From the NCBI RefSeq assembly GCF_016065055.1, contig NZ_CP065856.1:806001-870000 (forward strand): a DNA stretch of 64,000 bases, written 5' to 3'. The first letter of the stretch is position 1; each line of letters begins with the position of its first letter. This stretch comes from Halosimplex litoreum (GTDB lineage Archaea; Halobacteriota; Halobacteria; Halobacteriales; Haloarculaceae). This document shows positions 1 to 64,000 of the stretch, piece by piece. A program made the position numbers and the translations under genes. The notes beneath the pieces are model-generated. The model was not told where the DNA came from. It did no database searches and saw nothing but the letters and a program-made list of their open reading frames with translations.

Positions 1-1428
1 CTCGATGACCAGATTACCGGCCTTGCCGCTGGCCTCTTCCATGGGCTCGCCGCTGTCGTCGTACAGGGCGGGCTGGATGCCCGGCGCGGGCAGGCCCGCC
101 GAGCCGGGTTTCATGTCCTTGAGCGCGGGGAGGTTCGTGATGAGGTGCCCGCCGGTTTCGGTCTGCCACCACGTGTCGACGATGACTGCGTCCTCGTCGC
201 CGATGTGCTTGTAGTACCACAGCCACGCCTCGGGCTGGATCGGCTCGCCGACCGTCGTCATGTGGCGGAAGTCGAAGTCGTACTCGTCGACGTAGTCGGC
301 GCCCCACTTCATGAACATCCGGACGGCCGTGGGCGAGGTGTGGAAGATGTCCACGTCGTAGCGCTCGGCGATCTCCCAGATGCGCCCCTTGTGGGGGTGG
401 TCCGGGGTGTCCTCGTACATCACCGACGTGGTCCCGAGCGCGAGCGGGCCGTAGACGATGTAGGAGTGACCGGTGATCCACCCGATGTCGGCGGCACACC
501 AGTAGGTGTCCTCGGGTTCGATGTCCAGCACGTACTTGCTGGTGGCGGTGACGTAGGAGAGGTAGCCGCCGGTGCGGTGCTGACAGCCCTTGGGCTGACC
601 CGTCGTCCCCGAGGTGTACATGAGAAAGAGGGGGTCCTCGGCGTCGCGGGAGACGGGGTCGACGCGGGCGCGTTCGTTCTCGGCGAGCAGGTCGTCAGCG
701 AGGACGTACGGGTCGTCGCCGTCGATCTCGACGTCCTCGTGGAGTTCGTCGTGGCGCGTCCAGAGGACGACCGTGTCGACATCCGAGTCGGCGAGTTCGA
801 GCGCCTCGTCGCACTTCTCCTTGTGGTTGAGGAAGTCGCCGCGGCGGTAGTAGCCGTCGCAGGTGACGACCACGTCGGAGTCGGCGTCGTCGATACGGTC
901 GGCCAGCGCCTGTGCGGAGAAGCCGGCGAACACTTCCGAGTGGGGCGCGCCGATGCGGGCACAGGCCAGCATCGTCACCGGCAGGGCCGGTAGCATCGGG
1001 AGGTGGCAGGTGACCACGTCGTCCTCCTCGACGCCCACGTCGCGCAGCGACGCGGCGGTCGCGTTGACGCGGTTGTACAGGTCCTGGTAGGTGATCGTCT
1101 GGCGCTCGTCGCTGTCGGTGCCCTCCCAGATGAACGCCGCCTGGTTCTTGCGCTCGTCGAGGTGCCGATCGATACAGTTGTACGACGCGTTGAGCTGGCC
1201 GCCCGTGAACCACTCGTAGAAGGGCGGGTTCGAGTCGTCGAGCACCTCGTCCCAGTGTTCGTCCCAGTCGAGGAGTTCGGCGTACTCCTCGAACGCCTCG
1301 GGGTAGTTCGCGTCGAAGCGGTCGTAGATGTCGGGGTCGCTGACGTTGGCCTGGCCGACGAAGTCGGTCGGTGGTCGGAAGTACTCCTGTTCTGTCAGCC
1401 GCGACTCCAGTGGGGATTCGTCAGACAT
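1..1428 (-). CDS. acs: Acetyl-CoA synthetase (AMP-forming), C-terminus cut by window edge
   Basis: Activates acetate to acetyl-CoA through an acetyl-AMP intermediate in the cytoplasm. The 476 visible codons start at ATG 1428 (MSDESPLESRLTEQEYF) and run off the left edge, so the C-terminal lid domain is missing here. The adenylate-forming core motif YTSGTTGQPKG is present, followed by the family stretch DIGWITGHSYIVYGPL and the WWQTETGGH motif. The N-terminal ACAS segment (YFRPPTDF, then FYEWFTGGQLNASYNCIDRH) supports acetyl-CoA synthetase over other acyl-CoA ligases. It lies 106 bases downstream of the methylmalonyl-CoA mutase gene on the same strand and probably has its own promoter in that gap. 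Confidence 0.93.
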   Translation of the reverse strand, partial: MSDESPLESRLTEQEYFRPPTDFVGQANVSDPDIYDRFDANYPEAFEEYAELLDWDEHWDEVLDDSNPPFYEWFTGGQLNASYNCIDRHLDERKNQAAFIWEGTDSDERQTITYQDLYNRVNATAASLRDVGVEEDDVVTCHLPMLPALPVTMLACARIGAPHSEVFAGFSAQALADRIDDADSDVVVTCDGYYRRGDFLNHKEKCDEALELADSDVDTVVLWTRHDELHEDVEIDGDDPYVLADDLLAENERARVDPVSRDAEDPLFLMYTSGTTGQPKGCQHRTGGYLSYVTATSKYVLDIEPEDTYWCAADIGWITGHSYIVYGPLALGTTSVMYEDTPDHPHKGRIWEIAERYDVDIFHTSPTAVRMFMKWGADYVDEYDFDFRHMTTVGEPIQPEAWLWYYKHIGDEDAVIVDTWWQTETGGHLITNLPALKDMKPGSAGLPAPGIQPALYDDSGEPMEEASGKAGNLVIE

Positions 1429-1534
1429 ACTCTGGCTCCTCTCGGTACGTCGTTCTCGCGACTCCCGTATCAATTTAATCCAGTCGACCGTGATCGATCC
1501 GTGGGACGGGAGTCAGACGACCGATAGATTTCAG

Positions 1535-3235
1535 TTACGCGATGCTGATCGACTCCCGGTAGCTCCCGTGATGGGCCTCGAAGCGGTCCATGATCTCCCC
1601 CATCGTCGCGTAGGCCTCGACCGCGTCGACGATGGTGGGCATCACGTTCTCGTCGCTCTCGATGGCGTCGTCGAGCGCCGCGAGCGCGTCCTCGACCGCT
1701 TCGTCGTCGCGTTCGGCCTTCACCTCCGCCAGTCGCTCGCGCTGGTTCTCCTGTACCGCCTCGTCGACCCGCAGGGTCTCCGGTTCGGTGTCCTCTTCGA
1801 CGGTGTAGGCGTTGACGCCGACGACGACCTCCTCGTCGGCCTCGACGCGCTGTTGGTACTCGTAGGCCGAGTCCTGTATCTCCCGGTGGAAATAGCCCTC
1901 GTCGATACCGGTCAGCACGCCCTCGCGCATCGACCCGTCGCCCAGCTCGCGGATCGCCTCGATGTATTCCATCGCTTCGGCCTCGACCTCGTCGGTCAGC
2001 GCCTCCACGGCGAAGCTACCGCCGAGCGGGTCGACGATATCGGCCGCACCAGACTCCTCGGCGAGGATCTGCTGGGTGCGCAGGGCGACCCGCACCGCCT
2101 CTTCGCTGGGTAGTGCGAGTGCCTCGTCGAAACTGTTGGTGTGGAGACTCTGGGTGCCGCCCAGCACGCCCGCGAGCGCCTGGATCGTCACCCGAACGAC
2201 GTTGTTCAGCGGCTGCTGGGCGGTCAGCGACTGCCCGGCCGTCTGGGTGTGGAACTTCATCGCCTTGCTCGCGTCGCTCTCGGCGCCGTACCACTCTTCG
2301 ATCAGCCGCGCCCAGATCCGCCGGCCCGCGCGGAACTTCGCGACCTCCTCGAAGATGGCGTTGTGCGAGTTGAAGAAGAAAGACAGCTGCGGGGCGAACT
2401 CGTCGACGTCCATCCCCCGCTCCTCGCAGGCCTCGACGTAGGCCAGCCCGTCGGCCAGCGTGAACGCGAGCTCCTGGATCGCGGTCGACCCCGCTTCGCG
2501 GATGTGATAGCCCGAGACCGAGATCGGGTTGAACTTCGGCGTCTGTTCGACGGCGAACTCGACGGTGTCGACGACGATATCCAGCGAGGGACGGGGCGGC
2601 ACGACCCACTCTTTCTGGGCGACGAACTCTTTGAGCATGTCGTTCTGGAGGGTGCCGCGGATCTCCTCGCGGGGCACCCCTTGCTGGTCGGCGATGGCGA
2701 CGTACATCGCGTAGACGACGGGCGCGCTCGGATTGATGGTGAAAGAGGTCGAGACCTCGCCGATATCGATGCCGTCGAAGATGATCTCCATGTCCCGCAG
2801 CGTGTCGACGGCGACCCCCTCCCGGCCGACCTCCCCGTCGCTCATCGGGTCGTCCGAATCGAGGCCCATCAGCGACGGCATGTCGAACGCCGTCGAGAGA
2901 CCGGTCTGGCCCTCGTCGATGAGATACTGGAAGCGCTCGTTGGTCTCGCTCGGCGTCCCGAAGCCGGCGAACTGTCGCATCGTCCAGGTCCGACCGCGGT
3001 ACATCGTCGGGTAGACGCCGCGGGTGTAGGGCGGCTCGCCCGGAAAGCCCAGGTCCTCGTCGTAGTCGAGGTCGGCCACGTCATCGGGCGTGTAGAGACG
3101 GTCGACCTCGTGGTTGGACACCGTCGCGAACCGCTCGGAGCGTTCGCCGTAGCCGTCGAGGACGGGATCGAGCCGCTCGGCCTCCCACTGCTCGCGTGAC
3201 TCCCGGATCGCGGCGAGGTCGTCGTCGTCGAACAT
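1535..3235 (-). CDS. mutA: Methylmalonyl-CoA mutase, large (catalytic) subunit
   Basis: Interconverts methylmalonyl-CoA and succinyl-CoA (propionate and methylaspartate-type carbon metabolism) with a B12 cofactor. The 566-residue protein has the family segment MYRGRTWTMRQFAGFGT (about residues 78-94) followed by TGLSTAFDMPSLMG (about 111-124), which line the acyl-CoA channel of the TIM barrel. The B12-binding domain is absent, as in archaeal mutases where it is a separate small subunit, not seen in this window. I chose ATG 3235 (MFDDDDLAAI) over an upstream GTG at 3313. A TATA-like CTTAT lies about 28 bases upstream on the minus strand, fitting a leaderless mRNA, and the extra upstream residues are not conserved-looking. 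Confidence 0.93.
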   Translation of the reverse strand: MFDDDDLAAIRESREQWEAERLDPVLDGYGERSERFATVSNHEVDRLYTPDDVADLDYDEDLGFPGEPPYTRGVYPTMYRGRTWTMRQFAGFGTPSETNERFQYLIDEGQTGLSTAFDMPSLMGLDSDDPMSDGEVGREGVAVDTLRDMEIIFDGIDIGEVSTSFTINPSAPVVYAMYVAIADQQGVPREEIRGTLQNDMLKEFVAQKEWVVPPRPSLDIVVDTVEFAVEQTPKFNPISVSGYHIREAGSTAIQELAFTLADGLAYVEACEERGMDVDEFAPQLSFFFNSHNAIFEEVAKFRAGRRIWARLIEEWYGAESDASKAMKFHTQTAGQSLTAQQPLNNVVRVTIQALAGVLGGTQSLHTNSFDEALALPSEEAVRVALRTQQILAEESGAADIVDPLGGSFAVEALTDEVEAEAMEYIEAIRELGDGSMREGVLTGIDEGYFHREIQDSAYEYQQRVEADEEVVVGVNAYTVEEDTEPETLRVDEAVQENQRERLAEVKAERDDEAVEDALAALDDAIESDENVMPTIVDAVEAYATMGEIMDRFEAHHGSYRESISIA

Positions 3236-3258
3236 GCTCGCAAATATTGCCGGAGCGC

Positions 3259-3267
3259 GCATAAGGG
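3259..3267 (-). promoter_or_regulatory. TATA-like element of the mutase gene
   Basis: On the minus strand CCCTTATGC is centred about 28 bases before ATG 3235, the spacing expected for a leaderless archaeal transcript. It supports the start chosen for the mutase gene. Assigned by position and sequence only. Confidence 0.4.
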
Positions 3268-3337
3268 TTCGGGCGAGGCCGATGGGCTGCTGTGGCGGTC
3301 TGTGCGTGTTCACACGACGAACTCGCGAGGTCCGGTG

Positions 3338-3655
3338 TCAGGACTCGCGCCACTTGTGGCCGCACTCGACGCAGGTGAACAGCCGAACCTCGTAGGAGCC
3401 CCCCGGCTTCGGCAGTATCTCGTAGTAAGCCCGGTCGCTGTCGCAGTCCTCGGTCGGGCACGGCTCCTGCATCGTCTCGTCGGAGCTCTGGGTCGCGTCG
3501 GCCACGGCGGGTGCCCCGTCGTCTCGCTGTCCATCTCGGGTCTCCATCGCCGCCTCGGCTTTCGAGTTCCGCGACTCCTCGTTCTCGCAGGAACGACACA
3601 CCCAGATGTCGCCCTCCGTGTGCATCATCGAACCACACCCGTCACAGAATTTCAT
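3338..3655 (-). CDS. TFS/TFIIS-like zinc-ribbon protein lacking the catalytic acidic tip
   Basis: A 105-residue protein with the architecture of archaeal transcription factor S: an N-terminal zinc ribbon (Cys 4, 7, 20, 23), a variable linker, and a C-terminal zinc ribbon (Cys 66, 71, 95, 98) ending CVECGHKWRES, close to the usual TFS C-terminus. Canonical TFS carries an Arg-Ser-Ala-Asp-Glu loop in the second ribbon that reaches the RNA polymerase active site and drives transcript cleavage. Here the equivalent stretch reads LPKPGGSYEVRLF with no Asp-Glu pair, and the first cysteine pair is spaced C-x4-C instead of C-x2-C. It is therefore probably a paralogue without cleavage activity, perhaps an inhibitor or an anchored subunit. 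Start ATG 3655; GCATATATCC on the minus strand about 30 bases upstream is a good TATA box. Confidence 0.8.
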   Translation of the reverse strand: MKFCDGCGSMMHTEGDIWVCRSCENEESRNSKAEAAMETRDGQRDDGAPAVADATQSSDETMQEPCPTEDCDSDRAYYEILPKPGGSYEVRLFTCVECGHKWRES

Positions 3656-3714
3656 ATCGACCGGGCGTACACGATCGTCGGATATATGCGTTAACTTCCG
3701 ATCCGTCGTGGACC

Positions 3715-4566
3715 TCAATAGTGTCCCATCAGTCCTCGCCGACGGGCGCGCCCGGCCATCCACTGGAAGGCGCCGTAGCCGAGAAGGAAGTAGACGACGG
3801 CGGCGCCGACCAGCAGTCCGAGTTCCGCCGCGGGCAGTTCCCAGAGTCGGAGCCCTTCCCGCATCGACCGGGTGAGCAGGTAGCTGCCCTGCGTGATGGG
3901 GAGCAGTCGGACCCAGACCACCCCGACGGTGGGCGCGGCGATGAGCCCGACGAGGACGAACTGCATGACGTTGAAGACGTTCTCGACGCGCTTGTACAGC
4001 AGCGCGAGGCCGCCGAAGAAGAAGCCGAGGCCGACGGCGGGCGCGATAGCGAACACAGTGAGGACGGCGACGGTCGCGACGGGCAGGTGCAGCGCCTTTC
4101 CGGTGACCGCCAGCATAAAGGCGAGCGTCGCGCCGCCCCAGGCGAGGCTCTCGACGAGACCGACGACGACCCCGGCGATCATCACTCGGCCGTAGCCGAA
4201 CGGGGACATGTACAGCTGTTCCAGCGTCCCCCACTCGGACTCCTTGGTGACGCTCCGCGCCACACCGGAGAACGCCCCCAGCGCCATGCTCCAGAGGAAG
4301 TAGCCGACGATGATCCCACCGAGGCTGTCGGTCAGCGCCTGCCCCGCCACCGCACGACCGCCGAAGAAGACCATCCCGAAGAAGATGAACGTCATCGCCA
4401 GCCCCGAGAGCGTGTTCAGCGGGTAGCGATACATCAGCAACAGCCGCTTTTTCGCCTGGGCCCACAGCAGGGTCCCCAGCGTCGCGGTGGCGCGTTCGCG
4501 CTCCCCCGCTCCCGCACGACGGTCCGGGGCCGCGGACTCGCGCGAGTCGGTAGTCTCGTGACTCAC
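3715..4566 (-). CDS. ABC-2 type transporter permease
   Basis: Integral membrane subunit of an ABC exporter (283 residues). After a charged N-terminus of about 30 residues there are roughly six hydrophobic spans, including LSGLAMTFIFFGMVFFGG, GGIIVGYFLWSMALGAFSG and a C-terminal LGLLVGAAVVYFLLGYGAF. The short motif SEWGTLEQLYMSPFGY between the second and third spans is typical of ABC-2 permeases, where an amphipathic helix contacts the ATPase. Its start overlaps the stop of the ATPase gene by four bases, so the two are translated together. Substrate cannot be told from sequence; drug or lipid export is the usual role. Confidence 0.85.
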   Translation of the reverse strand: MSHETTDSRESAAPDRRAGAGERERATATLGTLLWAQAKKRLLLMYRYPLNTLSGLAMTFIFFGMVFFGGRAVAGQALTDSLGGIIVGYFLWSMALGAFSGVARSVTKESEWGTLEQLYMSPFGYGRVMIAGVVVGLVESLAWGGATLAFMLAVTGKALHLPVATVAVLTVFAIAPAVGLGFFFGGLALLYKRVENVFNVMQFVLVGLIAAPTVGVVWVRLLPITQGSYLLTRSMREGLRLWELPAAELGLLVGAAVVYFLLGYGAFQWMAGRARRRGLMGHY

Positions 4567-5729
4567 GCGCGGTCACCCCTATGGGCGCGGGCCGCTCGCT
4601 CCGACTCGCCGGCGTCAGCCACGGAGTCGGACTCGTCGCCGTCGGTCAGTTCGAGGAACACCGCCTCCAGGTCGGGGTCGACCGACTCGACCTCGTAGAC
4701 GGTCAGGTCCGCCGCTCGCAACGCGTCCATGAGGTCGTAGAACCGCTCGGGGTCGCCCAGCGACACCTCGAACGCGGTCCGGTCGCCCCGGTCCTCGAAC
4801 TCGTCTACGTCGTATGTCTCGTGGAGCCGCTCGCGGATGTCCTCGTCCACGGGGTCGGCGTTGCGGTCGACGGCCTCGGTCGCGGTCCCGTCGCCGAGCG
4901 TCGCGTCGCCGTCCGTGCCGGCCGCTGTTCGACCGACGACGACGCGGTAGGCGAACGTGCGGAACACGTCGACGAGATCCGCGACCGGGTCGTCGGCGAC
5001 GACCTCGCCGTCGGCCATGATCACGACGCGATCACAGACCTCCTGGACTACGTCCATGTCGTGACTGGAGAGGACGATCGTCATGTCCTCCTGATCGGCG
5101 AGCCGTCGGATCTCCCGACGGAGGTCGACCGAGGACTCCACGTCCAGTCCGAGTGTCGGCTCGTCGAGGAACGCCACCTCGACGTTGCGCGCCAGCGCGC
5201 AGGCCAGCGAGACCTTCTGTTTCTGCCCCCGCGAGAGGTCGTTGACCGTCTCGTCGGCCTTCCCGGCGAGCGAGAGCTGTTCGAGTAGGGCGTCGTGGCG
5301 GTCGCCGACGGCGGACGGCGACTCGCCGCCGATGGCCGCGAAGTACTCCAGGTTCTCCCGGACGGTGAGTCGCCAGTAGACGTTGCGCGCTCCCTCCAGC
5401 ATCGCGCCGACGCGCCCGTAGGCGGGCCGCGGGTCGTCGTACACGTCCGCGCCCGCCACGCGCACGTCGCCCTCGTCGGCCACGACGAGGCCCAGTATCG
5501 ATTTGATGAGCGTCGTCTTCCCGGCGCCGTTCGGGCCGAGGACGCCGACGACCGTGCCCGATTCCACGTCGAGGCTCACGTCGTCGACCGCCCGGACCGC
5601 CGCCTCGCCGTCGCCGAACGTCTTGGAGAGCCCGCGGACCGCGAGGGCGGGGTCGGACCCGGCCGGAGCGTCGTCTCGCTCGGCGCCGTCCTCGCGCTCG
5701 TCGGCGACCCGTTCAGGTGTCGTCGTCAT
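4563..5729 (-). CDS. ABC transporter ATP-binding protein (ABC-2 exporter partner)
   Basis: Energises the adjacent ABC-2 permease. The 388-residue protein has Walker A GPNGAGKT (65-72), signature LSRGQKQK, Walker B VAFLDEPTLGLD and the switch His in LSSHDMD. A C-terminal extension of about 110 residues after the nucleotide-binding domain contains a divergent domain ending in an acidic tail, as in other DrrA/CcmA-like exporters. It is divergently transcribed from the winged-helix gene at 5838, with 108 bases between the two starts, so that regulator is the likely controller. Confidence 0.88.
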   Translation of the reverse strand: MTTTPERVADEREDGAERDDAPAGSDPALAVRGLSKTFGDGEAAVRAVDDVSLDVESGTVVGVLGPNGAGKTTLIKSILGLVVADEGDVRVAGADVYDDPRPAYGRVGAMLEGARNVYWRLTVRENLEYFAAIGGESPSAVGDRHDALLEQLSLAGKADETVNDLSRGQKQKVSLACALARNVEVAFLDEPTLGLDVESSVDLRREIRRLADQEDMTIVLSSHDMDVVQEVCDRVVIMADGEVVADDPVADLVDVFRTFAYRVVVGRTAAGTDGDATLGDGTATEAVDRNADPVDEDIRERLHETYDVDEFEDRGDRTAFEVSLGDPERFYDLMDALRAADLTVYEVESVDPDLEAVFLELTDGDESDSVADAGESERAARAHRGDRA

Positions 5730-5837
5730 CGTGACTGCGAGTTGCGGGTGTCATCCCATAACCATTTCCTGCAGGGCCGTTCAGTTTGCGATCTGATAGG
5801 ACGTAACCGTTTTTCGGGCGGCCGAGGAACGAGGCGT

Positions 5838-6797
5838 ATGGCCGACCGGAGCGGGTCCGAGGAGACGGGCGAGCAACGGGGGGCGAAGGGGTCCGAAGCG
5901 GAAGTGGACAGCGATGCCGTCGCCCCGACCGCGCTCTTCGAGTTGCTGGCCGACGAGACGCGGCTGTCTATCGTCCGGGAGCTCGCGGGGGTACGCCGGT
6001 CGAACTGGCAGTGGGCGGGGTTATCGTTCGCCGACCTGCGGCGGGCGGTCGGAGTCGAAGACGCCGGCAACTTCAGCTACCACCTGGAGAAGCTCCGCGG
6101 GCCGCTCGTCGTCAAAGACGGCGAGGAGTACCACCTGCGCAATCGCGGGATGCAGCTCGTGAGCGCGGTCGAATCGGGCGAGTACACCGGCCCCGGCGAG
6201 ACGGTGCGCGGCGAGACGGAGTTCGACTGTCCCTATCCGGACTGCGACCGCGCGCTGGAGGTCGCGTACGACGACCAGTACTGCAGGATCCGCTGTCCCG
6301 ACCACCACGTGTTCAACGGGACGGCCATCCCACCGGTCGCGGCCGACCACCTCACGGCCTCCGAACTCCTCGCGGTCACGATGCTCGACCTCCGCGAACA
6401 GGTCGAGCGCGCTCGCGCCGGCGTCTGCCCCAACTGCTGGGGCCCGGTCGACGCCGCGCTGCCGTCCCCGGCGCCGTCGCTCCCGTCGATGGACGACGTC
6501 GGCGTGCCCGACGACGCCCTGCTCGCGACCTTCACGTGCGGGCGATGTCCCACGTCGTTCGACCTCCCGCCCGGCGCCTGCGTCGTCGACCACCCCGCCG
6601 TCCTCGCCTTCTACCACGACCACGGCGAGGACATCCGCTATCGGCCGTACGTCGCCCTCCCGTTCTGTAGCATCGGCCGCGCCGACCTCGAATCCGAGGA
6701 GCCGGTGCGCGTCAGAGTCGACGTGCGTCTTGACGACGACACGCTCCACCTGTGGCTCGACGCGGAGACGAACGTCGTCGAGTACGAACGGGCCTGA
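5838..6797 (+). CDS. ArsR-like winged-helix regulator with C-terminal zinc-ribbon/ligand region
   Basis: A 319-residue haloarchaeal regulator. Residues about 30-105 form an ArsR-like winged helix (PTALFELLADETRLSIVREL, then FSYHLEKLRGPLVVKDGEEYHL and LRNRGMQLVSAVESGEYTG). The rest holds two paired-cysteine clusters (CPYPDCD with CRIRCPDHH, and CPNCW with CGRCP) that look like zinc sites, and a C-terminal sensor-like domain. Because it is divergent from the ABC-2 exporter genes, I infer it senses the exported substrate and controls the exporter. The start ATG 5838 is preceded by an AT-richer stretch with GTAACCGTTTTTCGG. Confidence 0.8.
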   Translation: MADRSGSEETGEQRGAKGSEAEVDSDAVAPTALFELLADETRLSIVRELAGVRRSNWQWAGLSFADLRRAVGVEDAGNFSYHLEKLRGPLVVKDGEEYHLRNRGMQLVSAVESGEYTGPGETVRGETEFDCPYPDCDRALEVAYDDQYCRIRCPDHHVFNGTAIPPVAADHLTASELLAVTMLDLREQVERARAGVCPNCWGPVDAALPSPAPSLPSMDDVGVPDDALLATFTCGRCPTSFDLPPGACVVDHPAVLAFYHDHGEDIRYRPYVALPFCSIGRADLESEEPVRVRVDVRLDDDTLHLWLDAETNVVEYERA

Positions 6798-6829
6798 GCC
6801 GCAGGGCCGCGAGCACGGTCCCGACCGCC

Positions 6830-7642
6830 TCAGTCCTGCAGTCGCTTGGTCTTCTGGACGAGCGGGTGGTGGGCGTAGTCGACGACCGCGATGTCGTCGA
6901 TCGAGTACAGTTGTTCTTTCTCGGCGGTCTTGGCCATCCCGAGGTCGACCCGCTCGGAGAGGACGATGACGTAGGCGTCCATCTCCGCGATGTCGAGGCG
7001 GGCGGCGGCCTTGACGCGGTGGTGGCCGTCGGCCAGCAGCAGGTCGCCGTCGTTGTCGATGACGACGAGCGGTTCGGCCAGCCCACGGTCGAGTTCGTAC
7101 CGACGGCCCTCCAGTTCGTCGGCGTACACCTTCGCCTGTGTCGGCGTCAGTTCCGCCAGCGCGACCTCCCGGCGCTCCTGTGAGACGGCGACGCCGTGGA
7201 TGTTCTCCAGGGTCTGCATCAGGTTGTCCACCTTCCCCGGGGTCGCGCGCTCGATCTGCGAGCGGATCACGTCGGCGTTGGAGATGATGCCGACGAGGTT
7301 GCCAGCGTCGTCGACGACCGGGAGCTTCTGGATGCCCGACCGGAGGATGACGCGGGCGGCGTCGTCGATGTCCATCTCCGGATGCGCGACCAGCAGGTCG
7401 TCGCTCATCACCTTGAAGATGGGCTCGTGGTCCGGTTGTTGCAGCAGGTCCCGCGCGCTGACGAACCCCTCGACGTGGCGGCCGTCGGTGACCGGAAACC
7501 CGCTGTGTTCCGTGCTCTCGGCGATTCGCGCGGCCACGTCGCCGACCGTGTCGTCGGGCGACACCGTGTCGACCTCGCGAGTCATGTAGTCTTTCACCGT
7601 CAGCGCTCCCTCCTCGACCATTGCCCGGACGTCGGCGTCCAC
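6830..7642 (-). CDS. Two-CBS-domain protein fused to a ParB/sulfiredoxin-like domain
   Basis: About 270 residues. A tandem pair of CBS domains occupies about 17-75 (VKDYMTREVDTVSPDDTVGD ... GFVSARDL) and 80-135 (VMSDDLLVAHPEMDIDDAAR ... GIISNADV), the usual adenosine-nucleotide sensor. It is followed at about 165-235 by a ParB/Srx-like domain with the diagnostic DGHHRVKAA motif. ParB-like domains of this kind bind nucleotide or DNA; with CBS domains this suggests a nucleotide-sensing regulator, which is inference. The GTG at 7642 gives the longest protein; an ATG at 7621 (MVEEGALTV) is an equally possible start. Confidence 0.8.
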   Translation of the reverse strand: MDADVRAMVEEGALTVKDYMTREVDTVSPDDTVGDVAARIAESTEHSGFPVTDGRHVEGFVSARDLLQQPDHEPIFKVMSDDLLVAHPEMDIDDAARVILRSGIQKLPVVDDAGNLVGIISNADVIRSQIERATPGKVDNLMQTLENIHGVAVSQERREVALAELTPTQAKVYADELEGRRYELDRGLAEPLVVIDNDGDLLLADGHHRVKAAARLDIAEMDAYVIVLSERVDLGMAKTAEKEQLYSIDDIAVVDYAHHPLVQKTKRLQD

Positions 7643-7737
7643 TCCTCAAAAACACACCGGCTCCGGCCCGGTGACTGCGCCGCCGGCCGCCGGCGCTGGA
7701 GCCGTCGTCGGCGTCGTCCGCCGTCGCGCCGCAGCCG

Positions 7738-9336
7738 TTACCGCCGCTCGTCGTCGGTCGCGCCCCCGCCGTCCGCCGTGTCGTCGTCGGTCGCGTCCGG
7801 TTCGTCCGAGCCGTCGTCGGCTCCGTCTCGACCGCTCCCCACCGCGGCGCCGGCGATCCGGTCGAGCGACAGCGGTTCGCCCGGCCCGGTGCCGTGGTAG
7901 TCGTCGGGGTAGAGACCCGTCAGGACGCGGTGGTTGCGCGACCCCATCGCGTCGAGGAAGCGGTCGGTGACGATGGCGTCGAGGATCTCAGACAGCGACT
8001 CGTCGTCGGCGTCGATGGCGTCGAGCAGCCCCAGCGAGATCTGTGCGCCGGCCATGTCGGCGTGGCCACCGGCGCTCCCGATCTGCCCGAACGCGTCCCG
8101 GAGCGTCTCGCCGAGATCGAGGTCGGTGCCGCGCGCCCGCGCCGAGACGTAGATCGTGCCGTCCATGATGCCGTAGACGAGCGTCGTCGTCACGTCTTCG
8201 AGGTCGAGCAGGCGGTCGGCCGCCTGCGCGAGCGCGTCCCGGTCCGTGAGTTCGCCGACGCCAGACAGCAGCGCCGGCCCGTGGCGCTGGCGGTCGCTGA
8301 TCGCCCGCGCGATGGTGTCGAGCGTGTCCGCGCTCATGCTCGGCGACTCGATGCGGTCGAGCGTCCCCGCGTCGGCGTGGGGGACGAGATACGCCGTCGC
8401 CTCGAAGTCGGCGACGCTCACCTCGCGGGTGTACTCGTCGGTGTCGATCCGGATGCCGAAGAGGAGGCCGGTCGCAACCTCGCGGCTCGGCGTGATGTCC
8501 AGCGTCCGCAGGTAGTCGACCAGCAGCGTGCTCGTCGCGCCCACGTCGCTGCGCAGGTCGACGAACCGCGCCTCGACCGGGTACCGCGGCGGGTGGTGGT
8601 CGATCACGATATCGACGGCCGTCTCCTCGGCCAGCCCGTCGTTGACGCCCGGCCGCGAGTGGTCGACCAGCGCCACGCCACCGTACTCCGATAGTTCCGC
8701 TCCCGGTTCGAGTCGCGACAGGTCGAACTCCAGCAAGTTGACGAACGCGCGGTTCTCCTGGTGGGTGATGTTCCCGAAGTAACACACGTCGGCCTCGACG
8801 CCGGTCGCTTCGGCGATCCGGGCCAGCGCGACCGCGCTGGCGATGGCGTCCGGGTCGGGGTTGTCGTGGGTGACGATCGCGAGCCGTCCCTCGACGTCCC
8901 GCAGGGCCGCCGTCAGCTTCCGCGTCCTGAGCCCGTCGTCGCCGACCCGGTCGTCCAGCCAGTCGGTCGCGGCCGCCCGCGCGTCGACCAGCTCGTCGGC
9001 GGTCGCCGAAAGCGCCGCCCGCTGCTCGTCGGTCGTCTCGGCCGGCGCGTACGCCAGCACGAACGCGCCGGGGTAGACCGAGGCCACCGCCTCGGCAGCT
9101 GCCACGTTCGTCGCCGCGTTCGCCGTGGCGACGGCGACCGTGTCCGGCCGCCGGCACTCCCGGAGCGCGGCCTCGTCGGTCGGGTCGCCCACCTCCGCGA
9201 CGACGCCCTCCTCACGGAGCGTCCGGACCGCGTTCTCGTCGTCGGCCAGCACCGCCAGCCGGCCGCGCCGCTCGCGCAGTTCCGTCACGAGCGACCCCGC
9301 CAGCGATCCGGTCCCCAGCACGAGGCGGGCGGTCAT
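7738..9336 (-). CDS. TrkA-N domain fused to DHH/DHHA1 phosphoesterase
   Basis: A 532-residue fusion. Residues 1-130 form a Rossmann-type TrkA-N domain (LVLGTGSLAGSLVTELRERR, then VAEVGDPTDEAALREC). Residues about 150-470 are a DHH phosphoesterase with the metal motifs THDNPDPDAIASA, DHS and DHHPPR, followed by the DHHA1 substrate motif GGHADMAGA. Related DHH/DHHA1 proteins hydrolyse cyclic dinucleotides, nanoRNA or 3',5'-bisphosphates, and the TrkA-N part suggests nucleotide control, as in c-di-AMP and K+ signalling. The exact substrate is not determinable. The C-terminal 60 residues are low-complexity acidic. Start ATG 9336 is preferred over an upstream in-frame codon. Confidence 0.87.
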   Translation of the reverse strand: MTARLVLGTGSLAGSLVTELRERRGRLAVLADDENAVRTLREEGVVAEVGDPTDEAALRECRRPDTVAVATANAATNVAAAEAVASVYPGAFVLAYAPAETTDEQRAALSATADELVDARAAATDWLDDRVGDDGLRTRKLTAALRDVEGRLAIVTHDNPDPDAIASAVALARIAEATGVEADVCYFGNITHQENRAFVNLLEFDLSRLEPGAELSEYGGVALVDHSRPGVNDGLAEETAVDIVIDHHPPRYPVEARFVDLRSDVGATSTLLVDYLRTLDITPSREVATGLLFGIRIDTDEYTREVSVADFEATAYLVPHADAGTLDRIESPSMSADTLDTIARAISDRQRHGPALLSGVGELTDRDALAQAADRLLDLEDVTTTLVYGIMDGTIYVSARARGTDLDLGETLRDAFGQIGSAGGHADMAGAQISLGLLDAIDADDESLSEILDAIVTDRFLDAMGSRNHRVLTGLYPDDYHGTGPGEPLSLDRIAGAAVGSGRDGADDGSDEPDATDDDTADGGGATDDERR

Positions 9337-9471
9337 ACCGTCTTCTCGGGGAACGGCGCGTAAAAATCCACCCCTACGGTCGCTTCGTTCCACTCTCCGC
9401 GGGCCCGCGACGCGGGCGGCCTCCCGAGATCCCCACGGCGAGCGACCGTGACGCGCCGCGTCGCGTCGCGG

Positions 9472-9867
9472 TCAGCCCTGTGCCCACTCGACCGCCGTGT
9501 CCAGGTCGCTGAACGTGTCGACCTCGGCGTCGGGGACGTCGACGTTCGCCGCCACCGCCATCGCCGTGGTGCCATCGGAGACGAACCCGATCCGGTCGAC
9601 GCCGGTGTACTCGCCGTTGGTCGACCACTCCCGACCCATGTACTCCTGTGTCTCTCTCGCGAGGTTCGTCTCGTCGCCGAAGACCGCGATCGTCGCGTCG
9701 ACGTCCCCGCGCCGGCCGCGTTCGCGGTAGTGCGTGCTGGCCGCTTCGAGGTCCGCGTCCGCGAACCCGCGCCAGCCGTCCATGAACCAGATACCGACGT
9801 TGTCGACCTGTTCGAACTTCCACTCGTAATCGCTCGGGTTCGGAATCGAATCGATTGCGTTCGACAT
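9472..9867 (-). CDS. Haloarchaeal hypothetical protein, SpoIIAA/STAS-like fold suspected
   Basis: 131 residues, acidic, no signal peptide or membrane span. The C-terminus (VDTFSDLDTAVEWAQG) resembles the terminal helix of SpoIIAA/STAS-like haloarchaeal proteins, and the alternating pattern (TIAVFGDETNL, then RIGFVSDGTTAMAVAANVDV) fits an alpha/beta fold. I chose ATG 9867 over TTG 9873. It is monocistronic between the DHH gene and the Lrp regulator. No function is assigned. Confidence 0.7.
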   Translation of the reverse strand: MSNAIDSIPNPSDYEWKFEQVDNVGIWFMDGWRGFADADLEAASTHYRERGRRGDVDATIAVFGDETNLARETQEYMGREWSTNGEYTGVDRIGFVSDGTTAMAVAANVDVPDAEVDTFSDLDTAVEWAQG

Positions 9868-9946
9868 GCTCAAGTCGACGAGCGGTAGTGAAATAGCAGC
9901 GATCCCTAACTGCGTAGGTATCGATCGTCGCCGGACGGCGGCCGAC

Positions 9947-10375
9947 TCACTTCAGCCGTTCCTGCAGGAAGGAGGGATGGGCGGCCGTGACGCCCTCGAT
10001 GTCCTTGATCGTCGATTCGATCACGTCGCCGACGGCGTCGCCGTCGGGCGCGCGCACCTCCGCCATCAGCATGTGGTCGCCGCTGGAGGTGTACAGTTTC
10101 TCGATCGCCGCGATCTCCTTTAGCTCGCGGACGGCCTCGACGTAGCGGCCGCTGTCGACGTCCATCCCGACGAGTGCGATGGACTGGCCGGGCAGTTTCT
10201 TCGGGTCCACGTCGGCGGAGTAGCCGACGATAACCTCCTCGTCCTCCAGGCGCTGGATGTACTTGCGGACGGTCGGCTTGGACACCTCGACCCGGTCCGC
10301 GATCTCCGCGTAGGAGGCCTGGGCGTCCTCCTCCAGCACGGAGAGGATGCGTTCTTCCGTCGATTCGGCACTCAT
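9947..10375 (-). CDS. Lrp/AsnC family transcriptional regulator
   Basis: 142 residues with the standard two-domain layout. The N-terminal helix-turn-helix is at about 8-50 (ILSVLEEDAQASYAEIADRV, then SKPTVRKYIQRLEDEEVIVG). The C-terminal RAM effector domain is at about 65-140 (IALVGMDVDSGRYVEAVREL ... KLYTSSGDHMLMAEVRA). Such proteins bind amino acids or other small molecules and control metabolic genes as octamers. The 95-base gap upstream holds an AT-rich patch (GAAAAATATCTTCC) that may serve its promoter. Confidence 0.88.
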   Translation of the reverse strand: MSAESTEERILSVLEEDAQASYAEIADRVEVSKPTVRKYIQRLEDEEVIVGYSADVDPKKLPGQSIALVGMDVDSGRYVEAVRELKEIAAIEKLYTSSGDHMLMAEVRAPDGDAVGDVIESTIKDIEGVTAAHPSFLQERLK

Positions 10376-10470
10376 ACGTCGTAATTTGCCGCCGCGAGAA
10401 AAATATCTTCCGAAACCACAAACGGGTCACGGACGGCGTGAACGACCCATCGCGGACCTCCACGAGCCGG

Positions 10471-10707
10471 TCACCCGTCCATCCGGACTGGGATCCACCA
10501 GACGCGACTGCGGCCGCCGACCTTCTTGCTGGTCACGTCGGTTTCGTCCTGCAAGTCGTGTAGCCGATTGAGTGCGGTGCGGCGCGAACAGTCCAACTGC
10601 TCGGCGACTTCGCTCGCGGTGAGCGGCTCCGCGTAGTCGCTGCGGTCGCGGAACACCTCGATCACGTCCGACTCGGTGTACTGGGTCTCGCGGCCGGGGT
10701 CGACCAT
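10471..10707 (-). CDS. Small winged-helix DNA-binding protein
   Basis: 78 residues, almost entirely one winged-helix domain: TESDVIEVFRDRSDYAEPLT, then ASEVAEQLDCSRRTALNRLH (recognition helix), and a wing ending GGRSRVWWIPV. Small proteins of this type are common haloarchaeal regulators. A CATAAG element about 25 bases upstream of ATG 10707 suggests its own leaderless promoter, although it also lies directly behind the pilin-like operon. Confidence 0.75.
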   Translation of the reverse strand: MVDPGRETQYTESDVIEVFRDRSDYAEPLTASEVAEQLDCSRRTALNRLHDLQDETDVTSKKVGGRSRVWWIPVRMDG

Positions 10708-10731
10708 ACGTTCCGTTGGGTCGCTCGGCTC

Positions 10732-11032
10732 TTATGGGTTCCCGCGAAGGAAGGCGCGGACGCCGAGCGAGGCCCGCGACGAGCAGCAACGCGACGAGCG
10801 CGAGCACGACCAGCCCGAGACCGTGGATCAGGGCTCGTCGGTACCGGAGAGAGAAGACGTCGAGGAAAACGCCTCTACACGCCGGGGTTCCCGGGGTCAG
10901 TCTGATGATCGCCCAGGCGAGGAGCCCGGCCCCGACGGGAACGACGAGGCTGGCGACCCACACTCGGATCGGGAGTCCGGAGTCGTCGCCGTCGTTCCCG
11001 CTCGGGTCGGGTTGGGCGCTCGCGTCGGTCAC
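10732..11032 (-). pseudogene. Small two-span membrane protein of the pilin operon, probably frameshifted near its end
   Basis: Begins with GTG 11032, whose last two bases form the start of the upstream gene's TGA, so translation is coupled. The N-terminal 90 residues are well formed: an acidic start (TDASAQPDPSGNDGDDSG), a first span (VWVASLVVPVGAGLLAWAII) and a second span (LIHGLGLVVLALVALLLVAG). After LLLVAGL the reading frame continues as Arg/Pro-rich sequence right through the winged-helix gene to 10427, which is unlikely. Removing one base near 10765-10775 would give a natural ending LLGVRAFLRGNP and a TAA at 10732, 24 bases before the next gene. This is either a real frameshift or a sequence error. 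Confidence 0.5.
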
Positions 11033-11583
11033 TCGACCGCCGGTGTGACGGCGGTGAGCCGAACCGTCTCGCGGTCGGTCGTCACGGTCAGATCGTAGCC
11101 GACGGCGAGGACGAGGGTTCGCTCGCCCCGCTGTTGTACCACGACACCCCGGTCGGCCACGCAGGGGCCGAACTCTCGTCCCGGGCCGCTCGGACAGTTC
11201 GCGGTCGCCCATCGCCGTGCAGCAGTCCGATTGAACGCCGCCGTGTACGCGACGCCAGATTCGACGCGTGACCGTTGCAGCGTCCGTATCCGCGGTTGGA
11301 TACGGTTTCGAGTCTCCGTGACCGCTCGGGCGCGTTCACTCCACGTGAACTCGCCGCGGAGCGCCCGGGACGCGTCGTGTGTGGCGCGCTGGAGGTACGA
11401 CCGCCCGTCGGCCGCGGCCTCGCCGTCGACGCTCGCGGTCCGCACGTCGGCGTGGTAGCCCAGTTGCAGGTACGCGACGAGCATCGCGACCAGCGCCAGT
11501 GCGACGACGACGCCGGCGAGCAGCACCATCTGTCCCCTGCGGTCGCCGCCCGAGGTGGTCGGCCGTCGGCTCACGCGTACCAC
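11029..11583 (-). CDS. Pilin-like secreted protein of the pilus cluster
   Basis: 184 residues. The N-terminus has a short basic stretch ending RRGQ, then one hydrophobic helix (MVLLAGVVVALALVAMLVAY) and a soluble extracellular domain with Cys in CPSGPG and FGPCV. This is the arrangement of class III (type IV pilin-like) signal peptides processed by PibD, though the cleavage site is inferred. Its start overlaps the preceding gene by 13 bases and its stop overlaps the next start, so it belongs to the pilus operon. Probably a minor pilin or pseudopilin. Confidence 0.75.
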   Translation of the reverse strand: MVRVSRRPTTSGGDRRGQMVLLAGVVVALALVAMLVAYLQLGYHADVRTASVDGEAAADGRSYLQRATHDASRALRGEFTWSERARAVTETRNRIQPRIRTLQRSRVESGVAYTAAFNRTAARRWATANCPSGPGREFGPCVADRGVVVQQRGERTLVLAVGYDLTVTTDRETVRLTAVTPAVE

Positions 11584-12020
11584 ACCCTGATCGTCAGGTC
11601 GCCGTGGCGAGTGGTCACTGTGGCCGTACCGACCGCGACGCGGGCGGGCTTTCGGTGGCCGACGCGGCCGTAGGGTGTCTCCACCCTGAACATGACGTTG
11701 TCGGGCAGGATGCGTCCGACCCGGCGGTCGAGAGCGGCACGCTCGCGCTCGAACGCGTCGGCCGACTCCATCACCTCTGCCAGCCGCGTTCCGCCACGGT
11801 GGCGCGGTGGTTCCTGCGTCAGGATCGTCGCTGCATCCTCGGCGTAGGCGTCCAGCTGTTGCGTCCCGTTCGGTTGCGGAACGCCCAGCGCGAACCCGAC
11901 CACGACCCCGAGCACGAGCACCACCGCGAGCGCGCCTTCCACTGCAGGCATCGGGAGCTGCGCGCGGGCGTCGCGTTCGACGGAGTGGGGGGTCGCCGAT
12001 CCCTCGGCGACGTCAGCCAT
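11571..12020 (-). CDS. Pilin-like secreted protein of the pilus cluster
   Basis: 149 residues. A polar N-terminus (QLPMPAVEGALAVVLVLGVV) leads into a single helix, then a domain with AYAEDAATILTQEPP, REALDRR-like basic helix and a C-terminal beta-rich part ending TTRHGDLTIRVWYA. The EGALAVVLVLG start to the helix resembles pseudopilins. Start ATG 12020 overlaps the stop of the upstream gene by eight bases. Likely a minor pilin; function inferred from context. Confidence 0.72.
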   Translation of the reverse strand: MADVAEGSATPHSVERDARAQLPMPAVEGALAVVLVLGVVVGFALGVPQPNGTQQLDAYAEDAATILTQEPPRHRGGTRLAEVMESADAFERERAALDRRVGRILPDNVMFRVETPYGRVGHRKPARVAVGTATVTTRHGDLTIRVWYA

Positions 12021-12735
12021 CGACGGTCACCCCCAACCGCGCCTTCGTCGTGTTGCTCGGTGCGAACGCGAGCGTCACGTCGCCGCGGTCGAGGCTGTTG
12101 TTCGCGACGAACGTGAACTGGACCGTCTCCCGTCGGGACAGCGAGACCGTGTATCGTCCGTCGAGCCCGTCTGGATCCCGGAGTACGACTCGGTCGTTCG
12201 CCCGGACGGCACCGACCGAGACGTTGTCGGGCGGTCCGATATCGAGGCGGGCCCACGGCGTTCGCCGGGGGAGTGTGATCCGGTTCGGGCCCGAAAACGA
12301 CGGTGTGACCGTCTCGTTCCGGCGGCGTTCGACGAGGACGACTCGATGTCGCGTGGTTCCGCCACTCGGTGTCCCCGCGGCCGCGACGACTCGCCCGCCG
12401 ACCGTGACTCGAAACGATCGGCCGTCGAGTGTCGGGTATCGACTCCGGAGCGTCGCGGCGTCGAGCGACGCGACCGCGCCCCGGTCGAGGACGTTCGAGC
12501 GGTTCGTCACCGGCGACGCGTCGCCCACGATCCGGTCGGCGACCGCCGTCGCCGCGTGACGTTCGCCCGCGTCCCGGAACTCACCGACGAGAGCACCGTT
12601 CGCGGCCGCGACGCCGAGCACGGTCACCGTCGTCAGCGCGAGCAGTGCCGCGGCCAGCGCGGCGAGGTTCGCCTGAGCGCGACTCGTACGAGGGGGGTCG
12701 CGCCCCCCGCCCGATCTCGGGTCGGCCTGATTCAC
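12013..12735 (-). CDS. Pilin-like secreted protein of the pilus cluster
   Basis: 240 residues from GTG 12735. The N-terminal signal SRAQANLAALAAALLALTTV has the R-x-Q-hydrophobic pattern shared by its neighbours, followed by a large soluble domain with many Asn-x-Ser/Thr sites (NRSN, NETV, NVSV, NNS, SNTT), as expected for glycosylated haloarchaeal pilins. The 286 bases before the GTG do not contain a convincing minus-strand gene. The start could lie a few codons downstream, but no ATG is available. Confidence 0.68.
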   Translation of the reverse strand: MNQADPRSGGGRDPPRTSRAQANLAALAAALLALTTVTVLGVAAANGALVGEFRDAGERHAATAVADRIVGDASPVTNRSNVLDRGAVASLDAATLRSRYPTLDGRSFRVTVGGRVVAAAGTPSGGTTRHRVVLVERRRNETVTPSFSGPNRITLPRRTPWARLDIGPPDNVSVGAVRANDRVVLRDPDGLDGRYTVSLSRRETVQFTFVANNSLDRGDVTLAFAPSNTTKARLGVTVDG

Positions 12736-12810
12736 AGTGACCCCCTCGGAGGTGCCAACCCGTGCCGTGAAGCGGCGGGAGTTCCCAGGGCCGGCTCCGA
12801 CCTGCCGTCC

Positions 12811-13020
12811 GTGCCCGCGGAACCGACTCGCGACGTTCCGTCCCTCCTCGGCCCGCCGATCGCGGTTATCCACGGGGCGGTCACCGCGCTCGCGTCCGTG
12901 GTCGCGCCCCCTGGTTCGTCGGCGGCCGAGCTGGCGCACGGCTTCGGTGCGCTCGGGCTCGCGTTCCTCGCTGTCGGGAGCGGCGCCGGCGCCCTCCTCC
13001 GGGCGCTGCGCAGTGAGTGA
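12811..13020 (+). CDS. Possible small hydrophobic protein opposite to the pilus operon
   Basis: A GTG-initiated 69-codon plus-strand frame with two hydrophobic segments (PIAVIHGAVTALASVVA and LAHGFGALGLAFLAVGSGAG). Its base pattern by codon position (third position nearly all G/C, second position T-rich) is what haloarchaeal coding DNA shows, and it fills the 286-base gap in the minus-strand operon. Against it: it opposes the operon's direction and has no clear promoter. An alternative 97-codon minus-strand frame (12732-13025) has stop/start overlaps at both ends but many AGG codons and no protein-like features. Neither is secure. Confidence 0.35.
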   Translation: MPAEPTRDVPSLLGPPIAVIHGAVTALASVVAPPGSSAAELAHGFGALGLAFLAVGSGAGALLRALRSE

Positions 13021-13021
13021 G

Positions 13022-13525
13022 TCACGGTCCACCCCCGTCGCGGAGTTCGACCACTAGTCCATCCGGGCCATCCCGGACCGCCACGACCGTCTCGGCACCC
13101 CCGTCGGTCCGGCCGGACACGCGGTCGACGCGCGGGGGGACCGCGAGGTCGATCCGTCCACCGATAGCCGGGTCGGGATGATCGAGGACGAGCGACCGTC
13201 CGTCGACCCGGATCGCGTAGCCGCTCCCCGCGATAGTGCTCGGAAGTTCGACCGTCCGACGGGCCGACACGTCTCGGGCACTCGGCGGGACGGCTCGTTC
13301 GACCTCCTGTGCGACCGTGGCGAGGACGCGGTCGCCGACTTCGGCACCCGCTGCCGTTCGGTAGTCCGGGACGACACCGCCCAGCAGTGCGGTCGTGACG
13401 AGCCCGACGAACAGGACCACGATCCCGATCTCCAGCGTCTTACCGACCGCCGGCGTGACCCCGCGTGCGTCGGTAGCGAGCCCGGACGACGGCGTCGGTC
13501 CGTCGGCCCGCACTCGGTCACCCAT
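13022..13525 (-). CDS. Pilin-like secreted protein of the pilus cluster
   Basis: 167 residues. One hydrophobic helix (EIGIVVLFVGLVTTALLGGV) at about 32-51 follows a polar leader, then a soluble domain (GDRVLATVAQEVERAVPPS, then GYAIRVDGRSLVLDHPDPAI). The Glu just inside the helix start resembles the conserved Glu of type IV pilins. The start ATG 13525 overlaps the upstream stop by eight bases. Likely a minor pilin. Confidence 0.75.
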   Translation of the reverse strand: MGDRVRADGPTPSSGLATDARGVTPAVGKTLEIGIVVLFVGLVTTALLGGVVPDYRTAAGAEVGDRVLATVAQEVERAVPPSARDVSARRTVELPSTIAGSGYAIRVDGRSLVLDHPDPAIGGRIDLAVPPRVDRVSGRTDGGAETVVAVRDGPDGLVVELRDGGGP

Positions 13526-14267
13526 TCGTCACCTCCAGTCGCATCCGGTGTTCGGCGAGGTACGCTCGCCGCCGGCCGGGGAACTCCGCCACGACGCTGA
13601 CGACCCCGTCTCCGTCGCGGTCGGTTCGACCGACCGTCGCTCCTCGTTGCTCGAAGTAGCGTTCGAACGCCGCGGGCGCTTCGGTCTCGACGGCGACCTC
13701 GTAGCGCCCGGGGCCGAGCGATCGGCGGTCGTGGGTGACGTTCGTCACGAGATCGGCGGCCACTCGCCCGCCGCCGACCGACGACGGGTTCGCCGAGAGG
13801 TTCGCGGCGCCGACGACGAGCACGCCGTTCGACTCCGAGCCGACGACCGGCGGTGGCTCTGCGAACCACGCGTTCTCGCCGCGACCGCGGACGACCGCAC
13901 CCGCGACGGCCGCGACGCGGCGGTCTCCGTTCTCGTAGACCAGCGCGCCGATGTCGACGTTCGCGACGACTCCGGTGGCGTCGGAGACCCTGAGCTGTCG
14001 CTCGGCGGTGTAGAGCCGCCCCCCGCCGAATCGGACGGTCGTCGTCCGGTGACCGGTCGACTCGACCGGTCGAAGCCCGGACTGCAGGTCGGCCGCCACG
14101 CGGTCGGCGTCGGCCCGGGCGGCGTGATCCTCGACCAGCACGCCGACGCTGGCGGTCAAGACACCCAATGTGACCACTGTCACACCCAGGAGGAGCGCGA
14201 CGCCGACGACGCTGGACTGACCGCGCCGCCGGAGATGTCCGGCGGCCGCTCCGCCTCGGCGGATCAT
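13518..14267 (-). CDS. Type IV pilin-like protein of the pilus cluster
   Basis: 249 residues with the clearest archaeal pilin signature in the cluster: RRRGQSSVVGVALLLGVTVV, where cleavage by a PibD-type peptidase would follow RRG. The large ectodomain contains RQLRVSDATGVVANVDIGAL and several N-glycosylation sequons. ATG 14267 overlaps the TadC-like gene's TGA (ATGA). I prefer this start because upstream in-frame sequence overlaps the membrane protein and is not protein-like. Confidence 0.8.
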   Translation of the reverse strand: MIRRGGAAAGHLRRRGQSSVVGVALLLGVTVVTLGVLTASVGVLVEDHAARADADRVAADLQSGLRPVESTGHRTTTVRFGGGRLYTAERQLRVSDATGVVANVDIGALVYENGDRRVAAVAGAVVRGRGENAWFAEPPPVVGSESNGVLVVGAANLSANPSSVGGGRVAADLVTNVTHDRRSLGPGRYEVAVETEAPAAFERYFEQRGATVGRTDRDGDGVVSVVAEFPGRRRAYLAEHRMRLEVTNG

Positions 14268-16186
14268 AGCATCCCGGCCCCCGCGAAGACGGCGTAGGTG
14301 ATGCCCACCAGTCCCGCCGAATGCAACAGTGCCTCGTAGCGCCCACGGCTCGCCATGCCGGCGAACCAGCCACAGGACAGCATGGTCGCCTGGGTGACGA
14401 GGTAGAACCGCCACTGCTCCCGGGCCGGCTGGACTGCGTCCGGGTCGAGTGCGAACCCGCTCGACGACCCTTCGACGTTCGACACCGACGCCAGTTGCGA
14501 GAAGCCGTCGAGCACGGACAGATTGACCGCGACCATGATCCCGAGGACGAGCAACCCCGTCGTCCATCCCACAGCGACGTACACGAGGAGCTCGGACCGG
14601 AGCTGCTTGCGCCGATGGTAGAGCGTCCCAATCTCCGTCTGCAAGGCCTCGAACACCTGTTCCGTGTCGCTCCCGGATTCGAGCGCGCCGACGACGAGGC
14701 CGATGGTCTGCTCGGCCATCGGCGTCCCTACGTCGTCGACGAACTTGTCGAGCGCGGCGGCCCGCACGTCGCCGTCGCCCGATCCGGCATCGGTCGTCAA
14801 CGACAGCGAGAACGCCAGCGACTCCACGTCGGGTTGCAACGCACCGTGGTCGACCTCCGCCGCGACCTCGTCGACGGCCGCCGAGAACGGTTGTCCAAGA
14901 GCGACGTGACCGGCGATAGCGTGGACGAAATCGCGGATCTCGCGGTCTTTCGCGTCGTCGATCCGCGCTCGTCGGACCGCGACGACCCCGACCGGGAGAC
15001 CGAACCCGACGTAGCTCAACAGCAGGACGTTGGCTGGGTCGTACCCTAACGTCCAGAGAGCGACGGCGGCTACCGCTGCGAACGGCCCACAGACGACCGC
15101 GGCGCTGGCCGGGTTCGTCGGTGCCGACAGGACCAGGTCCGAGAGGTCACGAGACACCGCGTAGTCGGGCATCGCGTGCTGTGCCGGGCGGAGACTGGCG
15201 ACGATGGCCGCCGCCGCGAGTCCGACCCCGAGGACGAACGCGATGCTGCTGTAGATCAGTACCTCCCGGGTCGTGACGGCCCCCAGTGGTGTAGTGACCG
15301 TCGCCGAGAGCCCCGGCGCGAGAACACTCATCACCGTGATGATGAGCACCGTGAGCGCGGGAAAGACCAGCATGACGACGAACAGTTCCGCCAGCAACTC
15401 TAGATAGCCGGCTACGCGGTCGTGGGTCCGCGACTGCTGGTGTGAGAGGAGCCGGCTCTCCATCCGGAGATACTCGGCGAGCGCGTCGGTCCCCTGGTTG
15501 GCGTGTTCGCGATACTTCAGGAGAAACGGGGCCAACAGGTCCCGTGAAGGGGTATCACGGGCGACTAGCTCGAGGCCGGCGTCGAGACTGCCGGTGAGTG
15601 CGGCCTCGTTGAGCGCGCGGCGGAACGCGGTCGCCGTTTCTCCGTACGCGTGCTGGTCGGCGACGCGCCGCAGCATCGTCCGCTGGTCGCTGCTCCCGGA
15701 GGCGAGCACGCGGAGATACCGGACCGCGCCGGGCAGCGTGGCCTCGATGTCGGCGCGCCGAGCGTCGGCCTGCCAGCGGAGGTACAGCCCGCCCGAGCGG
15801 AGGACTCCCCAGCGGGCGACCGCTCCCGAGATCGCGCCCGCGGTCAACGCCAGTACGGCTGGGGGAACGACCGGGAACGCCACCCGGTCGAGGACCGGGA
15901 CCGCGCCGTGGGCGAACTCGACCACCGAGGCCAGCGCCGACCGTGGGAGCACTCCGACGACGAGCGCGGCGAGCGCGAACGTAACCGTCGCGACTCCCCA
16001 GGAGAGGCCGTATACCCGCGAGATGTATATGTCGAAACTGGTCCCGAGGTCGGCGGCGCGGTATCTGTGGCGGTCGCGTTCGTGCCTCGAACTATCGGCA
16101 CGCCGAGAGAACAGCGCGTACAACGCCCGGTCGACGAACGCGAGCGTCCCGTCGGGACCCGTGATCCCCGAGTCCTCAGTCGCCAT
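14264..16186 (-). CDS. TadC/PilC-like pilus platform membrane protein
   Basis: 640 residues; the inner-membrane platform of a type IV pilus-like machine. It contains two copies of the GspF/T2SSF cytoplasmic domain (about 100-200, TLPGAVRYLRVLASGSSDQR, and about 410-520, IRDFVHAIAGHVALGQPFSA) alternating with about nine hydrophobic spans. The duplicated arrangement is usual for archaeal PilC. The start ATG 16186 overlaps the 3' end of the ATPase gene by 11 bases. It partners with the PilB-like ATPase just upstream and anchors pilins encoded downstream. Confidence 0.88.
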   Translation of the reverse strand: MATEDSGITGPDGTLAFVDRALYALFSRRADSSRHERDRHRYRAADLGTSFDIYISRVYGLSWGVATVTFALAALVVGVLPRSALASVVEFAHGAVPVLDRVAFPVVPPAVLALTAGAISGAVARWGVLRSGGLYLRWQADARRADIEATLPGAVRYLRVLASGSSDQRTMLRRVADQHAYGETATAFRRALNEAALTGSLDAGLELVARDTPSRDLLAPFLLKYREHANQGTDALAEYLRMESRLLSHQQSRTHDRVAGYLELLAELFVVMLVFPALTVLIITVMSVLAPGLSATVTTPLGAVTTREVLIYSSIAFVLGVGLAAAAIVASLRPAQHAMPDYAVSRDLSDLVLSAPTNPASAAVVCGPFAAVAAVALWTLGYDPANVLLLSYVGFGLPVGVVAVRRARIDDAKDREIRDFVHAIAGHVALGQPFSAAVDEVAAEVDHGALQPDVESLAFSLSLTTDAGSGDGDVRAAALDKFVDDVGTPMAEQTIGLVVGALESGSDTEQVFEALQTEIGTLYHRRKQLRSELLVYVAVGWTTGLLVLGIMVAVNLSVLDGFSQLASVSNVEGSSSGFALDPDAVQPAREQWRFYLVTQATMLSCGWFAGMASRGRYEALLHSAGLVGITYAVFAGAGML

Positions 16187-18539
16187 CCGTCTCCTCCCCG
16201 GGAATCTCCGCATCGCCGTCGGTGTGCCGTCTCGCGCCGTCGCGGTCACTCCGGTCGTCGAGCGTGATCGTTGCGCCTGCCGCGTTCGTCGTCGGACCCG
16301 TTCGCTCGTCGGCTGCGACCACGCTGCTCGGCTGTTCGGCGGTACGCTGTCTGATGCGCTCGACGGTGGCGGCCTCGTCGGTCTGCAGGTCGGCGAGGAA
16401 CGCGAACAGATCCTCGCCGTCGGAGATCCCCTCCTGATGCAGGTACTTGACGTAGCGGTGCTTGCGGTGGAAAGCGTCCTCGACGGCCTCGACCGGCCGG
16501 TCGGTGAGGCGGGCGAGGCGCTCGAACAACTCGGTATCGACCTGCCGCGCGTCGTCGCCCAGGTCCGGGTGTTCGTAGGCGAGGTCGTACCCGCCGTCGT
16601 GGGTCCGGCGAGCGACGGTGTTCCAGTAGACCGTCGTCTCACCCTTTCGGACGACACCGCAGGCGTCGTCGGCGCGCTCGCGGTCGTACTCCCTGAACGT
16701 CTCCTCGCCGACGAACTCGACCACTTCGCCGACGTAGCGGTCACCGTCGACCGCTCGGGGGAAGACGAGGAGGTCGATCTCGGAGAGCAGGTACGTCGGC
16801 AGGTCCTGCTCGACGACCCGGTTGACCAGCGTCTCGACATCGCCGGCGTGAGTTGTCCCGATCACGCCGTGACCGGTGTTCAACACTTCCGCGAAGGTCT
16901 CGAAGCTCGCGGGCGTGTTGATCTCCGCGATGAGTTCCACGTCCGGATTCAGGTAGTTGGTCTCGGTCATCAGGTCGGCCATCGTCACCTGCTTGTACTC
17001 GTCCTGGTGTTCGCGCGTGGTGAGCGAGACGCCAGTCTCGTGGGGTAACCACACCTCCCGCGATCCCTCGTCGATACTCACCGGTCGGTCACGGAAGCTG
17101 ACGAACGGCATGTGGGCGTTCATCAGCGTCGTCTTTCCGACGCCAGTCGGGCCGCAGAAGAGGACGACGCCGTGGTGTTCGTACAGTTGCCAGAGCATCG
17201 CGACCAGTTCGGTCGAGAGGCTGTCCCGTTCGAGCAGGTCGACGGGAGTCATCACGTCCGGCGCCTGCTTGCGGATGGAGATGTGCGGGCCGTCCTCGCT
17301 GACGGTCGGCAGCGCCACCGCACAGCGGATCGTCTCGGTGACGCCGGGCGGGCTGAGGTTGACCTTCGCACTGGGGTTAGCGGCGTTGAGTTCGGTGCCG
17401 TCGTCCGCTGCGAGTTGCTTGACGACGTTGACGAACTCGTGTTCGTCCTCGAACGTGAGGTTCGTCGGGATCCGTTCGGTGTGGCCCACGTCGTCTCGGG
17501 GGACGACCTTCACGCGCTCGCCGACGCGGTTGGCCTCGACGTCTTCGAGGTGGTCGTCGCGGATCGGGACGGTGAGTTTCCCGTAGCCGACGTAATCGCG
17601 GAGGACGTAGTACACCAGGTCGTCCAGCCGGTCGGTAGCGTAGCGGTCGTCGACCGGCGGGATGGCCAGGTCCCACTCGGCGAGCGCGCTCCGGACCCTG
17701 TGGCGGGCGGCGTCCAGCCAGGCGCGCGTGTTCCGGGCGGTCAGTCGTCGCGAGAGCAACTCTTGGGCGCGCTCGCGGACGAACGCCGCTTCGTCGTCGA
17801 CGACGCCGTCTACGTCGGTCTCCCAGATACGCTCCTTGCACTCGGTGATCAACTCGGCGTCACCGGGCAGCAGATCCGGCTCGCGGACCGCGTATTTGGT
17901 CATGAACGAGTCGGTACCCAGTAGATTTTCACGGTATACGACGACCGGAATCTCGAAACCGTAGAAGTCGACGGTGTGGTGGTCGAGTCGTTCGCTGGCG
18001 AACCGGTCGAGGTACTCCGGGTCCGTGGGCAGGTCCGTCTCGGCCGGCGCGAAATCGTCGGTGTGGACGACGACACCGTCGCCCGCCACGTCGGCCACGT
18101 CGATCCGATCGTCGAGGGCGTACGGCGTCAATCGCCCGAGACAGCCCAGTTCGGCCAGCGCGTGGTACTCGATCCGGCGGCGGACGCCCGGCGCCGCGTC
18201 GATCAGCCGGTCGAGCACCCGCCGGTGTTTCGGATCGAACCCGTCGGCCATCCGCTCGACGGCGCCTTCGCGCGTGCGCGGCCGCTCGAGGCCCGCGTCG
18301 CCGAAGTACTCCAGCACGCGGTCGAGTCGCTGGCGACCTTCGCTGGTGAGTCCCGGCTCACGGACCTCGTAGTCGAAGTCCGTCGCCGTCTCGCGGATCG
18401 TGACGACGACACCCGGCGCGACTTCGGTCTGCGAGCGAACGTCCGGCGCGTACCACGCCTCCGGGTCGTCGGGTGGTAGCGGCGGCGGAACCGCCCCGCC
18501 GTCTCCCCGGTCGGCGAGTTCGAGTCGCTCGTTCGACAT
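16176..18539 (-). CDS. Type II/IV secretion system ATPase (PilB-like)
   Basis: 787 residues; hexameric cytoplasmic ATPase that powers pilus assembly. Walker A GPTGVGKT ends at Lys 469, a FVSFRDRPVSIDEGSREVWL stretch corresponds to the Asp box, the Walker B region is VELIAEINTPASFE, and the His box is HGVIGTTHAG. The long N-terminal part (1-300) includes a region typical of archaeal PilB proteins. The C-terminal 90 residues are low-complexity and acidic. It is the first gene of the minus-strand pilus operon that ends near 10.7 kb, with a strong TATA box just upstream. Confidence 0.92.
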   Translation of the reverse strand: MSNERLELADRGDGGAVPPPLPPDDPEAWYAPDVRSQTEVAPGVVVTIRETATDFDYEVREPGLTSEGRQRLDRVLEYFGDAGLERPRTREGAVERMADGFDPKHRRVLDRLIDAAPGVRRRIEYHALAELGCLGRLTPYALDDRIDVADVAGDGVVVHTDDFAPAETDLPTDPEYLDRFASERLDHHTVDFYGFEIPVVVYRENLLGTDSFMTKYAVREPDLLPGDAELITECKERIWETDVDGVVDDEAAFVRERAQELLSRRLTARNTRAWLDAARHRVRSALAEWDLAIPPVDDRYATDRLDDLVYYVLRDYVGYGKLTVPIRDDHLEDVEANRVGERVKVVPRDDVGHTERIPTNLTFEDEHEFVNVVKQLAADDGTELNAANPSAKVNLSPPGVTETIRCAVALPTVSEDGPHISIRKQAPDVMTPVDLLERDSLSTELVAMLWQLYEHHGVVLFCGPTGVGKTTLMNAHMPFVSFRDRPVSIDEGSREVWLPHETGVSLTTREHQDEYKQVTMADLMTETNYLNPDVELIAEINTPASFETFAEVLNTGHGVIGTTHAGDVETLVNRVVEQDLPTYLLSEIDLLVFPRAVDGDRYVGEVVEFVGEETFREYDRERADDACGVVRKGETTVYWNTVARRTHDGGYDLAYEHPDLGDDARQVDTELFERLARLTDRPVEAVEDAFHRKHRYVKYLHQEGISDGEDLFAFLADLQTDEAATVERIRQRTAEQPSSVVAADERTGPTTNAAGATITLDDRSDRDGARRHTDGDAEIPGEETDGD

Positions 18540-18565
18540 CTAGGATACTCTGGATGCTCGATATG

Positions 18566-18573
18566 TTTTAAAA
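18566..18573 (-). promoter_or_regulatory. TATA box of the pilus operon
   Basis: TTTTAAAA centred about 30 bases before ATG 18539 on the minus strand, within an AT-rich island (GATTTTAAAACATATCG). The spacing places transcription start at or next to the ATG, so the operon mRNA is probably leaderless. Confidence 0.6.
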
Positions 18574-18633
18574 TCTTGCATTGGTAGCCCGGAAAGGGCC
18601 GGGCCGCGATCCTCGCGTCGCTACAGCGATGAC

Positions 18634-18711
18634 GACGACCGCATCAGGCGACGACCGTATCAGGCGACGACCGTATCAGGCGACGACCGCATCAGGCGAC
18701 GACCGCATCGG
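18634..18711. repeat. 16-bp tandem repeat, about 4.9 copies
   Basis: Unit GACGACCGYATCAGGC begins at 18634, 18650, 18666, 18682 and 18698 (last copy incomplete and diverged). Copies differ only at the Y position (C, T, T, C, C). It lies in the intergenic space upstream of the pilus promoter and downstream of the redoxin gene, whose stop is at 18735. Confidence 0.9.
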
Positions 18712-18734
18712 TCGTCTATCGCGGGCTCGGGCGT

Positions 18735-19253
18735 TCACTCCGCCGGGGGCGGGTCGCCGCCGGCGGTCCGGTGCTCGTCGATCACGTCGAGTAACTCGTC
18801 GATCTCGGGGCGGTCGAAGGTGGACCGGCCGCTGTAGGTGTAGACGGCTTCGGAGTCGGCGCCGCTCCGGTCGACGACCACGACGCGGGGCATCCGACCC
18901 AGAAAGTCGGAGAGGTCGCCGAGGAGGCCGAAGCGGACGGGCTGGTCGTATGCGTCGGCGACCGACGCCTCCGAGTCGGCCAGGAGCGGATACGGCAGGT
19001 CGTACTCGGCCTGCCACTCGGCGACGCGGTCGAGCGGCTCCGGGACCACCGAGACGGGCTCGGCGTCGCGCGTCCGAAACGCCGCGACGCGCTCGGCGAC
19101 CGCCTGCACCTGACTGCGACAGTTCGTGCAGTAGTGGTCGCGCTGGAAGAACAGGACGACGAACCGGACGTCCGACGAGAGGTCAGCGAGCGAGAACGGA
19201 TCCGGTCCGACGGCCGCGTTCGGCAGCGAGAACTCCAGCGGGGCTGACTCCAT
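18735..19253 (-). CDS. Redoxin/AhpC-TSA family thiol protein
   Basis: 172 residues with a peroxiredoxin-like thioredoxin fold. FVVLFFQRDHYCTNCRSQVQ (residues 31-50) places Cys 42 and Cys 45 in a C-T-N-C motif where classic peroxiredoxins have a single peroxidatic Cys, so it may act as a thiol-disulfide protein instead of a peroxidase. A later MPRVVVVDRSG supplies the cis-Pro strand. Start ATG 19253; an upstream in-frame ATG at 19277 is less likely. Cytoplasmic, no signal peptide. Confidence 0.78.
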   Translation of the reverse strand: MESAPLEFSLPNAAVGPDPFSLADLSSDVRFVVLFFQRDHYCTNCRSQVQAVAERVAAFRTRDAEPVSVVPEPLDRVAEWQAEYDLPYPLLADSEASVADAYDQPVRFGLLGDLSDFLGRMPRVVVVDRSGADSEAVYTYSGRSTFDRPEIDELLDVIDEHRTAGGDPPPAE

Positions 19254-19350
19254 CGTGCAGAGAACTCGGGGCTCCAAGTGCTTGGTCCCTGCTATCGCCG
19301 CGCGAGCCGCGGGGGTCTCGGTCCCGACCGGTCCTCGGTCGGCCGGGATC

Positions 19351-20043
19351 TCAGCCGAAGCGCTCGGTCACGTCGGCCCTGGCCTCGTGGACGACGCGCT
19401 GCTCGGCGCGGTGCATCGCCCGGAGGGCCTCGTCGGTGTAGTCGAGCGATACCGTCGGGAGCGTCCCCGTCAGCGGGCCGCCGAGCACGTCGGCGGGGTC
19501 GATCCGCACCTCGAACGCCAGCGCCTCGCGGTGGCGCCGGAGCGGGCCGGTGAACGGCACGACCGTCTCGACGAGCGCGAGCGCCTCCTCCCGGTCGAAC
19601 GCGGCGCGAACCGCCGGCCAGAACGCCGATTCGGGTCGCTCGACGACCGGCGCGACGCCGTCGCCGAGCCGCTGGAGGCGAGCGAGGACGTCTTCGACCA
19701 CGGCGCGGCGCTCGTCGGGGCCGACGGTCGGGGCCAGAGCGTCGACCGCGCTGTCGTGTTCGAGCAAGTCGGCCTCGAACGCCTCGATCGGCTCGTCGCT
19801 CTCGACGTACGCGAGGACGACGCGGAACTGCTCGACCGCGCGCTCGCGGTACGCTGCCAGCTCCGGGTCGACGACGCGTCGCTCCAGCGCGTCGGTGTTG
19901 CGGCGCAACCGGTCGACGAGGACGCCGCCGGGACCCAGTCCGGTCCCCCGGAGCGCACGCGCGACGCTGAACTCCCGGCGGGTCGCCTCGGCCGTCCGGT
20001 CGACGAACGTCTCGAACCCCTCCAGCGCGGCCGCCCGTGTCAT
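19351..20043 (-). CDS. Haloarchaeal hypothetical protein
   Basis: 230 residues, largely helical and soluble, with no recognised motif, signal peptide or span. Start ATG 20043 is 80 bases from the divergent prenyltransferase gene, and a 16-bp perfect palindrome lies in between. I recognise no family. Confidence 0.65.
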   Translation of the reverse strand: MTRAAALEGFETFVDRTAEATRREFSVARALRGTGLGPGGVLVDRLRRNTDALERRVVDPELAAYRERAVEQFRVVLAYVESDEPIEAFEADLLEHDSAVDALAPTVGPDERRAVVEDVLARLQRLGDGVAPVVERPESAFWPAVRAAFDREEALALVETVVPFTGPLRRHREALAFEVRIDPADVLGGPLTGTLPTVSLDYTDEALRAMHRAEQRVVHEARADVTERFG

Positions 20044-20093
20044 CTACCGCCGGTTCGGGCGCCAGCGTCATCCACCCTTCGGTGGCCGACAGA

Positions 20094-20109
20094 CCTACGC
20101 CGGCGTAGG
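20094..20109. promoter_or_regulatory. 16-bp perfect palindrome between divergent genes
   Basis: CCTACGCCGGCGTAGG, 14 bases upstream of the GTG start of the prenyltransferase gene and 50 bases upstream of the divergent hypothetical gene. A perfect palindrome in a divergent promoter gap is a candidate operator for a dimeric repressor; no partner is known. Confidence 0.45.
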
Positions 20110-20123
20110 CCGCACGTGTCGTC

Positions 20124-21104
20124 GTGTCGCCCCCATCCGTCCGATCGCGCGTCGTCGAGCGGCTCCCGCGGCTGTGGGCGCTGTGGGCGGCGAGCCGGCC
20201 GAGCCAGGTCGCACTCGTCGGTCTCGTCTACCTCCTGGGGGTCGGGATGTCGACGGCCGGGGCGCCGCTGGTCGCGGGGTCTGCGACGGCGTCGACCGTG
20301 GCGGACGCCCTGGCGCCCGAGTTCGTCTCGCGCGTGCTCGCCGGCGCGCTCGCGCTGCTGTCGGTCACGGTGGCCGTCCACTACGCGAACGAGTACGCCG
20401 ACGCCGATACCGACGCGCTGACCGACCGCACGCCCTTCTCCGGGGGCAGCGGGGCGCTCGTCCGCACCGGACTGGCGCCGTCCCTGCTCGGGCGAGCGAC
20501 GGTCGGCGCCTGCGTCGTCGCCGCGCTGGCGGTCGTCGCCGTCGCCGCCAGCGGGCTCGTCACGCCCGTCGCGGCGGGCCTGCTCGTCGCGGCGCTGGTC
20601 GCCGGGCTGTCGTACTCGCTGGCCCCGCTCGCGCTGGTCCGGCGCGGCGTCGGCGAACTCGTCAACGCGACGCTCGGAGGCGTCCTCCTCCCGGTCTACG
20701 GGGTCGCGGTCGTGGCGACGCCGACCGCGACCGCCGCGCTCGCGACCCTCCCGTTCGCGTCGGTGGTCGGCTGTAACCTCCTGGCGACCCACTGGCCCGA
20801 CCGGCGGGCGGACGGGGCCGTCGGCAAGCGGACGCTCGCGGTCCGCTGGTCGTCCGACCGGATCCGACGGGCGTACGCCGGCCTCGCCGGCGCCTCTGTG
20901 GCCGCCACGGTGGCGCTGTGGTGGGGCGGCGTCTTCCCGACCACCGTCGCCGTCGCTCACCTGCTCGCGGTCCCGTTGCTACTGCGAGGGTGGGCGGTGC
21001 TCACGCGACGGCCCGACCCGCTCCCGTCGGTGCTCGCGATGGTGGTGACCGCGCTCGCGACGACGGTCGCCTGGTGGGCGGTCGGGCTCGGCGTCGCCTC
21101 GTGA
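20124..21104 (+). CDS. UbiA family prenyltransferase
   Basis: 326 residues with about eight or nine membrane spans. It transfers a polyprenyl chain to an aromatic or other acceptor in the membrane. The first Asp-rich motif is NEYADADTD (89-97) followed by DRTPFSGGSG, the pattern seen in MenA-like 1,4-dihydroxy-2-naphthoate prenyltransferases. The second motif is in THWPDRRADGAVGKRTLAVR. Haloarchaea make menaquinone, so a MenA-type role is plausible but other UbiA substrates are possible. Start is GTG 20124 (MSPPSVRSRV). No other menaquinone genes are next to it. Confidence 0.82.
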   Translation: MSPPSVRSRVVERLPRLWALWAASRPSQVALVGLVYLLGVGMSTAGAPLVAGSATASTVADALAPEFVSRVLAGALALLSVTVAVHYANEYADADTDALTDRTPFSGGSGALVRTGLAPSLLGRATVGACVVAALAVVAVAASGLVTPVAAGLLVAALVAGLSYSLAPLALVRRGVGELVNATLGGVLLPVYGVAVVATPTATAALATLPFASVVGCNLLATHWPDRRADGAVGKRTLAVRWSSDRIRRAYAGLAGASVAATVALWWGGVFPTTVAVAHLLAVPLLLRGWAVLTRRPDPLPSVLAMVVTALATTVAWWAVGLGVAS

Positions 21105-21175
21105 CTCCGAGAACGTCGCGCGCGCCGCTCCCGACCGCGGACGGTTTTTGTCGCCGCGTCCCGTGTGGCCGAACG

Positions 21176-21982
21176 ATGGGAGACACCTCCGGCGACGACG
21201 GGCGACCGGCCGGCGGCGGGCCCGAGGCGGAGCGAACGCCGACCCCCGGGCCCGCGAACGAGGACGGGCCGGCCCCGTCGGACCCGACGACGCTGGCTCG
21301 CGAGCTGCTCGAACGGGTGCGCCGCCGGGAGCCGACCGAGCCCCTTCTGGGAGCGCTCGCCGACCTCGACGAATCGGCGCTCGCCGCGGTCGGGGACGAC
21401 CGCCGGACGGGGCTGGCCTTCTGGCTCGACGTGTACAACGCGGCCGCCCAGCGCCTGCTCGAGCGCCGACCGGGCCTGTTCGACTCGCGGTGGCGGTTCT
21501 TTCGAGCACCGGCGGTCACGGTGGCCGGTGTCGAGTTGAGCCTCGACGACATCGAACACGGCCTCCTCCGTGGCGGTCGCTCGAAGTACGGTCTCGGCTA
21601 CCTCCCGCGGCTCGGTCGGACCGGCCTTCCCGGGTCGTACCGGCTCGACCCCGACCCCCGCATCCACTTCGCGCTGAACTGCGGCGCGGCGAGCTGTCCG
21701 GCGATCCTGGCCTACGACCCGGCGACAGTCGACGACGCGCTCGACGACGCGACCGCGGCGTACCTGGCCGACACCGTCGAGTACGACCCCGAGCGCGACC
21801 GCGTGCGACTGCCCCGGGTCTGCCTGTGGTTCGTCGGCGACTTCGGCGGCCGGTCGGGCCTCTACACGTTTCTCCGTGAATTCGACCAGATCCCTGCCGA
21901 AGCGACGCCGTCGCTCCGATTCCAGGGGTACGACTGGGACCTCGATCCGCGCAAGTTCGTCGACCGAACGCGGGAGGAGTGA
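21176..21982 (+). CDS. DUF547 domain protein
   Basis: 268 residues. After a polar, disordered N-terminus (about 45 residues) a DUF547 domain runs to the end: TGLAFWLDVYNAAAQRLLER, the stretch ELSLDDIEHGLLRG, the Cys motif HFALNCGAASCPAI and a C-terminal FVGDFGG. DUF547 proteins resemble transglutaminase/papain-like folds, but no activity is established. Start ATG 21176 (MGDTSGDDG) sits 71 bases after the prenyltransferase stop with GGTTTTTGTCG upstream. Confidence 0.8.
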   Translation: MGDTSGDDGRPAGGGPEAERTPTPGPANEDGPAPSDPTTLARELLERVRRREPTEPLLGALADLDESALAAVGDDRRTGLAFWLDVYNAAAQRLLERRPGLFDSRWRFFRAPAVTVAGVELSLDDIEHGLLRGGRSKYGLGYLPRLGRTGLPGSYRLDPDPRIHFALNCGAASCPAILAYDPATVDDALDDATAAYLADTVEYDPERDRVRLPRVCLWFVGDFGGRSGLYTFLREFDQIPAEATPSLRFQGYDWDLDPRKFVDRTREE

Positions 21983-22210
21983 TGCCGACCGATGCCGTCG
22001 CCGCTGTCGCGACGGGACGACCGGACGACCGGACGACGAGGCCACGCCGTCGCCAACGCAGTGGAGACGCGTGTACGCCGGTGACCCCGTTACGTCGTTA
22101 TAATTTACTAGTAACTCTGTCAGTTTCCGTTCGTTCAGAGTTGCGTAGTGGTATACATAGGGCTGTTGAGCCCAGATCGAAAGTATGCATGAATATACTG
22201 CCACATTTTT

Positions 22211-22219
22211 GTATATTTT
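22211..22219 (+). promoter_or_regulatory. TATA box of the metallophosphoesterase gene
   Basis: GTATATTTT about 32 bases before ATG 22247, in an AT-rich 160-base island (22090-22240) that also contains the palindrome TTACTAGTAA at 22105-22114 and the inverted repeat AGTAT/ATACT at 22182-22199. These may be regulator sites. Confidence 0.5.
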
Positions 22220-22246
22220 CCGATAAATCTAACCTTCCCGACCGCG

Positions 22247-23230
22247 ATGGTACCGACGATGGTATCTGCTCAGTCCGAAGCGGTCGTCGCTCGTCTCGAC
22301 GCTCCGACGGCGGACGACCGGACGCGTATCGCCGTCGTCTCTGATTCGCACGTCACTCCGCGTGCAGAGGGAACGGCGATGGTGTACCACCGAGCGGCCG
22401 ACCGGCTCCGGACGGCGCTCGACGATGCAGAACAGCGCGGTGTCGACGCTATCGTCTCTCCGGGCGACCTGACCAAAGACGGTGCCCCGTGGGAGTACGA
22501 CCAGCTCGACGATATCCTCGAGGGGATCGAGACGCCGTTTTTCGGCGTCCCCGGAAATCACGACGTCCCGAAGGCGTCCACCGAGACGTACAGATACGGG
22601 GACTCGCACGAGACGCCACCTGTCGATCGGTTCGAACGCGAGTACGCCCCCGACGGGACCATTCCGTTCGTCGAACGGGTCGGGCCGCTCGACGTCGTCG
22701 GTTTGAACACGGCGACACAGCCGGACGGGTCACTGAAAGAGACGCACGACGGGGCCGTCTCCGACGAGGACGTCGCGTGGCTCGAGGACACGCTGGCGAC
22801 GGTCGAGACACCGGTCGTGCTGATGCATCACAACACGCCCGCGATGTACGACCAGTTCCGTGACCTCAGGGACGCCGCACACCCCGAGATGGGGCTCCCG
22901 CCGGTGATGCGGGACCCCGGACCGCTCGTGGACGTGTTGACCGATGCGGAGGTGCCGTTAGTCGTCTCCGGCCACCTTCACAATCTCGGGGTGGCGAAAA
23001 CCGGCTCGACGTGGGAAGTCACGACACCGGCGACGGGGTCGTTCCCGCAGGCGTACCTCGTCTTCGAGGTCGATACGGACGGGACCACGGTCAGGTACGT
23101 TCCCGTCGCAGACACCGAGGGTATGACCGAAGCGCATCAGGCCAGACGGTCCGACGGCGTCACTTCGATGGCCTACACGTCCTTCGCGTCGATCCGACTC
23201 GCGACGCTGCCGCTCGTCGACGAGCGCTAG
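22247..23230 (+). CDS. Metallophosphoesterase (calcineurin-like)
   Basis: 327 residues. All metal-binding blocks of the family are present: DSH (33-35), GDLTKDG (73-79), GNHD (103-106), HH (194-195) and GHLHN (242-246), so it is predicted to be an active binuclear phosphoesterase. There is no signal peptide, so it acts in the cytoplasm. Substrate unknown; cyclic nucleotides, nucleotides and phosphodiesters are typical. GTATATTTT at 22211-22219 is a TATA box placing the transcript start a few bases before ATG 22247; a second ATG at 22259 is possible. It is convergent with the oligopeptide-type transporter genes. Confidence 0.85.
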   Translation: MVPTMVSAQSEAVVARLDAPTADDRTRIAVVSDSHVTPRAEGTAMVYHRAADRLRTALDDAEQRGVDAIVSPGDLTKDGAPWEYDQLDDILEGIETPFFGVPGNHDVPKASTETYRYGDSHETPPVDRFEREYAPDGTIPFVERVGPLDVVGLNTATQPDGSLKETHDGAVSDEDVAWLEDTLATVETPVVLMHHNTPAMYDQFRDLRDAAHPEMGLPPVMRDPGPLVDVLTDAEVPLVVSGHLHNLGVAKTGSTWEVTTPATGSFPQAYLVFEVDTDGTTVRYVPVADTEGMTEAHQARRSDGVTSMAYTSFASIRLATLPLVDER

Positions 23231-23348
23231 TTCGAGAGCTACTGTTTCGGGTCTCCGATCAGTGGAGCTCGCGATCGGTGCTGCCGGAAGACGACCTATC
23301 CCCGAAAAGTCCGCAAGTGTGTCACGATCGCCGATCGGTCTGCCCAGT

Positions 23349-24677
23349 TCACTCGCCAGTCAGGTCTGGCGGATCCGAATACGTCGGTCGATGGCGATGG
23401 CAGCGGCTGCGACGAGGGCCGTCCGTCACGGAGTGGCTCTCGGGGAACTCGTCGTCACAGACGCCACCGAACTCGGTAGAGAGCCGTGCGAGCGCCGCGT
23501 CCTCCCGCCCGTCGCTGGCCAGTCGGACCGCCTCAGACACGTGGTTTCGAGCGTCCTCGGGGATCGAAACGTCACTGAGCAGATCCGAGGCGAACTCGTC
23601 GATCGACTCGAACCGCGGAGATCGACCCACGAGCGACCGGATCCTGTCCCGGAGGCTGGGGTCGGTCCGTCCGCGCTCGCGGACGACTTCTGTGAGGATA
23701 TCGATCGCGCGCCACGCCGCTTCGTCGAGGTGGTCGTATTCGGCTGGCCGGATCTTCGCCGGACACCGCGTGCTGAACGGGCAGCCCGACGGGGGGTCGC
23801 GAGGGCTCGGGGGACTGTTCCGAAGCGTGATCCGGTCGCGGCTCGCCGTCGGATCGGGGTCGGGGATCGCCGAGACGAGCGCCTTCGTGTACGGATTCGC
23901 GGGAGCGCCGAACAACTCGCCGGCCGGGCCTCGCTCCATGATCGCGCCGAGATACATCACGGCGACGCGGTCACAGAGATGGCGCACGACGCCGAGGTCG
24001 TGTGCGATGAAGACGTAGGTGAGACCGAACTCCGCCTGCAGGTCGGCGAGCAGGTTGAGTACTTTCGCCTGGACCGAGGCGTCGAGCGCCGAGACCGGTT
24101 CGTCGAGGACGAGAAAGTCCGGTTCGGGTGCGAGCGCGCGTGCGATAGCGATTCGCTGTTGCTGCCCGCCGGAGAACTGGTGGGGATACCGATAGAAGTG
24201 CTCGCGCTGGAGCCCGACCGTATCGAGCAAGTCGAAGACTCGCTCGCGCCGCTCGCGTTCGGTCTTCCAGTCACGGACTTCGAGCGGTTCCGCGACGACT
24301 TCCCCGACGGTCAGCCTGGCGTTGAGGCTCGATTCGGGGTCCTGAAAGACCATCTGCGCGTTCCATCGCCACTGCTCTCGTGCCTCGCCGCTGAGTTCGT
24401 CGATCGCCTGCCCGTCGTACCGAACCGTCCCCGCGGTCGGCGTCTCGAGGCCGACGAGCGTGCGCCCGAGCGTGGTCTTTCCGCAGCCCGATTCGCCGAC
24501 GAGGCCGAGCGTCTCGCCACGTCGGACCGTTAGGTCGACGCCGTCGACCGCCTTGACCGGCGACCCGCCGAAGAACCCGTCGTCGGTGTAGTGTTTTTTC
24601 AGCCCCGATACCGCGACGAGCGCCTCCGCCGTCGACGAAGCGCTCGGTTCGCTCTCGTGGTGACGTTGTGCAGTCAT
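23349..24677 (-). CDS. Oligopeptide/dipeptide-type ABC transporter ATPase (OppF-like)
   Basis: Second ATPase of the importer. Walker A GESGCGKT (61-68), [14 protein letters not shown], signature FSGGQQQR, Walker [12 protein letters not shown] and H-loop IAHDLGVV are present. The usual C-terminal oligopeptide-transporter tail begins with CPFSTRCP but then diverges into a roughly 115-residue extension not typical of OppF. That extension ([20 protein letters not shown], later [20 protein letters not shown]) is probably an added helical domain. ATG 24677 overlaps the OppD-like stop by four bases. Confidence 0.88.
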
Positions 24678-25825
24678 TGGTGGTCCTCGGCAGTGGGTTC
24701 GGAGTGGGTCCGGACGGCCCGTTCACGGGGCTGGTCGTCAGGATACAGGAGGCAGGACGCGGTCCGGTCTTCGCCGACGTCGACGTGGCGGGGGTGAACG
24801 TCGCGGCACGCGTCGAACGCCTCCGGGCACCGGGGTGCGAATCGACACTGCGTCGGTTCGCTGGTCGGTGTCGGGACGTCGCCCTCGATGGTCGGTAGAT
24901 ACTCGCTGTCGGGGTTCTGGCTCGGAATACTCGCCAACAACCCCCGGGAGTAAGGGTGTGCGGCCTCCTCGAACAGCGCCTCGACGGGTGCGTGTTCGAC
25001 GACCTCTCCGGCGTACATCACGCTCACTCGGTCGGCGACCTCGGCGATGACCCCCATGTCGTGGGTGATGAACAGGAGCGCGAGGTCGCGCTCGACCTGG
25101 AGGTCGTCGAGCAACTCCAGTATCTGGGCCTGGATCGTCACGTCGAGCGCCGTCGTCGGCTCGTCGCAGACCAACACCTCCGGGTCGCAGGCCAGCGCCA
25201 TCGCGATGAGTGCCCGCTGTTGCATCCCCCCCGAGAACTGGTGGGGGTACTCCCTGAGCCGCCGTGCGGGATCGGGAATCCCGACGGCGTCCAGGAGGTC
25301 GACGGCACGTTCGGTCGCGGCGCTATCGCCGAGATCGCGGTGGATCGTGAGCAGCTCCTCGATCTGGTTCCCGACCGTGTACACCGGGTTCAGACTGGCC
25401 AACGGGTCCTGGAAGACCATCGCGATATCGTCGCCCCGGACGGCGCGTAGCGCCGCTTCGGGCGCCGCCGCGAGGTCGACGTATCGGTCCGTCGGCCCGT
25501 CGAAGACGAACGCGTCCGACTCCGTGTGCGCGGACGAAGTCTCGACACGGTCGGGGTACCGTTCGGCGAGTGCAGTGACCGTCTCGGGGTGTCGGTACTT
25601 GATCTGTCCGTCCAGGATACGGCCCGGTGACTTCACCATCCCGGTCAGCGACCGCGCAGTCACGCTCTTGCCGGAGCCGCTCTCGCCGACGATCCCGAGC
25701 GTCTCGCCGCGACGCACCGAGAGGTCGACGTCGGAGATCGCGTGGACCGTCTCTTTGTCGGTGAAATACGCAGTACTGAGTCCCTCGACGGAGAGCACCG
25801 GGCGATCCGACGCCTCGTCGGTCAC
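24674..25825 (-). CDS. Oligopeptide/dipeptide-type ABC transporter ATPase (OppD-like)
   Basis: 383 residues from GTG 25825, which overlaps the permease TGA. Walker A GESGSGKS (47-54), [14 protein letters not shown], signature FSGGMQQR, Walker [13 protein letters not shown]-loop ITHDMGVI. The C-terminus carries the family Cys cluster [16 protein letters not shown], which in OppD proteins can hold an Fe-S cluster. Pairs with the OppF-like protein as a heterodimer. Confidence 0.9.
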
Positions 25826-27279
25826 GCGCCACCTCCGACCGCGGCACCCTGTGAATCGGTGCTTCCCGATTCCGCCTGCGGGTCGATGGCGTCCCGGATC
25901 CCGTCGCCGAGCGCGTTGAACCCGGTCACCACGAGCGTGATCAGGAGACCGGGGATCAGAGAGATGTGCCAGGACTGGGAGGCGACGTACTGCTGTCCGG
26001 CGTCGACCGCTCGGCCCCACTCGGGCGTGGGCGGACTGATCCCGAGTCCGAGAAACGAAAGCCCGGCGATCGCGATGATCGCGCCGCCGAGCGACATCGA
26101 CCCGTAGACGAGCAGGTAGCCGGTGACGTAGGGGAACATGTGTCGTCGCATCGTCGTGATCGGTCGCTGACCGTAGCTTCGAGCGGCGTCTATCCACTCC
26201 TCGTCGCCGACCTGGAGGGCGGGACCCCGGAGCGCCCGCCAGAGGAACGGCCACGACGTCGCCCCGTAGATCAGCGCGAGGAGTATCCCGCCGCTGTATA
26301 ACTGACCGATCCACGTGTCGGAGAACAGCACCGAGAGCAACATGAGCAACAGCAGTTGTGGGAGCGACATGACCGAGTCACTGCCGATGACGAAGACCAG
26401 ATCGACCAATCCCTTGTAGTACGCAGAGAGCAGCGCGAACGAGACCGCGATCACGCTCGCGAGCCCGACTGCGAGCAAGCTGATGACGAGCGACACGCGG
26501 GCACCGGCCGCCAGGAAGGTAAACAGGTCCTTGCCGCTCGGAAGCGTCCCGAACGGATGATACCGGCCGTACTGGTCGTAGGACAGCGGCCCGACGTTCC
26601 GGTCGGGGATCCCCCGGGACTGAGTCTGGCGGTTCGCGGCGCCGACCGTGGTCGATTCGACGCTCCCGGTCTCGGCGTCGTAGTACTCGATCTGGTGGCC
26701 GAACGGGTTGTTGATGTTCTGGTCGACGGTGGTCGTTCCGAGCGTGGGTGCGAAGACCGCGAGGACGAGGAACAGAAAGACGACGACCATGCCGAACTGT
26801 CCCCACCGGTGACGGCGGAGGCGATCGACGATATCGTCGAACGGCGTCCACTCGGCCGGCCGATAGTGACGGCGGTATCGCCTGTATCCGACCCAACACC
26901 AGCCGACGACGGCGACCGCGTAGGCGTACACGATCGCGACTCTGAGCACCCAGGCAGTCCGAGGTTCGAGGCCCGCGAACGTCCCGACCCACCGGTCGCC
27001 GTCGAAGTGGCCCGAGTTGGTGATCAGGTCGCGACTCGTCAGCGTCGGGATCGCGTTCGCTCGCTCCACGAGGCCGGACGACTGGACCCCGAACCCGAGC
27101 GCCTGCCAGAGTTCGCTCACCAGCGAGGCGACCGCCCCGAACTCGAGTGCGAAGAGAACGGTTGCGACTCCGGTCCACACGAGCGCCGGGCGGGGGTGAT
27201 CCCGGAGCCGCTGGAGTGTCGGCTCGACGGCCGCAGTCGTGTCGGTGCTATCGTCGTGATCGGAGTGGTTCGAGTGCAT
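25822..27279 (-). CDS. ABC transporter permease (OppC-like) with long N-terminal extension
   Basis: 485 residues, against about 300 for typical OppC. The core BPD_transp_1 domain (about 250-460) has the EAA-like loop (SYGQRPITTMRRHMFPYV) and GLSFLGLGISPPTPEWG. The N-terminal 190 residues add two further spans (ALVWTGVATVLFALEFGAVA and AWVLRVAIVYAYAVAVVGWC) and a large loop with an extracytoplasmic segment. Long N-termini occur in haloarchaeal OppC homologues. Stop of the OppB-like gene is at 27281, one base away. Confidence 0.88.
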   Translation of the reverse strand: MHSNHSDHDDSTDTTAAVEPTLQRLRDHPRPALVWTGVATVLFALEFGAVASLVSELWQALGFGVQSSGLVERANAIPTLTSRDLITNSGHFDGDRWVGTFAGLEPRTAWVLRVAIVYAYAVAVVGWCWVGYRRYRRHYRPAEWTPFDDIVDRLRRHRWGQFGMVVVFLFLVLAVFAPTLGTTTVDQNINNPFGHQIEYYDAETGSVESTTVGAANRQTQSRGIPDRNVGPLSYDQYGRYHPFGTLPSGKDLFTFLAAGARVSLVISLLAVGLASVIAVSFALLSAYYKGLVDLVFVIGSDSVMSLPQLLLLMLLSVLFSDTWIGQLYSGGILLALIYGATSWPFLWRALRGPALQVGDEEWIDAARSYGQRPITTMRRHMFPYVTGYLLVYGSMSLGGAIIAIAGLSFLGLGISPPTPEWGRAVDAGQQYVASQSWHISLIPGLLITLVVTGFNALGDGIRDAIDPQAESGSTDSQGAAVGGGA

Positions 27280-27280
27280 G

Positions 27281-28300
27281 CTAGTCGGTGTATCCGATTC
27301 TGGGGTCGATGAGGACGTAGAGCAGGTCCTGCAGGATGTTGACCGCGACGATCAGGACGATGAAGACGACCATGAGCGACCCCACGAGGGGGAGGTCTCC
27401 CTGGATGGAGGCGCGATAGAACAGCCACCCCATCCCGTGGATACCGAACACCGTCTCGACGAGGACCGACCCGCCGAGCAGGACGAACGCCTCGCCGGTG
27501 ATGATCGGGACGAGCGGGATGAGCGCGTTCCGGAAGACGTGTTTCCAGACCACGCGGTGGTTCGGAACGCCGTTCGCTCGCGCCGTTTCGACGTATTTCT
27601 CCGAGATGGTCTCGAGGACGGCCGTTCGACCGATCCGCATCTCGTTGCCCATCGACGCGGACCCGAGGACGACCGCTGCGGGGAGCACTTGTTTGACCGC
27701 CGCGAGGAATCCGCTCGGGGAGCCCAGCTCGGTCAGGTCCGGTGCGCCGGTGACGGTCACGTCGGGGCCCAGTTGCTGCCAACTGAACCCGAGAAGGGCG
27801 TCGGACTGGGACAACACCGAGACGAGAATGACCGCGAGCCAGAAGTTCGGCATCGCCCGCCACACGATACCGAGTATCGAGGCGACGTAGTCGGATCCCG
27901 TGTTCGCACGCGTCCCCGCGAAAAAGCCCAGCGGAACCCCGACGAAGATCGCGATCAGGACCGCCCAGAAGCCGAGCCAGATCGTCCGCGGGGCGTACGT
28001 CGCGATGAGACTCACCGTCCCGGTATTGGGAGCGATGACCCACGACTGACCGAGATCGAGTGTCACCAGCCCGCCGAGAAATTCGACGTACTGCTGCCAG
28101 AGCGGTTCGTCGAGGCCGAGCTGGGCTCGGATCCGCTCGTACTCCTCGGTCGCCGCGGCGTTGGTCGGATCGCCGAGGATGGCCGCGACGGGGTCGACCG
28201 GACCGAAACGGATCGCGACGAACGTGACGGTCGTCCCGAACAGCAGGACCGGAATCGACAGCCCGAGACGCCGGAAAAAATACCGCAGGCGACTCGTCAT
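27281..28300 (-). CDS. ABC transporter permease (OppB-like)
   Basis: 339 residues with six predicted spans and the family features: an N-terminal FFRRLGLSIPVLLFGTTVTF, the large first loop with DPTNAAATEEYERIRAQLGL, LDLGQSWV, and the EAA loop RTARANGVPNHRVVWKHVFR. Forms the channel with the OppC-like protein. It is 58 bases downstream of the substrate-binding protein gene. Confidence 0.9.
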   Translation of the reverse strand: MTSRLRYFFRRLGLSIPVLLFGTTVTFVAIRFGPVDPVAAILGDPTNAAATEEYERIRAQLGLDEPLWQQYVEFLGGLVTLDLGQSWVIAPNTGTVSLIATYAPRTIWLGFWAVLIAIFVGVPLGFFAGTRANTGSDYVASILGIVWRAMPNFWLAVILVSVLSQSDALLGFSWQQLGPDVTVTGAPDLTELGSPSGFLAAVKQVLPAAVVLGSASMGNEMRIGRTAVLETISEKYVETARANGVPNHRVVWKHVFRNALIPLVPIITGEAFVLLGGSVLVETVFGIHGMGWLFYRASIQGDLPLVGSLMVVFIVLIVAVNILQDLLYVLIDPRIGYTD

Positions 28301-28358
28301 GTTCGGAGAGGGCGGTGTCGTGTCGGCGGTCGGTGGCGTGGGGGTACCATGCGTGTGC

Positions 28359-30257
28359 TCACCGGTTCAGGGAGAGCGTGTTGTACCGCTGGTTGCCCAT
28401 CGGACCGTACATCCGGAGGTCCTCGACGTCGTTCCCCCAGTACTGCTGGCCCCGACCGTGGATCGTCGGTAGCTGCGCGATCCCCTGCCAATGGGCCTCT
28501 TCGAGTTCGATGTAGGCCTCGTTACGGGCGGCCTGGTGACGCTCGTTGGGACGGGGGTTGTCGAGGTACGTCTGCCAGGCCTCGTTGAACGCCCGGGTCG
28601 GTTCCGTCTGTCGACCCTCCTGGCCCCACCGGGCGAACGAAGACTCCTTCGACGCCGTCGAGTGGAAGTATCGGAGGAAATTGTCCGATTCGGGCCACTC
28701 CATCCCGTCGGAGTTGGTGAAGATGTCGAAGTTACCGTCGACGGCGCGGTTGATCATCGTCGAGAACGGCGTGCTCTGGATGGTCATGTCGATGTGCATC
28801 GACCGCGCCTGGTCGCGGAGCAACTCGGCGAACTGCTCGTAGGCGTTGGTCTGCATGTGAAGGAGCTCGATCTCGTACATGTCGTCCGGTCCGTAGCCGG
28901 CCTCCTCCATGAGTTCGCGACCGGCGTCGATGCGCGACTCGTCGTACCCCCACGGATAGTTCGCCCGTGCGTGTTCGTCGTACGCCTCGGGGCCGTCGGG
29001 GTAAACGGCCGGCGGCGTGACGTGATAGGCCGGTGTTCCGACTCCTTTGAAGATGTCGTTCGCGACCACGTGCTGGTTCATCGCGTACGCGATGGCGCGC
29101 CTGGCGGGTCGGTCGACACGGGCCGTCTGGAAGACGAGATACTGGGTGTTCAGTTGCGTCACCTGTCCGTAGTTGATCGTGTCTCCGCTCCGAGTGGGGC
29201 CGTAGGTCCCCTCCTGATACTCGCCGTCGTCCGATTCGATGGTGACCTTCGAGGGGTCGAACTCCGAGATGGGGATCTCGAAGACGTCGAGGTTTCCGTT
29301 CATCGCCCGATTGTACTTCGCCGAGGCGTCTTCGAGGATCGTGTACTCGATCGAATCGATGTTGGCGACGTCTCCGTGATACTCGTCGAATCGAGTCAGC
29401 GTGTACGACGACCCGCGGTTGAGGCTGTCGAACTGGAACGGGCCGGTCCCGTAGAGCGCCTCGTTGGCCCACTCTTCGTAGGCGAGTTCGCCGTCGTACC
29501 CCTCGATGTCTCCGACGATCCCTTCCGGAATCACGGAGAAGGCCTGTCCGGCGATCTGGACCATGGCGCTGTGGAACGGCCGCGAGAGATCGAACTCGAA
29601 CGTGTAGTCGTCGACGGCCCGGACCGCGAGGCTATCCGGGACGACGTTCCCCTCGCCGTCGGTTTCGTGTTCGATGTTGAACGTATCGCCGGTGATGTCG
29701 TCGGAGTTGCGGGTTTCCGGAGACTCGGCGAGCCGACGCCAGGAGTAGACGACGTCGTGCGCGGTGAACTCGGACCCGTCGTGGAACGTGACGCCCTCTT
29801 TGAGCGAGAACGTAAACGTCGTTCCGTCGGCGGACATCTCGTACCCGGTCGCGAGGCGTCCCTCCGGCGGGAGATCACCGTCGGCGAAACCGAGCAGTGT
29901 CTCGAAGATCTGTGTCGCGTCGCCGCCGCCGCCTTTCCCTGCCGGCGGGTCCATCACACCGACGGGCTCGTCGGCGAGCCGGAGCGTCCCGCCGCTCGTC
30001 GTCTCCGTCTCCCCGCTCGTCTCGTCCTGGTCGTCGTCCGCTCCAGCATCGCCGGTCTCGGTCGCGTCCCCGTCGGACCCAGCCGCCCCGTCGTCGCCAT
30101 CGCTCGTCCCGTCGCCGCCGTCACCGGCACCACCGCCATCGGCGGACTCGCTGTCCCCGCTGCAGCCCGCGATCACGGTCGCTCCCGCAGCCCCGGCGAA
30201 GCCGAGGAATTTCCGCCGTGTCGATTTCCGATTACGTTCGTCAGCGTCACGTGACAT
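28359..30257 (-). CDS. ABC transporter substrate-binding lipoprotein (OppA/DppA-like, SBP_bac_5)
   Basis: 632 residues. A twin-arginine signal (STRRKFLGFAGAAGATVIAG) leads into a lipobox Cys, followed by an acidic Gly/Asp linker of about 80 residues and an SBP_bac_5 domain (LRLADEPVGVMDPPA, YEMSADGTTFTFSLKEGVTF, HDVVYSWRRL). It is exported folded and anchored outside the membrane, where it delivers substrate to the OppBC channel. Start ATG 30257 follows an AT-rich patch. First gene of the five-gene minus-strand operon running to 23349. Peptide import is typical, but other substrates occur in this family. Confidence 0.9.
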   Translation of the reverse strand: MSRDADERNRKSTRRKFLGFAGAAGATVIAGCSGDSESADGGGAGDGGDGTSDGDDGAAGSDGDATETGDAGADDDQDETSGETETTSGGTLRLADEPVGVMDPPAGKGGGGDATQIFETLLGFADGDLPPEGRLATGYEMSADGTTFTFSLKEGVTFHDGSEFTAHDVVYSWRRLAESPETRNSDDITGDTFNIEHETDGEGNVVPDSLAVRAVDDYTFEFDLSRPFHSAMVQIAGQAFSVIPEGIVGDIEGYDGELAYEEWANEALYGTGPFQFDSLNRGSSYTLTRFDEYHGDVANIDSIEYTILEDASAKYNRAMNGNLDVFEIPISEFDPSKVTIESDDGEYQEGTYGPTRSGDTINYGQVTQLNTQYLVFQTARVDRPARRAIAYAMNQHVVANDIFKGVGTPAYHVTPPAVYPDGPEAYDEHARANYPWGYDESRIDAGRELMEEAGYGPDDMYEIELLHMQTNAYEQFAELLRDQARSMHIDMTIQSTPFSTMINRAVDGNFDIFTNSDGMEWPESDNFLRYFHSTASKESSFARWGQEGRQTEPTRAFNEAWQTYLDNPRPNERHQAARNEAYIELEEAHWQGIAQLPTIHGRGQQYWGNDVEDLRMYGPMGNQRYNTLSLNR

Positions 30258-30644
30258 GAGTACACCCTGTGCTAAGATAGGTGAGTAAAATAGCGTTGCT
30301 ATGAGGTGTCTCAACGGCCCTGAGAGCGTTCAGAGGCTATTTAGCGATCCGTATCGCTCAGATGCCTCGCCCCCAAACACTGTTACATATATCTGAAAAG
30401 ACGGATATTGGGGGTTCATAGCACGTACTAATTTGACCGGGGACCAAGCCGGTAGCAGCCGAGAGATGAATGCCAGAATGCCAGAGACGTCTCCGGACGG
30501 GTGCGAAGCCCGGTCGTTCTCTCCGCTCGAGTCTCCGCACCTCGCGACCGATCGAACGTCCCACCAGCCGGACGACCGCAGTAGCTGGTCGGTCGGACCG
30601 GTCCCGTGGTGGCAGTACCGAACGTCGCGACCGGCGAACCACCC
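30258..30644. other. Gene-free divergent promoter region
   Basis: 387 bases between the importer operon and the AbrB-PhoU gene. The left half is AT-rich (30277-30440), with CTATTTTACT on the minus strand as a plausible TATA for the importer, and the imperfect inverted repeat ATATCTG/CGGATAT around 30389-30410. The right half is GC-rich with no convincing gene. Confidence 0.6.
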
Positions 30645-31679
30645 ATGAGGGACGACAACTCGGATCCGGTCGAACGGAAAGTCCAGATCGCGGGTGGGTC
30701 CACGTTCACGCTCTCCTTGCCGAGGGAATGGGGGGTTTCGCAGAACCTCGGCAAAGGGGATTCGCTCTATCTGTATCAGGAGCGAGATCGGCTCATCGTG
30801 GCCCCGTCAACGCTCGAGGAAGGAGTACGGGCCGCCCGGATCGACGCGGTCGACAAGCCGGAAGACATCGTTCAGCGTCACATCAAAAGCGCGTATATCG
30901 AGGGGTACAACGAGATCAGAATCCGTAACGACGGTGCGGCCGGTGACGAAGTTCGTCGGAGCGTGGTTCGAACTGCGGGGTCGTTGATCGGCATGGAAGT
31001 CAGCGAGGCGACCGACGAGATCGTGATTCGCGACCACCTCGACGCCGGTGCGGTCTCGCTCGAACAGTCCATCGTCCAGATCCGGCAGCTCGCGTTGGGG
31101 ATGCAAAGCGACGCAGCGGAGTCCGTCCGAATGAACGACGAGATGCTCGCACAGCGGGTCTCCGAACGCGACGATCACGTCGACCGGCTGTTCGCGTTCG
31201 TCGCCCGAGGACTCCACTGCGGTTTGAACGACATGAACGAACTCACGGAATTCGACGTCGACGGCAAGGCCGCTCTCTACTACTACAAGATCGCGAGGGA
31301 GCTCGAACAGATCGCCGACAAGGCCGAACGCATCGCCGGCGTCACAGAGACGCAATCGACTGCGCCGGACGAGGAGTTCGGGATCAGGTTCAAGGACCTC
31401 GTCTCGGAGGCGTGTACCGTCGTAGAGCGAGCATTGAAGAACGATTCGTCCGGCGCTTCGAACGCCTACGACGACCTCATGGGTCGTATCGACGTGGTCG
31501 AAGAGGAGCTCGCTCGCTGCTCCGATCCCGACGCCTACTGGTACGCGACGGTCGTCGAGAGTGTCCGTCGAACGGCGCAACTGGGCCTCAATATCGTCAA
31601 CATGACCGTCGAATCGTCCGTGAACGACATGCTCTATTCGGGAACGCAGGTCGAGACCGACGCCGACGGTTCGAACTGA
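30645..31679 (+). CDS. AbrB-like DNA-binding domain fused to PhoU-type domains
   Basis: 344 residues. Residues about 8-52 form an AbrB/SpoVT-like swapped hairpin (KVQIAGGSTFTLSLPREW, later KGDSLYLYQERDRLIVAPS). From about 105 to the end two PhoU-like helical bundles follow (SIVQIRQLALGMQSDAAESV, RDDHVDRLFAFVARGLHCGL, then YYKIARELEQIADKAERIAG). Such haloarchaeal proteins couple phosphate status to gene control and usually flank PstSCAB genes. Here the neighbour is an oligopeptide-type importer, divergent by 387 bases. Start ATG 30645 (MRDDNSDPVERK). Confidence 0.85.
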   Translation: MRDDNSDPVERKVQIAGGSTFTLSLPREWGVSQNLGKGDSLYLYQERDRLIVAPSTLEEGVRAARIDAVDKPEDIVQRHIKSAYIEGYNEIRIRNDGAAGDEVRRSVVRTAGSLIGMEVSEATDEIVIRDHLDAGAVSLEQSIVQIRQLALGMQSDAAESVRMNDEMLAQRVSERDDHVDRLFAFVARGLHCGLNDMNELTEFDVDGKAALYYYKIARELEQIADKAERIAGVTETQSTAPDEEFGIRFKDLVSEACTVVERALKNDSSGASNAYDDLMGRIDVVEEELARCSDPDAYWYATVVESVRRTAQLGLNIVNMTVESSVNDMLYSGTQVETDADGSN

Positions 31680-31718
31680 CACGTTCCCCCCCCCGGTCTG
31701 CCGGGAACGTCCGTCCCC

Positions 31719-32537
31719 TCAGTTCTGTTCGGCCATCCGCCGCCCGACCGTTCGGAGTTCGTCGTGAGCGGCTCCGTTCGAAGCGACGAGGCCGGTGCTC
31801 CCCGCCGTCCACCGCTCGCCGTACACGTCCGTCACGACGCCGCCGGCCTCCCTGACGAGGTGGACACCGCCGACGGAGTCCCACGGGGAGACCACTGCCG
31901 GAGTCACGACTCCGTCGAGGGCGCCCGACGCCACGAGACCGAGAACGACCTGGAGGCTTCCGACCTGCCGGAGTTGACCGAAGCGTCTGAGCATCGCCGC
32001 GACGCCGTCACTGTACGCCGCTCTCTCACCCAAGTCGGGGACCACAGTGTACGCGACTGCGAACGTCTCGGGATCGGTTCGGTCGCTTACCGTTATCGGA
32101 CGTCCGTTTCGAGTGACAGAGCCGCTATCGGCCACGTACGTGTTCTCCATCGCAGGAGCCACTGTTGCCGCAGCGATCGGTTCTCCGTCCGAGACGAGTG
32201 CGACGGCAGTCGACCACATCGGAAGCCCCCGGACGAAGTTGTACGTGCCGTCGATCGGATCCACGACCCACGCGAACCCGTCTTCCGGGACGGATTTACT
32301 GACGTCTCCCTCTTCGCCGACGAAGACGTCTTCCGGGTACCGGTTCTGTATCGCCGTTCGCACCGCTTTCTGCGCGGCTCTATCTAACTCGGTCACGACG
32401 TCGCCGGCGTTGACGACGCGCTCGGCCCCACCTTTCGTCTCCGGATCGACGTCGGAGCGAAACCCCTCGAACGCTATCTCGGCACCGTCGTTGGCGATGG
32501 ACTCGACGCAGTCGATACGTTCGGTAGTGTTTGTCAT
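31719..32537 (-). CDS. Inositol monophosphatase family protein
   Basis: 272 residues. Metal and phosphate motifs of the Li+-sensitive superfamily are intact: GEEG (74-77), DPIDGTYN (93-100) and WDSVGG near 219. Archaeal members dephosphorylate inositol-1-phosphate, fructose-1,6-bisphosphate or related esters, and sequence alone does not decide. Convergent with the AbrB-PhoU gene (39 bases apart). Start ATG 32537 (MTNTTERIDC). Confidence 0.87.
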   Translation of the reverse strand: MTNTTERIDCVESIANDGAEIAFEGFRSDVDPETKGGAERVVNAGDVVTELDRAAQKAVRTAIQNRYPEDVFVGEEGDVSKSVPEDGFAWVVDPIDGTYNFVRGLPMWSTAVALVSDGEPIAAATVAPAMENTYVADSGSVTRNGRPITVSDRTDPETFAVAYTVVPDLGERAAYSDGVAAMLRRFGQLRQVGSLQVVLGLVASGALDGVVTPAVVSPWDSVGGVHLVREAGGVVTDVYGERWTAGSTGLVASNGAAHDELRTVGRRMAEQN

Positions 32538-32975
32538 CGATCGGTATCGTTCTCGGCCGTATGCCGTTCCGTTTCAATGGTTCGACTCTGTACCAGAGAT
32601 CCACTCATGAGCGTCTGTAAGTGGTGATACAGCGGTCTTATACTCTAGTGGATCCGGAGCGAGACCGGCCACTCTCGGGCCGGCCGCTCGGTGACGCACC
32701 CAGGGGTCGCGCCCCGCGGCACTCGGCCTGCCCGCCCGTGGGATCGAGTCCGCGGCCCGACCCTGCGTATCGACGGAGCATCCCGGAGCCGTGGCACGGT
32801 CGACCTTTCAGGCTGCTTGGCCGCCCGCTCAGATTCCACCAGCGTGTGGAGGCGCGACGGCCAGGACGCGTCCAGGTGAGGGAGGCGCAGCAGAACGATC
32901 GGGGACAGTCCGGATTCCCGGTCGATCCCGGCCGATTCCGCGCCCTGCGAACGATTTAGGGGTATCCAGTCGAAC
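32538..32975. other. Gene-free region upstream of the giant PAS protein
   Basis: 438 bases between the divergent phosphatase and giant sensor genes. About 100 bases next to the phosphatase are AT-richer (GGTATCGTTCTCGGCC, CAGCGGTCTTATACTCT). The rest is GC-rich without a plausible protein. GATTTAGGGG at 32952-32961 is the only AT-rich patch near the giant gene's start. Confidence 0.5.
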
Positions 32976-35900
32976 ATGATAGGCATGTTTCCGGTGGGGT
33001 CCGACCCCCTGCGGTGTGCGGTCGCGGGTACGGAGGCGGTCGCGGCGGCGCTCTCGAACGCGACAGCGGGCGGCGAGGGGTCGCTGGCGGTCGAGTCCGT
33101 CGATCCGCCAGCGGACGCGGACGCGCAGGTCACCGAACGCGAATCGGACTGTCTGGTCGTCGATAGCGGCGCGACCGGTGTCGACGCGGAGACGGTTCTC
33201 GAGCGGCGCAACGCCGAACGGCCCGAGATACCGGTTGTCGTGCTGACCGACGGATGGGACGCCGCCCGAGAAGCGGCGGCGCTGTCGGCGGGGGCGACCG
33301 AGACGCTGCCCCGTCGGCTCGCCGAGACCGACCCGGGGCTGCTGGTCGGGCGGGTCCGTTCGGCCGTCGACCGCGAGCACGCGAGCGACGCAGTCGAGGC
33401 GTTGTACGAGACTGTAGCCGGCGTGGCCGCGGTCCACGACCCGGAGACCGGCGACCTGATCGACGCCAATCGGGCGTTCTGCGAGCTGGTGGGGTCAGAC
33501 CGCGAGACGGTGCGGTCGACGGCGCTCGCCGAGTTCACGGCCGAGGTGCCCGGGTACGACCGCGAGCGGCTGGCCAACGCGGTCACGAGCGTCGGCGACC
33601 GAGCGGACGCGACGGGTGACGGGCGAGACGCGACTGACGAGGGACCGGACCCGATCGAACTGGAGTGGCCGGTCGAGACGGCCGACGGGTCGGTTCGGTG
33701 GGTCGAATCCCGGCTGCGACCGGTCGCGCTGGGCGGACGGAGGGTCGTCCTCGCCGCGTCGGTCGACGTGACCGAGCGCCGCCGCCGCGAGCGGGCCTAC
33801 GAGCAGGTGTTCGACAGCGTCAACGACGTGATCACGGTCCACGACCCGTGGGCCGAACGGCTCGTCGAGGTCAACGAGACGATGGCCGACCTGACCGGGT
33901 ACGGCCGGGAGACCCTCGTCGAGATGGACGTCCAGGGTTTCACCGTCGACGAGCCGGGATCGGGCGGCGAGCGTGCCTACGAGGTCGCCCGCCGGGTCGC
34001 CGCGACGGGGGAAGCCGAGACCGACGAGTGGACGGTCGAGACGGCGGCTGGCGCGCGCCGAGTGCTGGAGGTGGACCTCGCGCCTGCGACGATCGCCGGC
34101 GAGGACCGGGTCCTGGCGCTGGCGCGGGACGTGACCGAGCGCCGCGAGTCCCAGCGGCGGCTCCAGCGTGAGCGCGACCGTCGGTCGGTACTGTTCGAGA
34201 ACAACCCGGACCCGATGCTCAGAGTCCGTTTCGAGGACGAGGAGCCGACGATCCGAGAGGTCAACCCAGCCTTCGAGACGACGTTCGGCTATTCGGCCGA
34301 CGAGGTCGTCGGCTCGGGCGTCGGCGAGGCGGTCGTCCCGGAGAGCGAGCGCGAGGAGTACGAGCAACTGCGAGCGACGGTCGCCCGCGGCGAGCCCGTC
34401 GACCACGAGATCACCCGCCAGACGGCCGACGGACTCCGGGAGTTTCTGGTCAGGGTCATCCACTTCAGCGCGGATCGGCCGGCCGACCGCGACGGGGGGA
34501 GTGACGCCGACGGGCCGGCCGACCGCGACGGGCCGGCCGACGCCTACGTCTGGTACACCGACGTCACCGAGCGGCGGGAGCTGGAGCGGACCTACCGCAA
34601 CGTCTTCGAGAACGTCTCGGACGGGCTGATACTCCACGACCCCGAGACTGGAGAGATCCTCGACGTCAACGACCGCTTTTGCGAGATGAACGGCTACGAA
34701 CCCGAGGAGCTGCGCGGGGAGACGGTCGACGTGATCACGGGGCCGGACCACGCCTACGAGGACGCCCGCGAACGCATCAGAGCGGCCCGCGAGGAGGGGC
34801 CCCAGCTGTTCGAGTGGCGCAACCAGCGCGAGAGCGGCGAGACGTTCCCCGCTGAAGTTCACCTCAGCGTCGTCGACATCCGCGGTGAAGAGCGCGTCCT
34901 CGGCAGTGTCCGGGACGTGACCGAGCGCAAGCGCCGCCAGCGCGAGTACGAGCAGATCTTCGACGGCGTCAACGACGGGATCGTCGTTCAGGACCCCGAG
35001 ACGGCCCAACCGCTCGACGCGAACCGAACGTTTCTCGACCGTCTGGGGTACGACAGCGTCGCCGCGGTCCGCGAGGCGGGCCTCGTGGGGCTCAGCGCGA
35101 CCGATGCGGGGTACACGGCCGAACGGGCGCGGGAGATCTGCCGCCGCGTCATGGAGACGGGCGAACCAGAGACCGTCGAGTGGCTCCAGGAGACGAACGC
35201 GGGCGAGCGCCGCTGGGTCGAGGCGACGGTCGACGCGGCGGTTATCGGCGGCGAAGACCGCGTCGTCTCGATGCAACGGGACGTGACCGAGCGCAAGCGC
35301 CGCGAGCGGCTGATCCGCGCGCTCCACGAGTCGACCGACGACCTCCAGGAGGCGGAGACGCCCGAAGAAGTCTGCGAGGCCGCCATCGACGCCGCGACCG
35401 AGGTGCTAGACCTCTGGCTGCCCACCTGCTGGCTCCGCGGAGGCGACGACGAGAGCAGTGACGCGGACGTGCTCGCCCCGGTCGCCGCCGGCGACGCGGT
35501 CGCGGATCTCTCCCCGGGCGACGGGCCGAAGCCGCTCGAGCCCGGCGATCTGGAGTACGAGGCCTACGAGTCCGGCGAACGGGGCGTCTACGACCCGGCG
35601 GCGCTCGACGGCGGGACGCCACCGGGGGACGCGGTGCTCGTCCCGCTGGGCGAGCGCGGGCTGTTCGGCGCGGTCGACCGGGACGGCGACGGGTTCGACG
35701 ACGTGACGCTCGACGCCGCGGGGATCCTCGCTCGCCACGTCACCGCCGCACTGGACCGCGTCGAACGCGCTCGGGAACTCCGGGAGAGCGAGCGCCGCTT
35801 TCGGCTGATCGCCGAGCACATCGACGAGGTCGTCTACGTGGCGACGGCCGACTTCTCCGAGATACGCTATATCAACGACGCCTACGAGGACATCTACGGA

Positions 35901-38900
35901 CGCCCCGTCTCGGAGCTCGCGGCCGACCCCACGTCGTTCGTCGAGGCGGCCCACCCCGACGACCGGGCCGACTACGAGGCCGACGTCGAGCGCTTGATCG
36001 CGGACGTCGAAGCGGGCGACCCGGCGGACACCTACGACGGCGAGTACCGGATCGAACGCGACGGGGAGACCCGGTGGGTCACCGTCACCCGGTTCCCGGT
36101 CGAAAACGAGGACGGGACCGTCGATCGGATCGTCGGCCGCGTGCAGGACGTGACCGAGCGCAAGCGCCGCCAGCGCGAGTACGAGCAGATCTTCGACGGT
36201 GTCACGGACGCGATCACGGTGTTCGACCCCGAGGCCGGCGACATAACCGACGTGAACGAGACCTACCGGGAGATGCTGGACTACGACCTCGAGACGATCC
36301 GGGAGCTGGGGATCGAGGGGCTCAGTGCAACCGACGAGGGCTACAGCGGCGACCGGGGGTGGGACCTCATTCGCGAGGTCGCCGAGACGGGCGAGCCCGA
36401 AACCGTCGAGTGGCGCGCCGTGACCGGCTCGGGCGAGCGGGTCTGGCTCGAAGTCACGCTCGCGCCGGCGGCGATCGGCGGCGAACTGCGGGTGCTGTCG
36501 ATACAGCGCGACGTGACCGAGCGCAAGCGCCGCCAGCGCGAGTACGAGCAGATCTTCGACGGCGTCACGGACGCGATCACGGTTCAGGACCCGGAGACGG
36601 GCGAGATGCTCGACTGTAACGAGCGGATGTGCGAGCTGACGGGATACGACCGCGAGCAACTGCTCGCGGACGGGATGGACGCGGTCACCGTCCCGGAGGA
36701 GGGGTACTCGAGCGAGCGCGCCCGGGAGAGAATCCAGGACGTGATGGACGGCGAGGAGCCGGGCAGCCACGAGTGGCTGCTAGAGCGCGCCGACGGGGAG
36801 CGCCGACGGGTCGAAGTGACCGACACGCCGGCGACGATCAACGGCCAGCGCCGGTACCTGGCCATCATCCGCGACATCACCGAGCGGCGTCGAACCGAGC
36901 GGCGGCTCGGAGCGATCCTCGACCGGATCGACGAGGCCATCTTCGTGACCCGCGCCCGGGAGTTAACCGTCGCGTCCCAGTCGCCCGACTACGTGAGTTC
37001 CGGCTACGAGCGGATCTGGGGCCAGTCCCTGGAGGCGATCCGCGAGACCTACGAGGACGGCTTCTTCGGGACGCTCCACCCCGACGACGAGAGCGAGTAC
37101 CGGGCGTTCGTCGAGGCGGTCGTCGCCGACGTCGAAGACGGGACGGCGGCCGACAGCTACTCCCACGAGTACCGTATCGAGCGCCCCGACGGCCAGCTGC
37201 GGTGGGTCCAGTCGGACTACTACCCCACCGACTGGGAGACCGGCGCCGACCGGCTCGTGATCGTGAGCCGCGACGTCACCGACCGGAAGGCCCGCGAACG
37301 GCGGATCGCGTCGTTCGACGACGCGACCGACGACCTCGCGACCGCGGACACCCCGGCGGAGGCGACGCGGACGGCCGTCGAGGCGGCCGCCGAGACGCTC
37401 GGTCTCCCGGCGGTCGGCGCGTTCCTCTACGACGGCGACGACGGCGTGCTCCGGCCGGAAGTCCTGACCGGGCCGCTCCCCGCCGACGAGGCCGTCGACC
37501 CCGTCGGGCCGGGGGACGGCCCGCTCTGGGACGGGTTCGCGACGGGAACGATCGTCGCCCCGGACGGCGGACGCGACGAGGCCGGCTTCGTCGGCGGTGG
37601 GAACGGGGCCGACGGCGGCGGCCCCGGCGTGCTGGCCGAACTGTCGACCTGGCGCGCGCTCGCGCTCGGCAACCACGGCGTCCTGCTGGTCGGCGCCCCC
37701 GAGGGCGAACTCGGACCAGAGACGATACAGGGAGCACACGTGCTGGCCGCGACGCTGGAGGCTGCGCTGAACCACCTCGAAGGGCGCCAGCGGCTCGAAG
37801 CTCGCGAGGAGCAGCTCCGCACCCAGACCGAGCGGGCCGAGCGCCTCGACCGGATCGCCCGGCTCACCCAGCGGGTCGAGGCCGCCATCACGGACGCGAC
37901 CGACCCCGGCGAGGTCGAGCGGGCCGTCTGCGAGCGCCTCGCCAGCTCCGGCCCCTACGACCTGGCGTGGGTCGGTGGCGTCGAGGTCGGCACGGACCGT
38001 CTCGTCCCGCGCGCGGTCGTCGGCGCCTCGGAGGGGTACGTCGAAGGACTGGACCTGACGACGACCGACGACACGGCCGACCCTCACCCCGCGGTCGCGG
38101 CGTGGGGCCACGAGGCGGTGCGGGTGGCAGACTCGCTCGTCGGAGCGGGGCCGGCCGACGACTGGCGGCGTCGGAGCCTCGCGGAGGGGTTCCAGTCGCT
38201 GTGTGCCGTCCCGCTGACCTACGACGGGACCACCCACGGGGCGTTGACCGTCGGCACGGACTCGCCGAAGGCGTTCGGCGAGCGCGAGCGCGAGGTGCTC
38301 GCGCAGCTGGGCACCTCGATCGCGAACGCGCTCGCGGCCGTCGAGCGCCGACGGGCGCTGGAGTCCGACGAGACAGTCGAACTGGAGTTCGCCGGCCCGG
38401 GCGAGACGCTCCCGTTCGCCCGTGCCGCCGACACGGCCGACTGTCGGGTGTCCCTCGAGCGGACCGTCTCCCGACGGGACGGCTCGGTCAGCGTCTACTA
38501 CGGCTTCGAGGGCGACGTGCCCGACGACGCGCAGACCATCGCGCGCCGAACGCTGCCCGGGACCGTCGACGTGGTGGCCGAGGAGGCGTCGTCGACGCTG
38601 GTGGAGACGCGGGCCGACGAGTGGTTCGGCGCACCGCTGGCGGAGTACGGCGGCGTCCTGCGCGAGGCGACGGCCGACCCCGACGAGGCGACGGTCGTCG
38701 TCGAGGTGCCGCGCCAGGCAGACGTGCGGTCGTTCGTCGACCGGTTGGCGGGGGTCGCGCCGTCGCTCGACCTCGTCGCTCGGCGCCAGCACCGGCGCCG
38801 GGACCGGACTCCGGCGGAACTGGCCGACCGAGCGCGCGAGCAACTCACCGACCGACAGTTCGAGGTCCTGCGGACCGCCCTCTCGGCCGGCTACTTCGAG

Positions 38901-39026
38901 TGGCCCCGGGCGAACGACGGCGGCGAGGTCGCCGGCCGCCTCGACATCACGCAGCCGACGTTCAACAAGCACCTCCGGATCGCCGAACGGGAGGTCTTCG
39001 GGCTGCTGTTCGACACCGATAGCTGA
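32976..39026 (+). CDS. Giant multi-PAS/GAF sensor with Bat-type HTH
   Basis: 2016 residues, soluble, no kinase domain. Order, approximate: degenerate receiver-like domain 1-125; PAS 1 at 138; PAS 2 at 274; PAS 3 at 403; PAS 4 at 541; PAS 5 at 660; GAF 1 at 778-935; PAS 6 at 944; PAS 7 at 1071; PAS 8 at 1192; PAS 9 at 1311; GAF 2 at 1443; GAF 3 at 1630; Bat (bacterio-opsin activator-like) domain 1795-1940; HTH_10 1950-2016 (LTDRQFEVLRTALSAGYFEW, then DITQPTFNKHLRIAEREVFG). Each PAS ends with a PAC motif such as RDVTERKRR. Smaller Bat-like proteins are one-component regulators of light- or oxygen-responsive genes; this one is far larger. PAS 5, 7 and 8 are recent duplicates at DNA level. Start ATG 32976 or 32985. 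Confidence 0.92.
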   Translation: MIGMFPVGSDPLRCAVAGTEAVAAALSNATAGGEGSLAVESVDPPADADAQVTERESDCLVVDSGATGVDAETVLERRNAERPEIPVVVLTDGWDAAREAAALSAGATETLPRRLAETDPGLLVGRVRSAVDREHASDAVEALYETVAGVAAVHDPETGDLIDANRAFCELVGSDRETVRSTALAEFTAEVPGYDRERLANAVTSVGDRADATGDGRDATDEGPDPIELEWPVETADGSVRWVESRLRPVALGGRRVVLAASVDVTERRRRERAYEQVFDSVNDVITVHDPWAERLVEVNETMADLTGYGRETLVEMDVQGFTVDEPGSGGERAYEVARRVAATGEAETDEWTVETAAGARRVLEVDLAPATIAGEDRVLALARDVTERRESQRRLQRERDRRSVLFENNPDPMLRVRFEDEEPTIREVNPAFETTFGYSADEVVGSGVGEAVVPESEREEYEQLRATVARGEPVDHEITRQTADGLREFLVRVIHFSADRPADRDGGSDADGPADRDGPADAYVWYTDVTERRELERTYRNVFENVSDGLILHDPETGEILDVNDRFCEMNGYEPEELRGETVDVITGPDHAYEDARERIRAAREEGPQLFEWRNQRESGETFPAEVHLSVVDIRGEERVLGSVRDVTERKRRQREYEQIFDGVNDGIVVQDPETAQPLDANRTFLDRLGYDSVAAVREAGLVGLSATDAGYTAERAREICRRVMETGEPETVEWLQETNAGERRWVEATVDAAVIGGEDRVVSMQRDVTERKRRERLIRALHESTDDLQEAETPEEVCEAAIDAATEVLDLWLPTCWLRGGDDESSDADVLAPVAAGDAVADLSPGDGPKPLEPGDLEYEAYESGERGVYDPAALDGGTPPGDAVLVPLGERGLFGAVDRDGDGFDDVTLDAAGILARHVTAALDRVERARELRESERRFRLIAEHIDEVVYVATADFSEIRYINDAYEDIYGRPVSELAADPTSFVEAAHPDDRADYEADVERLIADVEAGDPADTYDGEYRIERDGETRWVTVTRFPVENEDGTVDRIVGRVQDVTERKRRQREYEQIFDGVTDAITVFDPEAGDITDVNETYREMLDYDLETIRELGIEGLSATDEGYSGDRGWDLIREVAETGEPETVEWRAVTGSGERVWLEVTLAPAAIGGELRVLSIQRDVTERKRRQREYEQIFDGVTDAITVQDPETGEMLDCNERMCELTGYDREQLLADGMDAVTVPEEGYSSERARERIQDVMDGEEPGSHEWLLERADGERRRVEVTDTPATINGQRRYLAIIRDITERRRTERRLGAILDRIDEAIFVTRARELTVASQSPDYVSSGYERIWGQSLEAIRETYEDGFFGTLHPDDESEYRAFVEAVVADVEDGTAADSYSHEYRIERPDGQLRWVQSDYYPTDWETGADRLVIVSRDVTDRKARERRIASFDDATDDLATADTPAEATRTAVEAAAETLGLPAVGAFLYDGDDGVLRPEVLTGPLPADEAVDPVGPGDGPLWDGFATGTIVAPDGGRDEAGFVGGGNGADGGGPGVLAELSTWRALALGNHGVLLVGAPEGELGPETIQGAHVLAATLEAALNHLEGRQRLEAREEQLRTQTERAERLDRIARLTQRVEAAITDATDPGEVERAVCERLASSGPYDLAWVGGVEVGTDRLVPRAVVGASEGYVEGLDLTTTDDTADPHPAVAAWGHEAVRVADSLVGAGPADDWRRRSLAEGFQSLCAVPLTYDGTTHGALTVGTDSPKAFGEREREVLAQLGTSIANALAAVERRRALESDETVELEFAGPGETLPFARAADTADCRVSLERTVSRRDGSVSVYYGFEGDVPDDAQTIARRTLPGTVDVVAEEASSTLVETRADEWFGAPLAEYGGVLREATADPDEATVVVEVPRQADVRSFVDRLAGVAPSLDLVARRQHRRRDRTPAELADRAREQLTDRQFEVLRTALSAGYFEWPRANDGGEVAGRLDITQPTFNKHLRIAEREVFGLLFDTDS
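34914..34966 (+). repeat. Intragenic 53-base repeat, copy 1 of 3
   Basis: Start of the PAS 5 module (linker encoding DVTERKRRQREYEQIFDG). Identical over 53 bases to 36147-36199 and 36510-36562, at the starts of PAS 7 and PAS 8. Confidence 0.85.
36147..36199 (+). repeat. Intragenic 53-base repeat, copy 2 of 3
   Basis: Start of the PAS 7 module; identical to copies at 34914 and 36510 over 53 bases, after which the PAS cores diverge. Confidence 0.85.
36510..36562 (+). repeat. Intragenic 53-base repeat, copy 3 of 3
   Basis: Start of the PAS 8 module, 363 bases (121 codons) after copy 2, which is one full PAS-PAC unit. Supports unit-length tandem duplication. Confidence 0.85.
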
Positions 39027-39097
39027 CCCGCGGTCGTCCCGCCCGTGGCCGTGTGAACCGGGGCGCCCGGACGGCGACGGCAGTCGGCCGCTCGAGC

Positions 39098-40552
39098 TCA
39101 CCGGACACCCTCTCGCTCGAGCGCGGCCAGCCGCTCGCACAGCGCGGGACCGAGCGCGACCGTCCGCAGGCGGCCGACCGCCGCCAGCGGCGACGCGGCG
39201 GCGTCGGGAACCGGGTAGTCGTGGTCGGACCGACCGTCCGCAGTCGTCCCGAAGAGAGTCGCGAGCCGTCGGGCGCGACCCGCCGCGTAGGCGCCGACGA
39301 CCGCCGACGCCGGTCGCCCCGAGCGTGTGAGCGCCCTGACGAACGCGAGGGCGTCCTCGACCGCGAGGGCGGTCCGGAACCCGGTCGCCGGTGCGACGGG
39401 ACAGGCGACCGGCCCGCAAGCGGCTACGCGGCCGTTCCCCCAGGACCCGGGCGGGGGCGACCGGTCGGGTACTCGAACCTGCCGGACGGTCGTCGGCTCG
39501 GCACCGTCGAGTCCCGTCGGGACCTCGATATCGTTCGGCAACGCCGTCTCGGGGGCGAGGTCGTCGCTCGCCTGGCCGCGGTCCGGGACCCGGGCCGTCA
39601 CCCGGACGCACTCACGGGACTCGTCGGGACAGGGGAGCCGTTGCACGAGCGCGGCGTCGTGGTACCGCTCCCGGATCCGATCCCCACCGAGGCCGTCGTC
39701 CGTTTCCGTCTCGTACTGGACCAGCGTCGCTGACTCGACCAGGGATCGGCTGGTCGGGCGAAACGAAGGGTCCAGTCCGCCGGCGTCGACGACCACGTCG
39801 AACCACTCGCGGACGCCGTCGGCGAACTCGACGGCGACGCCGTCGTCACGGGGGGAGAGGGCGACGACTGGCGTGTCGCGCCGGCGCTGGCGACCGCCGA
39901 GGCGCGCTTCGAGCGCTCGGCGGAGCCCGCAGGTCCGGACGAGGACCGGCGACGCCTCGGTCGCCGACCGGTCCCCGACGGACGCGGCGTCGGTCGGAGC
40001 AGTCGAGTCGACGTCTCGGACGGTGACGCCACGGACGGCGACGCCGCGGCTCCGCACCGTCGAACCGACGTCGACGGCGTCGAGAGTCGCCAGCGCCGAC
40101 GGTGTCAGGGCGGTCACCCGCGACCGAACCGGCGCGTCCTCGCCAGCCACGATCAACGGGTCGTACCCCGCTCGCCGGAGCAACAGCGCGAGCGTCGCGC
40201 CGACCCCGGTGGCCCCGACGACCAGGACCTGTCTGTCGGGATAGCCGCCGATCGCGTCGTCGGTCGGCACCCGGACCGCCCGGTCGCCGGACCGGTCGGT
40301 GCGGTCGGCCTCTCCGGTCCGGACCGTCGGGTCGTCGGCGCCGTCGTCGGACCCCGACCCCTCGTCGGGACGGGGTCGCCGACCCGCCGGCCGGTCGGAA
40401 TCGGTCGCCGATTCCTCGTCGGTCGGCGGGTCGTGAGACGGCCCGGCGGCGCGACCGGAGTCGGTTCGCCACCGGTCGAGCGGACGGCCGGTCCGGCTTC
40501 GCCCGCCCGACGCGCAACGGCCACTCGGATGCGACGGTCGACGATTCTGCAT
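39098..40552 (-). CDS. FAD-dependent oxidoreductase (UbiH/aromatic hydroxylase-like)
   Basis: 484 residues from ATG 40552 (MQNRRPSHPSG). The first 120 residues are disordered and charged. A Rossmann FAD motif VLVVGATGVGATLALLLRRA follows, with FDVVVDAGGLDPS and a late GPVACPVAPATGFRTALAVE that matches the third FAD motif (GD-like with the DAxHxxxP pattern altered). The NAD(P)H/FAD monooxygenase fold is likely, but the usual Asp of the third FAD motif is replaced, so activity is uncertain. Divergent from the HTH gene at 40802. Confidence 0.68.
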   Translation of the reverse strand: MQNRRPSHPSGRCASGGRSRTGRPLDRWRTDSGRAAGPSHDPPTDEESATDSDRPAGRRPRPDEGSGSDDGADDPTVRTGEADRTDRSGDRAVRVPTDDAIGGYPDRQVLVVGATGVGATLALLLRRAGYDPLIVAGEDAPVRSRVTALTPSALATLDAVDVGSTVRSRGVAVRGVTVRDVDSTAPTDAASVGDRSATEASPVLVRTCGLRRALEARLGGRQRRRDTPVVALSPRDDGVAVEFADGVREWFDVVVDAGGLDPSFRPTSRSLVESATLVQYETETDDGLGGDRIRERYHDAALVQRLPCPDESRECVRVTARVPDRGQASDDLAPETALPNDIEVPTGLDGAEPTTVRQVRVPDRSPPPGSWGNGRVAACGPVACPVAPATGFRTALAVEDALAFVRALTRSGRPASAVVGAYAAGRARRLATLFGTTADGRSDHDYPVPDAAASPLAAVGRLRTVALGPALCERLAALEREGVR

Positions 40553-40594
40553 TCGGTGACCGTTCGCGGCGGCCGTACCTAAGGGGTCGAACCG

Positions 40595-40613
40595 TGTTTC
40601 AGACCGGGAAACA
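40595..40613. promoter_or_regulatory. Inverted repeat TGTTTC-N7-GAAACA
   Basis: TGTTTC AGACCGG GAAACA, 43 bases upstream of the FAD protein start (minus strand) and 190 bases upstream of the HTH start. A second copy of nearly the same sequence, TTTCAGA-CC-GAAAC, occurs at 41313-41333. Candidate operator for the HTH protein at 40802. Confidence 0.5.
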
Positions 40614-40801
40614 GCGCGCCCGACCGGGGCGCTGTCGCCGAGCGGTGACCGCCCGGCCACAGCGCGCCCGCACGGTCGACGCGGCACCCGTGCGATCAGT
40701 TGTCATCACAACGTGTGTAGCCTCCGCGACCGGGCGGGGACAACGCCAGTTGCCAGTACACCGAGGGGAGTCGGGCCGGACGGTACGGACGAGACGGACC
40801 G

Positions 40802-41209
40802 ATGGTACTCACCGAATCAGTGCGGTCGGAGCCAGCCCAGACGCCTGCCGACGCGACGGGCGACCTCTCGACCGACGAACTCCTGGAACTGCTGGACGCG
40901 GCGTACACGAGACCGATCCTCGAAGCGATCCGGACCGAGGCGAAACCCGCCCGAGCGATCGCGGAAGCCTGTGGTGCGTCCCGTCCGACGGTGTACCGAC
41001 GACTGAACCGGCTGCAGGAGGCCGGCCTCGTCGACACCGACCTCGCGTGCGACGCCGAGGGGCACCACCGGACGGTGTTCGAGGCCGCGTTCGACTCGCT
41101 GACCATCGGATTCACCGACGACGGTCTCTCGGTGAAAGCCACCGGGTCCGACGTCGGCTCCGGCGCCACCGCCGACGACCGCGAGCCGGTACCGGCCCGC
41201 TCGCGTTGA
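40802..41209 (+). CDS. ArsR-like HTH transcriptional regulator
   Basis: 135 residues. The helix-turn-helix is at about 25-90 (DELLELLDAAYTRPILEAIR, then GASRPTVYRRLNRLQEAGLV) followed by a short beta-wing and a low-complexity tail. One domain and no effector domain are apparent. Start ATG 40802 (MVLTESVRSE). Divergent from the FAD protein and flanked by two GTTTC-N7-GAAAC inverted repeats that are likely autoregulatory sites. Confidence 0.8.
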   Translation: MVLTESVRSEPAQTPADATGDLSTDELLELLDAAYTRPILEAIRTEAKPARAIAEACGASRPTVYRRLNRLQEAGLVDTDLACDAEGHHRTVFEAAFDSLTIGFTDDGLSVKATGSDVGSGATADDREPVPARSR

Positions 41210-41312
41210 TCGCCGGAGTCGCGGTTGCGCCGTCCGGACCGTCCGTGTCCGCCGATCTCCCAGTCGTTCCTCGCCGAGTCCCCGACCCCGAGGCGGCCCC
41301 GCTCGGACCCGC

Positions 41313-41333
41313 GTGTTTCAGAGCCCGAAACAC
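41313..41333. promoter_or_regulatory. Inverted repeat GTGTTTC-N7-GAAACAC
   Basis: GTGTTTC AGAGCCC GAAACAC, a perfect seven-base inverted repeat 104 bases past the HTH gene stop. It matches the site at 40595-40613 in both arms and part of the spacer (AGA.CC). Confidence 0.5.
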
Positions 41334-41444
41334 TGGTCGCCGTTTGATTACGGTCCGGGGGCTATCACCGATCACCCGCCCGGGCCGGAGGCGGGCGCAG
41401 TATCCGGTCGCTGTCACGCCCTCCGTGACGCGGACTCGACCCAT

Positions 41445-41708
41445 CCCCTCCGTCGAGTCGTCCGGTCCCCTCCGTCGAGTCGTCCGGTCCCCTCCGTCGA
41501 GTCGTCCGGTCCCCTCCGTCGAGTCGTCCGGTCCCCTCCGTCGAGTCGTCCGGTCCCCTCCGTCGAGTCGTCCGGTCCCCTCCGTCGAGTCGTCCGGTCC
41601 CCTCCGTCGAGTCGTCCGGTCCCCTCCGTCGAGTCGTCCGGTCCCCTCCGTCGAGTCGTCCGGTCCCCTCCGTCGAGTCGTCCGGTCCCCTCCGTCGAGT
41701 CGTCCGGT
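41445..41708. repeat. 22-bp tandem array, 12 perfect copies
   Basis: Copies start every 22 bases from 41445 to 41687 and are identical. The unit begins CCCCTCCGTCGAGTCG and ends TCCGGT; a thirteenth, broken copy begins at 41709 (CCCTCCGCCGG). Because 22 is not a multiple of three, each strand reads the same 22-residue pattern in all three frames, so several long frames appear open by chance. The minus strand has a G run in every unit. Zero divergence implies recent expansion or homogenisation. Confidence 0.95.
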
Positions 41709-42026
41709 CCCCTCCGCCGGACCCGCTCGTCGTCACGGGGACAGTCCACCCACCCCCTCGGCCCACCCCCTCCAACGGGGCTGGCTCCCGCCACCACCGC
41801 TGTCGGCCCCACCGCCCTGTCGGGCCGCGCCCGCCGTCTTCGGTCCCACGGCCCGTCTCTCCCGCGGCCGATTCGAGCCGGGTCCCCGCCCGCTTCGGCC
41901 CCCACGACTCGACACGGCCCCCTGCGACCACCGACTCGACTCCGGACCCGATAGGTCTCGCTGCCCGTCGACCGGAGCCGAGCGAGCGCCGAGCCAGGGA
42001 TGGAGCGACGACTCGAGTCTCCGAGT

Positions 42027-42110
42027 TATAGTAGAATTTGAAAGCGTTTGCACGGTCGATCGCATGCGATCATGCGATCGTCCGAGCGATGTCTTTCAAA
42101 TTCTACTATA
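42027..42110. mobile_element. 84-bp element with perfect 18-bp terminal inverted repeats (MITE-like)
   Basis: Left arm TATAGTAGAATTTGAAAG (42027-42044) and right arm 42093-42110, its exact reverse complement. The 48-base interior carries the 14-bp palindrome GATCGCATGCGATC (42058-42071) and overlapping GCGATC repeats. The arms are AT-rich against a GC-rich background. No gene fits, so it could be a non-autonomous transposon remnant or a strong cruciform/terminator. Confidence 0.6.
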
Positions 42111-42157
42111 GACGGTCCGGTTCCCGTTCCGTCGCCCTCGCGCACCGTTGTCGAGGG

Positions 42158-42568
42158 TCACCGTTCTCCGTCGCTGGCCGTCTCGACCGCCTCGGTGTCC
42201 GCGACGGCCCGGCGTGCGTCGTCGAGCAGCCCGTCCCCACCGGCGACCAGCACCAGCGGGTCGCCCGCGGGGGCGTACACGTCCATCTCCGTCCCCTTCT
42301 CGGAGTACCACTGGTCGACGACGGTGACGAGACCGGCCTCGGCGAGGTTGTCGAGGTGGTAGTCGGCGTTCTGGATCGACGTGTCGACACGCTCGGCCAG
42401 GTCCGACTGTGTCGCCGGCTCACGGTAGAGTTCCGAGAGGATCGACCGGGCGAGCTCGGAAGAGAGGACCGAGAAGACGACACCGGAATCGACGCCGTCG
42501 AGCCCGACGACCTCCGGCTGGCCGTCCGGCTGGTCGGCTCGTGACTTTCGAGGTAACAGGTGGCTCAT
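42158..42568 (-). CDS. ArsR-like winged-helix regulator
   Basis: 136 residues from ATG 42568 (MSHLLPRKSR). The winged helix is at about 35-100: LSSELARSILSELYREPATQ, SDLAERVDTSIQNADYHLDN, LAEAGLVTVVDQWYSEKGTE, then MDVYAPAGDPLVLVAG. This is a common haloarchaeal family with no known effector. Ends 48 bases from the inverted-repeat element. An upstream in-frame start at 42622 is possible but its extension looks non-coding. Confidence 0.8.
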   Translation of the reverse strand: MSHLLPRKSRADQPDGQPEVVGLDGVDSGVVFSVLSSELARSILSELYREPATQSDLAERVDTSIQNADYHLDNLAEAGLVTVVDQWYSEKGTEMDVYAPAGDPLVLVAGGDGLLDDARRAVADTEAVETASDGER

Positions 42569-42821
42569 ACCCGATACAACCAGCCAGCCCCCCAGAAGTG
42601 GTCGCACTACGTCTGTCGACACCCCGACGCTCCCGGGCTAGATATATTGATCCGACGCGTACGACCGACCCGTCACGGGACGGACGCTGTTCCGGCCTAC
42701 CGATCGCTCGGATCCCACTCACCCCTCGTTCGGTGAGCCTCTCGTCCCGATTGGGGACGGTCGGTAACGATTACTCATCGGGCTCCCAACAGCTTTCGAA
42801 GCGGAGAGCCAATGAACTCGT

Positions 42822-43271
42822 ATGCAAGGCCTTCGCTGGATCCAGATGAGCGAGGACGAGCGCGACGCGTTTCTCGGACACGGCGGGGCGGGAGTCATCT
42901 CGTTCTCGACGCCGCCGGGCGACCCCCCGTTCACGCTGCCGGTCTCGTACGGCTACGACGAGGGCCTGGGGAACTTCTACTTCAAGCTCGCCGTGCCGCC
43001 GGACAGTCCGAAAGCCGAGGCGATCGACGAGCCGGTTTCGTTCACGTCGTACGCTCGGACGGACGAAGGGTGGCGCAGCGTCGTCGCCACCGGGACCCTC
43101 GAAGCGGTGGCCGACATGCCCGAGGACTCGGTCGCAGCACAGGGGATGTGGGCGGTCGACATCCCGTCGGTCGACATCTTCGAGCGGCCGCGCGAGGACG
43201 TACCGTTCAGTGACTTCCGGCTGGCGCCCACGCGGATCTCCGGGCGCAAGGAAGCACAGACCGAACCGTGA
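42822..43271 (+). CDS. Pyridoxamine 5'-phosphate oxidase-like flavin-binding protein
   Basis: 149 residues. Split-barrel flavin-binding fold: GVISFSTPPGDPPFTLPVSY, KLAVPPDSPKAEAIDEPVSF, WRSVVATGTLEAV and DIPSVDIFERPRED. Members bind FMN, F420 or heme and act in reduction or detoxification; the partner cannot be told here. Start ATG 42822 (MQGLRWIQMSED). TACTCAT about 50 bases upstream may belong to its promoter. Confidence 0.75.
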   Translation: MQGLRWIQMSEDERDAFLGHGGAGVISFSTPPGDPPFTLPVSYGYDEGLGNFYFKLAVPPDSPKAEAIDEPVSFTSYARTDEGWRSVVATGTLEAVADMPEDSVAAQGMWAVDIPSVDIFERPREDVPFSDFRLAPTRISGRKEAQTEP

Positions 43272-43363
43272 CGGGGATGGGGCCACGACGCCAGCGTGGC
43301 TCTCGTTCGTCGTGCCAGCGGGCGGACCACGACGACTCCGCTGCCGGCGGGGGGCGGTGACGC

Positions 43364-43546
43364 GTGGCCGACCGGGTCGGGCTCGCCGAGTCGGTAGCGA
43401 TCGCGGTCGGCGGGATGGTCGGCGGCGGGATCGTCGCGATCCTCGGCGTCGTGGTCGCGCCGACGGTCGGCGTCGAACTCCTGTATTTCGAGCGCGAGCC
43501 GATCCGGAAAGAACTGCGAGAGCTGGAGGGCGGCGGGTCGCGGTGA
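43364..43546 (+). pseudogene. Remnant of an APC-type amino acid permease (N- and C-terminal pieces joined)
   Basis: A 60-codon frame from GTG 43364. The beginning (VGLAESVAIAVGGMVGGGI then VAILGVVV) matches the first span of APC superfamily permeases, including the GGMxGGGI substrate motif. It is followed immediately by LYFEREPIRKELREL, which resembles a cytoplasmic C-terminus. A working permease needs about 400-450 residues, so I read this as an internal deletion product. An intact one-span peptide is the alternative. Confidence 0.5.
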
Positions 43547-43592
43547 ACCGCCCGCGTGGCCACCGCCGGCGGGACCGGTGTCGTCGAGATGC

Positions 43593-44846
43593 TCAGATCG
43601 CCCCGTCGACGATATCCGTGACCCGCTGGCGGTCGAACAGCTCCTCGTCACTCGTCACGTCACCGAACTCCTCGGGGAACAGCTGCTTTGCCGCCCGTTC
43701 GGTGAGGAACAGGTTGTGGATCGGTCCCTGGCGGAGGTAGCCGCTCCGGTAGACACGGCCGTTCTGGACCGCCGTCAACTCGCTCGCGACGGGGTGGTCC
43801 GCCATGTAGGCGAGGACGGTGTCACGGAATTCGGCGGCGGACTTGCCCTCGTGGCCACGGACCAACAACACGTCGGGGTCGACGGTGAGGAGGTTCTCGT
43901 AGTCGAGCTCCCCTCGGTTCTCGGTGCTGAGGTTCTCGATGCCGGTCCCCGCGAGGGCGTCGCTCACGCCGAGGTCGTTCCACTGTTTCTTGCTCGTCCC
44001 CTGGTCGGTGAGCCGGTACGGCGAGAACGTCTCGGGCTCGTTCGTGCCTTCGTAGGTCAGAAACACGGTCGGCCGTTCGCTGGCCGGAGGGAGCCGCGAC
44101 TGCAGGTCGGCGACGAACTCGTCGTGGAGCGACTGCATCGCCTCGAAGCGCTCGCGCTCGTCGAACATCGCGGCCAGCTTCTCGAAGGCCTGATAGAGGG
44201 TGTAGTATCGGTGTTCGTGCCACCCGTCCGACCGCCGGAAGATCATGTTCCCGAGGAACGGCGCGACGTTCTCGCGGATCTCGTCGATGTCGTCGTCGCC
44301 CCAGTCGAACCAGTTGCGCAACATCCCCGTGTCGATGAGGTGAACGTCGCTCTCCAGTTCGTAGAACAGCTCTTTCGACATCCCCGCCTCGACCAGGTCG
44401 TTCGCCTCGATCTCCGATTCGTCGACGCTCACGCCCGGAAGCTCGTCGTAGGGTTCGGTGTAGTACTCGCCGGATTGCCCGATGCCGACCATTCCCTCGG
44501 CCTGTCCGAGCGCGACGCCCATGTCGGCGTAGTCCCCCCCGTAGGGCACCCACGTTTCGGGCACCGCGTCGAAGGTCACTTTCCCCATCGGCGCCATCGA
44601 CACCGAATACGACTGCGACCCGCTCGCGGTCGCCGTCTCGGTGGCTGTCGGTTCGCCGTCGGCCGGCGCCTCTGTCGCTGTGTCTGTCGGCGTGGCTGAC
44701 GGCGTAGTTCCGTCGCTCGCCGGGTCCGTCGGCGCCGATTCGCCGCCCGCACAGCCGGCGAGCAGGCCGCCGCTCAGGACGGCACTGTACCTTAGATAGT
44801 CGCGTCGGGTCGGTGCGTCGGTCTCGGTGGTGTCGTCGTCGGTCAT
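43593..44846 (-). CDS. Ferric-chelate ABC substrate-binding lipoprotein, paralogue 1 (FepB-like)
   Basis: 417 residues. Twin-arginine signal (TRRDYLRYSAVLSGGLLAGC, lipobox Cys 32), then a Thr/Pro-rich linker and a type III periplasmic-binding fold. Family landmarks: SVSMAPMGKVTFDAVPETW, KELFYELESDVHLID, WHEHRYYTLYQAFEKLA, LLTVDPDVLLVRGHEG and GPIHNLFLTERAAKQLFPEE. The C-terminal motif groups it with paralogue 3, unlike the QGPIINLFQTE type of the others. Third gene of the 47386-43593 operon, three bases after paralogue 2. Likely binds a ferric siderophore or related chelate. Confidence 0.88.
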   Translation of the reverse strand: MTDDDTTETDAPTRRDYLRYSAVLSGGLLAGCAGGESAPTDPASDGTTPSATPTDTATEAPADGEPTATETATASGSQSYSVSMAPMGKVTFDAVPETWVPYGGDYADMGVALGQAEGMVGIGQSGEYYTEPYDELPGVSVDESEIEANDLVEAGMSKELFYELESDVHLIDTGMLRNWFDWGDDDIDEIRENVAPFLGNMIFRRSDGWHEHRYYTLYQAFEKLAAMFDERERFEAMQSLHDEFVADLQSRLPPASERPTVFLTYEGTNEPETFSPYRLTDQGTSKKQWNDLGVSDALAGTGIENLSTENRGELDYENLLTVDPDVLLVRGHEGKSAAEFRDTVLAYMADHPVASELTAVQNGRVYRSGYLRQGPIHNLFLTERAAKQLFPEEFGDVTSDEELFDRQRVTDIVDGAI

Positions 44847-44849
44847 GGT

Positions 44850-46097
44850 TCAGATGTCTCCGTTGACGATGTCGGCCACGCGCTGGTGGTCGAACAGCCA
44901 GGCACTCTCGTCGGCGAACGTCTCGTAGCCGTTCCACTCGCCGAACACCTCGGGGTAGAACTGCTTTGCGGCCATCTCGGTCTGGAAGAGGTTGATGATC
45001 GGCCCCTGGTAGGCCGTTCCGCCGGGGTAGAGCCGGTCGTTCCGGACGGCGGTGAGCTGGCTCCCTAAGTCGCTGTCGCGCAGCACCTGCTTTTTCTCCT
45101 CGAAGGTCTCGGCGGTCACGTGCGAGACGGCGTACTGTAAGACGAGGATGTCCGGGTCGATGTCCAGCAGGACCTCCCAGTCGACGTCCTTCGCCGTCTG
45201 AGGGTCGAGGTCTTCGAAGGCGTCGTTCATCCCGAGGTCCTGATACTGCTTCTTGCCGTTACCGGCCGCCACCTTGTACAGTGAGAGGGTGCCCGTCTCG
45301 AACTCGTCGTTGACCGACAGGAGTCCGACCTCGGGGCGCTCGGACTCGGGCGGGAGCCTGGCCTGAACGTCCGCGACGAACTCGTCGTGGACCGACTTGA
45401 GCGCCTCGTAGCGCTCGCGCTCCCGGAAGACCGCGGCGACCTTCTCGAAGGCCTCGTACAGTGAGTAGTACTCGTAATCGTGCCAGTCGCCCTGTCGAAG
45501 TCGAATGACGTTGCCGATGATCGGACCGATCTCCGTCGCCACCTCCTCGAAGTCGTCGGTCTCCCAGCTGTCGTCCAGTAGCTGGATGAAGTTCGGGTCC
45601 ATCAGGTGGACGTCACAGTCCAGTTCGTAGAACGTCTCCTTGCCGATGGCGCCGTCGGCCCAGATCTGCTCGACGTCCGCGAAGGAGACGTCGACACCGG
45701 GGAGGTACTCGAAGAACTGGGTCGGCCAGTTCTGCGCGAAGATGGCCGCCTCCTGGCCGTCGTGCTGGCCGAGCGCGATACCCATGTCGCCGTACGTGCT
45801 GAAGTAGGTCATCCACGTCTCGGGGACGGCGTCGAACGCGACCTCGCCGGCGGGCGCCATCTCGACGGTGTACGACGTGTCCCCGGCCGTCGCCGTCTCG
45901 GTGGTCGTCGCGGACTGCGTCGCGGTGTCGGACGGTGTCGCCGTGGGTTCGCCGGGCGTCTCGTTGTCGGCCGCCGGAGCGGTCGCAGTCGACTCGCCGC
46001 CGCGACAGCCGGCCAGCAAGCCGCCGCTCAGGACGGCACTGTACTTCAGGTAGTCGCGTCGGGTCGGTGCGTCGGTCGAAGTGGTGTCGTCGGTCAT
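44850..46097 (-). CDS. Ferric-chelate ABC substrate-binding lipoprotein, paralogue 2
   Basis: 415 residues from ATG 46097; a GTG at 46124 overlapping the upstream stop would add nine residues. Signal TRRDYLKYSAVLSGGLLAGC (Cys 31). Landmarks: KETFYELDCDVHLMDPN, WHDYEYYSLYEAFEKVA, LLDIDPDILVLQY, RNDRLYPGGTAYQGPIINLF and QTEMAAKQFYPEVFGEWNG. The signal sequence is almost identical to paralogue 1 although the binding domains differ, indicating duplication followed by divergence of the ligand site. No operator precedes it, so it depends on the promoter of paralogue 3. Confidence 0.88.
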   Translation of the reverse strand: MTDDTTSTDAPTRRDYLKYSAVLSGGLLAGCRGGESTATAPAADNETPGEPTATPSDTATQSATTTETATAGDTSYTVEMAPAGEVAFDAVPETWMTYFSTYGDMGIALGQHDGQEAAIFAQNWPTQFFEYLPGVDVSFADVEQIWADGAIGKETFYELDCDVHLMDPNFIQLLDDSWETDDFEEVATEIGPIIGNVIRLRQGDWHDYEYYSLYEAFEKVAAVFRERERYEALKSVHDEFVADVQARLPPESERPEVGLLSVNDEFETGTLSLYKVAAGNGKKQYQDLGMNDAFEDLDPQTAKDVDWEVLLDIDPDILVLQYAVSHVTAETFEEKKQVLRDSDLGSQLTAVRNDRLYPGGTAYQGPIINLFQTEMAAKQFYPEVFGEWNGYETFADESAWLFDHQRVADIVNGDI

Positions 46098-46120
46098 GTC
46101 AGTTCCTCTCGCATTATCGG

Positions 46121-47386
46121 TCACGCCTCGACGCCGTCGGTGATGATACTCGCCAGCCGGTCGCGGTCGATCAGCTCGTCCTCACTGAACTCCGCGGGGA
46201 AGTACCCTGTCGCGTAGCGCTCGATCATGAAGAGTTTGTGGAGCGGTCCGCTGTAGATCGGACCGCCGCGGAACACCCGCCCCTCCTGGACGGCCGTCAG
46301 TTCGCCGCCGACGGGGTGGTCGCGCATGTGCTCGACGACGCGCTCCTCGAACGCCTCCCGGGAGAGCCCCTCCCCGTGGGTCCTGACCAGCAGCGAGTCG
46401 GGGTCGACCTCGAGCATCGCCTCGTAGTCGAGACTGCCCCTGTCGGTCGTCGAGAGCCCGTCGATCCCCGTGTCCGCGAACGCGTCCGACAGGCCGAGAA
46501 CCCGGAAGTGTTCCTTGTTCGCCCCGTTCCCGGACAGTCGATACGGGTAGAACTCGTCGGGCTCCTCTCCGCCCCAGACGAGGGCCGCGTTCGGCCGGCC
46601 GTCGGGCGCGGGCAGGCGTGCCCCCACGTCGGCGACGAGTTCGTCGTGAATCTCCCGGATCGCTTCGTATCGCTCGCGCTCCTGAACGACCGCGGCGACC
46701 TTCTCGAAGGCGTCGTACAGCGTGTAGTAGCGGTAGTCGTGCCAGTCGTCCGTCCGCCGGAAGATCACGTTCCCGAGGAAGGGAGCGACGTTGCCCCGGA
46801 TCTCCTCCAGGTCGCTCTGGTCCCACGCCTGGAACCAGTCGGTCAGTGCGTTGGGGTCGATGAGGTGCAGGTCCGCGTCCATCTCGTAGAACGGCTCCTT
46901 CGAGACGCCGTCCGACCACAGCTCCGTGAGTCCCTCGAGGTCGATCGAGACGCCCGGTAGCTCCTCGTAGTGCAGCGTCTTGTAGCGGGCCTGGAGCCAG
47001 ATCGACTCGGCGGCGTCGCCGTGACCCAGCGCGACCAGCATGTCGACGTAGTCGGCGGTGAAGGGCGCGACCGTCTCCGGCACCTCGTCGAACTCGACGG
47101 TACCGACCGGTTCCATCGTCACCAAGTACGACTGCCGGGGCGTCGCCGTCGGCGCCTCGGTCGCGGTCGCTTCCGCAACTTCGCTCGCTGGCGTCGCCGT
47201 CGGGGTGGCCGTCTCCGTGGCCGCGTCGGCCCGCGCGTCCGCCGGTTCCGGCGACCCCGTCCGCTCCGGCGTCTCCGCGTCACCGCTCCCGCTACAGCCC
47301 GCGACGAGGCCGCCGCCGACCACTGCCGCGTACTGCAGGTACTCTCGTCGACTCGGTGCGTCGTCTGCCCTGGCGTCGTCTGCCAT
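46121..47386 (-). CDS. Ferric-chelate ABC substrate-binding lipoprotein, paralogue 3
   Basis: 421 residues. Signal SRREYLQYAAVVGGGLVAGC (Cys 31), a Thr/Ala linker, then KEPFYEMDADLHLIDPN, WHDYRYYTLYDAFEKVA, MLEVDPDSLLVRTHGEG and YSGPLHKLFMIERYATGYFP. It has the most divergent C-terminal motif of the set. First gene of an operon with paralogues 2 and 1. A DtxR-type palindrome lies five bases upstream of its ATG. Confidence 0.88.
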   Translation of the reverse strand: MADDARADDAPSRREYLQYAAVVGGGLVAGCSGSGDAETPERTGSPEPADARADAATETATPTATPASEVAEATATEAPTATPRQSYLVTMEPVGTVEFDEVPETVAPFTADYVDMLVALGHGDAAESIWLQARYKTLHYEELPGVSIDLEGLTELWSDGVSKEPFYEMDADLHLIDPNALTDWFQAWDQSDLEEIRGNVAPFLGNVIFRRTDDWHDYRYYTLYDAFEKVAAVVQERERYEAIREIHDELVADVGARLPAPDGRPNAALVWGGEEPDEFYPYRLSGNGANKEHFRVLGLSDAFADTGIDGLSTTDRGSLDYEAMLEVDPDSLLVRTHGEGLSREAFEERVVEHMRDHPVGGELTAVQEGRVFRGGPIYSGPLHKLFMIERYATGYFPAEFSEDELIDRDRLASIITDGVEA

Positions 47387-47390
47387 AGAG

Positions 47391-47406
47391 TTTAGGCCGA
47401 CCTAAA
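47391..47406. promoter_or_regulatory. DtxR-type operator of the paralogue 3-2-1 operon
   Basis: TTTAGGCCGACCTAAA with both TTTAGG and CCTAAA arms intact, immediately upstream of ATG 47386. The AATAATTTAA stretch at 47406-47415 is the TATA region, so a bound repressor would cover the transcription start. Matches the classical DtxR half-site TTAGG; haloarchaeal Idr/SirR proteins are DtxR-family iron or manganese repressors. Confidence 0.75.
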
Positions 47407-47530
47407 ATAATTTAATTCCTTCGATGTGTCACCGAACCAGTCGGACGAGCTGACCGCGACCGGTCGACGGGCCGCACGTTCGTGGCGACAGCGAGGTGAC
47501 CGACTCGTCCGGTCGTGCAACGGTCCGCGT

Positions 47531-48859
47531 TCAGCCGTCGCCGGTGACGATGTCGGCGAGTCGCTGGCGGTCGAACACCTGCTCCTCGGCGGGGATATCG
47601 GGGAGTTTGCCGGAGGCAACCTTCCCGGGCCACTCGCCGAACGCCTCGGGGTAGAGCTGTTTGCCGAGCATCTCCGTCTGGAAGAGGTTGATGATCGGCC
47701 CCTGGTAGGCCGAGCCGCCGACGTAGAGCTCATCGTTCTGGACGGCGGTCAGCTGCTGGCCCAGCGAGCTGTCGCGCATGCCCTCGACGGTCTTGCGCAG
47801 CGCGTCCTCGCCGTTCCAGTCGCGGTAGTTCACCCCGAAGTGGAAGACGATCACGTCGGGATCGGCGTCGAGCAGCCCCTCGTAGTCGACCTTCGTGCCG
47901 GACTCGCCGCCGTACTCGCCCTCGAAAGCGTCGACGACGCCCATGTCGCGGTACTGCTTTTTCCCGTGGGTCTTCTCGAAGCCCGTGTACGGGTCGTAGA
48001 TGTGGAAGCTACCCTCCGTCTCGGGGTTTATCATAGCGTTGAGGACGCCGACGCTGGGCCGTTCGGACTCGGCGGGCACGCGCGAGCGCATCTCTTCGAG
48101 CGCGCCGGTGTAGAACTCGTTCAGCGCGCTCGCTCGCCCGGGCACGCCGAACAGGTCGCCGTAGCGGCTGACGTACTCCGGGATCGTGTAGTAGGGGTAC
48201 TCCTCGCCCGCGGGCCACGTCGACCACCCGTCGCCGCGCTTGCGACGGCTCGCGTTGCCAAAGAAGGGCGCGATGTTGTCGCGGAGCTCGGCGGCCTCCT
48301 CCTCGGAGAGCCCGTAGTAGGTGAGATAGCGGTTCGGGTCGCTGGCGAACAGATCGGGGTCGAGTTCGTAGAGGAACTCCGTCCGGACCGCCCAGTCGTC
48401 GGTGACGACCTTGTCGAGCGAGTCCGGGTCGGGGGCGGAGACACCCGGGAGCTTGTCGTAGAACCCGGTGAACCAGAACTGGGGGCCCTCCGAGGCGACG
48501 AGCGTGTCGGCCTGGCCGAGCGCGGTCAGCACGTCGGCCTCGAAGCCCCAGCCGTCGACGACGCGCTCGGGAGCAGCGTCGAGTTCGAGGGTCCCGACCG
48601 GCGCCATCGTCGCCGAGTACGTCTGGGTCTCCGTCGGCGTTGGCGTCTCCGTGGCCGTCTCGGTCTCGTCCGCGGACGGCGTCGCCGTCGGGGTCGCCGT
48701 CTCGGTCGGCGCCGGCGTGTCGGTGGTGGCCGACCCCGGGGTGTCCGTCGCGTCGCTCCCACCGACACACCCGGCGACGACCCCGCTCCCGAGGACGGCG
48801 CCGTACAGCAGGTACTCTCTCCGCGTCGATCCAGCCTCGTCGTTCGGCTCGTCTGCCAT
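47531..48859 (-). CDS. Ferric-chelate ABC substrate-binding lipoprotein, paralogue 4 (divergent)
   Basis: 442 residues, the longest of the set. Signal TRREYLLYGAVLGSGVVAGC (Cys 31). It keeps the C-terminal YQGPIINLFQTEMLGKQLYP, but the central WHDYxYYxLY motif is replaced by EEYPYYTIPEYVSRYGDLFG, and the mid-region has DLFASDPNRYLTYYG instead of DVHLxDPN. Its ligand is therefore likely to differ. It has its own DtxR-type promoter. Monocistronic by spacing (144 bases to the next gene). Confidence 0.86.
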   Translation of the reverse strand: MADEPNDEAGSTRREYLLYGAVLGSGVVAGCVGGSDATDTPGSATTDTPAPTETATPTATPSADETETATETPTPTETQTYSATMAPVGTLELDAAPERVVDGWGFEADVLTALGQADTLVASEGPQFWFTGFYDKLPGVSAPDPDSLDKVVTDDWAVRTEFLYELDPDLFASDPNRYLTYYGLSEEEAAELRDNIAPFFGNASRRKRGDGWSTWPAGEEYPYYTIPEYVSRYGDLFGVPGRASALNEFYTGALEEMRSRVPAESERPSVGVLNAMINPETEGSFHIYDPYTGFEKTHGKKQYRDMGVVDAFEGEYGGESGTKVDYEGLLDADPDVIVFHFGVNYRDWNGEDALRKTVEGMRDSSLGQQLTAVQNDELYVGGSAYQGPIINLFQTEMLGKQLYPEAFGEWPGKVASGKLPDIPAEEQVFDRQRLADIVTGDG

Positions 48860-48861
48860 GA

Positions 48862-48879
48862 TTTTAGGCCGGCCTAAAA
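48862..48879. promoter_or_regulatory. DtxR-type operator of paralogue 4
   Basis: TTTTAGGCCGGCCTAAAA, a perfect 18-bp palindrome two bases upstream of ATG 48859. AATATAAAG at 48880-48888 (CTTTATATT on the coding strand) is the TATA box directly upstream, so the operator overlaps the transcription start. Confidence 0.8.
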
Positions 48880-48946
48880 AATATAAAGAGCTTTCGGATG
48901 TGAGCCGGACCAGAGACGAACGGACTCGTCGCGCCTCGCCGGCCTC

Positions 48947-50191
48947 TCAGACCTCGAACTCGCCGTTGACGACGTCTGCGACGCGCTGACGGTCGAACAG
49001 CGTGAGTTCGCCCTCGCGAAGCGTCTCCATCCCGTTCCACTCGCCGAAGGCGTCGGGGTAGAACTGCCTCGCCGCGGCCTCCGTCTGGAAGAGGTTGATG
49101 ATCGGCCCCTGGTAGGACGTGCCGCCGCGGTAGAGCCGGTCGTTCTGGACGGCCGAAAGCTGGCTGCCGATCGAATCCTCACGCATCGTCTGCATCTTCG
49201 CTTCGAACTCCTCAGTCGAGACGTGCGAGAAGCCGTACTGGAACACGATGGCGTCGGGGTCGACTTCGAGCAGCTGCTCGTAGTCGAACTGGCCGTAGCT
49301 CCCCTCGATGTGATCGTCGAACGCACCGCGCATCCGGAGGTCGCGGTACTGCTTGTGATTGTTCCCCTCCTGAACGGGATAGGTGTAGAACGTGCCTTCG
49401 TCGAAGTCGGAAGTGACCGATACCAGCCCGACCGTCGGCCGGTCCTCGGTCGGGGGTAGATTCTCCTCGATGGTCCCCTGCACGTCGTCGTGGATGGACG
49501 CGAACGCCTCGTACCGCTCTCGCTCGTCGAAGGCGTCCGCGACTATCTCGAAGGCGTCGTACAGCGAGTAGTACTGATAGTCGTGCCAGTCGTCGCCGCG
49601 CCGCCGGATGTAGTTGCCGAGGAACGGACCGACCCCGGTCGCTATCTCCTCGATGTCATCCCTGTCCCAGTCGTCGGCCAGGACGCCGAGCCAGTTGGGA
49701 TCAAACAGGTGGACGTCGGCGTCCAGTTCGTAGAATATCTCCTTGTCGAACTGCCCCCCACCGGAGATCGGCGCGACATCCTCGAAAGAAACGTCGACGC
49801 CAGGCAGCGCGTCGTAGAACACGTTCGGCATGCCTTCGGGGTCCCACAGCCCCTGGAGGCTATCGGCCTTCCCCAGGGCGACGCCCATGTCACCGTACGT
49901 GCTGAGGTAGCTCACCCAGCTCTCGGGCGGCTCGTCGAACTCGACGCTCCCCATCGGTGCCATCGACACAGAGTACGACTGCTGGGGTGTCGCCGTCGGC
50001 GTCTCGGTCACATCGCCGTCACCGACCGCGGGCGTGGCTGTCGGCGTCCCGACTACGCCGTCGTTGGGCGTCGCGGTTGATCCACCGCCGTCGCCGCGAC
50101 AGCCCGCGACGAGGCTGCCGCCGAGTACCGCCGCGTACTGCAGGTACTCCCGTCGCGTCGGTACGTCGTCTCCCGTGGCGTCGTCTGCCAT
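48947..50191 (-). CDS. Ferric-chelate ABC substrate-binding lipoprotein, paralogue 5
   Basis: 414 residues. Signal TRREYLQYAAVLGGSLVAGC (Cys 31). Landmarks: SVSMAPMGSVEFDEPPESW, KEIFYELDADVHLFDPN, WHDYQYYSLYDAFEIVA, LLEVDPDAIVFQYGFSHVST, LYRGGTSYQGPIINLFQTEA. It is the closest relative of paralogue 2 by these motifs. Own DtxR-type promoter; the next gene starts 55 bases upstream. Confidence 0.88.
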   Translation of the reverse strand: MADDATGDDVPTRREYLQYAAVLGGSLVAGCRGDGGGSTATPNDGVVGTPTATPAVGDGDVTETPTATPQQSYSVSMAPMGSVEFDEPPESWVSYLSTYGDMGVALGKADSLQGLWDPEGMPNVFYDALPGVDVSFEDVAPISGGGQFDKEIFYELDADVHLFDPNWLGVLADDWDRDDIEEIATGVGPFLGNYIRRRGDDWHDYQYYSLYDAFEIVADAFDERERYEAFASIHDDVQGTIEENLPPTEDRPTVGLVSVTSDFDEGTFYTYPVQEGNNHKQYRDLRMRGAFDDHIEGSYGQFDYEQLLEVDPDAIVFQYGFSHVSTEEFEAKMQTMREDSIGSQLSAVQNDRLYRGGTSYQGPIINLFQTEAAARQFYPDAFGEWNGMETLREGELTLFDRQRVADVVNGEFEV

Positions 50192-50192
50192 G

Positions 50193-50212
50193 TTTTTAGG
50201 CCAACCTAAAAA
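50193..50212. promoter_or_regulatory. DtxR-type operator of paralogue 5
   Basis: TTTTTAGGCCAACCTAAAAA, arms of eight bases around a CCAA centre, one base upstream of ATG 50191. It also lies just downstream of the exporter-fold ABC gene (stop at 50247). Confidence 0.75.
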
Positions 50213-50246
50213 TTGAAAAACGTTCTGGTTCCGGTCGGCCGACAGG

Positions 50247-52178
50247 TCACCGCGGAGCGTCGGCCGACCGGTCCGAGGCTCCTGCCAGGAACTCCTCGGG
50301 GAGCGACTCGATCTCGCCCGCCTGGACGCCCCAGAGGTCCGCGTACAGACCGTCGGCCGCCAGCAGGTCCTCGTGGGTGCCGCGTTCGACCACCCGACCG
50401 TCGTCCAGCACGACGATCGTATCGGCGTCTTTGACCGTCGAGAGCCGGTGGGCGATCACCAGGGTCGTCCGGTCCGCGGCCAGCCGGTCGAGCGACCGCT
50501 GGATCAGGTACTCCGTCTCCGTGTCGACCGCGCTGGTCGCCTCGTCGAGCAGGAGTATCTCGGGGTCCTGCAACACGGTGCGAGCGATAGCGACCCGCTG
50601 GCGCTGGCCGCCAGAGAGTTTGACGCCGCGCTCGCCGACGCGGGTGTCGTAGCCCTCGGAGAGCCCCTGGATGAACCCGTGGGCTTCGGCGGCCTCCGCC
50701 GCCTCCACGACATCCTCGCGGTCGGCGTCGAACCGTCCATAGCGGATGTTCTCGGCGATCGTCCCGTCGAACAGAAACGTGTCCTGACTGACGTAGCCGA
50801 TCGACGACCGGAGGTCCGCGAGCCGGACGTCCCGAACGTCGTGGCCGTCGACGCGAATGGCTCCATCCGAAACGTCGTAGAGCCGCAGCAGTAGCTTGGC
50901 GACGGTCGACTTGCCCGCGCCCGTCGGCCCGACGATGGCAACCGTCTCGCCCGGCTGGACCTCGATATCGACACCGTCGAGAACGGTTTCGGTAGCGGCC
51001 GCGTCGCCCCCACCGCTGTCGTACCCGAAGGTCACGTCGTCGTACTCGAGGCGGCCGTCGACGTCGTCGAGCGCGATGGCGTTCGGCGTGTCCTCGATGC
51101 GGACGGGCACGTCCATCAGCCCGCAGATACGCTTGCCCGAGGCCTTCGCGTTCTGGTACCAGTCGACGATGTTCGCGAGCTGGGCCATCGGCCCGGTCAG
51201 CCGCTGGGTGAGCAGCATGAACACGACGAAATCACCGGTCGTCAGCTCACCCGAGAGAAAGAGCGGCGGCCCCGAGAACACCCACAGGCCGCCGAGAACG
51301 AAGGTCGCCAGCAGCGCCGCACCGGTCACCAGTTCCATCCCCGGCCGGTAGCAGTAACTCAGTTTCAATACGTCCATCTCCGCGTCGAAGACGTCACGGG
51401 AGACACCGCGGACGCGCTCGTTCTCGTACTCCTCCGTGCTGGTGGTCTTGACCAGTTCGATGCCGCTCAGGCCGTTCTCGATCCGGGTGTTCAGGTCGCC
51501 GATGGTCTCGCGCTGGCGCGTGTACCGGGGCTCGATCACCCGCGTGAACCACCAGGTGAATCCGACCAGCAGCGGGACCGCCCCGAGCGTGACGAGCGCG
51601 AGCTGGGCGTTCGTGTACAGCAGCGCGGCGGTGACGCCGACCACGATGACGCCGATGCGGATGCTGTCGCCCAGCGCGTTGTCGAAGAGGACTTCGAGGT
51701 TGTTGGTGTCGTTGTTGAGGATGGACATGACCTCGCCGGTCTCCTTGTTGTCGAAGAAGGTCATGTCCAGGCGCTGCATCTTCTCGTAGGCGTCGACGCG
51801 GATCGTGTACATGACGCCGTGGGCGAAGTAGTTCATCGCCACGCCGCGGGCCCACTGGAGGACGGCCCCGCCCAGCAGCGCGGCCCCCACGACTGCCGAC
51901 GACAGCCAGAACTGCGCCGTCGGGTCGGTCGGCAACGAGGACCGGGGAACCAGCGGGAGCGCGTACGTCCCCTCGCCCGTGAACACGGCGTCGATGGTCG
52001 TCCCGAGGACGATCGGGGTCACGAGTACGGTCCCGTACGCGAGGACGCTCGTGACGAGCCCCAGCAGGAGCCACCACTTCTCGCCCGGCCCGTAGGCGCG
52101 GAACAGTCGATACAGCGGCCGCGACACGCTGTCGCGGTAGGCGTCGAGTTGCGTCTCGAAGCCGTCGGTCTCGGTCAC
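50247..52178 (-). CDS. Exporter-fold ABC transporter (MsbA/MDR-like) in the iron operon
   Basis: 643 residues: one transmembrane domain with six spans (about 25-335) fused to one nucleotide-binding domain (about 380-620). Walker A GPTGAGKS has its Lys at 423; signature LSGGQRQR, Walker B ILLLDEATSAVD, H-loop IAHRLSTV. The homodimer would normally be an exporter, yet it is the last gene of the operon carrying FecCD-type importer genes. It overlaps the ATPase gene by four bases. It could export a chelator or metabolite, or act like exporter-fold siderophore importers (IrtAB, YbtPQ). Confidence 0.9.
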   Translation of the reverse strand: MTETDGFETQLDAYRDSVSRPLYRLFRAYGPGEKWWLLLGLVTSVLAYGTVLVTPIVLGTTIDAVFTGEGTYALPLVPRSSLPTDPTAQFWLSSAVVGAALLGGAVLQWARGVAMNYFAHGVMYTIRVDAYEKMQRLDMTFFDNKETGEVMSILNNDTNNLEVLFDNALGDSIRIGVIVVGVTAALLYTNAQLALVTLGAVPLLVGFTWWFTRVIEPRYTRQRETIGDLNTRIENGLSGIELVKTTSTEEYENERVRGVSRDVFDAEMDVLKLSYCYRPGMELVTGAALLATFVLGGLWVFSGPPLFLSGELTTGDFVVFMLLTQRLTGPMAQLANIVDWYQNAKASGKRICGLMDVPVRIEDTPNAIALDDVDGRLEYDDVTFGYDSGGGDAAATETVLDGVDIEVQPGETVAIVGPTGAGKSTVAKLLLRLYDVSDGAIRVDGHDVRDVRLADLRSSIGYVSQDTFLFDGTIAENIRYGRFDADREDVVEAAEAAEAHGFIQGLSEGYDTRVGERGVKLSGGQRQRVAIARTVLQDPEILLLDEATSAVDTETEYLIQRSLDRLAADRTTLVIAHRLSTVKDADTIVVLDDGRVVERGTHEDLLAADGLYADLWGVQAGEIESLPEEFLAGASDRSADAPR

Positions 52179-53191
52179 GGTCCTGAACTCGCCCCGTTCT
52201 CGCTCGCAGTCGTTCCGCTCGCGTCGGAACTCGCCTCACCTGTCGGCGCGGACTCGTCGTCGTGGCGCGCCCGGATCGGCACGATCTGCGGGCCACGCTC
52301 GGTCGTGTCGACCTCGGCTTCGATCTCGAACACCTCCGCGAGCAGGTCCTCGGTGACGACCTCCTCGGGAGCGCCCCGTTCGTAGATCGCGCCCTCTCTG
52401 AGCGCGACCATGTGGTCGGCGTAGCGGGCGGCCTGGTCGATGTCGTGCAGGACGAGGACGACGGTGATATCGCTCTCGTCACGCAGCGTCCGCACGATGT
52501 CCATCACTTCGAGCTGGTGGTGCAGGTCGAGGAACGTCGTCGGCTCGTCGAGCAGGAGCACGTCGGTGTCCTGGGCGATCACCATCGCGATCCAGACCAG
52601 CTGTTTCTGGCCGCCGCTCAACTGGCCGACCTCGCGGTCGCGCAGGTGGTCGACGCCCGCCAGCTCGATGGCGCGGTCGATGGCCGCCCGATCCTCGTCG
52701 GTGAGCCCGTCGAAGAAACCCCGGTGGGGGTAGCGGCCGTGTTCGACGAGCTTCTCGACGCTGATGCTGTCGGGGGCGACGTTCTCCTGTGAGAGCAGGC
52801 CCAGTCTCCGCGCGAGCGCCTTCGTCTCGAAGGCGTGGACGTCCTCGCCGTCGATCAGGACCGTCCCGGCGTCGGGCGAGAGCTGGTCGGCCAGTCCCTT
52901 CAGGAGCGTGCTCTTGCCGCTGCCGTTCGGACCGACCAGCGCCGTCACCTCGCCGGGCGCGACCCCGATCGACTCGCCGTCGACGACCGGCTCGTCCGCC
53001 GACGGGTAGCCGATGACCAGGTCCTCGCCCGAGAACTCGCTGGCACCGGCGTTCGAGCGGTAGGGTGGGATCCCACCCCCGCCGTCCCCGTCGGTGTCAC
53101 CGTCCGTGTCCTCGCTCGGGTCCCGCGTCTCGTCTCGCTCCAGCGCCGCGTCGGCGCCGCCGTCCGGTCGCGGTATCTCGTCGTCTGCCAT
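52175..53191 (-). CDS. Siderophore/heme-type ABC importer ATPase (FepC-like)
   Basis: 338 residues with a 55-residue acidic, low-complexity N-terminus. Walker A GPNGSGKS (87-94), signature LSGGQKQ, Walker B VLLLDEPTTFLDLHHQLEVM (typical of ferric-siderophore ATPases) and H-loop VLHDIDQAARY. Partner of the FecCD permease; the two genes share one base. Probably serves all six binding proteins. Confidence 0.92.
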   Translation of the reverse strand: MADDEIPRPDGGADAALERDETRDPSEDTDGDTDGDGGGGIPPYRSNAGASEFSGEDLVIGYPSADEPVVDGESIGVAPGEVTALVGPNGSGKSTLLKGLADQLSPDAGTVLIDGEDVHAFETKALARRLGLLSQENVAPDSISVEKLVEHGRYPHRGFFDGLTDEDRAAIDRAIELAGVDHLRDREVGQLSGGQKQLVWIAMVIAQDTDVLLLDEPTTFLDLHHQLEVMDIVRTLRDESDITVVLVLHDIDQAARYADHMVALREGAIYERGAPEEVVTEDLLAEVFEIEAEVDTTERGPQIVPIRARHDDESAPTGEASSDASGTTASENGASSGP

Positions 53192-54366
53192 CAGATCTCA
53201 CCCATCCGTTCCTGCTTGCGCATCAGGTAGAGGAAGTACGGCCCGCCGAGCAGGCCGGTGACGATGCCGACCGGCATCTGGCCGCTGCTGCCCAGCAGTA
53301 TCGACAGGCCGAGCCGGGCGCCCACGTCGGCAGCGACCATCAGCGCGGGGCCGGCGAAGACGCAGCCGACGACGAGTTTCCGGTAGTCGCTGCCGACGAT
53401 GTTGCGGACCATGTGCGGGACGATGAGGCCGACGAAGCCGACGATGCCTGCCACCGCGATGCTCGCCGCGGCGGCCAGCACCGCCACGCCCGAAAGCGCG
53501 AAGCGCACCTTCTCGACGTTCATCCCCAGCGAAGAAGCGGTGTTCTCGCCGAGCAGGAGGACGTTCAGCTGTCGGGCGCTGACCAACGCGAGGGCGAGTG
53601 CCACGAGCGTCCACGGCAGCGCCATCCGGACCTGCTCCCAGTCGACGCCGGTCAGCGACCCCGTCGTCCACGCGATGGCCGACTGGACGACGCCGATGTC
53701 GTCGGCGAAGAAAAAGAGGCCGGTCTGGAGACTGCTGAAGACGGTACCGACGATGACGCCCGCCAGGACCAGTCGCACCGGTGAGGTACCGTTCTTCCAG
53801 GCGATGACGTAGACGATCAGGAACGCGACGATCCCGCCCAGCGCGGCGATGACCGGCAACAGTGAGGAGATGCCCAGCACGAGCGTCCCGAAGACGTAGG
53901 GGATCGCGAGCGTCGCGCCCGAGAAGACCACGAGCACGAGCAGGATCATCAGGCCCGCACCGGAGGAGACGCCGAGGATGAACGGGCTCGCGAGTTCGTT
54001 CCGGGTGACCGCCTGGAAGATCGCACCGGAGACGGCGAGGTTCATCCCGACGAGCGCGGCGACCAGCACGCGTGGCAGGCGGATGTTCCAGACGATCAGG
54101 CTCTCTTTGTTCATCTCGGGCATCTCGCCACCGAGGACGAACGCCTCCCAGGCCTGGAGGTTGAAGACGACCTCCGGGTTGAAGACGGCCTGCCAGGCCT
54201 GGACGAGCGTCATCGAGTAGGTGCCGAAGCTCACCTGAATCAGGCCGCCGGCCGCGACCACGGCGAAACTCCCGAAGACGACCGTCCACAGCGACCCCGA
54301 CAGCCACTCGGTGAGACGACGTCGGCGCGACAGCGGGTCGGTCGCGCTGGCCGATTCGCTCGCCAT
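53191..54366 (-). CDS. FecCD-type ABC importer permease
   Basis: 391 residues with about ten spans, the usual FecCD layout. Landmarks: RLPRVLVAALVGMNLAVSGA, SGSLTGVDWEQVRMALPWTL-like (TTGSLTGVDWEQ), and the cytoplasmic GFVGLIVPHMVRNIVGSDYR contact loop. Forms a homodimer with FepC-like ATPases. Start ATG 54366; GTG 54372, which overlaps the FAD gene's stop, is an alternative. It is the only iron-type permease in the window, for six binding proteins. Confidence 0.92.
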   Translation of the reverse strand: MASESASATDPLSRRRRLTEWLSGSLWTVVFGSFAVVAAGGLIQVSFGTYSMTLVQAWQAVFNPEVVFNLQAWEAFVLGGEMPEMNKESLIVWNIRLPRVLVAALVGMNLAVSGAIFQAVTRNELASPFILGVSSGAGLMILLVLVVFSGATLAIPYVFGTLVLGISSLLPVIAALGGIVAFLIVYVIAWKNGTSPVRLVLAGVIVGTVFSSLQTGLFFFADDIGVVQSAIAWTTGSLTGVDWEQVRMALPWTLVALALALVSARQLNVLLLGENTASSLGMNVEKVRFALSGVAVLAAAASIAVAGIVGFVGLIVPHMVRNIVGSDYRKLVVGCVFAGPALMVAADVGARLGLSILLGSSGQMPVGIVTGLLGGPYFLYLMRKQERMGEI

Positions 54367-54368
54367 CG

Positions 54369-55292
54369 TCACTCACCCGCCTCGAGGGCGTCGAGGTCGG
54401 CGGCCTCGCGAGCGGCCAGGATCTCGCGGGCGCGGTCGAGGACCAGGTCGTCTTCGAGGTGCTCGAGCAGGCGTTGTTGCCCGTGGCGCTCGCGTCGCTC
54501 CCGCTCGGCCTCGTCGATCCCGCGGTCGAGGAACTCCGCTTTGAGGTCCTCGCGGGCCTGCTCGACGCGCTCGGAGTCGACATCGAGGTCTTCGACGACC
54601 ATCTCCCGGTCGAACCAGTCGTCGACGTCCTCGTGCCAGCCGTCGCCACCGTAGCGGTCGTCGTCGACCACCCAGTCGACGTAGCGCTCCCCGATCGCCG
54701 GCCAGTAGCGGTCGGTCAGGTCGTCGCGGGCGAGCGCGATTGCGGCGCGCGCGCCGTCGCCGGCGTTGACGACTGCCTGGTGGACGGTGTCCCGGGTGAG
54801 CCACCCGGCGACGTAGAGCCCGTCGACGGGCGTCCGGCCGGCCTCGGTCACGAGGAAGTCGTGTTCGTCGTCCGACTCCAGGTCTGCCTCGAACGCCGAC
54901 AGGTACTCGCCGTCGTAGGCACTCGCGGCGAGCAGGTACCTCGTCACCAGCGAGCGGCCGTCCTGGGTCTCGACCGCGAAGCCGTCCTCGTGGGGGTCGA
55001 CCGCCTCGACGTGGTCCGCTTCGACGGTCGCCCCCTCCGCCTCGGCGTGGGCGCGCCCGAGGTCGAGGAACCGCTGGGGGCTGAGGCCGCCGGGGAACCC
55101 GAGGTAGTTCTCGAGGTGTGCGCACTGGTGGATCGCGGAGTTCCCCCGGGCCAGCACGAGGGTGTCCAGACCGTAGCGAGCGAGGAACACCGCGGCCGAG
55201 AGGCCGGCCGCGCCGCCGCCGACGACGACCACGTCTCTGTCGACCGCGGTGTCGGGGTCGCTCGCGGGCGTCTCGTCGGGCAGCGTCGACAT
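54369..55292 (-). CDS. Reduced thioredoxin-reductase-like FAD protein
   Basis: 307 residues. N-terminal FAD motif GGGAAGLSAA (25-34) and ENYLGFPGG (61-69) match thioredoxin reductases, and the late GLYVAGW and NAGDGARAAIAL match their C-terminal FAD site. The central NADPH-binding domain and the redox CxxC are missing, and about 110 residues of charged helix are added at the end. It may use another electron donor, as ferric-siderophore reductases do, but this is inference. Directly behind binding protein 6 and overlapping or abutting the permease gene, so co-expressed. Confidence 0.8.
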   Translation of the reverse strand: MSTLPDETPASDPDTAVDRDVVVVGGGAAGLSAAVFLARYGLDTLVLARGNSAIHQCAHLENYLGFPGGLSPQRFLDLGRAHAEAEGATVEADHVEAVDPHEDGFAVETQDGRSLVTRYLLAASAYDGEYLSAFEADLESDDEHDFLVTEAGRTPVDGLYVAGWLTRDTVHQAVVNAGDGARAAIALARDDLTDRYWPAIGERYVDWVVDDDRYGGDGWHEDVDDWFDREMVVEDLDVDSERVEQAREDLKAEFLDRGIDEAERERRERHGQQRLLEHLEDDLVLDRAREILAAREAADLDALEAGE

Positions 55293-56600
55293 CTACAGGT
55301 CACCCGCGATAATGTCCCGGACCCGCTGGCGGTCGAACAGCCGGTTCTCCTCGGGAACTTCGGGGAACGACTCGGGGTCGAACTCGCCGAACTCCTCGGG
55401 GTACAGTTGCTGGGCGACCAGTTCGGTCTGGAGGAGATTCACGATGGGGCCCTGTTCGCCGTACTGTCCGGGGTAGACGTTCCCGTTCCGGACGGCGCTG
55501 AGTTGACTTCCCACCGGGTCCTCCTCCATCGGGGTGACGTACTGCTCGCGGAACGCTGCCGGGGAGAAGCTGTTCGTGTCGCCGGTAGTGCCGATCCCCC
55601 AGTGGACGACGACGATCTCGGGGTCGACTTCCAGTAGCTGCTCGTAGTCGATAGTTCCCTGGTCCTCCAGTGCCTGCGGGAACGCGCTCTCTACCTCGAG
55701 GTCCCGGTAGGGCTTCATCTCGTAGCCCTCGTCCTGCGTGTTCAGCGGGTAGAACTTGCCCTTGGCTGGCTCGGAGCCGCCGTTGATCAGGCCGATCTTC
55801 GTTCGCTCGCCCTCGGGCGGCAGCCCTTCCTGGACCGTCTCCTGAACCTCCTCGTGGAGCTGTGCGAACGCCTCGTATCGGTCGCGCTCCTGGAAGAGGT
55901 CCGCCAGGCGGTCGAAGGCCTCGTACAGCGTGTAGAGCTCGTAGTCGTGGAACTCCCGTCGCCGCCGGCAGTTGTTCCCGAAGAAGGGCGCGACGTTCTC
56001 CTGGATCTCTTCGGTGTCGGCTTGCTTCCAGGAGTCGTCCCAGCCCGTTCCGTGCAGGTAGTTCGGGTCCATCAGGAACACGTCGGGGTCGAGTTCGTAG
56101 AACGTCTCCTTGTCCCATCCGCCTTCGGCCCACATCGACGTGAGCGAGTCCTGCGCGGGGACGTCGAGACCGAACGGCTCGAAGAAGAATCCCGGGATCA
56201 TGTTCCCCGCCGTCTCGAACCCCTCGCGTTGGCCGAGCGCGAACGCCATGTCCGCCCAGCCGCCGTTGTAGACGACGTACGTCTCGGGCACTCGCTCGAA
56301 CGTGAGACAGCCCGCTGGCTCGATACACGCCTCGTAGCTCGTGTCCGTTTCGGTCGGCGAATCGGTCGAGCCCGACGCCTCGGTTTCGGTCGGTTCCGGC
56401 GTCGGCGTCTCTGTCGGGCTCGCCGTCGGCGTCTCGGTCGGCGTTCCGTCGTCGGTTGCCCCGCCGTCGCCACCCGAACCGCCGTCCGAGCCGCTATCGC
56501 CCGCACAGCCGGCGAACAGGCCACCGCCGATGACGGCGCCGCCGTACGTCAGGTATTTGCGCCGCGTCGGTCCGCCCTCGTCGTTTACCTCGTCTGCCAT
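55293..56600 (-). CDS. Ferric-chelate ABC substrate-binding lipoprotein, paralogue 6
   Basis: 435 residues. Signal TRRKYLTYGGAVIGGGLFAG, lipobox Cys 32. Linker rich in Thr, Pro and Glu. Landmarks: KETFYELDPDVFLMDPN, RREFHDYELYTLYEAFDRLA, LLEVDPEIVVVHWGIGTTGD, EQGPIVNLLQTELVAQQLYP. It lacks the Trp of the WHDY motif. First gene of the operon that encodes the FAD protein, permease, ATPase and exporter-fold ABC; its two operators and TATA precede it. Confidence 0.9.
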   Translation of the reverse strand: MADEVNDEGGPTRRKYLTYGGAVIGGGLFAGCAGDSGSDGGSGGDGGATDDGTPTETPTASPTETPTPEPTETEASGSTDSPTETDTSYEACIEPAGCLTFERVPETYVVYNGGWADMAFALGQREGFETAGNMIPGFFFEPFGLDVPAQDSLTSMWAEGGWDKETFYELDPDVFLMDPNYLHGTGWDDSWKQADTEEIQENVAPFFGNNCRRRREFHDYELYTLYEAFDRLADLFQERDRYEAFAQLHEEVQETVQEGLPPEGERTKIGLINGGSEPAKGKFYPLNTQDEGYEMKPYRDLEVESAFPQALEDQGTIDYEQLLEVDPEIVVVHWGIGTTGDTNSFSPAAFREQYVTPMEEDPVGSQLSAVRNGNVYPGQYGEQGPIVNLLQTELVAQQLYPEEFGEFDPESFPEVPEENRLFDRQRVRDIIAGDL

Positions 56601-56603
56601 GGG

Positions 56604-56619
56604 TTTAGGCTAGCCTAAA
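56604..56619. promoter_or_regulatory. DtxR-type operator 1 of the permease operon
   Basis: TTTAGGCTAGCCTAAA, a perfect 16-bp palindrome between ATG 56600 and the TATA box. Confidence 0.8.
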
Positions 56620-56620
56620 C

Positions 56621-56630
56621 AGTATAAAAT
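56621..56630 (-). promoter_or_regulatory. TATA box of the permease operon
   Basis: AGTATAAAAT (ATTTTATACT on the coding strand) about 25 bases before ATG 56600, flanked on each side by an operator. Fits a leaderless mRNA. Confidence 0.65.
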
Positions 56631-56639
56631 CGTTCCGGG

Positions 56640-56657
56640 TTTTAGGCTAGCCAAAAA
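56640..56657. promoter_or_regulatory. DtxR-type operator 2 of the permease operon
   Basis: TTTTAGGCTAGCCAAAAA, differing from a palindrome in the right arm (CCAAAA instead of CCTAAA). It lies upstream of the TATA box, 36 bases from operator 1. It overlaps the 5' flank of the HEAT-repeat gene's stop region. Confidence 0.7.
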
Positions 56658-56667
56658 TGCTGAAGAT

Positions 56668-57699
56668 TCACCGCGGTGCGCCACAGCGCGGGCACATCGG
56701 CGGTCCCTGTTCGGGGAGTTCGAGCCCGCAGTGTGGGCACTCGCCGTCGGCGTCGGGTGTCGTCATCGTTTCGACCGCCCGCTCGGTCGACGCGCGGATC
56801 GAATCGAGCGACCCCACTGAGCCGGGTTCGGTGACTCCCTCGGTAGCGTCGTCCGCGGCGCCTGCGCGGGCGAACGCTACCCGCTCGGCGACGAAGGCCG
56901 CCGCTTCGTCCTCGCTGTCGCCGTCCGCTTCGGCCGCGAGGTCGTCGAGGGCCGAGCGGGGGAGCGACGCCGTGGCGTCCGAGCGGGCGAGTTGACCGAG
57001 CGCTTCGGCCGCCCGAGCGCGAACGTGGGGATCCGCGTCGCCCAGTCGGTCGCCGAGCGGGTCGACCGCCTCGGCGAGCTTCCCGGGATGGAAGGCACCG
57101 ACTACGACCAGCGCCGTACAGAGGTGGTACCGAACGAGTTCGCCGTCGTCGCCGAGGTGCTCGGCGAGACGACCCACCTGGTGGCTGAGCCGGTCGGGGT
57201 CGCCCAGCGCCACGCACTCGATGGCCTTCGCCAGTTTCTCTTTGACCGCCGGTTCCTCGAACTTCAGCCCGATCCGCAGATCGGCGAGGATCTCGGGCGA
57301 CCCGACCTCGTCGGGACTGTCGAGGGCGACCAGCCCGAGCGCCTCTGCCGAGCGGGCGCGGACGTAGTAGAACTCCCCGTCGTCGGCTAGCCGGTCGGCG
57401 AGGGGGTCGACCGCTGGGACGACGACCGCCGGCTCGGCGTCGGCCAGCGCGACGAACAGCTTCGCCGTCGTCAGCCGAACCGAGCGCTCCTCGTCGGCCA
57501 GCAACGGCGCGAGGGCCGATGCGAGTCCATCGAACCGAGCGGGTCGATCGTCTGCGACCTGCCGGAGCTCCCGGACTGCGTCGCTGCGCACGTCCGGTGG
57601 AGCGTCCGCGAGCGCGTCCAGCCCGGACCGCGCCGCCTCTGTCGCACCGTCTTCGATCGCCCCCACGACACCGTCGGCCGCCGCCGAATCGTCGTCCAT
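56668..57699 (-). CDS. HEAT-repeat protein with C-terminal zinc ribbon
   Basis: 343 residues. Residues about 35-260 form HEAT-like helical repeats (ARSGLDALADAPPDVRSDAV, RSAEALGLVALDSPDEVGSP, RARAAEALGQLARSDATASL), a protein-interaction scaffold. The end is a zinc ribbon: CPHCGLELPEQGPPMCPRCG (two C-x2-C pairs). Start ATG 57699 (MDDDSAAADG); the upstream in-frame ATG at 57828 reads through the operator region. It is upstream of the permease operon on the same strand. Its role may be as an adaptor in the Fe-S system, but nothing direct shows this. Confidence 0.82.
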   Translation of the reverse strand: MDDDSAAADGVVGAIEDGATEAARSGLDALADAPPDVRSDAVRELRQVADDRPARFDGLASALAPLLADEERSVRLTTAKLFVALADAEPAVVVPAVDPLADRLADDGEFYYVRARSAEALGLVALDSPDEVGSPEILADLRIGLKFEEPAVKEKLAKAIECVALGDPDRLSHQVGRLAEHLGDDGELVRYHLCTALVVVGAFHPGKLAEAVDPLGDRLGDADPHVRARAAEALGQLARSDATASLPRSALDDLAAEADGDSEDEAAAFVAERVAFARAGAADDATEGVTEPGSVGSLDSIRASTERAVETMTTPDADGECPHCGLELPEQGPPMCPRCGAPR

Positions 57700-57791
57700 C
57701 CTTCTACACCCCGTATCGCGAGAGATCCACAAACCGCTTGCGCTCGCCCGTCCCCATCGGTCGACGGGACCGGCGTGAACCGACGGTCGTG

Positions 57792-57809
57792 TTTTAGGCC
57801 GTGCGAAAA
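57792..57809 (+). promoter_or_regulatory. Variant iron-box motif 1
   Basis: TTTTAGGCCGTGCGAAAA. Left arm as in the DtxR-type boxes, right arm CGAAAA instead of CTAAAA. Confidence 0.5.
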
Positions 57810-57829
57810 ATACCAATTTCGAGTACAAA

Positions 57830-57847
57830 GTTTCGGCAGGCCCAAAA
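57830..57847 (-). promoter_or_regulatory. Variant iron-box motif 2 (reversed)
   Basis: GTTTCGGCAGGCCCAAAA on the plus strand, which reads TTTTGGGCC-TGC-CGAAAC on the minus strand. Same motif as motifs 1 and 3, opposite orientation. Confidence 0.45.
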
Positions 57848-57877
57848 ATAAGCGCTCTCTGGCCCCGAAAGCCATGA

Positions 57878-57895
57878 TTTTAGGCCACCCGAAAC
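57878..57895 (+). promoter_or_regulatory. Variant iron-box motif 3
   Basis: TTTTAGGCCACCCGAAAC, just upstream of the TATA box of the NifU-like gene (38 bases before ATG 57933). Confidence 0.5.
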
Positions 57896-57902
57896 ACACA
57901 GA

Positions 57903-57915
57903 TTTATGATATATA
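57903..57915 (+). promoter_or_regulatory. TATA box of the NifU-like gene
   Basis: TTTATGATATATA, about 25 bases before ATG 57933, consistent with a leaderless transcript and supporting that start. Confidence 0.65.
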
Positions 57916-57932
57916 GGGCCGAAGATGCTGGT

Positions 57933-58259
57933 ATGAGTGCCGAAGGACTCGAGCGTCAGACGCGGAACTACCTCAGCAACAACGTGCCGCAGATCCAGGC
58001 CCACGGCGGGAACTTCGAAGTGCGCGAGGTCGACGAGGCGGCCGGATCGGCGACGGTCGCGATCGGCGGCGCCTGTTCGGGCTGTGGGATCGCACCGATG
58101 ACGATGAAGGCTATCGAGGAGCGCCTCCCCGAGAGCGTCGACGGTCTCGACGACGTGGAAGTGGTCCGCGCCGGTGGGCCACGGGCCGCCGTGATGCCCT
58201 CGAAGACCGACGAGATGGACGAGATGGACGAGTACGAGGACTACAGCCCGCCGTTCTGA
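57933..58259 (+). CDS. NifU C-terminal-domain-like Fe-S scaffold protein
   Basis: 108 residues from ATG 57933 (MSAEGLERQT). NifU/Nfu-type domain with the CSGC motif (Cys 48, Cys 51; GGACSGCGIAPMTMKAIEER), which ligates an Fe-S cluster for transfer to target proteins. Canonical Nfu reads CxxC followed by P-S-S; here GIAPMT occurs. The tail is very acidic (DEMDEMDEYEDYS). The upstream in-frame ATG at 57906 lies inside the TATA box, so it is excluded. Iron-box-like motifs precede it, so it probably responds to iron. Confidence 0.85.
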   Translation: MSAEGLERQTRNYLSNNVPQIQAHGGNFEVREVDEAAGSATVAIGGACSGCGIAPMTMKAIEERLPESVDGLDDVEVVRAGGPRAAVMPSKTDEMDEMDEYEDYSPPF

Positions 58260-58646
58260 GAGCGGCGGTCGGCGCCCTTCGCGGCGGCCCGTCACGAGGC
58301 CGGCTGCCAACTGGATTCACTACCGTTTTTCGCCGACAACTCGACCCCGTAGCGTCGGTCGTCACGCTGGCGCGAGCGGAGCCGTCCGGCGCTTCCATCG
58401 GGTCGCGGTCGTCGCGATGCCCGGTGTCGCAGTCGCTCGCCGACACCGAGCGCCTCGCGGCCGGCCCGGGATGGGGAGCCAACTCGTCGACCACGGGGTC
58501 GCGTCGACCGACCCGGTTTGGGAGGTTCGTGACGGAGATGATCTCACACCCGTCGTCGAAGGGTTCTCGACGGACCCGGGAACGTCAGAAGCGAGGGACG
58601 GCCCGTCGCGACCGAGTGAACGGTCGAAGCTGGACGGGCGTCCCGA
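58260..58646. other. Gene-free convergent region
   Basis: 387 bases between the NifU-like stop and the PorB stop. GC-rich with no convincing coding frame, repeat or RNA structure. GCCGACA pairs near 58340 and 58440 are the only features seen. Confidence 0.5.
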
Positions 58647-59582
58647 TCAGGTGTGTTTCTCGATGAGCTGCTCGGCGCACCGTTCCCACTCGGCGTCCTC
58701 GTCGTAGTAGCGCTCGGCCAGCGGCTCCTCGGGCATCTCGCCGGTCGAGCGCTTCTCCTGGCCGTAGGAGGGCCGGTCGTCCTTGTAGAAGCGACCGGTC
58801 AGCACCTCGCCCTCGTAGAGCTTCGACTCGACCTCGTACATCATCTCGCCGGCCTCCTGGCGGTTCGTCACGTCGAAGTCGTAGTCGTCGGAGTCCTGCA
58901 CGTCCGTGTAGGGGACGTACTGGCGAGCGTCCTTGTTCCAAGTCGGACACTGCGTGAGGAAGTCGACGTGGGCGAACCCGTCGTGTTCGACTGCCTCGGC
59001 GATGATCTCCGCGGCCTGGTTGGGGTTGACCGCGGCCGTGCGGGCGACGTACGACGCGCCCGACGCCAGCGACAGCGAGAGCGGCCGGACCGGGTCCTTT
59101 GCCGACCCGCTGGGCTGGGTCTTGGACTTGTGACCCTTCGGGCTCGTCGGCGAGGTCTGGCCCTTCGTGAGGCCGAAGATCTCGTTGTTGAACACGATGT
59201 AGGTCATGTCGTGGTTCTCGCGGGCGGTGTGCATGAAGTGGTTCCCGCCGATGCCGTAGCCGTCGCCGTCGCCGCCCGCCGCGACGACCTCGACGCCGGG
59301 GTTGGCCAGCTTCGCGGCCCGCGCCACGGGCAGCGAGCGCCCGTGGATGGTGTGGAAGCCGTAGCTCTCGAAGTAGCTGTTCAGCTTGCCCGAACAGCCG
59401 ATCCCCGTACACAGCAGCACCTCGTCGGGATTCTTCCCGAGGTTGGCCATCGCCTTCTTGAGGGCGTTGTTCACCGCGAAGTCGCCACAGCCCGGACACC
59501 ACGTCGGCTGGGGCTCGATCCCGGGTGTAAACTCGTCTTCCTCCGCTTCCTCCTGTTCGCCGATCGCGCTGAATGCACTCAT
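58647..59582 (-). CDS. porB: Pyruvate (2-oxoacid):ferredoxin oxidoreductase beta subunit
   Basis: 311 residues. TPP-binding subunit that decarboxylates the oxoacid and feeds electrons to ferredoxin. CPGCGD (Cys 29, 32), Cys 63 in IGCSGK and Cys in TQCPTW are the likely [4Fe-4S] ligands. GDGDGYGIGGNH (104-115) is the TPP/Mg motif, and NEIFGLTKGQTSPTS is the family signature. Length and N-terminus fit haloarchaeal PorB; KorB proteins are shorter, so pyruvate is favoured as substrate but not proven. It lies three bases downstream of PorA. Confidence 0.85.
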   Translation of the reverse strand: MSAFSAIGEQEEAEEDEFTPGIEPQPTWCPGCGDFAVNNALKKAMANLGKNPDEVLLCTGIGCSGKLNSYFESYGFHTIHGRSLPVARAAKLANPGVEVVAAGGDGDGYGIGGNHFMHTARENHDMTYIVFNNEIFGLTKGQTSPTSPKGHKSKTQPSGSAKDPVRPLSLSLASGASYVARTAAVNPNQAAEIIAEAVEHDGFAHVDFLTQCPTWNKDARQYVPYTDVQDSDDYDFDVTNRQEAGEMMYEVESKLYEGEVLTGRFYKDDRPSYGQEKRSTGEMPEEPLAERYYDEDAEWERCAEQLIEKHT

Positions 59583-59585
59583 TGG

Positions 59586-61487
59586 TTAGTCACCTGCCGC
59601 CGGGACGTACTTCATGTTGTTCACGGTCAGCTCCTCGCCGTCGATGCTGGACTCGAAGCCCTCGACGATCTCGGCCGGTTCGAACGGGTTCCCGTTGTAC
59701 TTCAGCAGGCTGGAGAGCTTCGGGCCGAAGCGACCGAGTTCCTTCTGGGTGAGCCCGCGGAACTGCGCGGTCGCGTTCATCTCGACGACGAGACACTCCT
59801 CGACCGATTCGAGGAACTCGCTGACCTCCGCCTCGGGGTAGGGCATCATGTCGCTGACGCCGATGGCCTTGACCGAGTGGCCCGCGTCGTTGAGCCGGTC
59901 GACGGCCTCGAAGACCGTCCCCTGGTGGCTGCCCCAGCACATGATCCCGTACTCGGCTTCCTCGGGACCGTGGTGGGTCTGGTTGCCCTTCGCGTCGAGT
60001 TCCTCGCGGATGGACTCTAGCTTGGCGAGCCGCCGATCCATCTGCAGGACGCGGTTGGTCGGGTCCTCGCTGATGTGGCCGGCTTCGTTGTGCTCGTTGC
60101 CGGTCGCGAGGAACCGTCCGCCCTTCTGGCCGGGCACCGAACGGGGGCTGACGCCTTCCTTGCCGTCGTCGGCGTCGTACTGGAAGCGCTTGAACTTGCC
60201 CGCGTGGTGCTCGGCGGCCTCGGCGATATCCTCCTCGGTGACGACCGAACCCGGGTCCGCATCGGGCTCGCGGTCGAAGAAGCTCGCGTCGACGTTGCGC
60301 AGTTCGCCCTGGAGCTTCTGGTCGTAGATGAGGATCGACGGGATCTGGTAGTCGTAGGCCAGCTCGAAGGCGGTCCGGATCTGCTCGTAACACTCCTGCT
60401 GGTCGCCCGGCGCGAGGACGACTCGGGCGGAGTCACCCTGGCTCGTGTAGAGGACGTGTTCGAGGTCGGCCTGCTCGGGCTTGGTCGGCATCCCGGTCGA
60501 CGGGCCGGCGCGCATCGCCTCGACGAGTACGACCGGCGTCTCGGACATCTCCGCGAGCCCGAGCGGTTCGCTCATCAGGGCGAACCCGCCACCGGACGAC
60601 CCGGACATCGACTTGACGCCCGCGTGACTGGCGCCCAGCGCCAGCGCCGCGGCGGCGATCTCGTCTTCGACCTGCTCGGAGATCCCGCCGAACTGCGGCA
60701 GGTTCTGGGACATGATCGTGAACACGTCGGTCCACGGCGTCATCGGGTAGCCGGCGATGAACCGACAGCCGGCGTCGAGCGCCCCGTAGGCGATAGCGTC
60801 GCTGCCGGAGACGAGCGCCTGCTGTTCGTCGGGCTCGCCGTGGTCGGGCATCTCCAGGTCGTGGGACTGGTCGAACTCCTGGGCCTGCTCGAAGCCGTCC
60901 TGGATGACGGCGAGGTTGGCCTCGAGGATGTCGTCGTTCCACATCTCGTCCATGATCCCCTCGTACTCCGAGGTGTCCATGTCGAGCAACGCCGCGGTGA
61001 CGCCGATCCCGGCGTTGTTGCGCATGATCTCGCGGCCGTGTTCCTTCGCAATGGCGCGCAGGTCGACCGGGTAGACGTGCCAGTCGTTCTCCTCGGCGCG
61101 TTCGTGCAGGTCGATCTCTTCGACCTGCTCGTCGTCGATGAGCCCCGAGTCGTAGACGATGATGCCGCCCTCGCGGAGGTCGTCGAGGTTCTCCGAGAGG
61201 GGTTTCAGTTCCTCGTTGCCGTAGTAGGCGTCTTCCGAGGGGTTCCGCGCGAAACTGTCACCGAGCGCGAGGAGGAAGTTGTAGCCGTCCCCACGCGAGG
61301 CCGCCCCGTCCGGGGTCGCCCGTACCTCCACGTACGTGTGACCACCCCGAATCCGGGACGGGTAGTGTCGGTGTGTGAATACGTCGAGCCCCGAGCGCAT
61401 GAGGGCCTTGGCGAAGTATCGACTGTTGCTGTCGATACCGTCGCCGGAACCACCCGCGATCCGCCAGATTAGTTCCTGGTCTGTCAT
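59586..61487 (-). CDS. porA: Pyruvate (2-oxoacid):ferredoxin oxidoreductase alpha subunit (gamma-alpha fusion)
   Basis: 633 residues. N-terminal gamma domain (about 1-195; IWRIAGGSGDGIDSNSRYFA, then HYPSRIRGGHTYVEVRA) joined to the alpha domain (about 215-630; SDAIAYGALDAGCRFIAGYP, SQNLPQFGGISEQVEDEIAA, SMSGSSGGGFALMSEPLGLA). The fusion is standard in haloarchaea. It forms the active enzyme with PorB; 2-oxoglutarate is the main alternative substrate. Start ATG 61487 (MTDQELIWRI). First gene of a two-gene operon. Confidence 0.87.
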   Translation of the reverse strand: MTDQELIWRIAGGSGDGIDSNSRYFAKALMRSGLDVFTHRHYPSRIRGGHTYVEVRATPDGAASRGDGYNFLLALGDSFARNPSEDAYYGNEELKPLSENLDDLREGGIIVYDSGLIDDEQVEEIDLHERAEENDWHVYPVDLRAIAKEHGREIMRNNAGIGVTAALLDMDTSEYEGIMDEMWNDDILEANLAVIQDGFEQAQEFDQSHDLEMPDHGEPDEQQALVSGSDAIAYGALDAGCRFIAGYPMTPWTDVFTIMSQNLPQFGGISEQVEDEIAAAALALGASHAGVKSMSGSSGGGFALMSEPLGLAEMSETPVVLVEAMRAGPSTGMPTKPEQADLEHVLYTSQGDSARVVLAPGDQQECYEQIRTAFELAYDYQIPSILIYDQKLQGELRNVDASFFDREPDADPGSVVTEEDIAEAAEHHAGKFKRFQYDADDGKEGVSPRSVPGQKGGRFLATGNEHNEAGHISEDPTNRVLQMDRRLAKLESIREELDAKGNQTHHGPEEAEYGIMCWGSHQGTVFEAVDRLNDAGHSVKAIGVSDMMPYPEAEVSEFLESVEECLVVEMNATAQFRGLTQKELGRFGPKLSSLLKYNGNPFEPAEIVEGFESSIDGEELTVNNMKYVPAAGD

Positions 61488-61803
61488 GTATACATCGATC
61501 GGCCCCGATTCGGGTGCCGTGAACGAAACGAGGACTGGACCCGACTAAAGCGTTTTCACTCCGTCACCGCCGAATAATCGTGAAGGTTGGGTACGGGCCG
61601 TCTCGCGCCTGAACTCGGCAGAGGGTGTCAACAGCATGCACATCGAGTCGCTTTCGTATCTCTCGACAAAAGTCGCTTTAGAGCGAAGGTTGTTCTCTAT
61701 ATCCGAACTGGGACAATTTATAGACATTTCGTCACTTCTGCGGCGCTTTCAGCGGCGATTCTCGGGCGGCCAGGTTTTTGTACGGATCGACCAACGGGCG
61801 AGT
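61488..61803. other. Divergent promoter region of porA and the histidine kinase
   Basis: 316 bases, no gene. AATTTATA (61715-61722) is a TATA candidate for the kinase, and an AT-rich patch with ACGCTTTAGTCGG on the minus strand (about 61540-61560) is a candidate for porA. Confidence 0.5.
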
Positions 61804-62931
61804 ATGATTCGACGAACGCTCGCGGTCGGGAGCGTCGCGCTGACCGGTGTTGCACTGGTCGTCGGGGCAGTGTCGAACGTCGCCGGGGCGGAGGGCGACG
61901 GCGTCGCGCTCGCGCTCGTGGCGCTCGGGGCGGTGCTGGGCACCGCGATCGTCGCCGGGGCGAGCTATCTCTATCGGAGCGACGTGGCCACCGTCCACAC
62001 GGCGCGCATCGCCGGGTGGAACCTCCTCGGGGTCGCGCTGTTGGCCGTGATCCTCGCGCTCGCTCGACTGGCGCCCGGCGTCTCGATCCCGGCCTACGTC
62101 GTCGTCGACGTGCTCGGGGTGAGTTCGGTCGCACACCTGCTCATCGGGTACAACGACGTGCGCCGCATCCGCGCGGAGGAGCTGGCTCGCCAGCGCCGCA
62201 CGCTCGCGGTCGTCAACCGACTCACCCGGCACAACCTCCGCAACCGCACCCAGATCCTCACCGGCCACGCCGCCGCGCTCGCCGAGGAACTGGACGACGA
62301 CGACCAGCGGGCCGCGGCCGAGACCATCCGCGCCACGGCCGCGGAGCTGTCCGACGTGGACGGCGAACTCGCCGCGATCCAGACGGCGCTCAACGGCGAC
62401 CGCCCGACCGGCACGGTCGACCTCGCCGACCTGGTCGAGGACGTACTCGCCCCGTACCGCGACCGCTACCCGAACGGCGAATTCGCGATCGACGTCCCCG
62501 ACGGCCTCGCTGTCCGCGGCGACGAGCAGTTGCAGGTCACGCTCGACCACCTCGTCGAGAACGCCGTGGAGCACGGCTCCACGAGCAGTCGGCCAGGGGC
62601 CGACGACGCCGTCGAGCACGGCTCGACGAGCCCTGCTTCGCAGGCTCAGCAGGACGCCGTCGAGCACGGCAGCGACGGCGACCCGTACGTCCGCGTCTCC
62701 GCCGGTCTGGACGGTGAAATCGCCAGGATCCACGTAACCGACCGCGGCCCCGGCGTCCCCGCCGACGAGGTCGCGGTGCTCACCGAGCAACGGGAGATCA
62801 GTCAGCTCGAACACGGGAGCGGGCTCGGCCTGTGGGTCGTCAAGACCGTCGCCGAGCGCTACGGTGGCGACCTGTCCGTCGAGAACGACGAGGACGGCGC
62901 CACGGTGTCGGTCGGCGTCCCGGCGGCCTGA
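61804..62931 (+). CDS. Membrane histidine kinase with repeat insertion in the N box
   Basis: 375 residues from ATG 61804. Four hydrophobic spans (RTLAVGSVALTGVALVVGAV, GVALALVALGAVLGTAIVAG, AGWNLLGVALLAVILALARL, VVDVLGVSSVAHLLIGYN) precede a phosphoacceptor region (NRLTRHNLRNRTQILTGH) and an ATPase domain: N box DHLVENAVEHGS, G1 DRGPGVP, G2 HGSGLGLWVVK. Directly after the N box, AVEHGS recurs twice more (NAVEHGSTS, DAVEHGSTS, DAVEHGSDG) with two inserted segments. Whether ATP binding survives is not evident. No response regulator gene is adjacent. Confidence 0.82.
   Translation: MIRRTLAVGSVALTGVALVVGAVSNVAGAEGDGVALALVALGAVLGTAIVAGASYLYRSDVATVHTARIAGWNLLGVALLAVILALARLAPGVSIPAYVVVDVLGVSSVAHLLIGYNDVRRIRAEELARQRRTLAVVNRLTRHNLRNRTQILTGHAAALAEELDDDDQRAAAETIRATAAELSDVDGELAAIQTALNGDRPTGTVDLADLVEDVLAPYRDRYPNGEFAIDVPDGLAVRGDEQLQVTLDHLVENAVEHGSTSSRPGADDAVEHGSTSPASQAQQDAVEHGSDGDPYVRVSAGLDGEIARIHVTDRGPGVPADEVAVLTEQREISQLEHGSGLGLWVVKTVAERYGGDLSVENDEDGATVSVGVPAA
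62563..62676 (+). repeat. Threefold in-gene repeat of the AVEHGS coding segment
   Basis: Repeats begin at 62563, 62608 and 62656 (GCCGTGGAGCACGG / GCCGTCGAGCACGG / GCCGTCGAGCACGG), spaced 45 and 48 bases, both multiples of three. The spacers contain hairpins: GTCGGCC-AGG-GGCCGAC at 62588-62604, and GAGCC...GGCTC around CTGCTTCGCA at 62628-62647. Confidence 0.85.
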
Positions 62932-62946
62932 ACGGGAGCGGGCCGG

Positions 62947-64000
62947 CTACTTCGGCGCCTGGTTGTACACGAGGTTGCGCTGGATGTCGTTGGCCCCCTC
63001 GTAGATGACGGGCACGCGCACGTCGCGGTAGACCCGTGCAACCCGACGTTCGGTGAGCACCGACCGGCCACCGTGGAGCTGCATCGCCTTCTGCGCGCAG
63101 TCGTTGGCCGTCTCGGTCGCCTTGAGCTTCGCCATCGCCGCCCAGAAGCCGGCGTCGTCGCTCCCGGCGACCTGGTCGGCGGCCCGCCAGGTCAGCGCGC
63201 GGGCGGCCTCGAACTCGGTTCGCATGTCCGCGAGCTTGTGCTGGACGGCCTGGAACTCGTCGACCGAGCGGCCGAAGGCCTCCCGGTCGTGGACGAAGTC
63301 CCACGCCTCCTCGATGGCCGCCGCCGCCATCCCGATGCCGTGGCCGCCGACGATGACCCGACCGTGATTGAAGAAGTCGGCCAGCATGTAGAAGCCCGCG
63401 CCTTCGGCCCCGATCAGGTGCTCCTCGGGCACCCGGCAGTCCTCGAGCGTGAGATGTGCCTGTTTCGACGCCCGGAAGGCCATCTTCTCGGGGATGTGCT
63501 CGGCGTTGTACCCCTCGGTGTCGGTCGGCACGACGAACAGCGAGTAGTTGCCGTACCTGTTGTTCTCGTCGTCGCCCGTCTTCGCGTAGACGGTCACCCA
63601 GTCGGCCTCGACGCCGTTGCCGATCCAGTACTTCTCGCCGTTCAGGACGTACTCGTCGCCGTCCTTCTCGGCGGTCGTCGACATCCCCGCCAGGTCGCTG
63701 CCGGTGTCGGGCTCCGAGACCGCGAGGCCCGTGATCTCCTCGTTCTCGGCGACGGGTCGAAGGAATCGCTCCTGCAACTCGTCGTCGCCGTGCTCTTCGA
63801 GGATCTCGGCACCGAAACTCGCCAGCTGGAGCGTCAGCGCGATGCCGGCGTCCGCGCGGTAGAACTCCTCGGCGATCGCCAGTACCTGCTCCAGCGAGAA
63901 GCCCTTCCCGCCGTACTCCTCGCCGATATCCTGGGCGACCAGCTCGGCGTCCATCCCCGCCTCCAGCACCTCCCGCGGGTACTCGCCCGATTCGAAGTAC
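62947..64000 (-). CDS. Acyl-CoA dehydrogenase (N-terminus cut by window edge)
   Basis: Flavoprotein that oxidises acyl-CoA to enoyl-CoA. The 350 visible residues contain FAD/substrate motifs (GLAVSEPDTGSDLAGMST, then YWIGNG), ADFFNHGRVIVGGHGIGMAA, KLKATETANDCAQKAMQLHG and the catalytic Glu in VIYEGANDIQR near the C-terminus. The start lies beyond position 64000, probably within 50 codons. Convergent with the kinase gene (15 bases apart). Confidence 0.92.
   Translation of the reverse strand, partial: YFESGEYPREVLEAGMDAELVAQDIGEEYGGKGFSLEQVLAIAEEFYRADAGIALTLQLASFGAEILEEHGDDELQERFLRPVAENEEITGLAVSEPDTGSDLAGMSTTAEKDGDEYVLNGEKYWIGNGVEADWVTVYAKTGDDENNRYGNYSLFVVPTDTEGYNAEHIPEKMAFRASKQAHLTLEDCRVPEEHLIGAEGAGFYMLADFFNHGRVIVGGHGIGMAAAAIEEAWDFVHDREAFGRSVDEFQAVQHKLADMRTEFEAARALTWRAADQVAGSDDAGFWAAMAKLKATETANDCAQKAMQLHGGRSVLTERRVARVYRDVRVPVIYEGANDIQRNLVYNQAPK

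Follow-up and report, generated by a model that had tools for sequence, protein, structure and literature searches.

The window, that is, the whole 64,000-nt stretch of Halosimplex litoreum DNA analysed here, contains on its forward strand (to which all features of the gene given below belong) a gene for a histidine kinase of 375 amino acids with a HATPase_c domain (61804-62931), the domain being matched in the open frame with an E value of 1e-14. Orthologs align from the start at 61804; an alternative start at an upstream ATG (61636) is possible. The region coding for the N-box helix (62524-62574; residues 129-145 of the structure model) ends with N-A-V-E-H, and the empty orthologs read ..LVENAVEHG. 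Directly 3' of the N-box Asn codon AAC (62560-62562), two units are inserted in tandem: unit 1 (62563-62607; type A, 45 nt) has the arrangement GCC-P1-AGCA-P2A-GAC and encodes AVEHGSTSSRPGADD, and unit 2 (62608-62655; type B, 48 nt) has the arrangement GCC-P1-AGC-P2B-AC and encodes AVEHGSTSPASQAQQD. The native AVEHG codons, GCCGTCGAGCACGGC, are displaced downstream by both units (62656-62670), as assigned with the AAC^GCC parse and the alignment with the empty orthologs L260 and L261. The sequence GCCGTSGAGCACGG begins at 62563, 62608, and 62656, so that the original prediction of three AVEHGS copies spaced by 45 and 48 nt was exact. It had also placed the inserts in the ATP-binding site, which is loose wording: the structure model terminates the N-box helix at the first AVEH and places the inserts in a low-confidence loop beyond it. 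The N box appears intact, since the unit re-encodes AVEHG and the native copy is pushed downstream.

Each unit consists of two adjacent hairpins, GC-P1-AGC(A)-P2-GAC, with a total length of 45-51 nt. P1, which starts 2-3 nt from the left end of the unit, has an 8-bp stem and a 3-4-nt loop; P2, which stops 2-3 nt before the right end, has 7 bp and a 3-nt loop in type A and 6 bp and a 10-12-nt loop in type B, and the joint between the hairpins is AGCA before P2-A and AGC before P2-B. In the window kinase, P1 of unit 1 (62565-62583) is CGTGGAGC-ACG-GCTCCACG (a perfect 8 bp, loop ACG, with compensatory changes), P2-A of unit 1 (62588-62604) is GTCGGCC-AGG-GGCCGAC, P1 of unit 2 (62610-62628) is CGTCGAGC-ACG-GCTCGACG (a perfect 8 bp), and P2-B of unit 2 (62632-62653) is CCTGCT-(10 nt)-AGCAGG (arms 62632-62637 and 62648-62653, with covariation). 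One hairpin had been predicted in each insert: P2-A was given correctly, but there are two hairpins per unit and P1 was overlooked, and the pairing GAGCC..GGCTC given for unit 2 can be written, but the covariation backs CCTnnn/nnnAGG. The repeat region of the window folds far better than its dinucleotide shuffles (z = -4.4 as single-stranded DNA, z = -3.8 as RNA). Where unit 2 meets the terminal copy, with which it has codons in common, the predicted fold uses a competing hairpin between the right arm and the next left arm.

In P1, the third codon positions of Val and Glu (in VEH), which are synonymous, pair with those of Ser and Gly (in GST). Watson-Crick pairs at these positions were counted in first units in 87/91 (expected 41) and 86/91 (expected 45) cases, and those in P2-B in 116/121 (expected 61), 98/121 (expected 41), and 103/121 (expected 42) cases, all counts being taken from loci found at the protein level, with the loci found by the DNA pattern left out. 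Terminal VEHG copies without the following Gly-Ser-Thr have no such pairing (13/46, 12 expected). The stems of P2-B vary in both arms at positions that alter amino acids (for example, CGG..CCG, GAC..GTC, GCT..AGC, and CCT..AGG). The covariation score was matched by 0 of 500 shuffles for type A and likewise for type B, statistics which are inflated by kinship among the sequences, and slid structures collapse; a few rows of the alignments A2 and A3 came from loci found by the DNA pattern, which could favour P1, not P2. Because G-U pairs are rare and swaps between C-G and G-C are common in the hairpins, their upkeep at the DNA level is favoured over selection on RNA. With the Rfam covariance models, no match to the unit was obtained; two weak matches below the gathering score lay elsewhere in the loci. 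In 103 of 203 pairs of neighbouring units, both synonymous VEH sites differ (null mean 63, maximum 88 of 2,000). Since this is above chance, there seems to be avoidance of direct repeats between neighbours, or of the competing hairpin that a right arm can form with the left arm that follows.

Ten kinase genes of this genome carry units at the N-box site, as found by searches with the repeat peptide and with DNA. Among the 392 genomes of the order (one genome per species), the repeat peptide matches 307 at E values up to 1, a loose limit that includes weak matches, and the DNA pattern GTCGAGCACGGCTCGACGAGC matches 168 with two or fewer mismatches; the reversed control of the pattern gave no match among the matches listed for the 392 genomes. 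A total of 417 stretches were confirmed in the genome collection, and the 80 of these that were retained are all haloarchaeal except for one locus (L132) from a metagenome-assembled genome (MAG), a unit-bearing kinase on a contig of 5 kb assigned to the bacterium Salinivenus, for which transfer and misbinning are the two readings. From the loci, 114 distinct genes were assembled, in which the arrays have 1-7 units and the N-box position is constant; the 225 units encode 15 (n = 63), 16 (n = 149), or 17 (n = 13) residues. The searched viral contigs and phages contained no relative of the units. Chance or low complexity as the source of the repeats is excluded, because the pattern recurs in 168 of 392 genomes and its reversed control has no listed match. 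The original prediction would have fallen if no other haloarchaeal kinase had such repeats or if they came from slippage at one site; many kinases across the haloarchaea carry units, and slippage at one site was rejected since the units are neither confined to one site nor near-identical and occur also in unrelated genes with empty-site relatives (see below).

Empty and filled alleles of the window kinase occur within the genus. Two orthologs are empty (L260, NAVEHGSDDDPYVRV; L261, NAVEHGGSDRPYVRV), L258 has a single type A unit where the window kinase has A+B, and L259 has a different insert of 35 residues. Unit 2 is missing from L258, an ortholog 91% identical to the window kinase, and the P1 pair is GAA/GGT in L258 vs GAG/GGC in the window, a double change since their divergence. 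Sister kinases of different species, with flanks 95-97% identical, differ in unit content. P2 of unit 1 is identical to P2 in other kinases of the same genome, and among pairs of non-orthologous kinases (flank identity below 70%) an identical P2 was found in 12 of 62 pairs within genomes vs 34 of 4,886 between genomes, which 0 of 1,000 shuffles of the genome labels reached. Some of the spread among kinases could be by gene conversion rather than by transposition.

The distance between successive P1 cores is 42, 45, 48, or 51 nt in 184 of 185 cases, as measured on DNA with no ORF required; the single off-frame spacing (50 nt) is in a MAG contig. Stops are present in frame 0 in none of the 225 units and in the five other frames in 15-78 units. 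Because the spacing is a multiple of three and frame 0 is free of stops, the insert is, judging from sequence, almost certainly translated. The encoded peptide is hydrophilic and rich in Ser, Asp, and Glu (15-17 residues per unit). In the structure model, the inserts are low-confidence coil (residues 146-182 of the modelled fragment) before the next strand; according to this model, the N box and ATP site of the kinase are probably preserved despite the inserts, and the kinase may gain a flexible, disordered loop after the N box.

Covariance models of the type A and type B units were used for a further search of this genome, in which the non-kinase genes with in-frame copies are PheA (prephenate dehydratase), LeuRS, and a Nudix-like ORF. 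The PheA unit adds 45 nt, AAC^[GCC GCG GAA CCG AGT TCC GCG AGC AGC CAG ACG GAG TCT GGC GAC]^GCG; the gene is empty in two congeners (L292 and L293), and a covarying unit is present at the same PheA site in another genus (L291). The PheA unit is at one site in three genera (L291, L323, and L329) with the congeners of the window organism empty, by recurrent insertion, transfer, or loss. The LeuRS unit (51 nt) has a kinase-type P1 and is missing in 17 relatives (match length of 477 nt or less vs 528 nt; the sequence was checked where it was read). The Nudix-like ORF (L219, genome C1 1473851; labelled from its sequence rather than through a search of protein families) contains a type A unit that is in frame but decayed, GEARSTSGSRTQSDDGER. 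P1 is often similar to the sequence immediately downstream, for which reason a target-derived P1, whose left arm would be a copy of the host site, was weighed; it was rejected, since the P1 of the LeuRS copy is of the kinase type and is missing from the empty relatives, and P1 therefore seems to move together with the element.

A pattern in which only P2-A and the joint were fixed, P1 being unspecified, had 13 matches across the 392 genomes and none when reversed. Every one of the 13 lies on the coding strand in phase 0, and their hosts are genes for Usp (2), acyl-CoA dehydrogenase (ACAD; 1), alpha/beta hydrolase (1), flavoprotein (2), RNA-ligase-like protein (2), PheA (2), and kinases (3). 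The free positions of P1 in these matches pair in 69 of 78 cases (permuted mean 42, maximum 60), so that the sequence of P1 varies by gene and the palindrome is retained. Aligned with PDB 4n5f, the ACAD copy corresponds to a gap of exactly 15 residues; the PDB search for Usp gave no result. In the RNA-ligase-like gene (L320 and L331; G136 C3 283914 and 284148), two type A units lie 234 nt apart. A strict scan for both hairpins in 464 kb of this genome gave 6 matches vs 2, 2, and 6 in Markov controls; of the 6, the pair of window units and a single intergenic copy are the only ones that seem genuine, and perfect copies outside kinases are therefore sparse. The parse of the landing site that fits the kinase, PheA, LeuRS, and pattern matches is a codon ending with C followed by a codon starting with G. 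The left codon is usually AAC or GAC, with TAC and TTC also seen and AAT once, and under this parse the unit runs from GCC (or ACC) to GAC. The PheA and LeuRS copies are compatible with clean insertion after AAC/GAC; shared bases make the parse ambiguous, and TTC and AAT flanks occur. The proposed homology of the kinase, PheA, and LeuRS units rests on the common architecture and the short joints AGC, GAC, and SSRTxSDD.

Relatives of the units were also found between genes. The motif GAGCCCTNNNTCGCN(1-6)CTCNNNAGGAC has 15 copies in this genome, of which 9 belong to kinase arrays and the other 6 to longer intergenic repeats, and the reversed motif has 0 in this genome. These intergenic repeats (L242, L245, L253, L256, L243, and L192; genome C1 85697, 1255860, 2861513, 3658069, 297644, and 3665236) are hairpin-dense, about 150-485 nt long, and contain a P2-B-like hairpin and B-like double hairpins; they had no Rfam match. 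Within arrays, a third in-frame unit, type C, has the P1 CGACGGAG-CAAG-CTCCGTCG, whose loop CAAG is common to the intergenic units. Since the motif is in both and type C shares the CAAG loop, the coding and intergenic double hairpins look related. The type C peptide/unit DADGASSVEPSVADAPDDA was seen in L259 and in the kinase arrays L005/L010 (genome C1 1825696-1825845 and 61970-62034). B-like double hairpins do occur between genes, but the type A matches are intragenic in 13/13 and intergenic in 0/13, an odd distribution if the element inserts at random.

To our knowledge, palindromes that code for protein in frame have been described mainly in Rickettsia, and the way in which the Rickettsia palindromic elements (RPEs) move has never been resolved. 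As summarised in PMC10969869, RPEs are palindromic DNA of about 150 bp, in frame in unrelated protein genes, read in one frame with the peptide tolerated, and proposed to be selfish DNA. The haloarchaeal units are like RPEs in their in-frame insertion in several unrelated genes, hairpin-forming palindromic DNA, and empty orthologous sites; they differ in their size (45-51 bp), two tandem hairpins, tandem arrays at one kinase motif, and stems that change sequence freely yet stay paired. Membership in the RPE family proper was rejected on account of the size and of the haloarchaeal hosts. We consider it probable that the inserts are a dispersed, coding-compatible, in-frame palindromic element with its reservoir at the N box, and action in the manner of RPEs is the best reading. 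An RPE-like insert with a haloarchaeal preference for the kinase site, as originally proposed, thus holds up; of the wording that the element targets this site, the recurrence at the N box stands, but non-kinase genes carry units as well, and the recurrence could be insertion preference, tolerance, or copying between paralogs.

Several other known systems were compared. PATEs and IS200/IS605 elements are abundant in haloarchaea and have near-terminal palindromes, no inverted terminal repeats or target duplication, and a short target (PMC3119063); the unit is similar in its palindromes near both ends and differs in having neither a transposase nor a long core, with palindromes that almost abut the ends. 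REPs are extragenic and have GTAG or CGTC tags (PMC3733652). The units resemble REP/BIME with RAYT (TnpA-REP) as short hairpins, often paired and scattered over the genome, but lie in frame inside genes and lack the GTAG tag; membership was rejected from the 13/13 intragenic type A matches, though B-like intergenic copies exist. A classical MITE was rejected since P1 and P2 differ in sequence and form no single terminal inverted repeat. PARCEL, a 25-residue amphipathic motif reported to be absent from Archaea (PMC2996958), is alike in its tandem in-frame repeats, dyad-symmetric coding DNA, and proposed movement; with hydrophilic units of 15-17 residues, membership was likewise rejected. Neither the repeat peptide nor such haloarchaeal inserts were found described in the open literature, subscription papers being outside this scope and a prior description possible, and the in-frame double-hairpin element thus appears to be undescribed in Archaea. 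Compared with RPEs, the haloarchaeal units offer a far larger scale, with hundreds of copies in culturable and genetically tractable hosts, and with the empty and filled alleles and the unit turnover, the invasion of coding sequence by selfish DNA is directly testable. The units also account for the odd repeats seen in numerous annotated kinases of haloarchaea, and they illustrate how a protein can acquire a short disordered loop.

For the mechanism, we suppose that the element would be non-autonomous, would land between a codon ending with C (usually AAC/GAC) and a codon starting with G, and would be read in the one stop-free frame as the hydrophilic peptide. As our leading guess, movement may take place via single-stranded DNA, with a putative Y1/HUH (IS200/IS605-type) transposase acting in trans on the hairpins at both ends and the insertion occurring 3' of (R)AC, which resembles the GAC end of the element itself, without target duplication. 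The analogy with IS200/IS605 is drawn from the terminal hairpins, the apparent lack of target duplication, and the loose AC/GAC match, and the Y1-transposase step is regarded as possible but rather doubtful. The kinase N boxes may serve as the chief reservoir, since AAC^GCCGTSGARCACGG fits the target site, P1 of the element would re-encode AVEHG so that the motif survives the insertion, the loop after the N box would tolerate length, and each insertion would recreate the site so that arrays grow. Taken as a whole, the units would represent a class of mobile element new to Archaea, one that enters the codons of a catalytic motif, re-encodes the motif in its left hairpin, recolonises the site, leaves in-frame loops, and jumps to other genes, with arms that co-evolve as DNA; this wider proposal is tentative, and we hold it at slightly short of an even chance.

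One alternative dispenses with a mobile element: an N-box segment would have been duplicated once, the arrays resized by unequal recombination, and the copies spread among paralogs by gene conversion. Arrays of 1-7 units, the turnover of units between sister species, and the units common to paralogs of one genome are what such a process would give, but the same architecture is in frame in the PheA, LeuRS, Nudix, Usp, ACAD, hydrolase, flavoprotein, and RNA-ligase genes, the first two of which have empty relatives, P1 changes its sequence by gene while its palindrome persists, and duplication makes no pair of covarying hairpins. We regard this alternative as improbable, largely refuted by the non-kinase copies. 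The alternative that expression removes the inserts, either by bypass (as with mitochondrial byps) or by splicing as introns, is suggested by hairpin inserts of about 45 nt between repeated codons inside conserved enzymes; bypass or splicing would need neither the multiples of three in 184/185 cases nor a frame 0 that is stop-free where the other frames are not, and it is highly improbable.

Two further alternatives concern the hairpins. Intra-strand template switching (quasi-palindrome correction) could keep the hairpins perfect, the covariation then reflecting DNA folding at replication, not selection or recognition by an enzyme. The dominance of G-C to C-G swaps with nearly no G-U intermediates, and GAG/GGC in the window where L258 has GAA/GGT, agree with it; the excess of neighbours that differ at the VEH sites (103/203 vs 63) is the opposite of homogenisation via the alternative hairpin, and template switching accounts for the upkeep, not for insertion in new genes. 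It is somewhat unlikely, and it is compatible with the mobile element. The hairpins might instead be selected host features that act in mRNA (translation pausing, stability, or protein binding), or the loop length might tune the kinase, as the strong RNA folding of the region and the repeated placement at one kinase loop would suggest. The single copies in unrelated genes, the empty and filled alleles within one genus, the near-absence of G-U pairs, unlike RNA covariation, and the rapid turnover of unit number and type speak against such host functions, which we take to be quite improbable.

Two other repeats were seen in the window. A perfect 22-bp tandem repeat (41444-41716; 12.4 copies of TCCCCTCCGTCGAGTCGTCCGG, 100% identical) is apparently intergenic, and the length of its unit is not divisible by three. 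A 16-bp tandem repeat (18633-18709; 4.8 copies of CGACGACCGCATCAGG) is flanked by a secretion-type ATPase ORF and a peroxiredoxin-like ORF.
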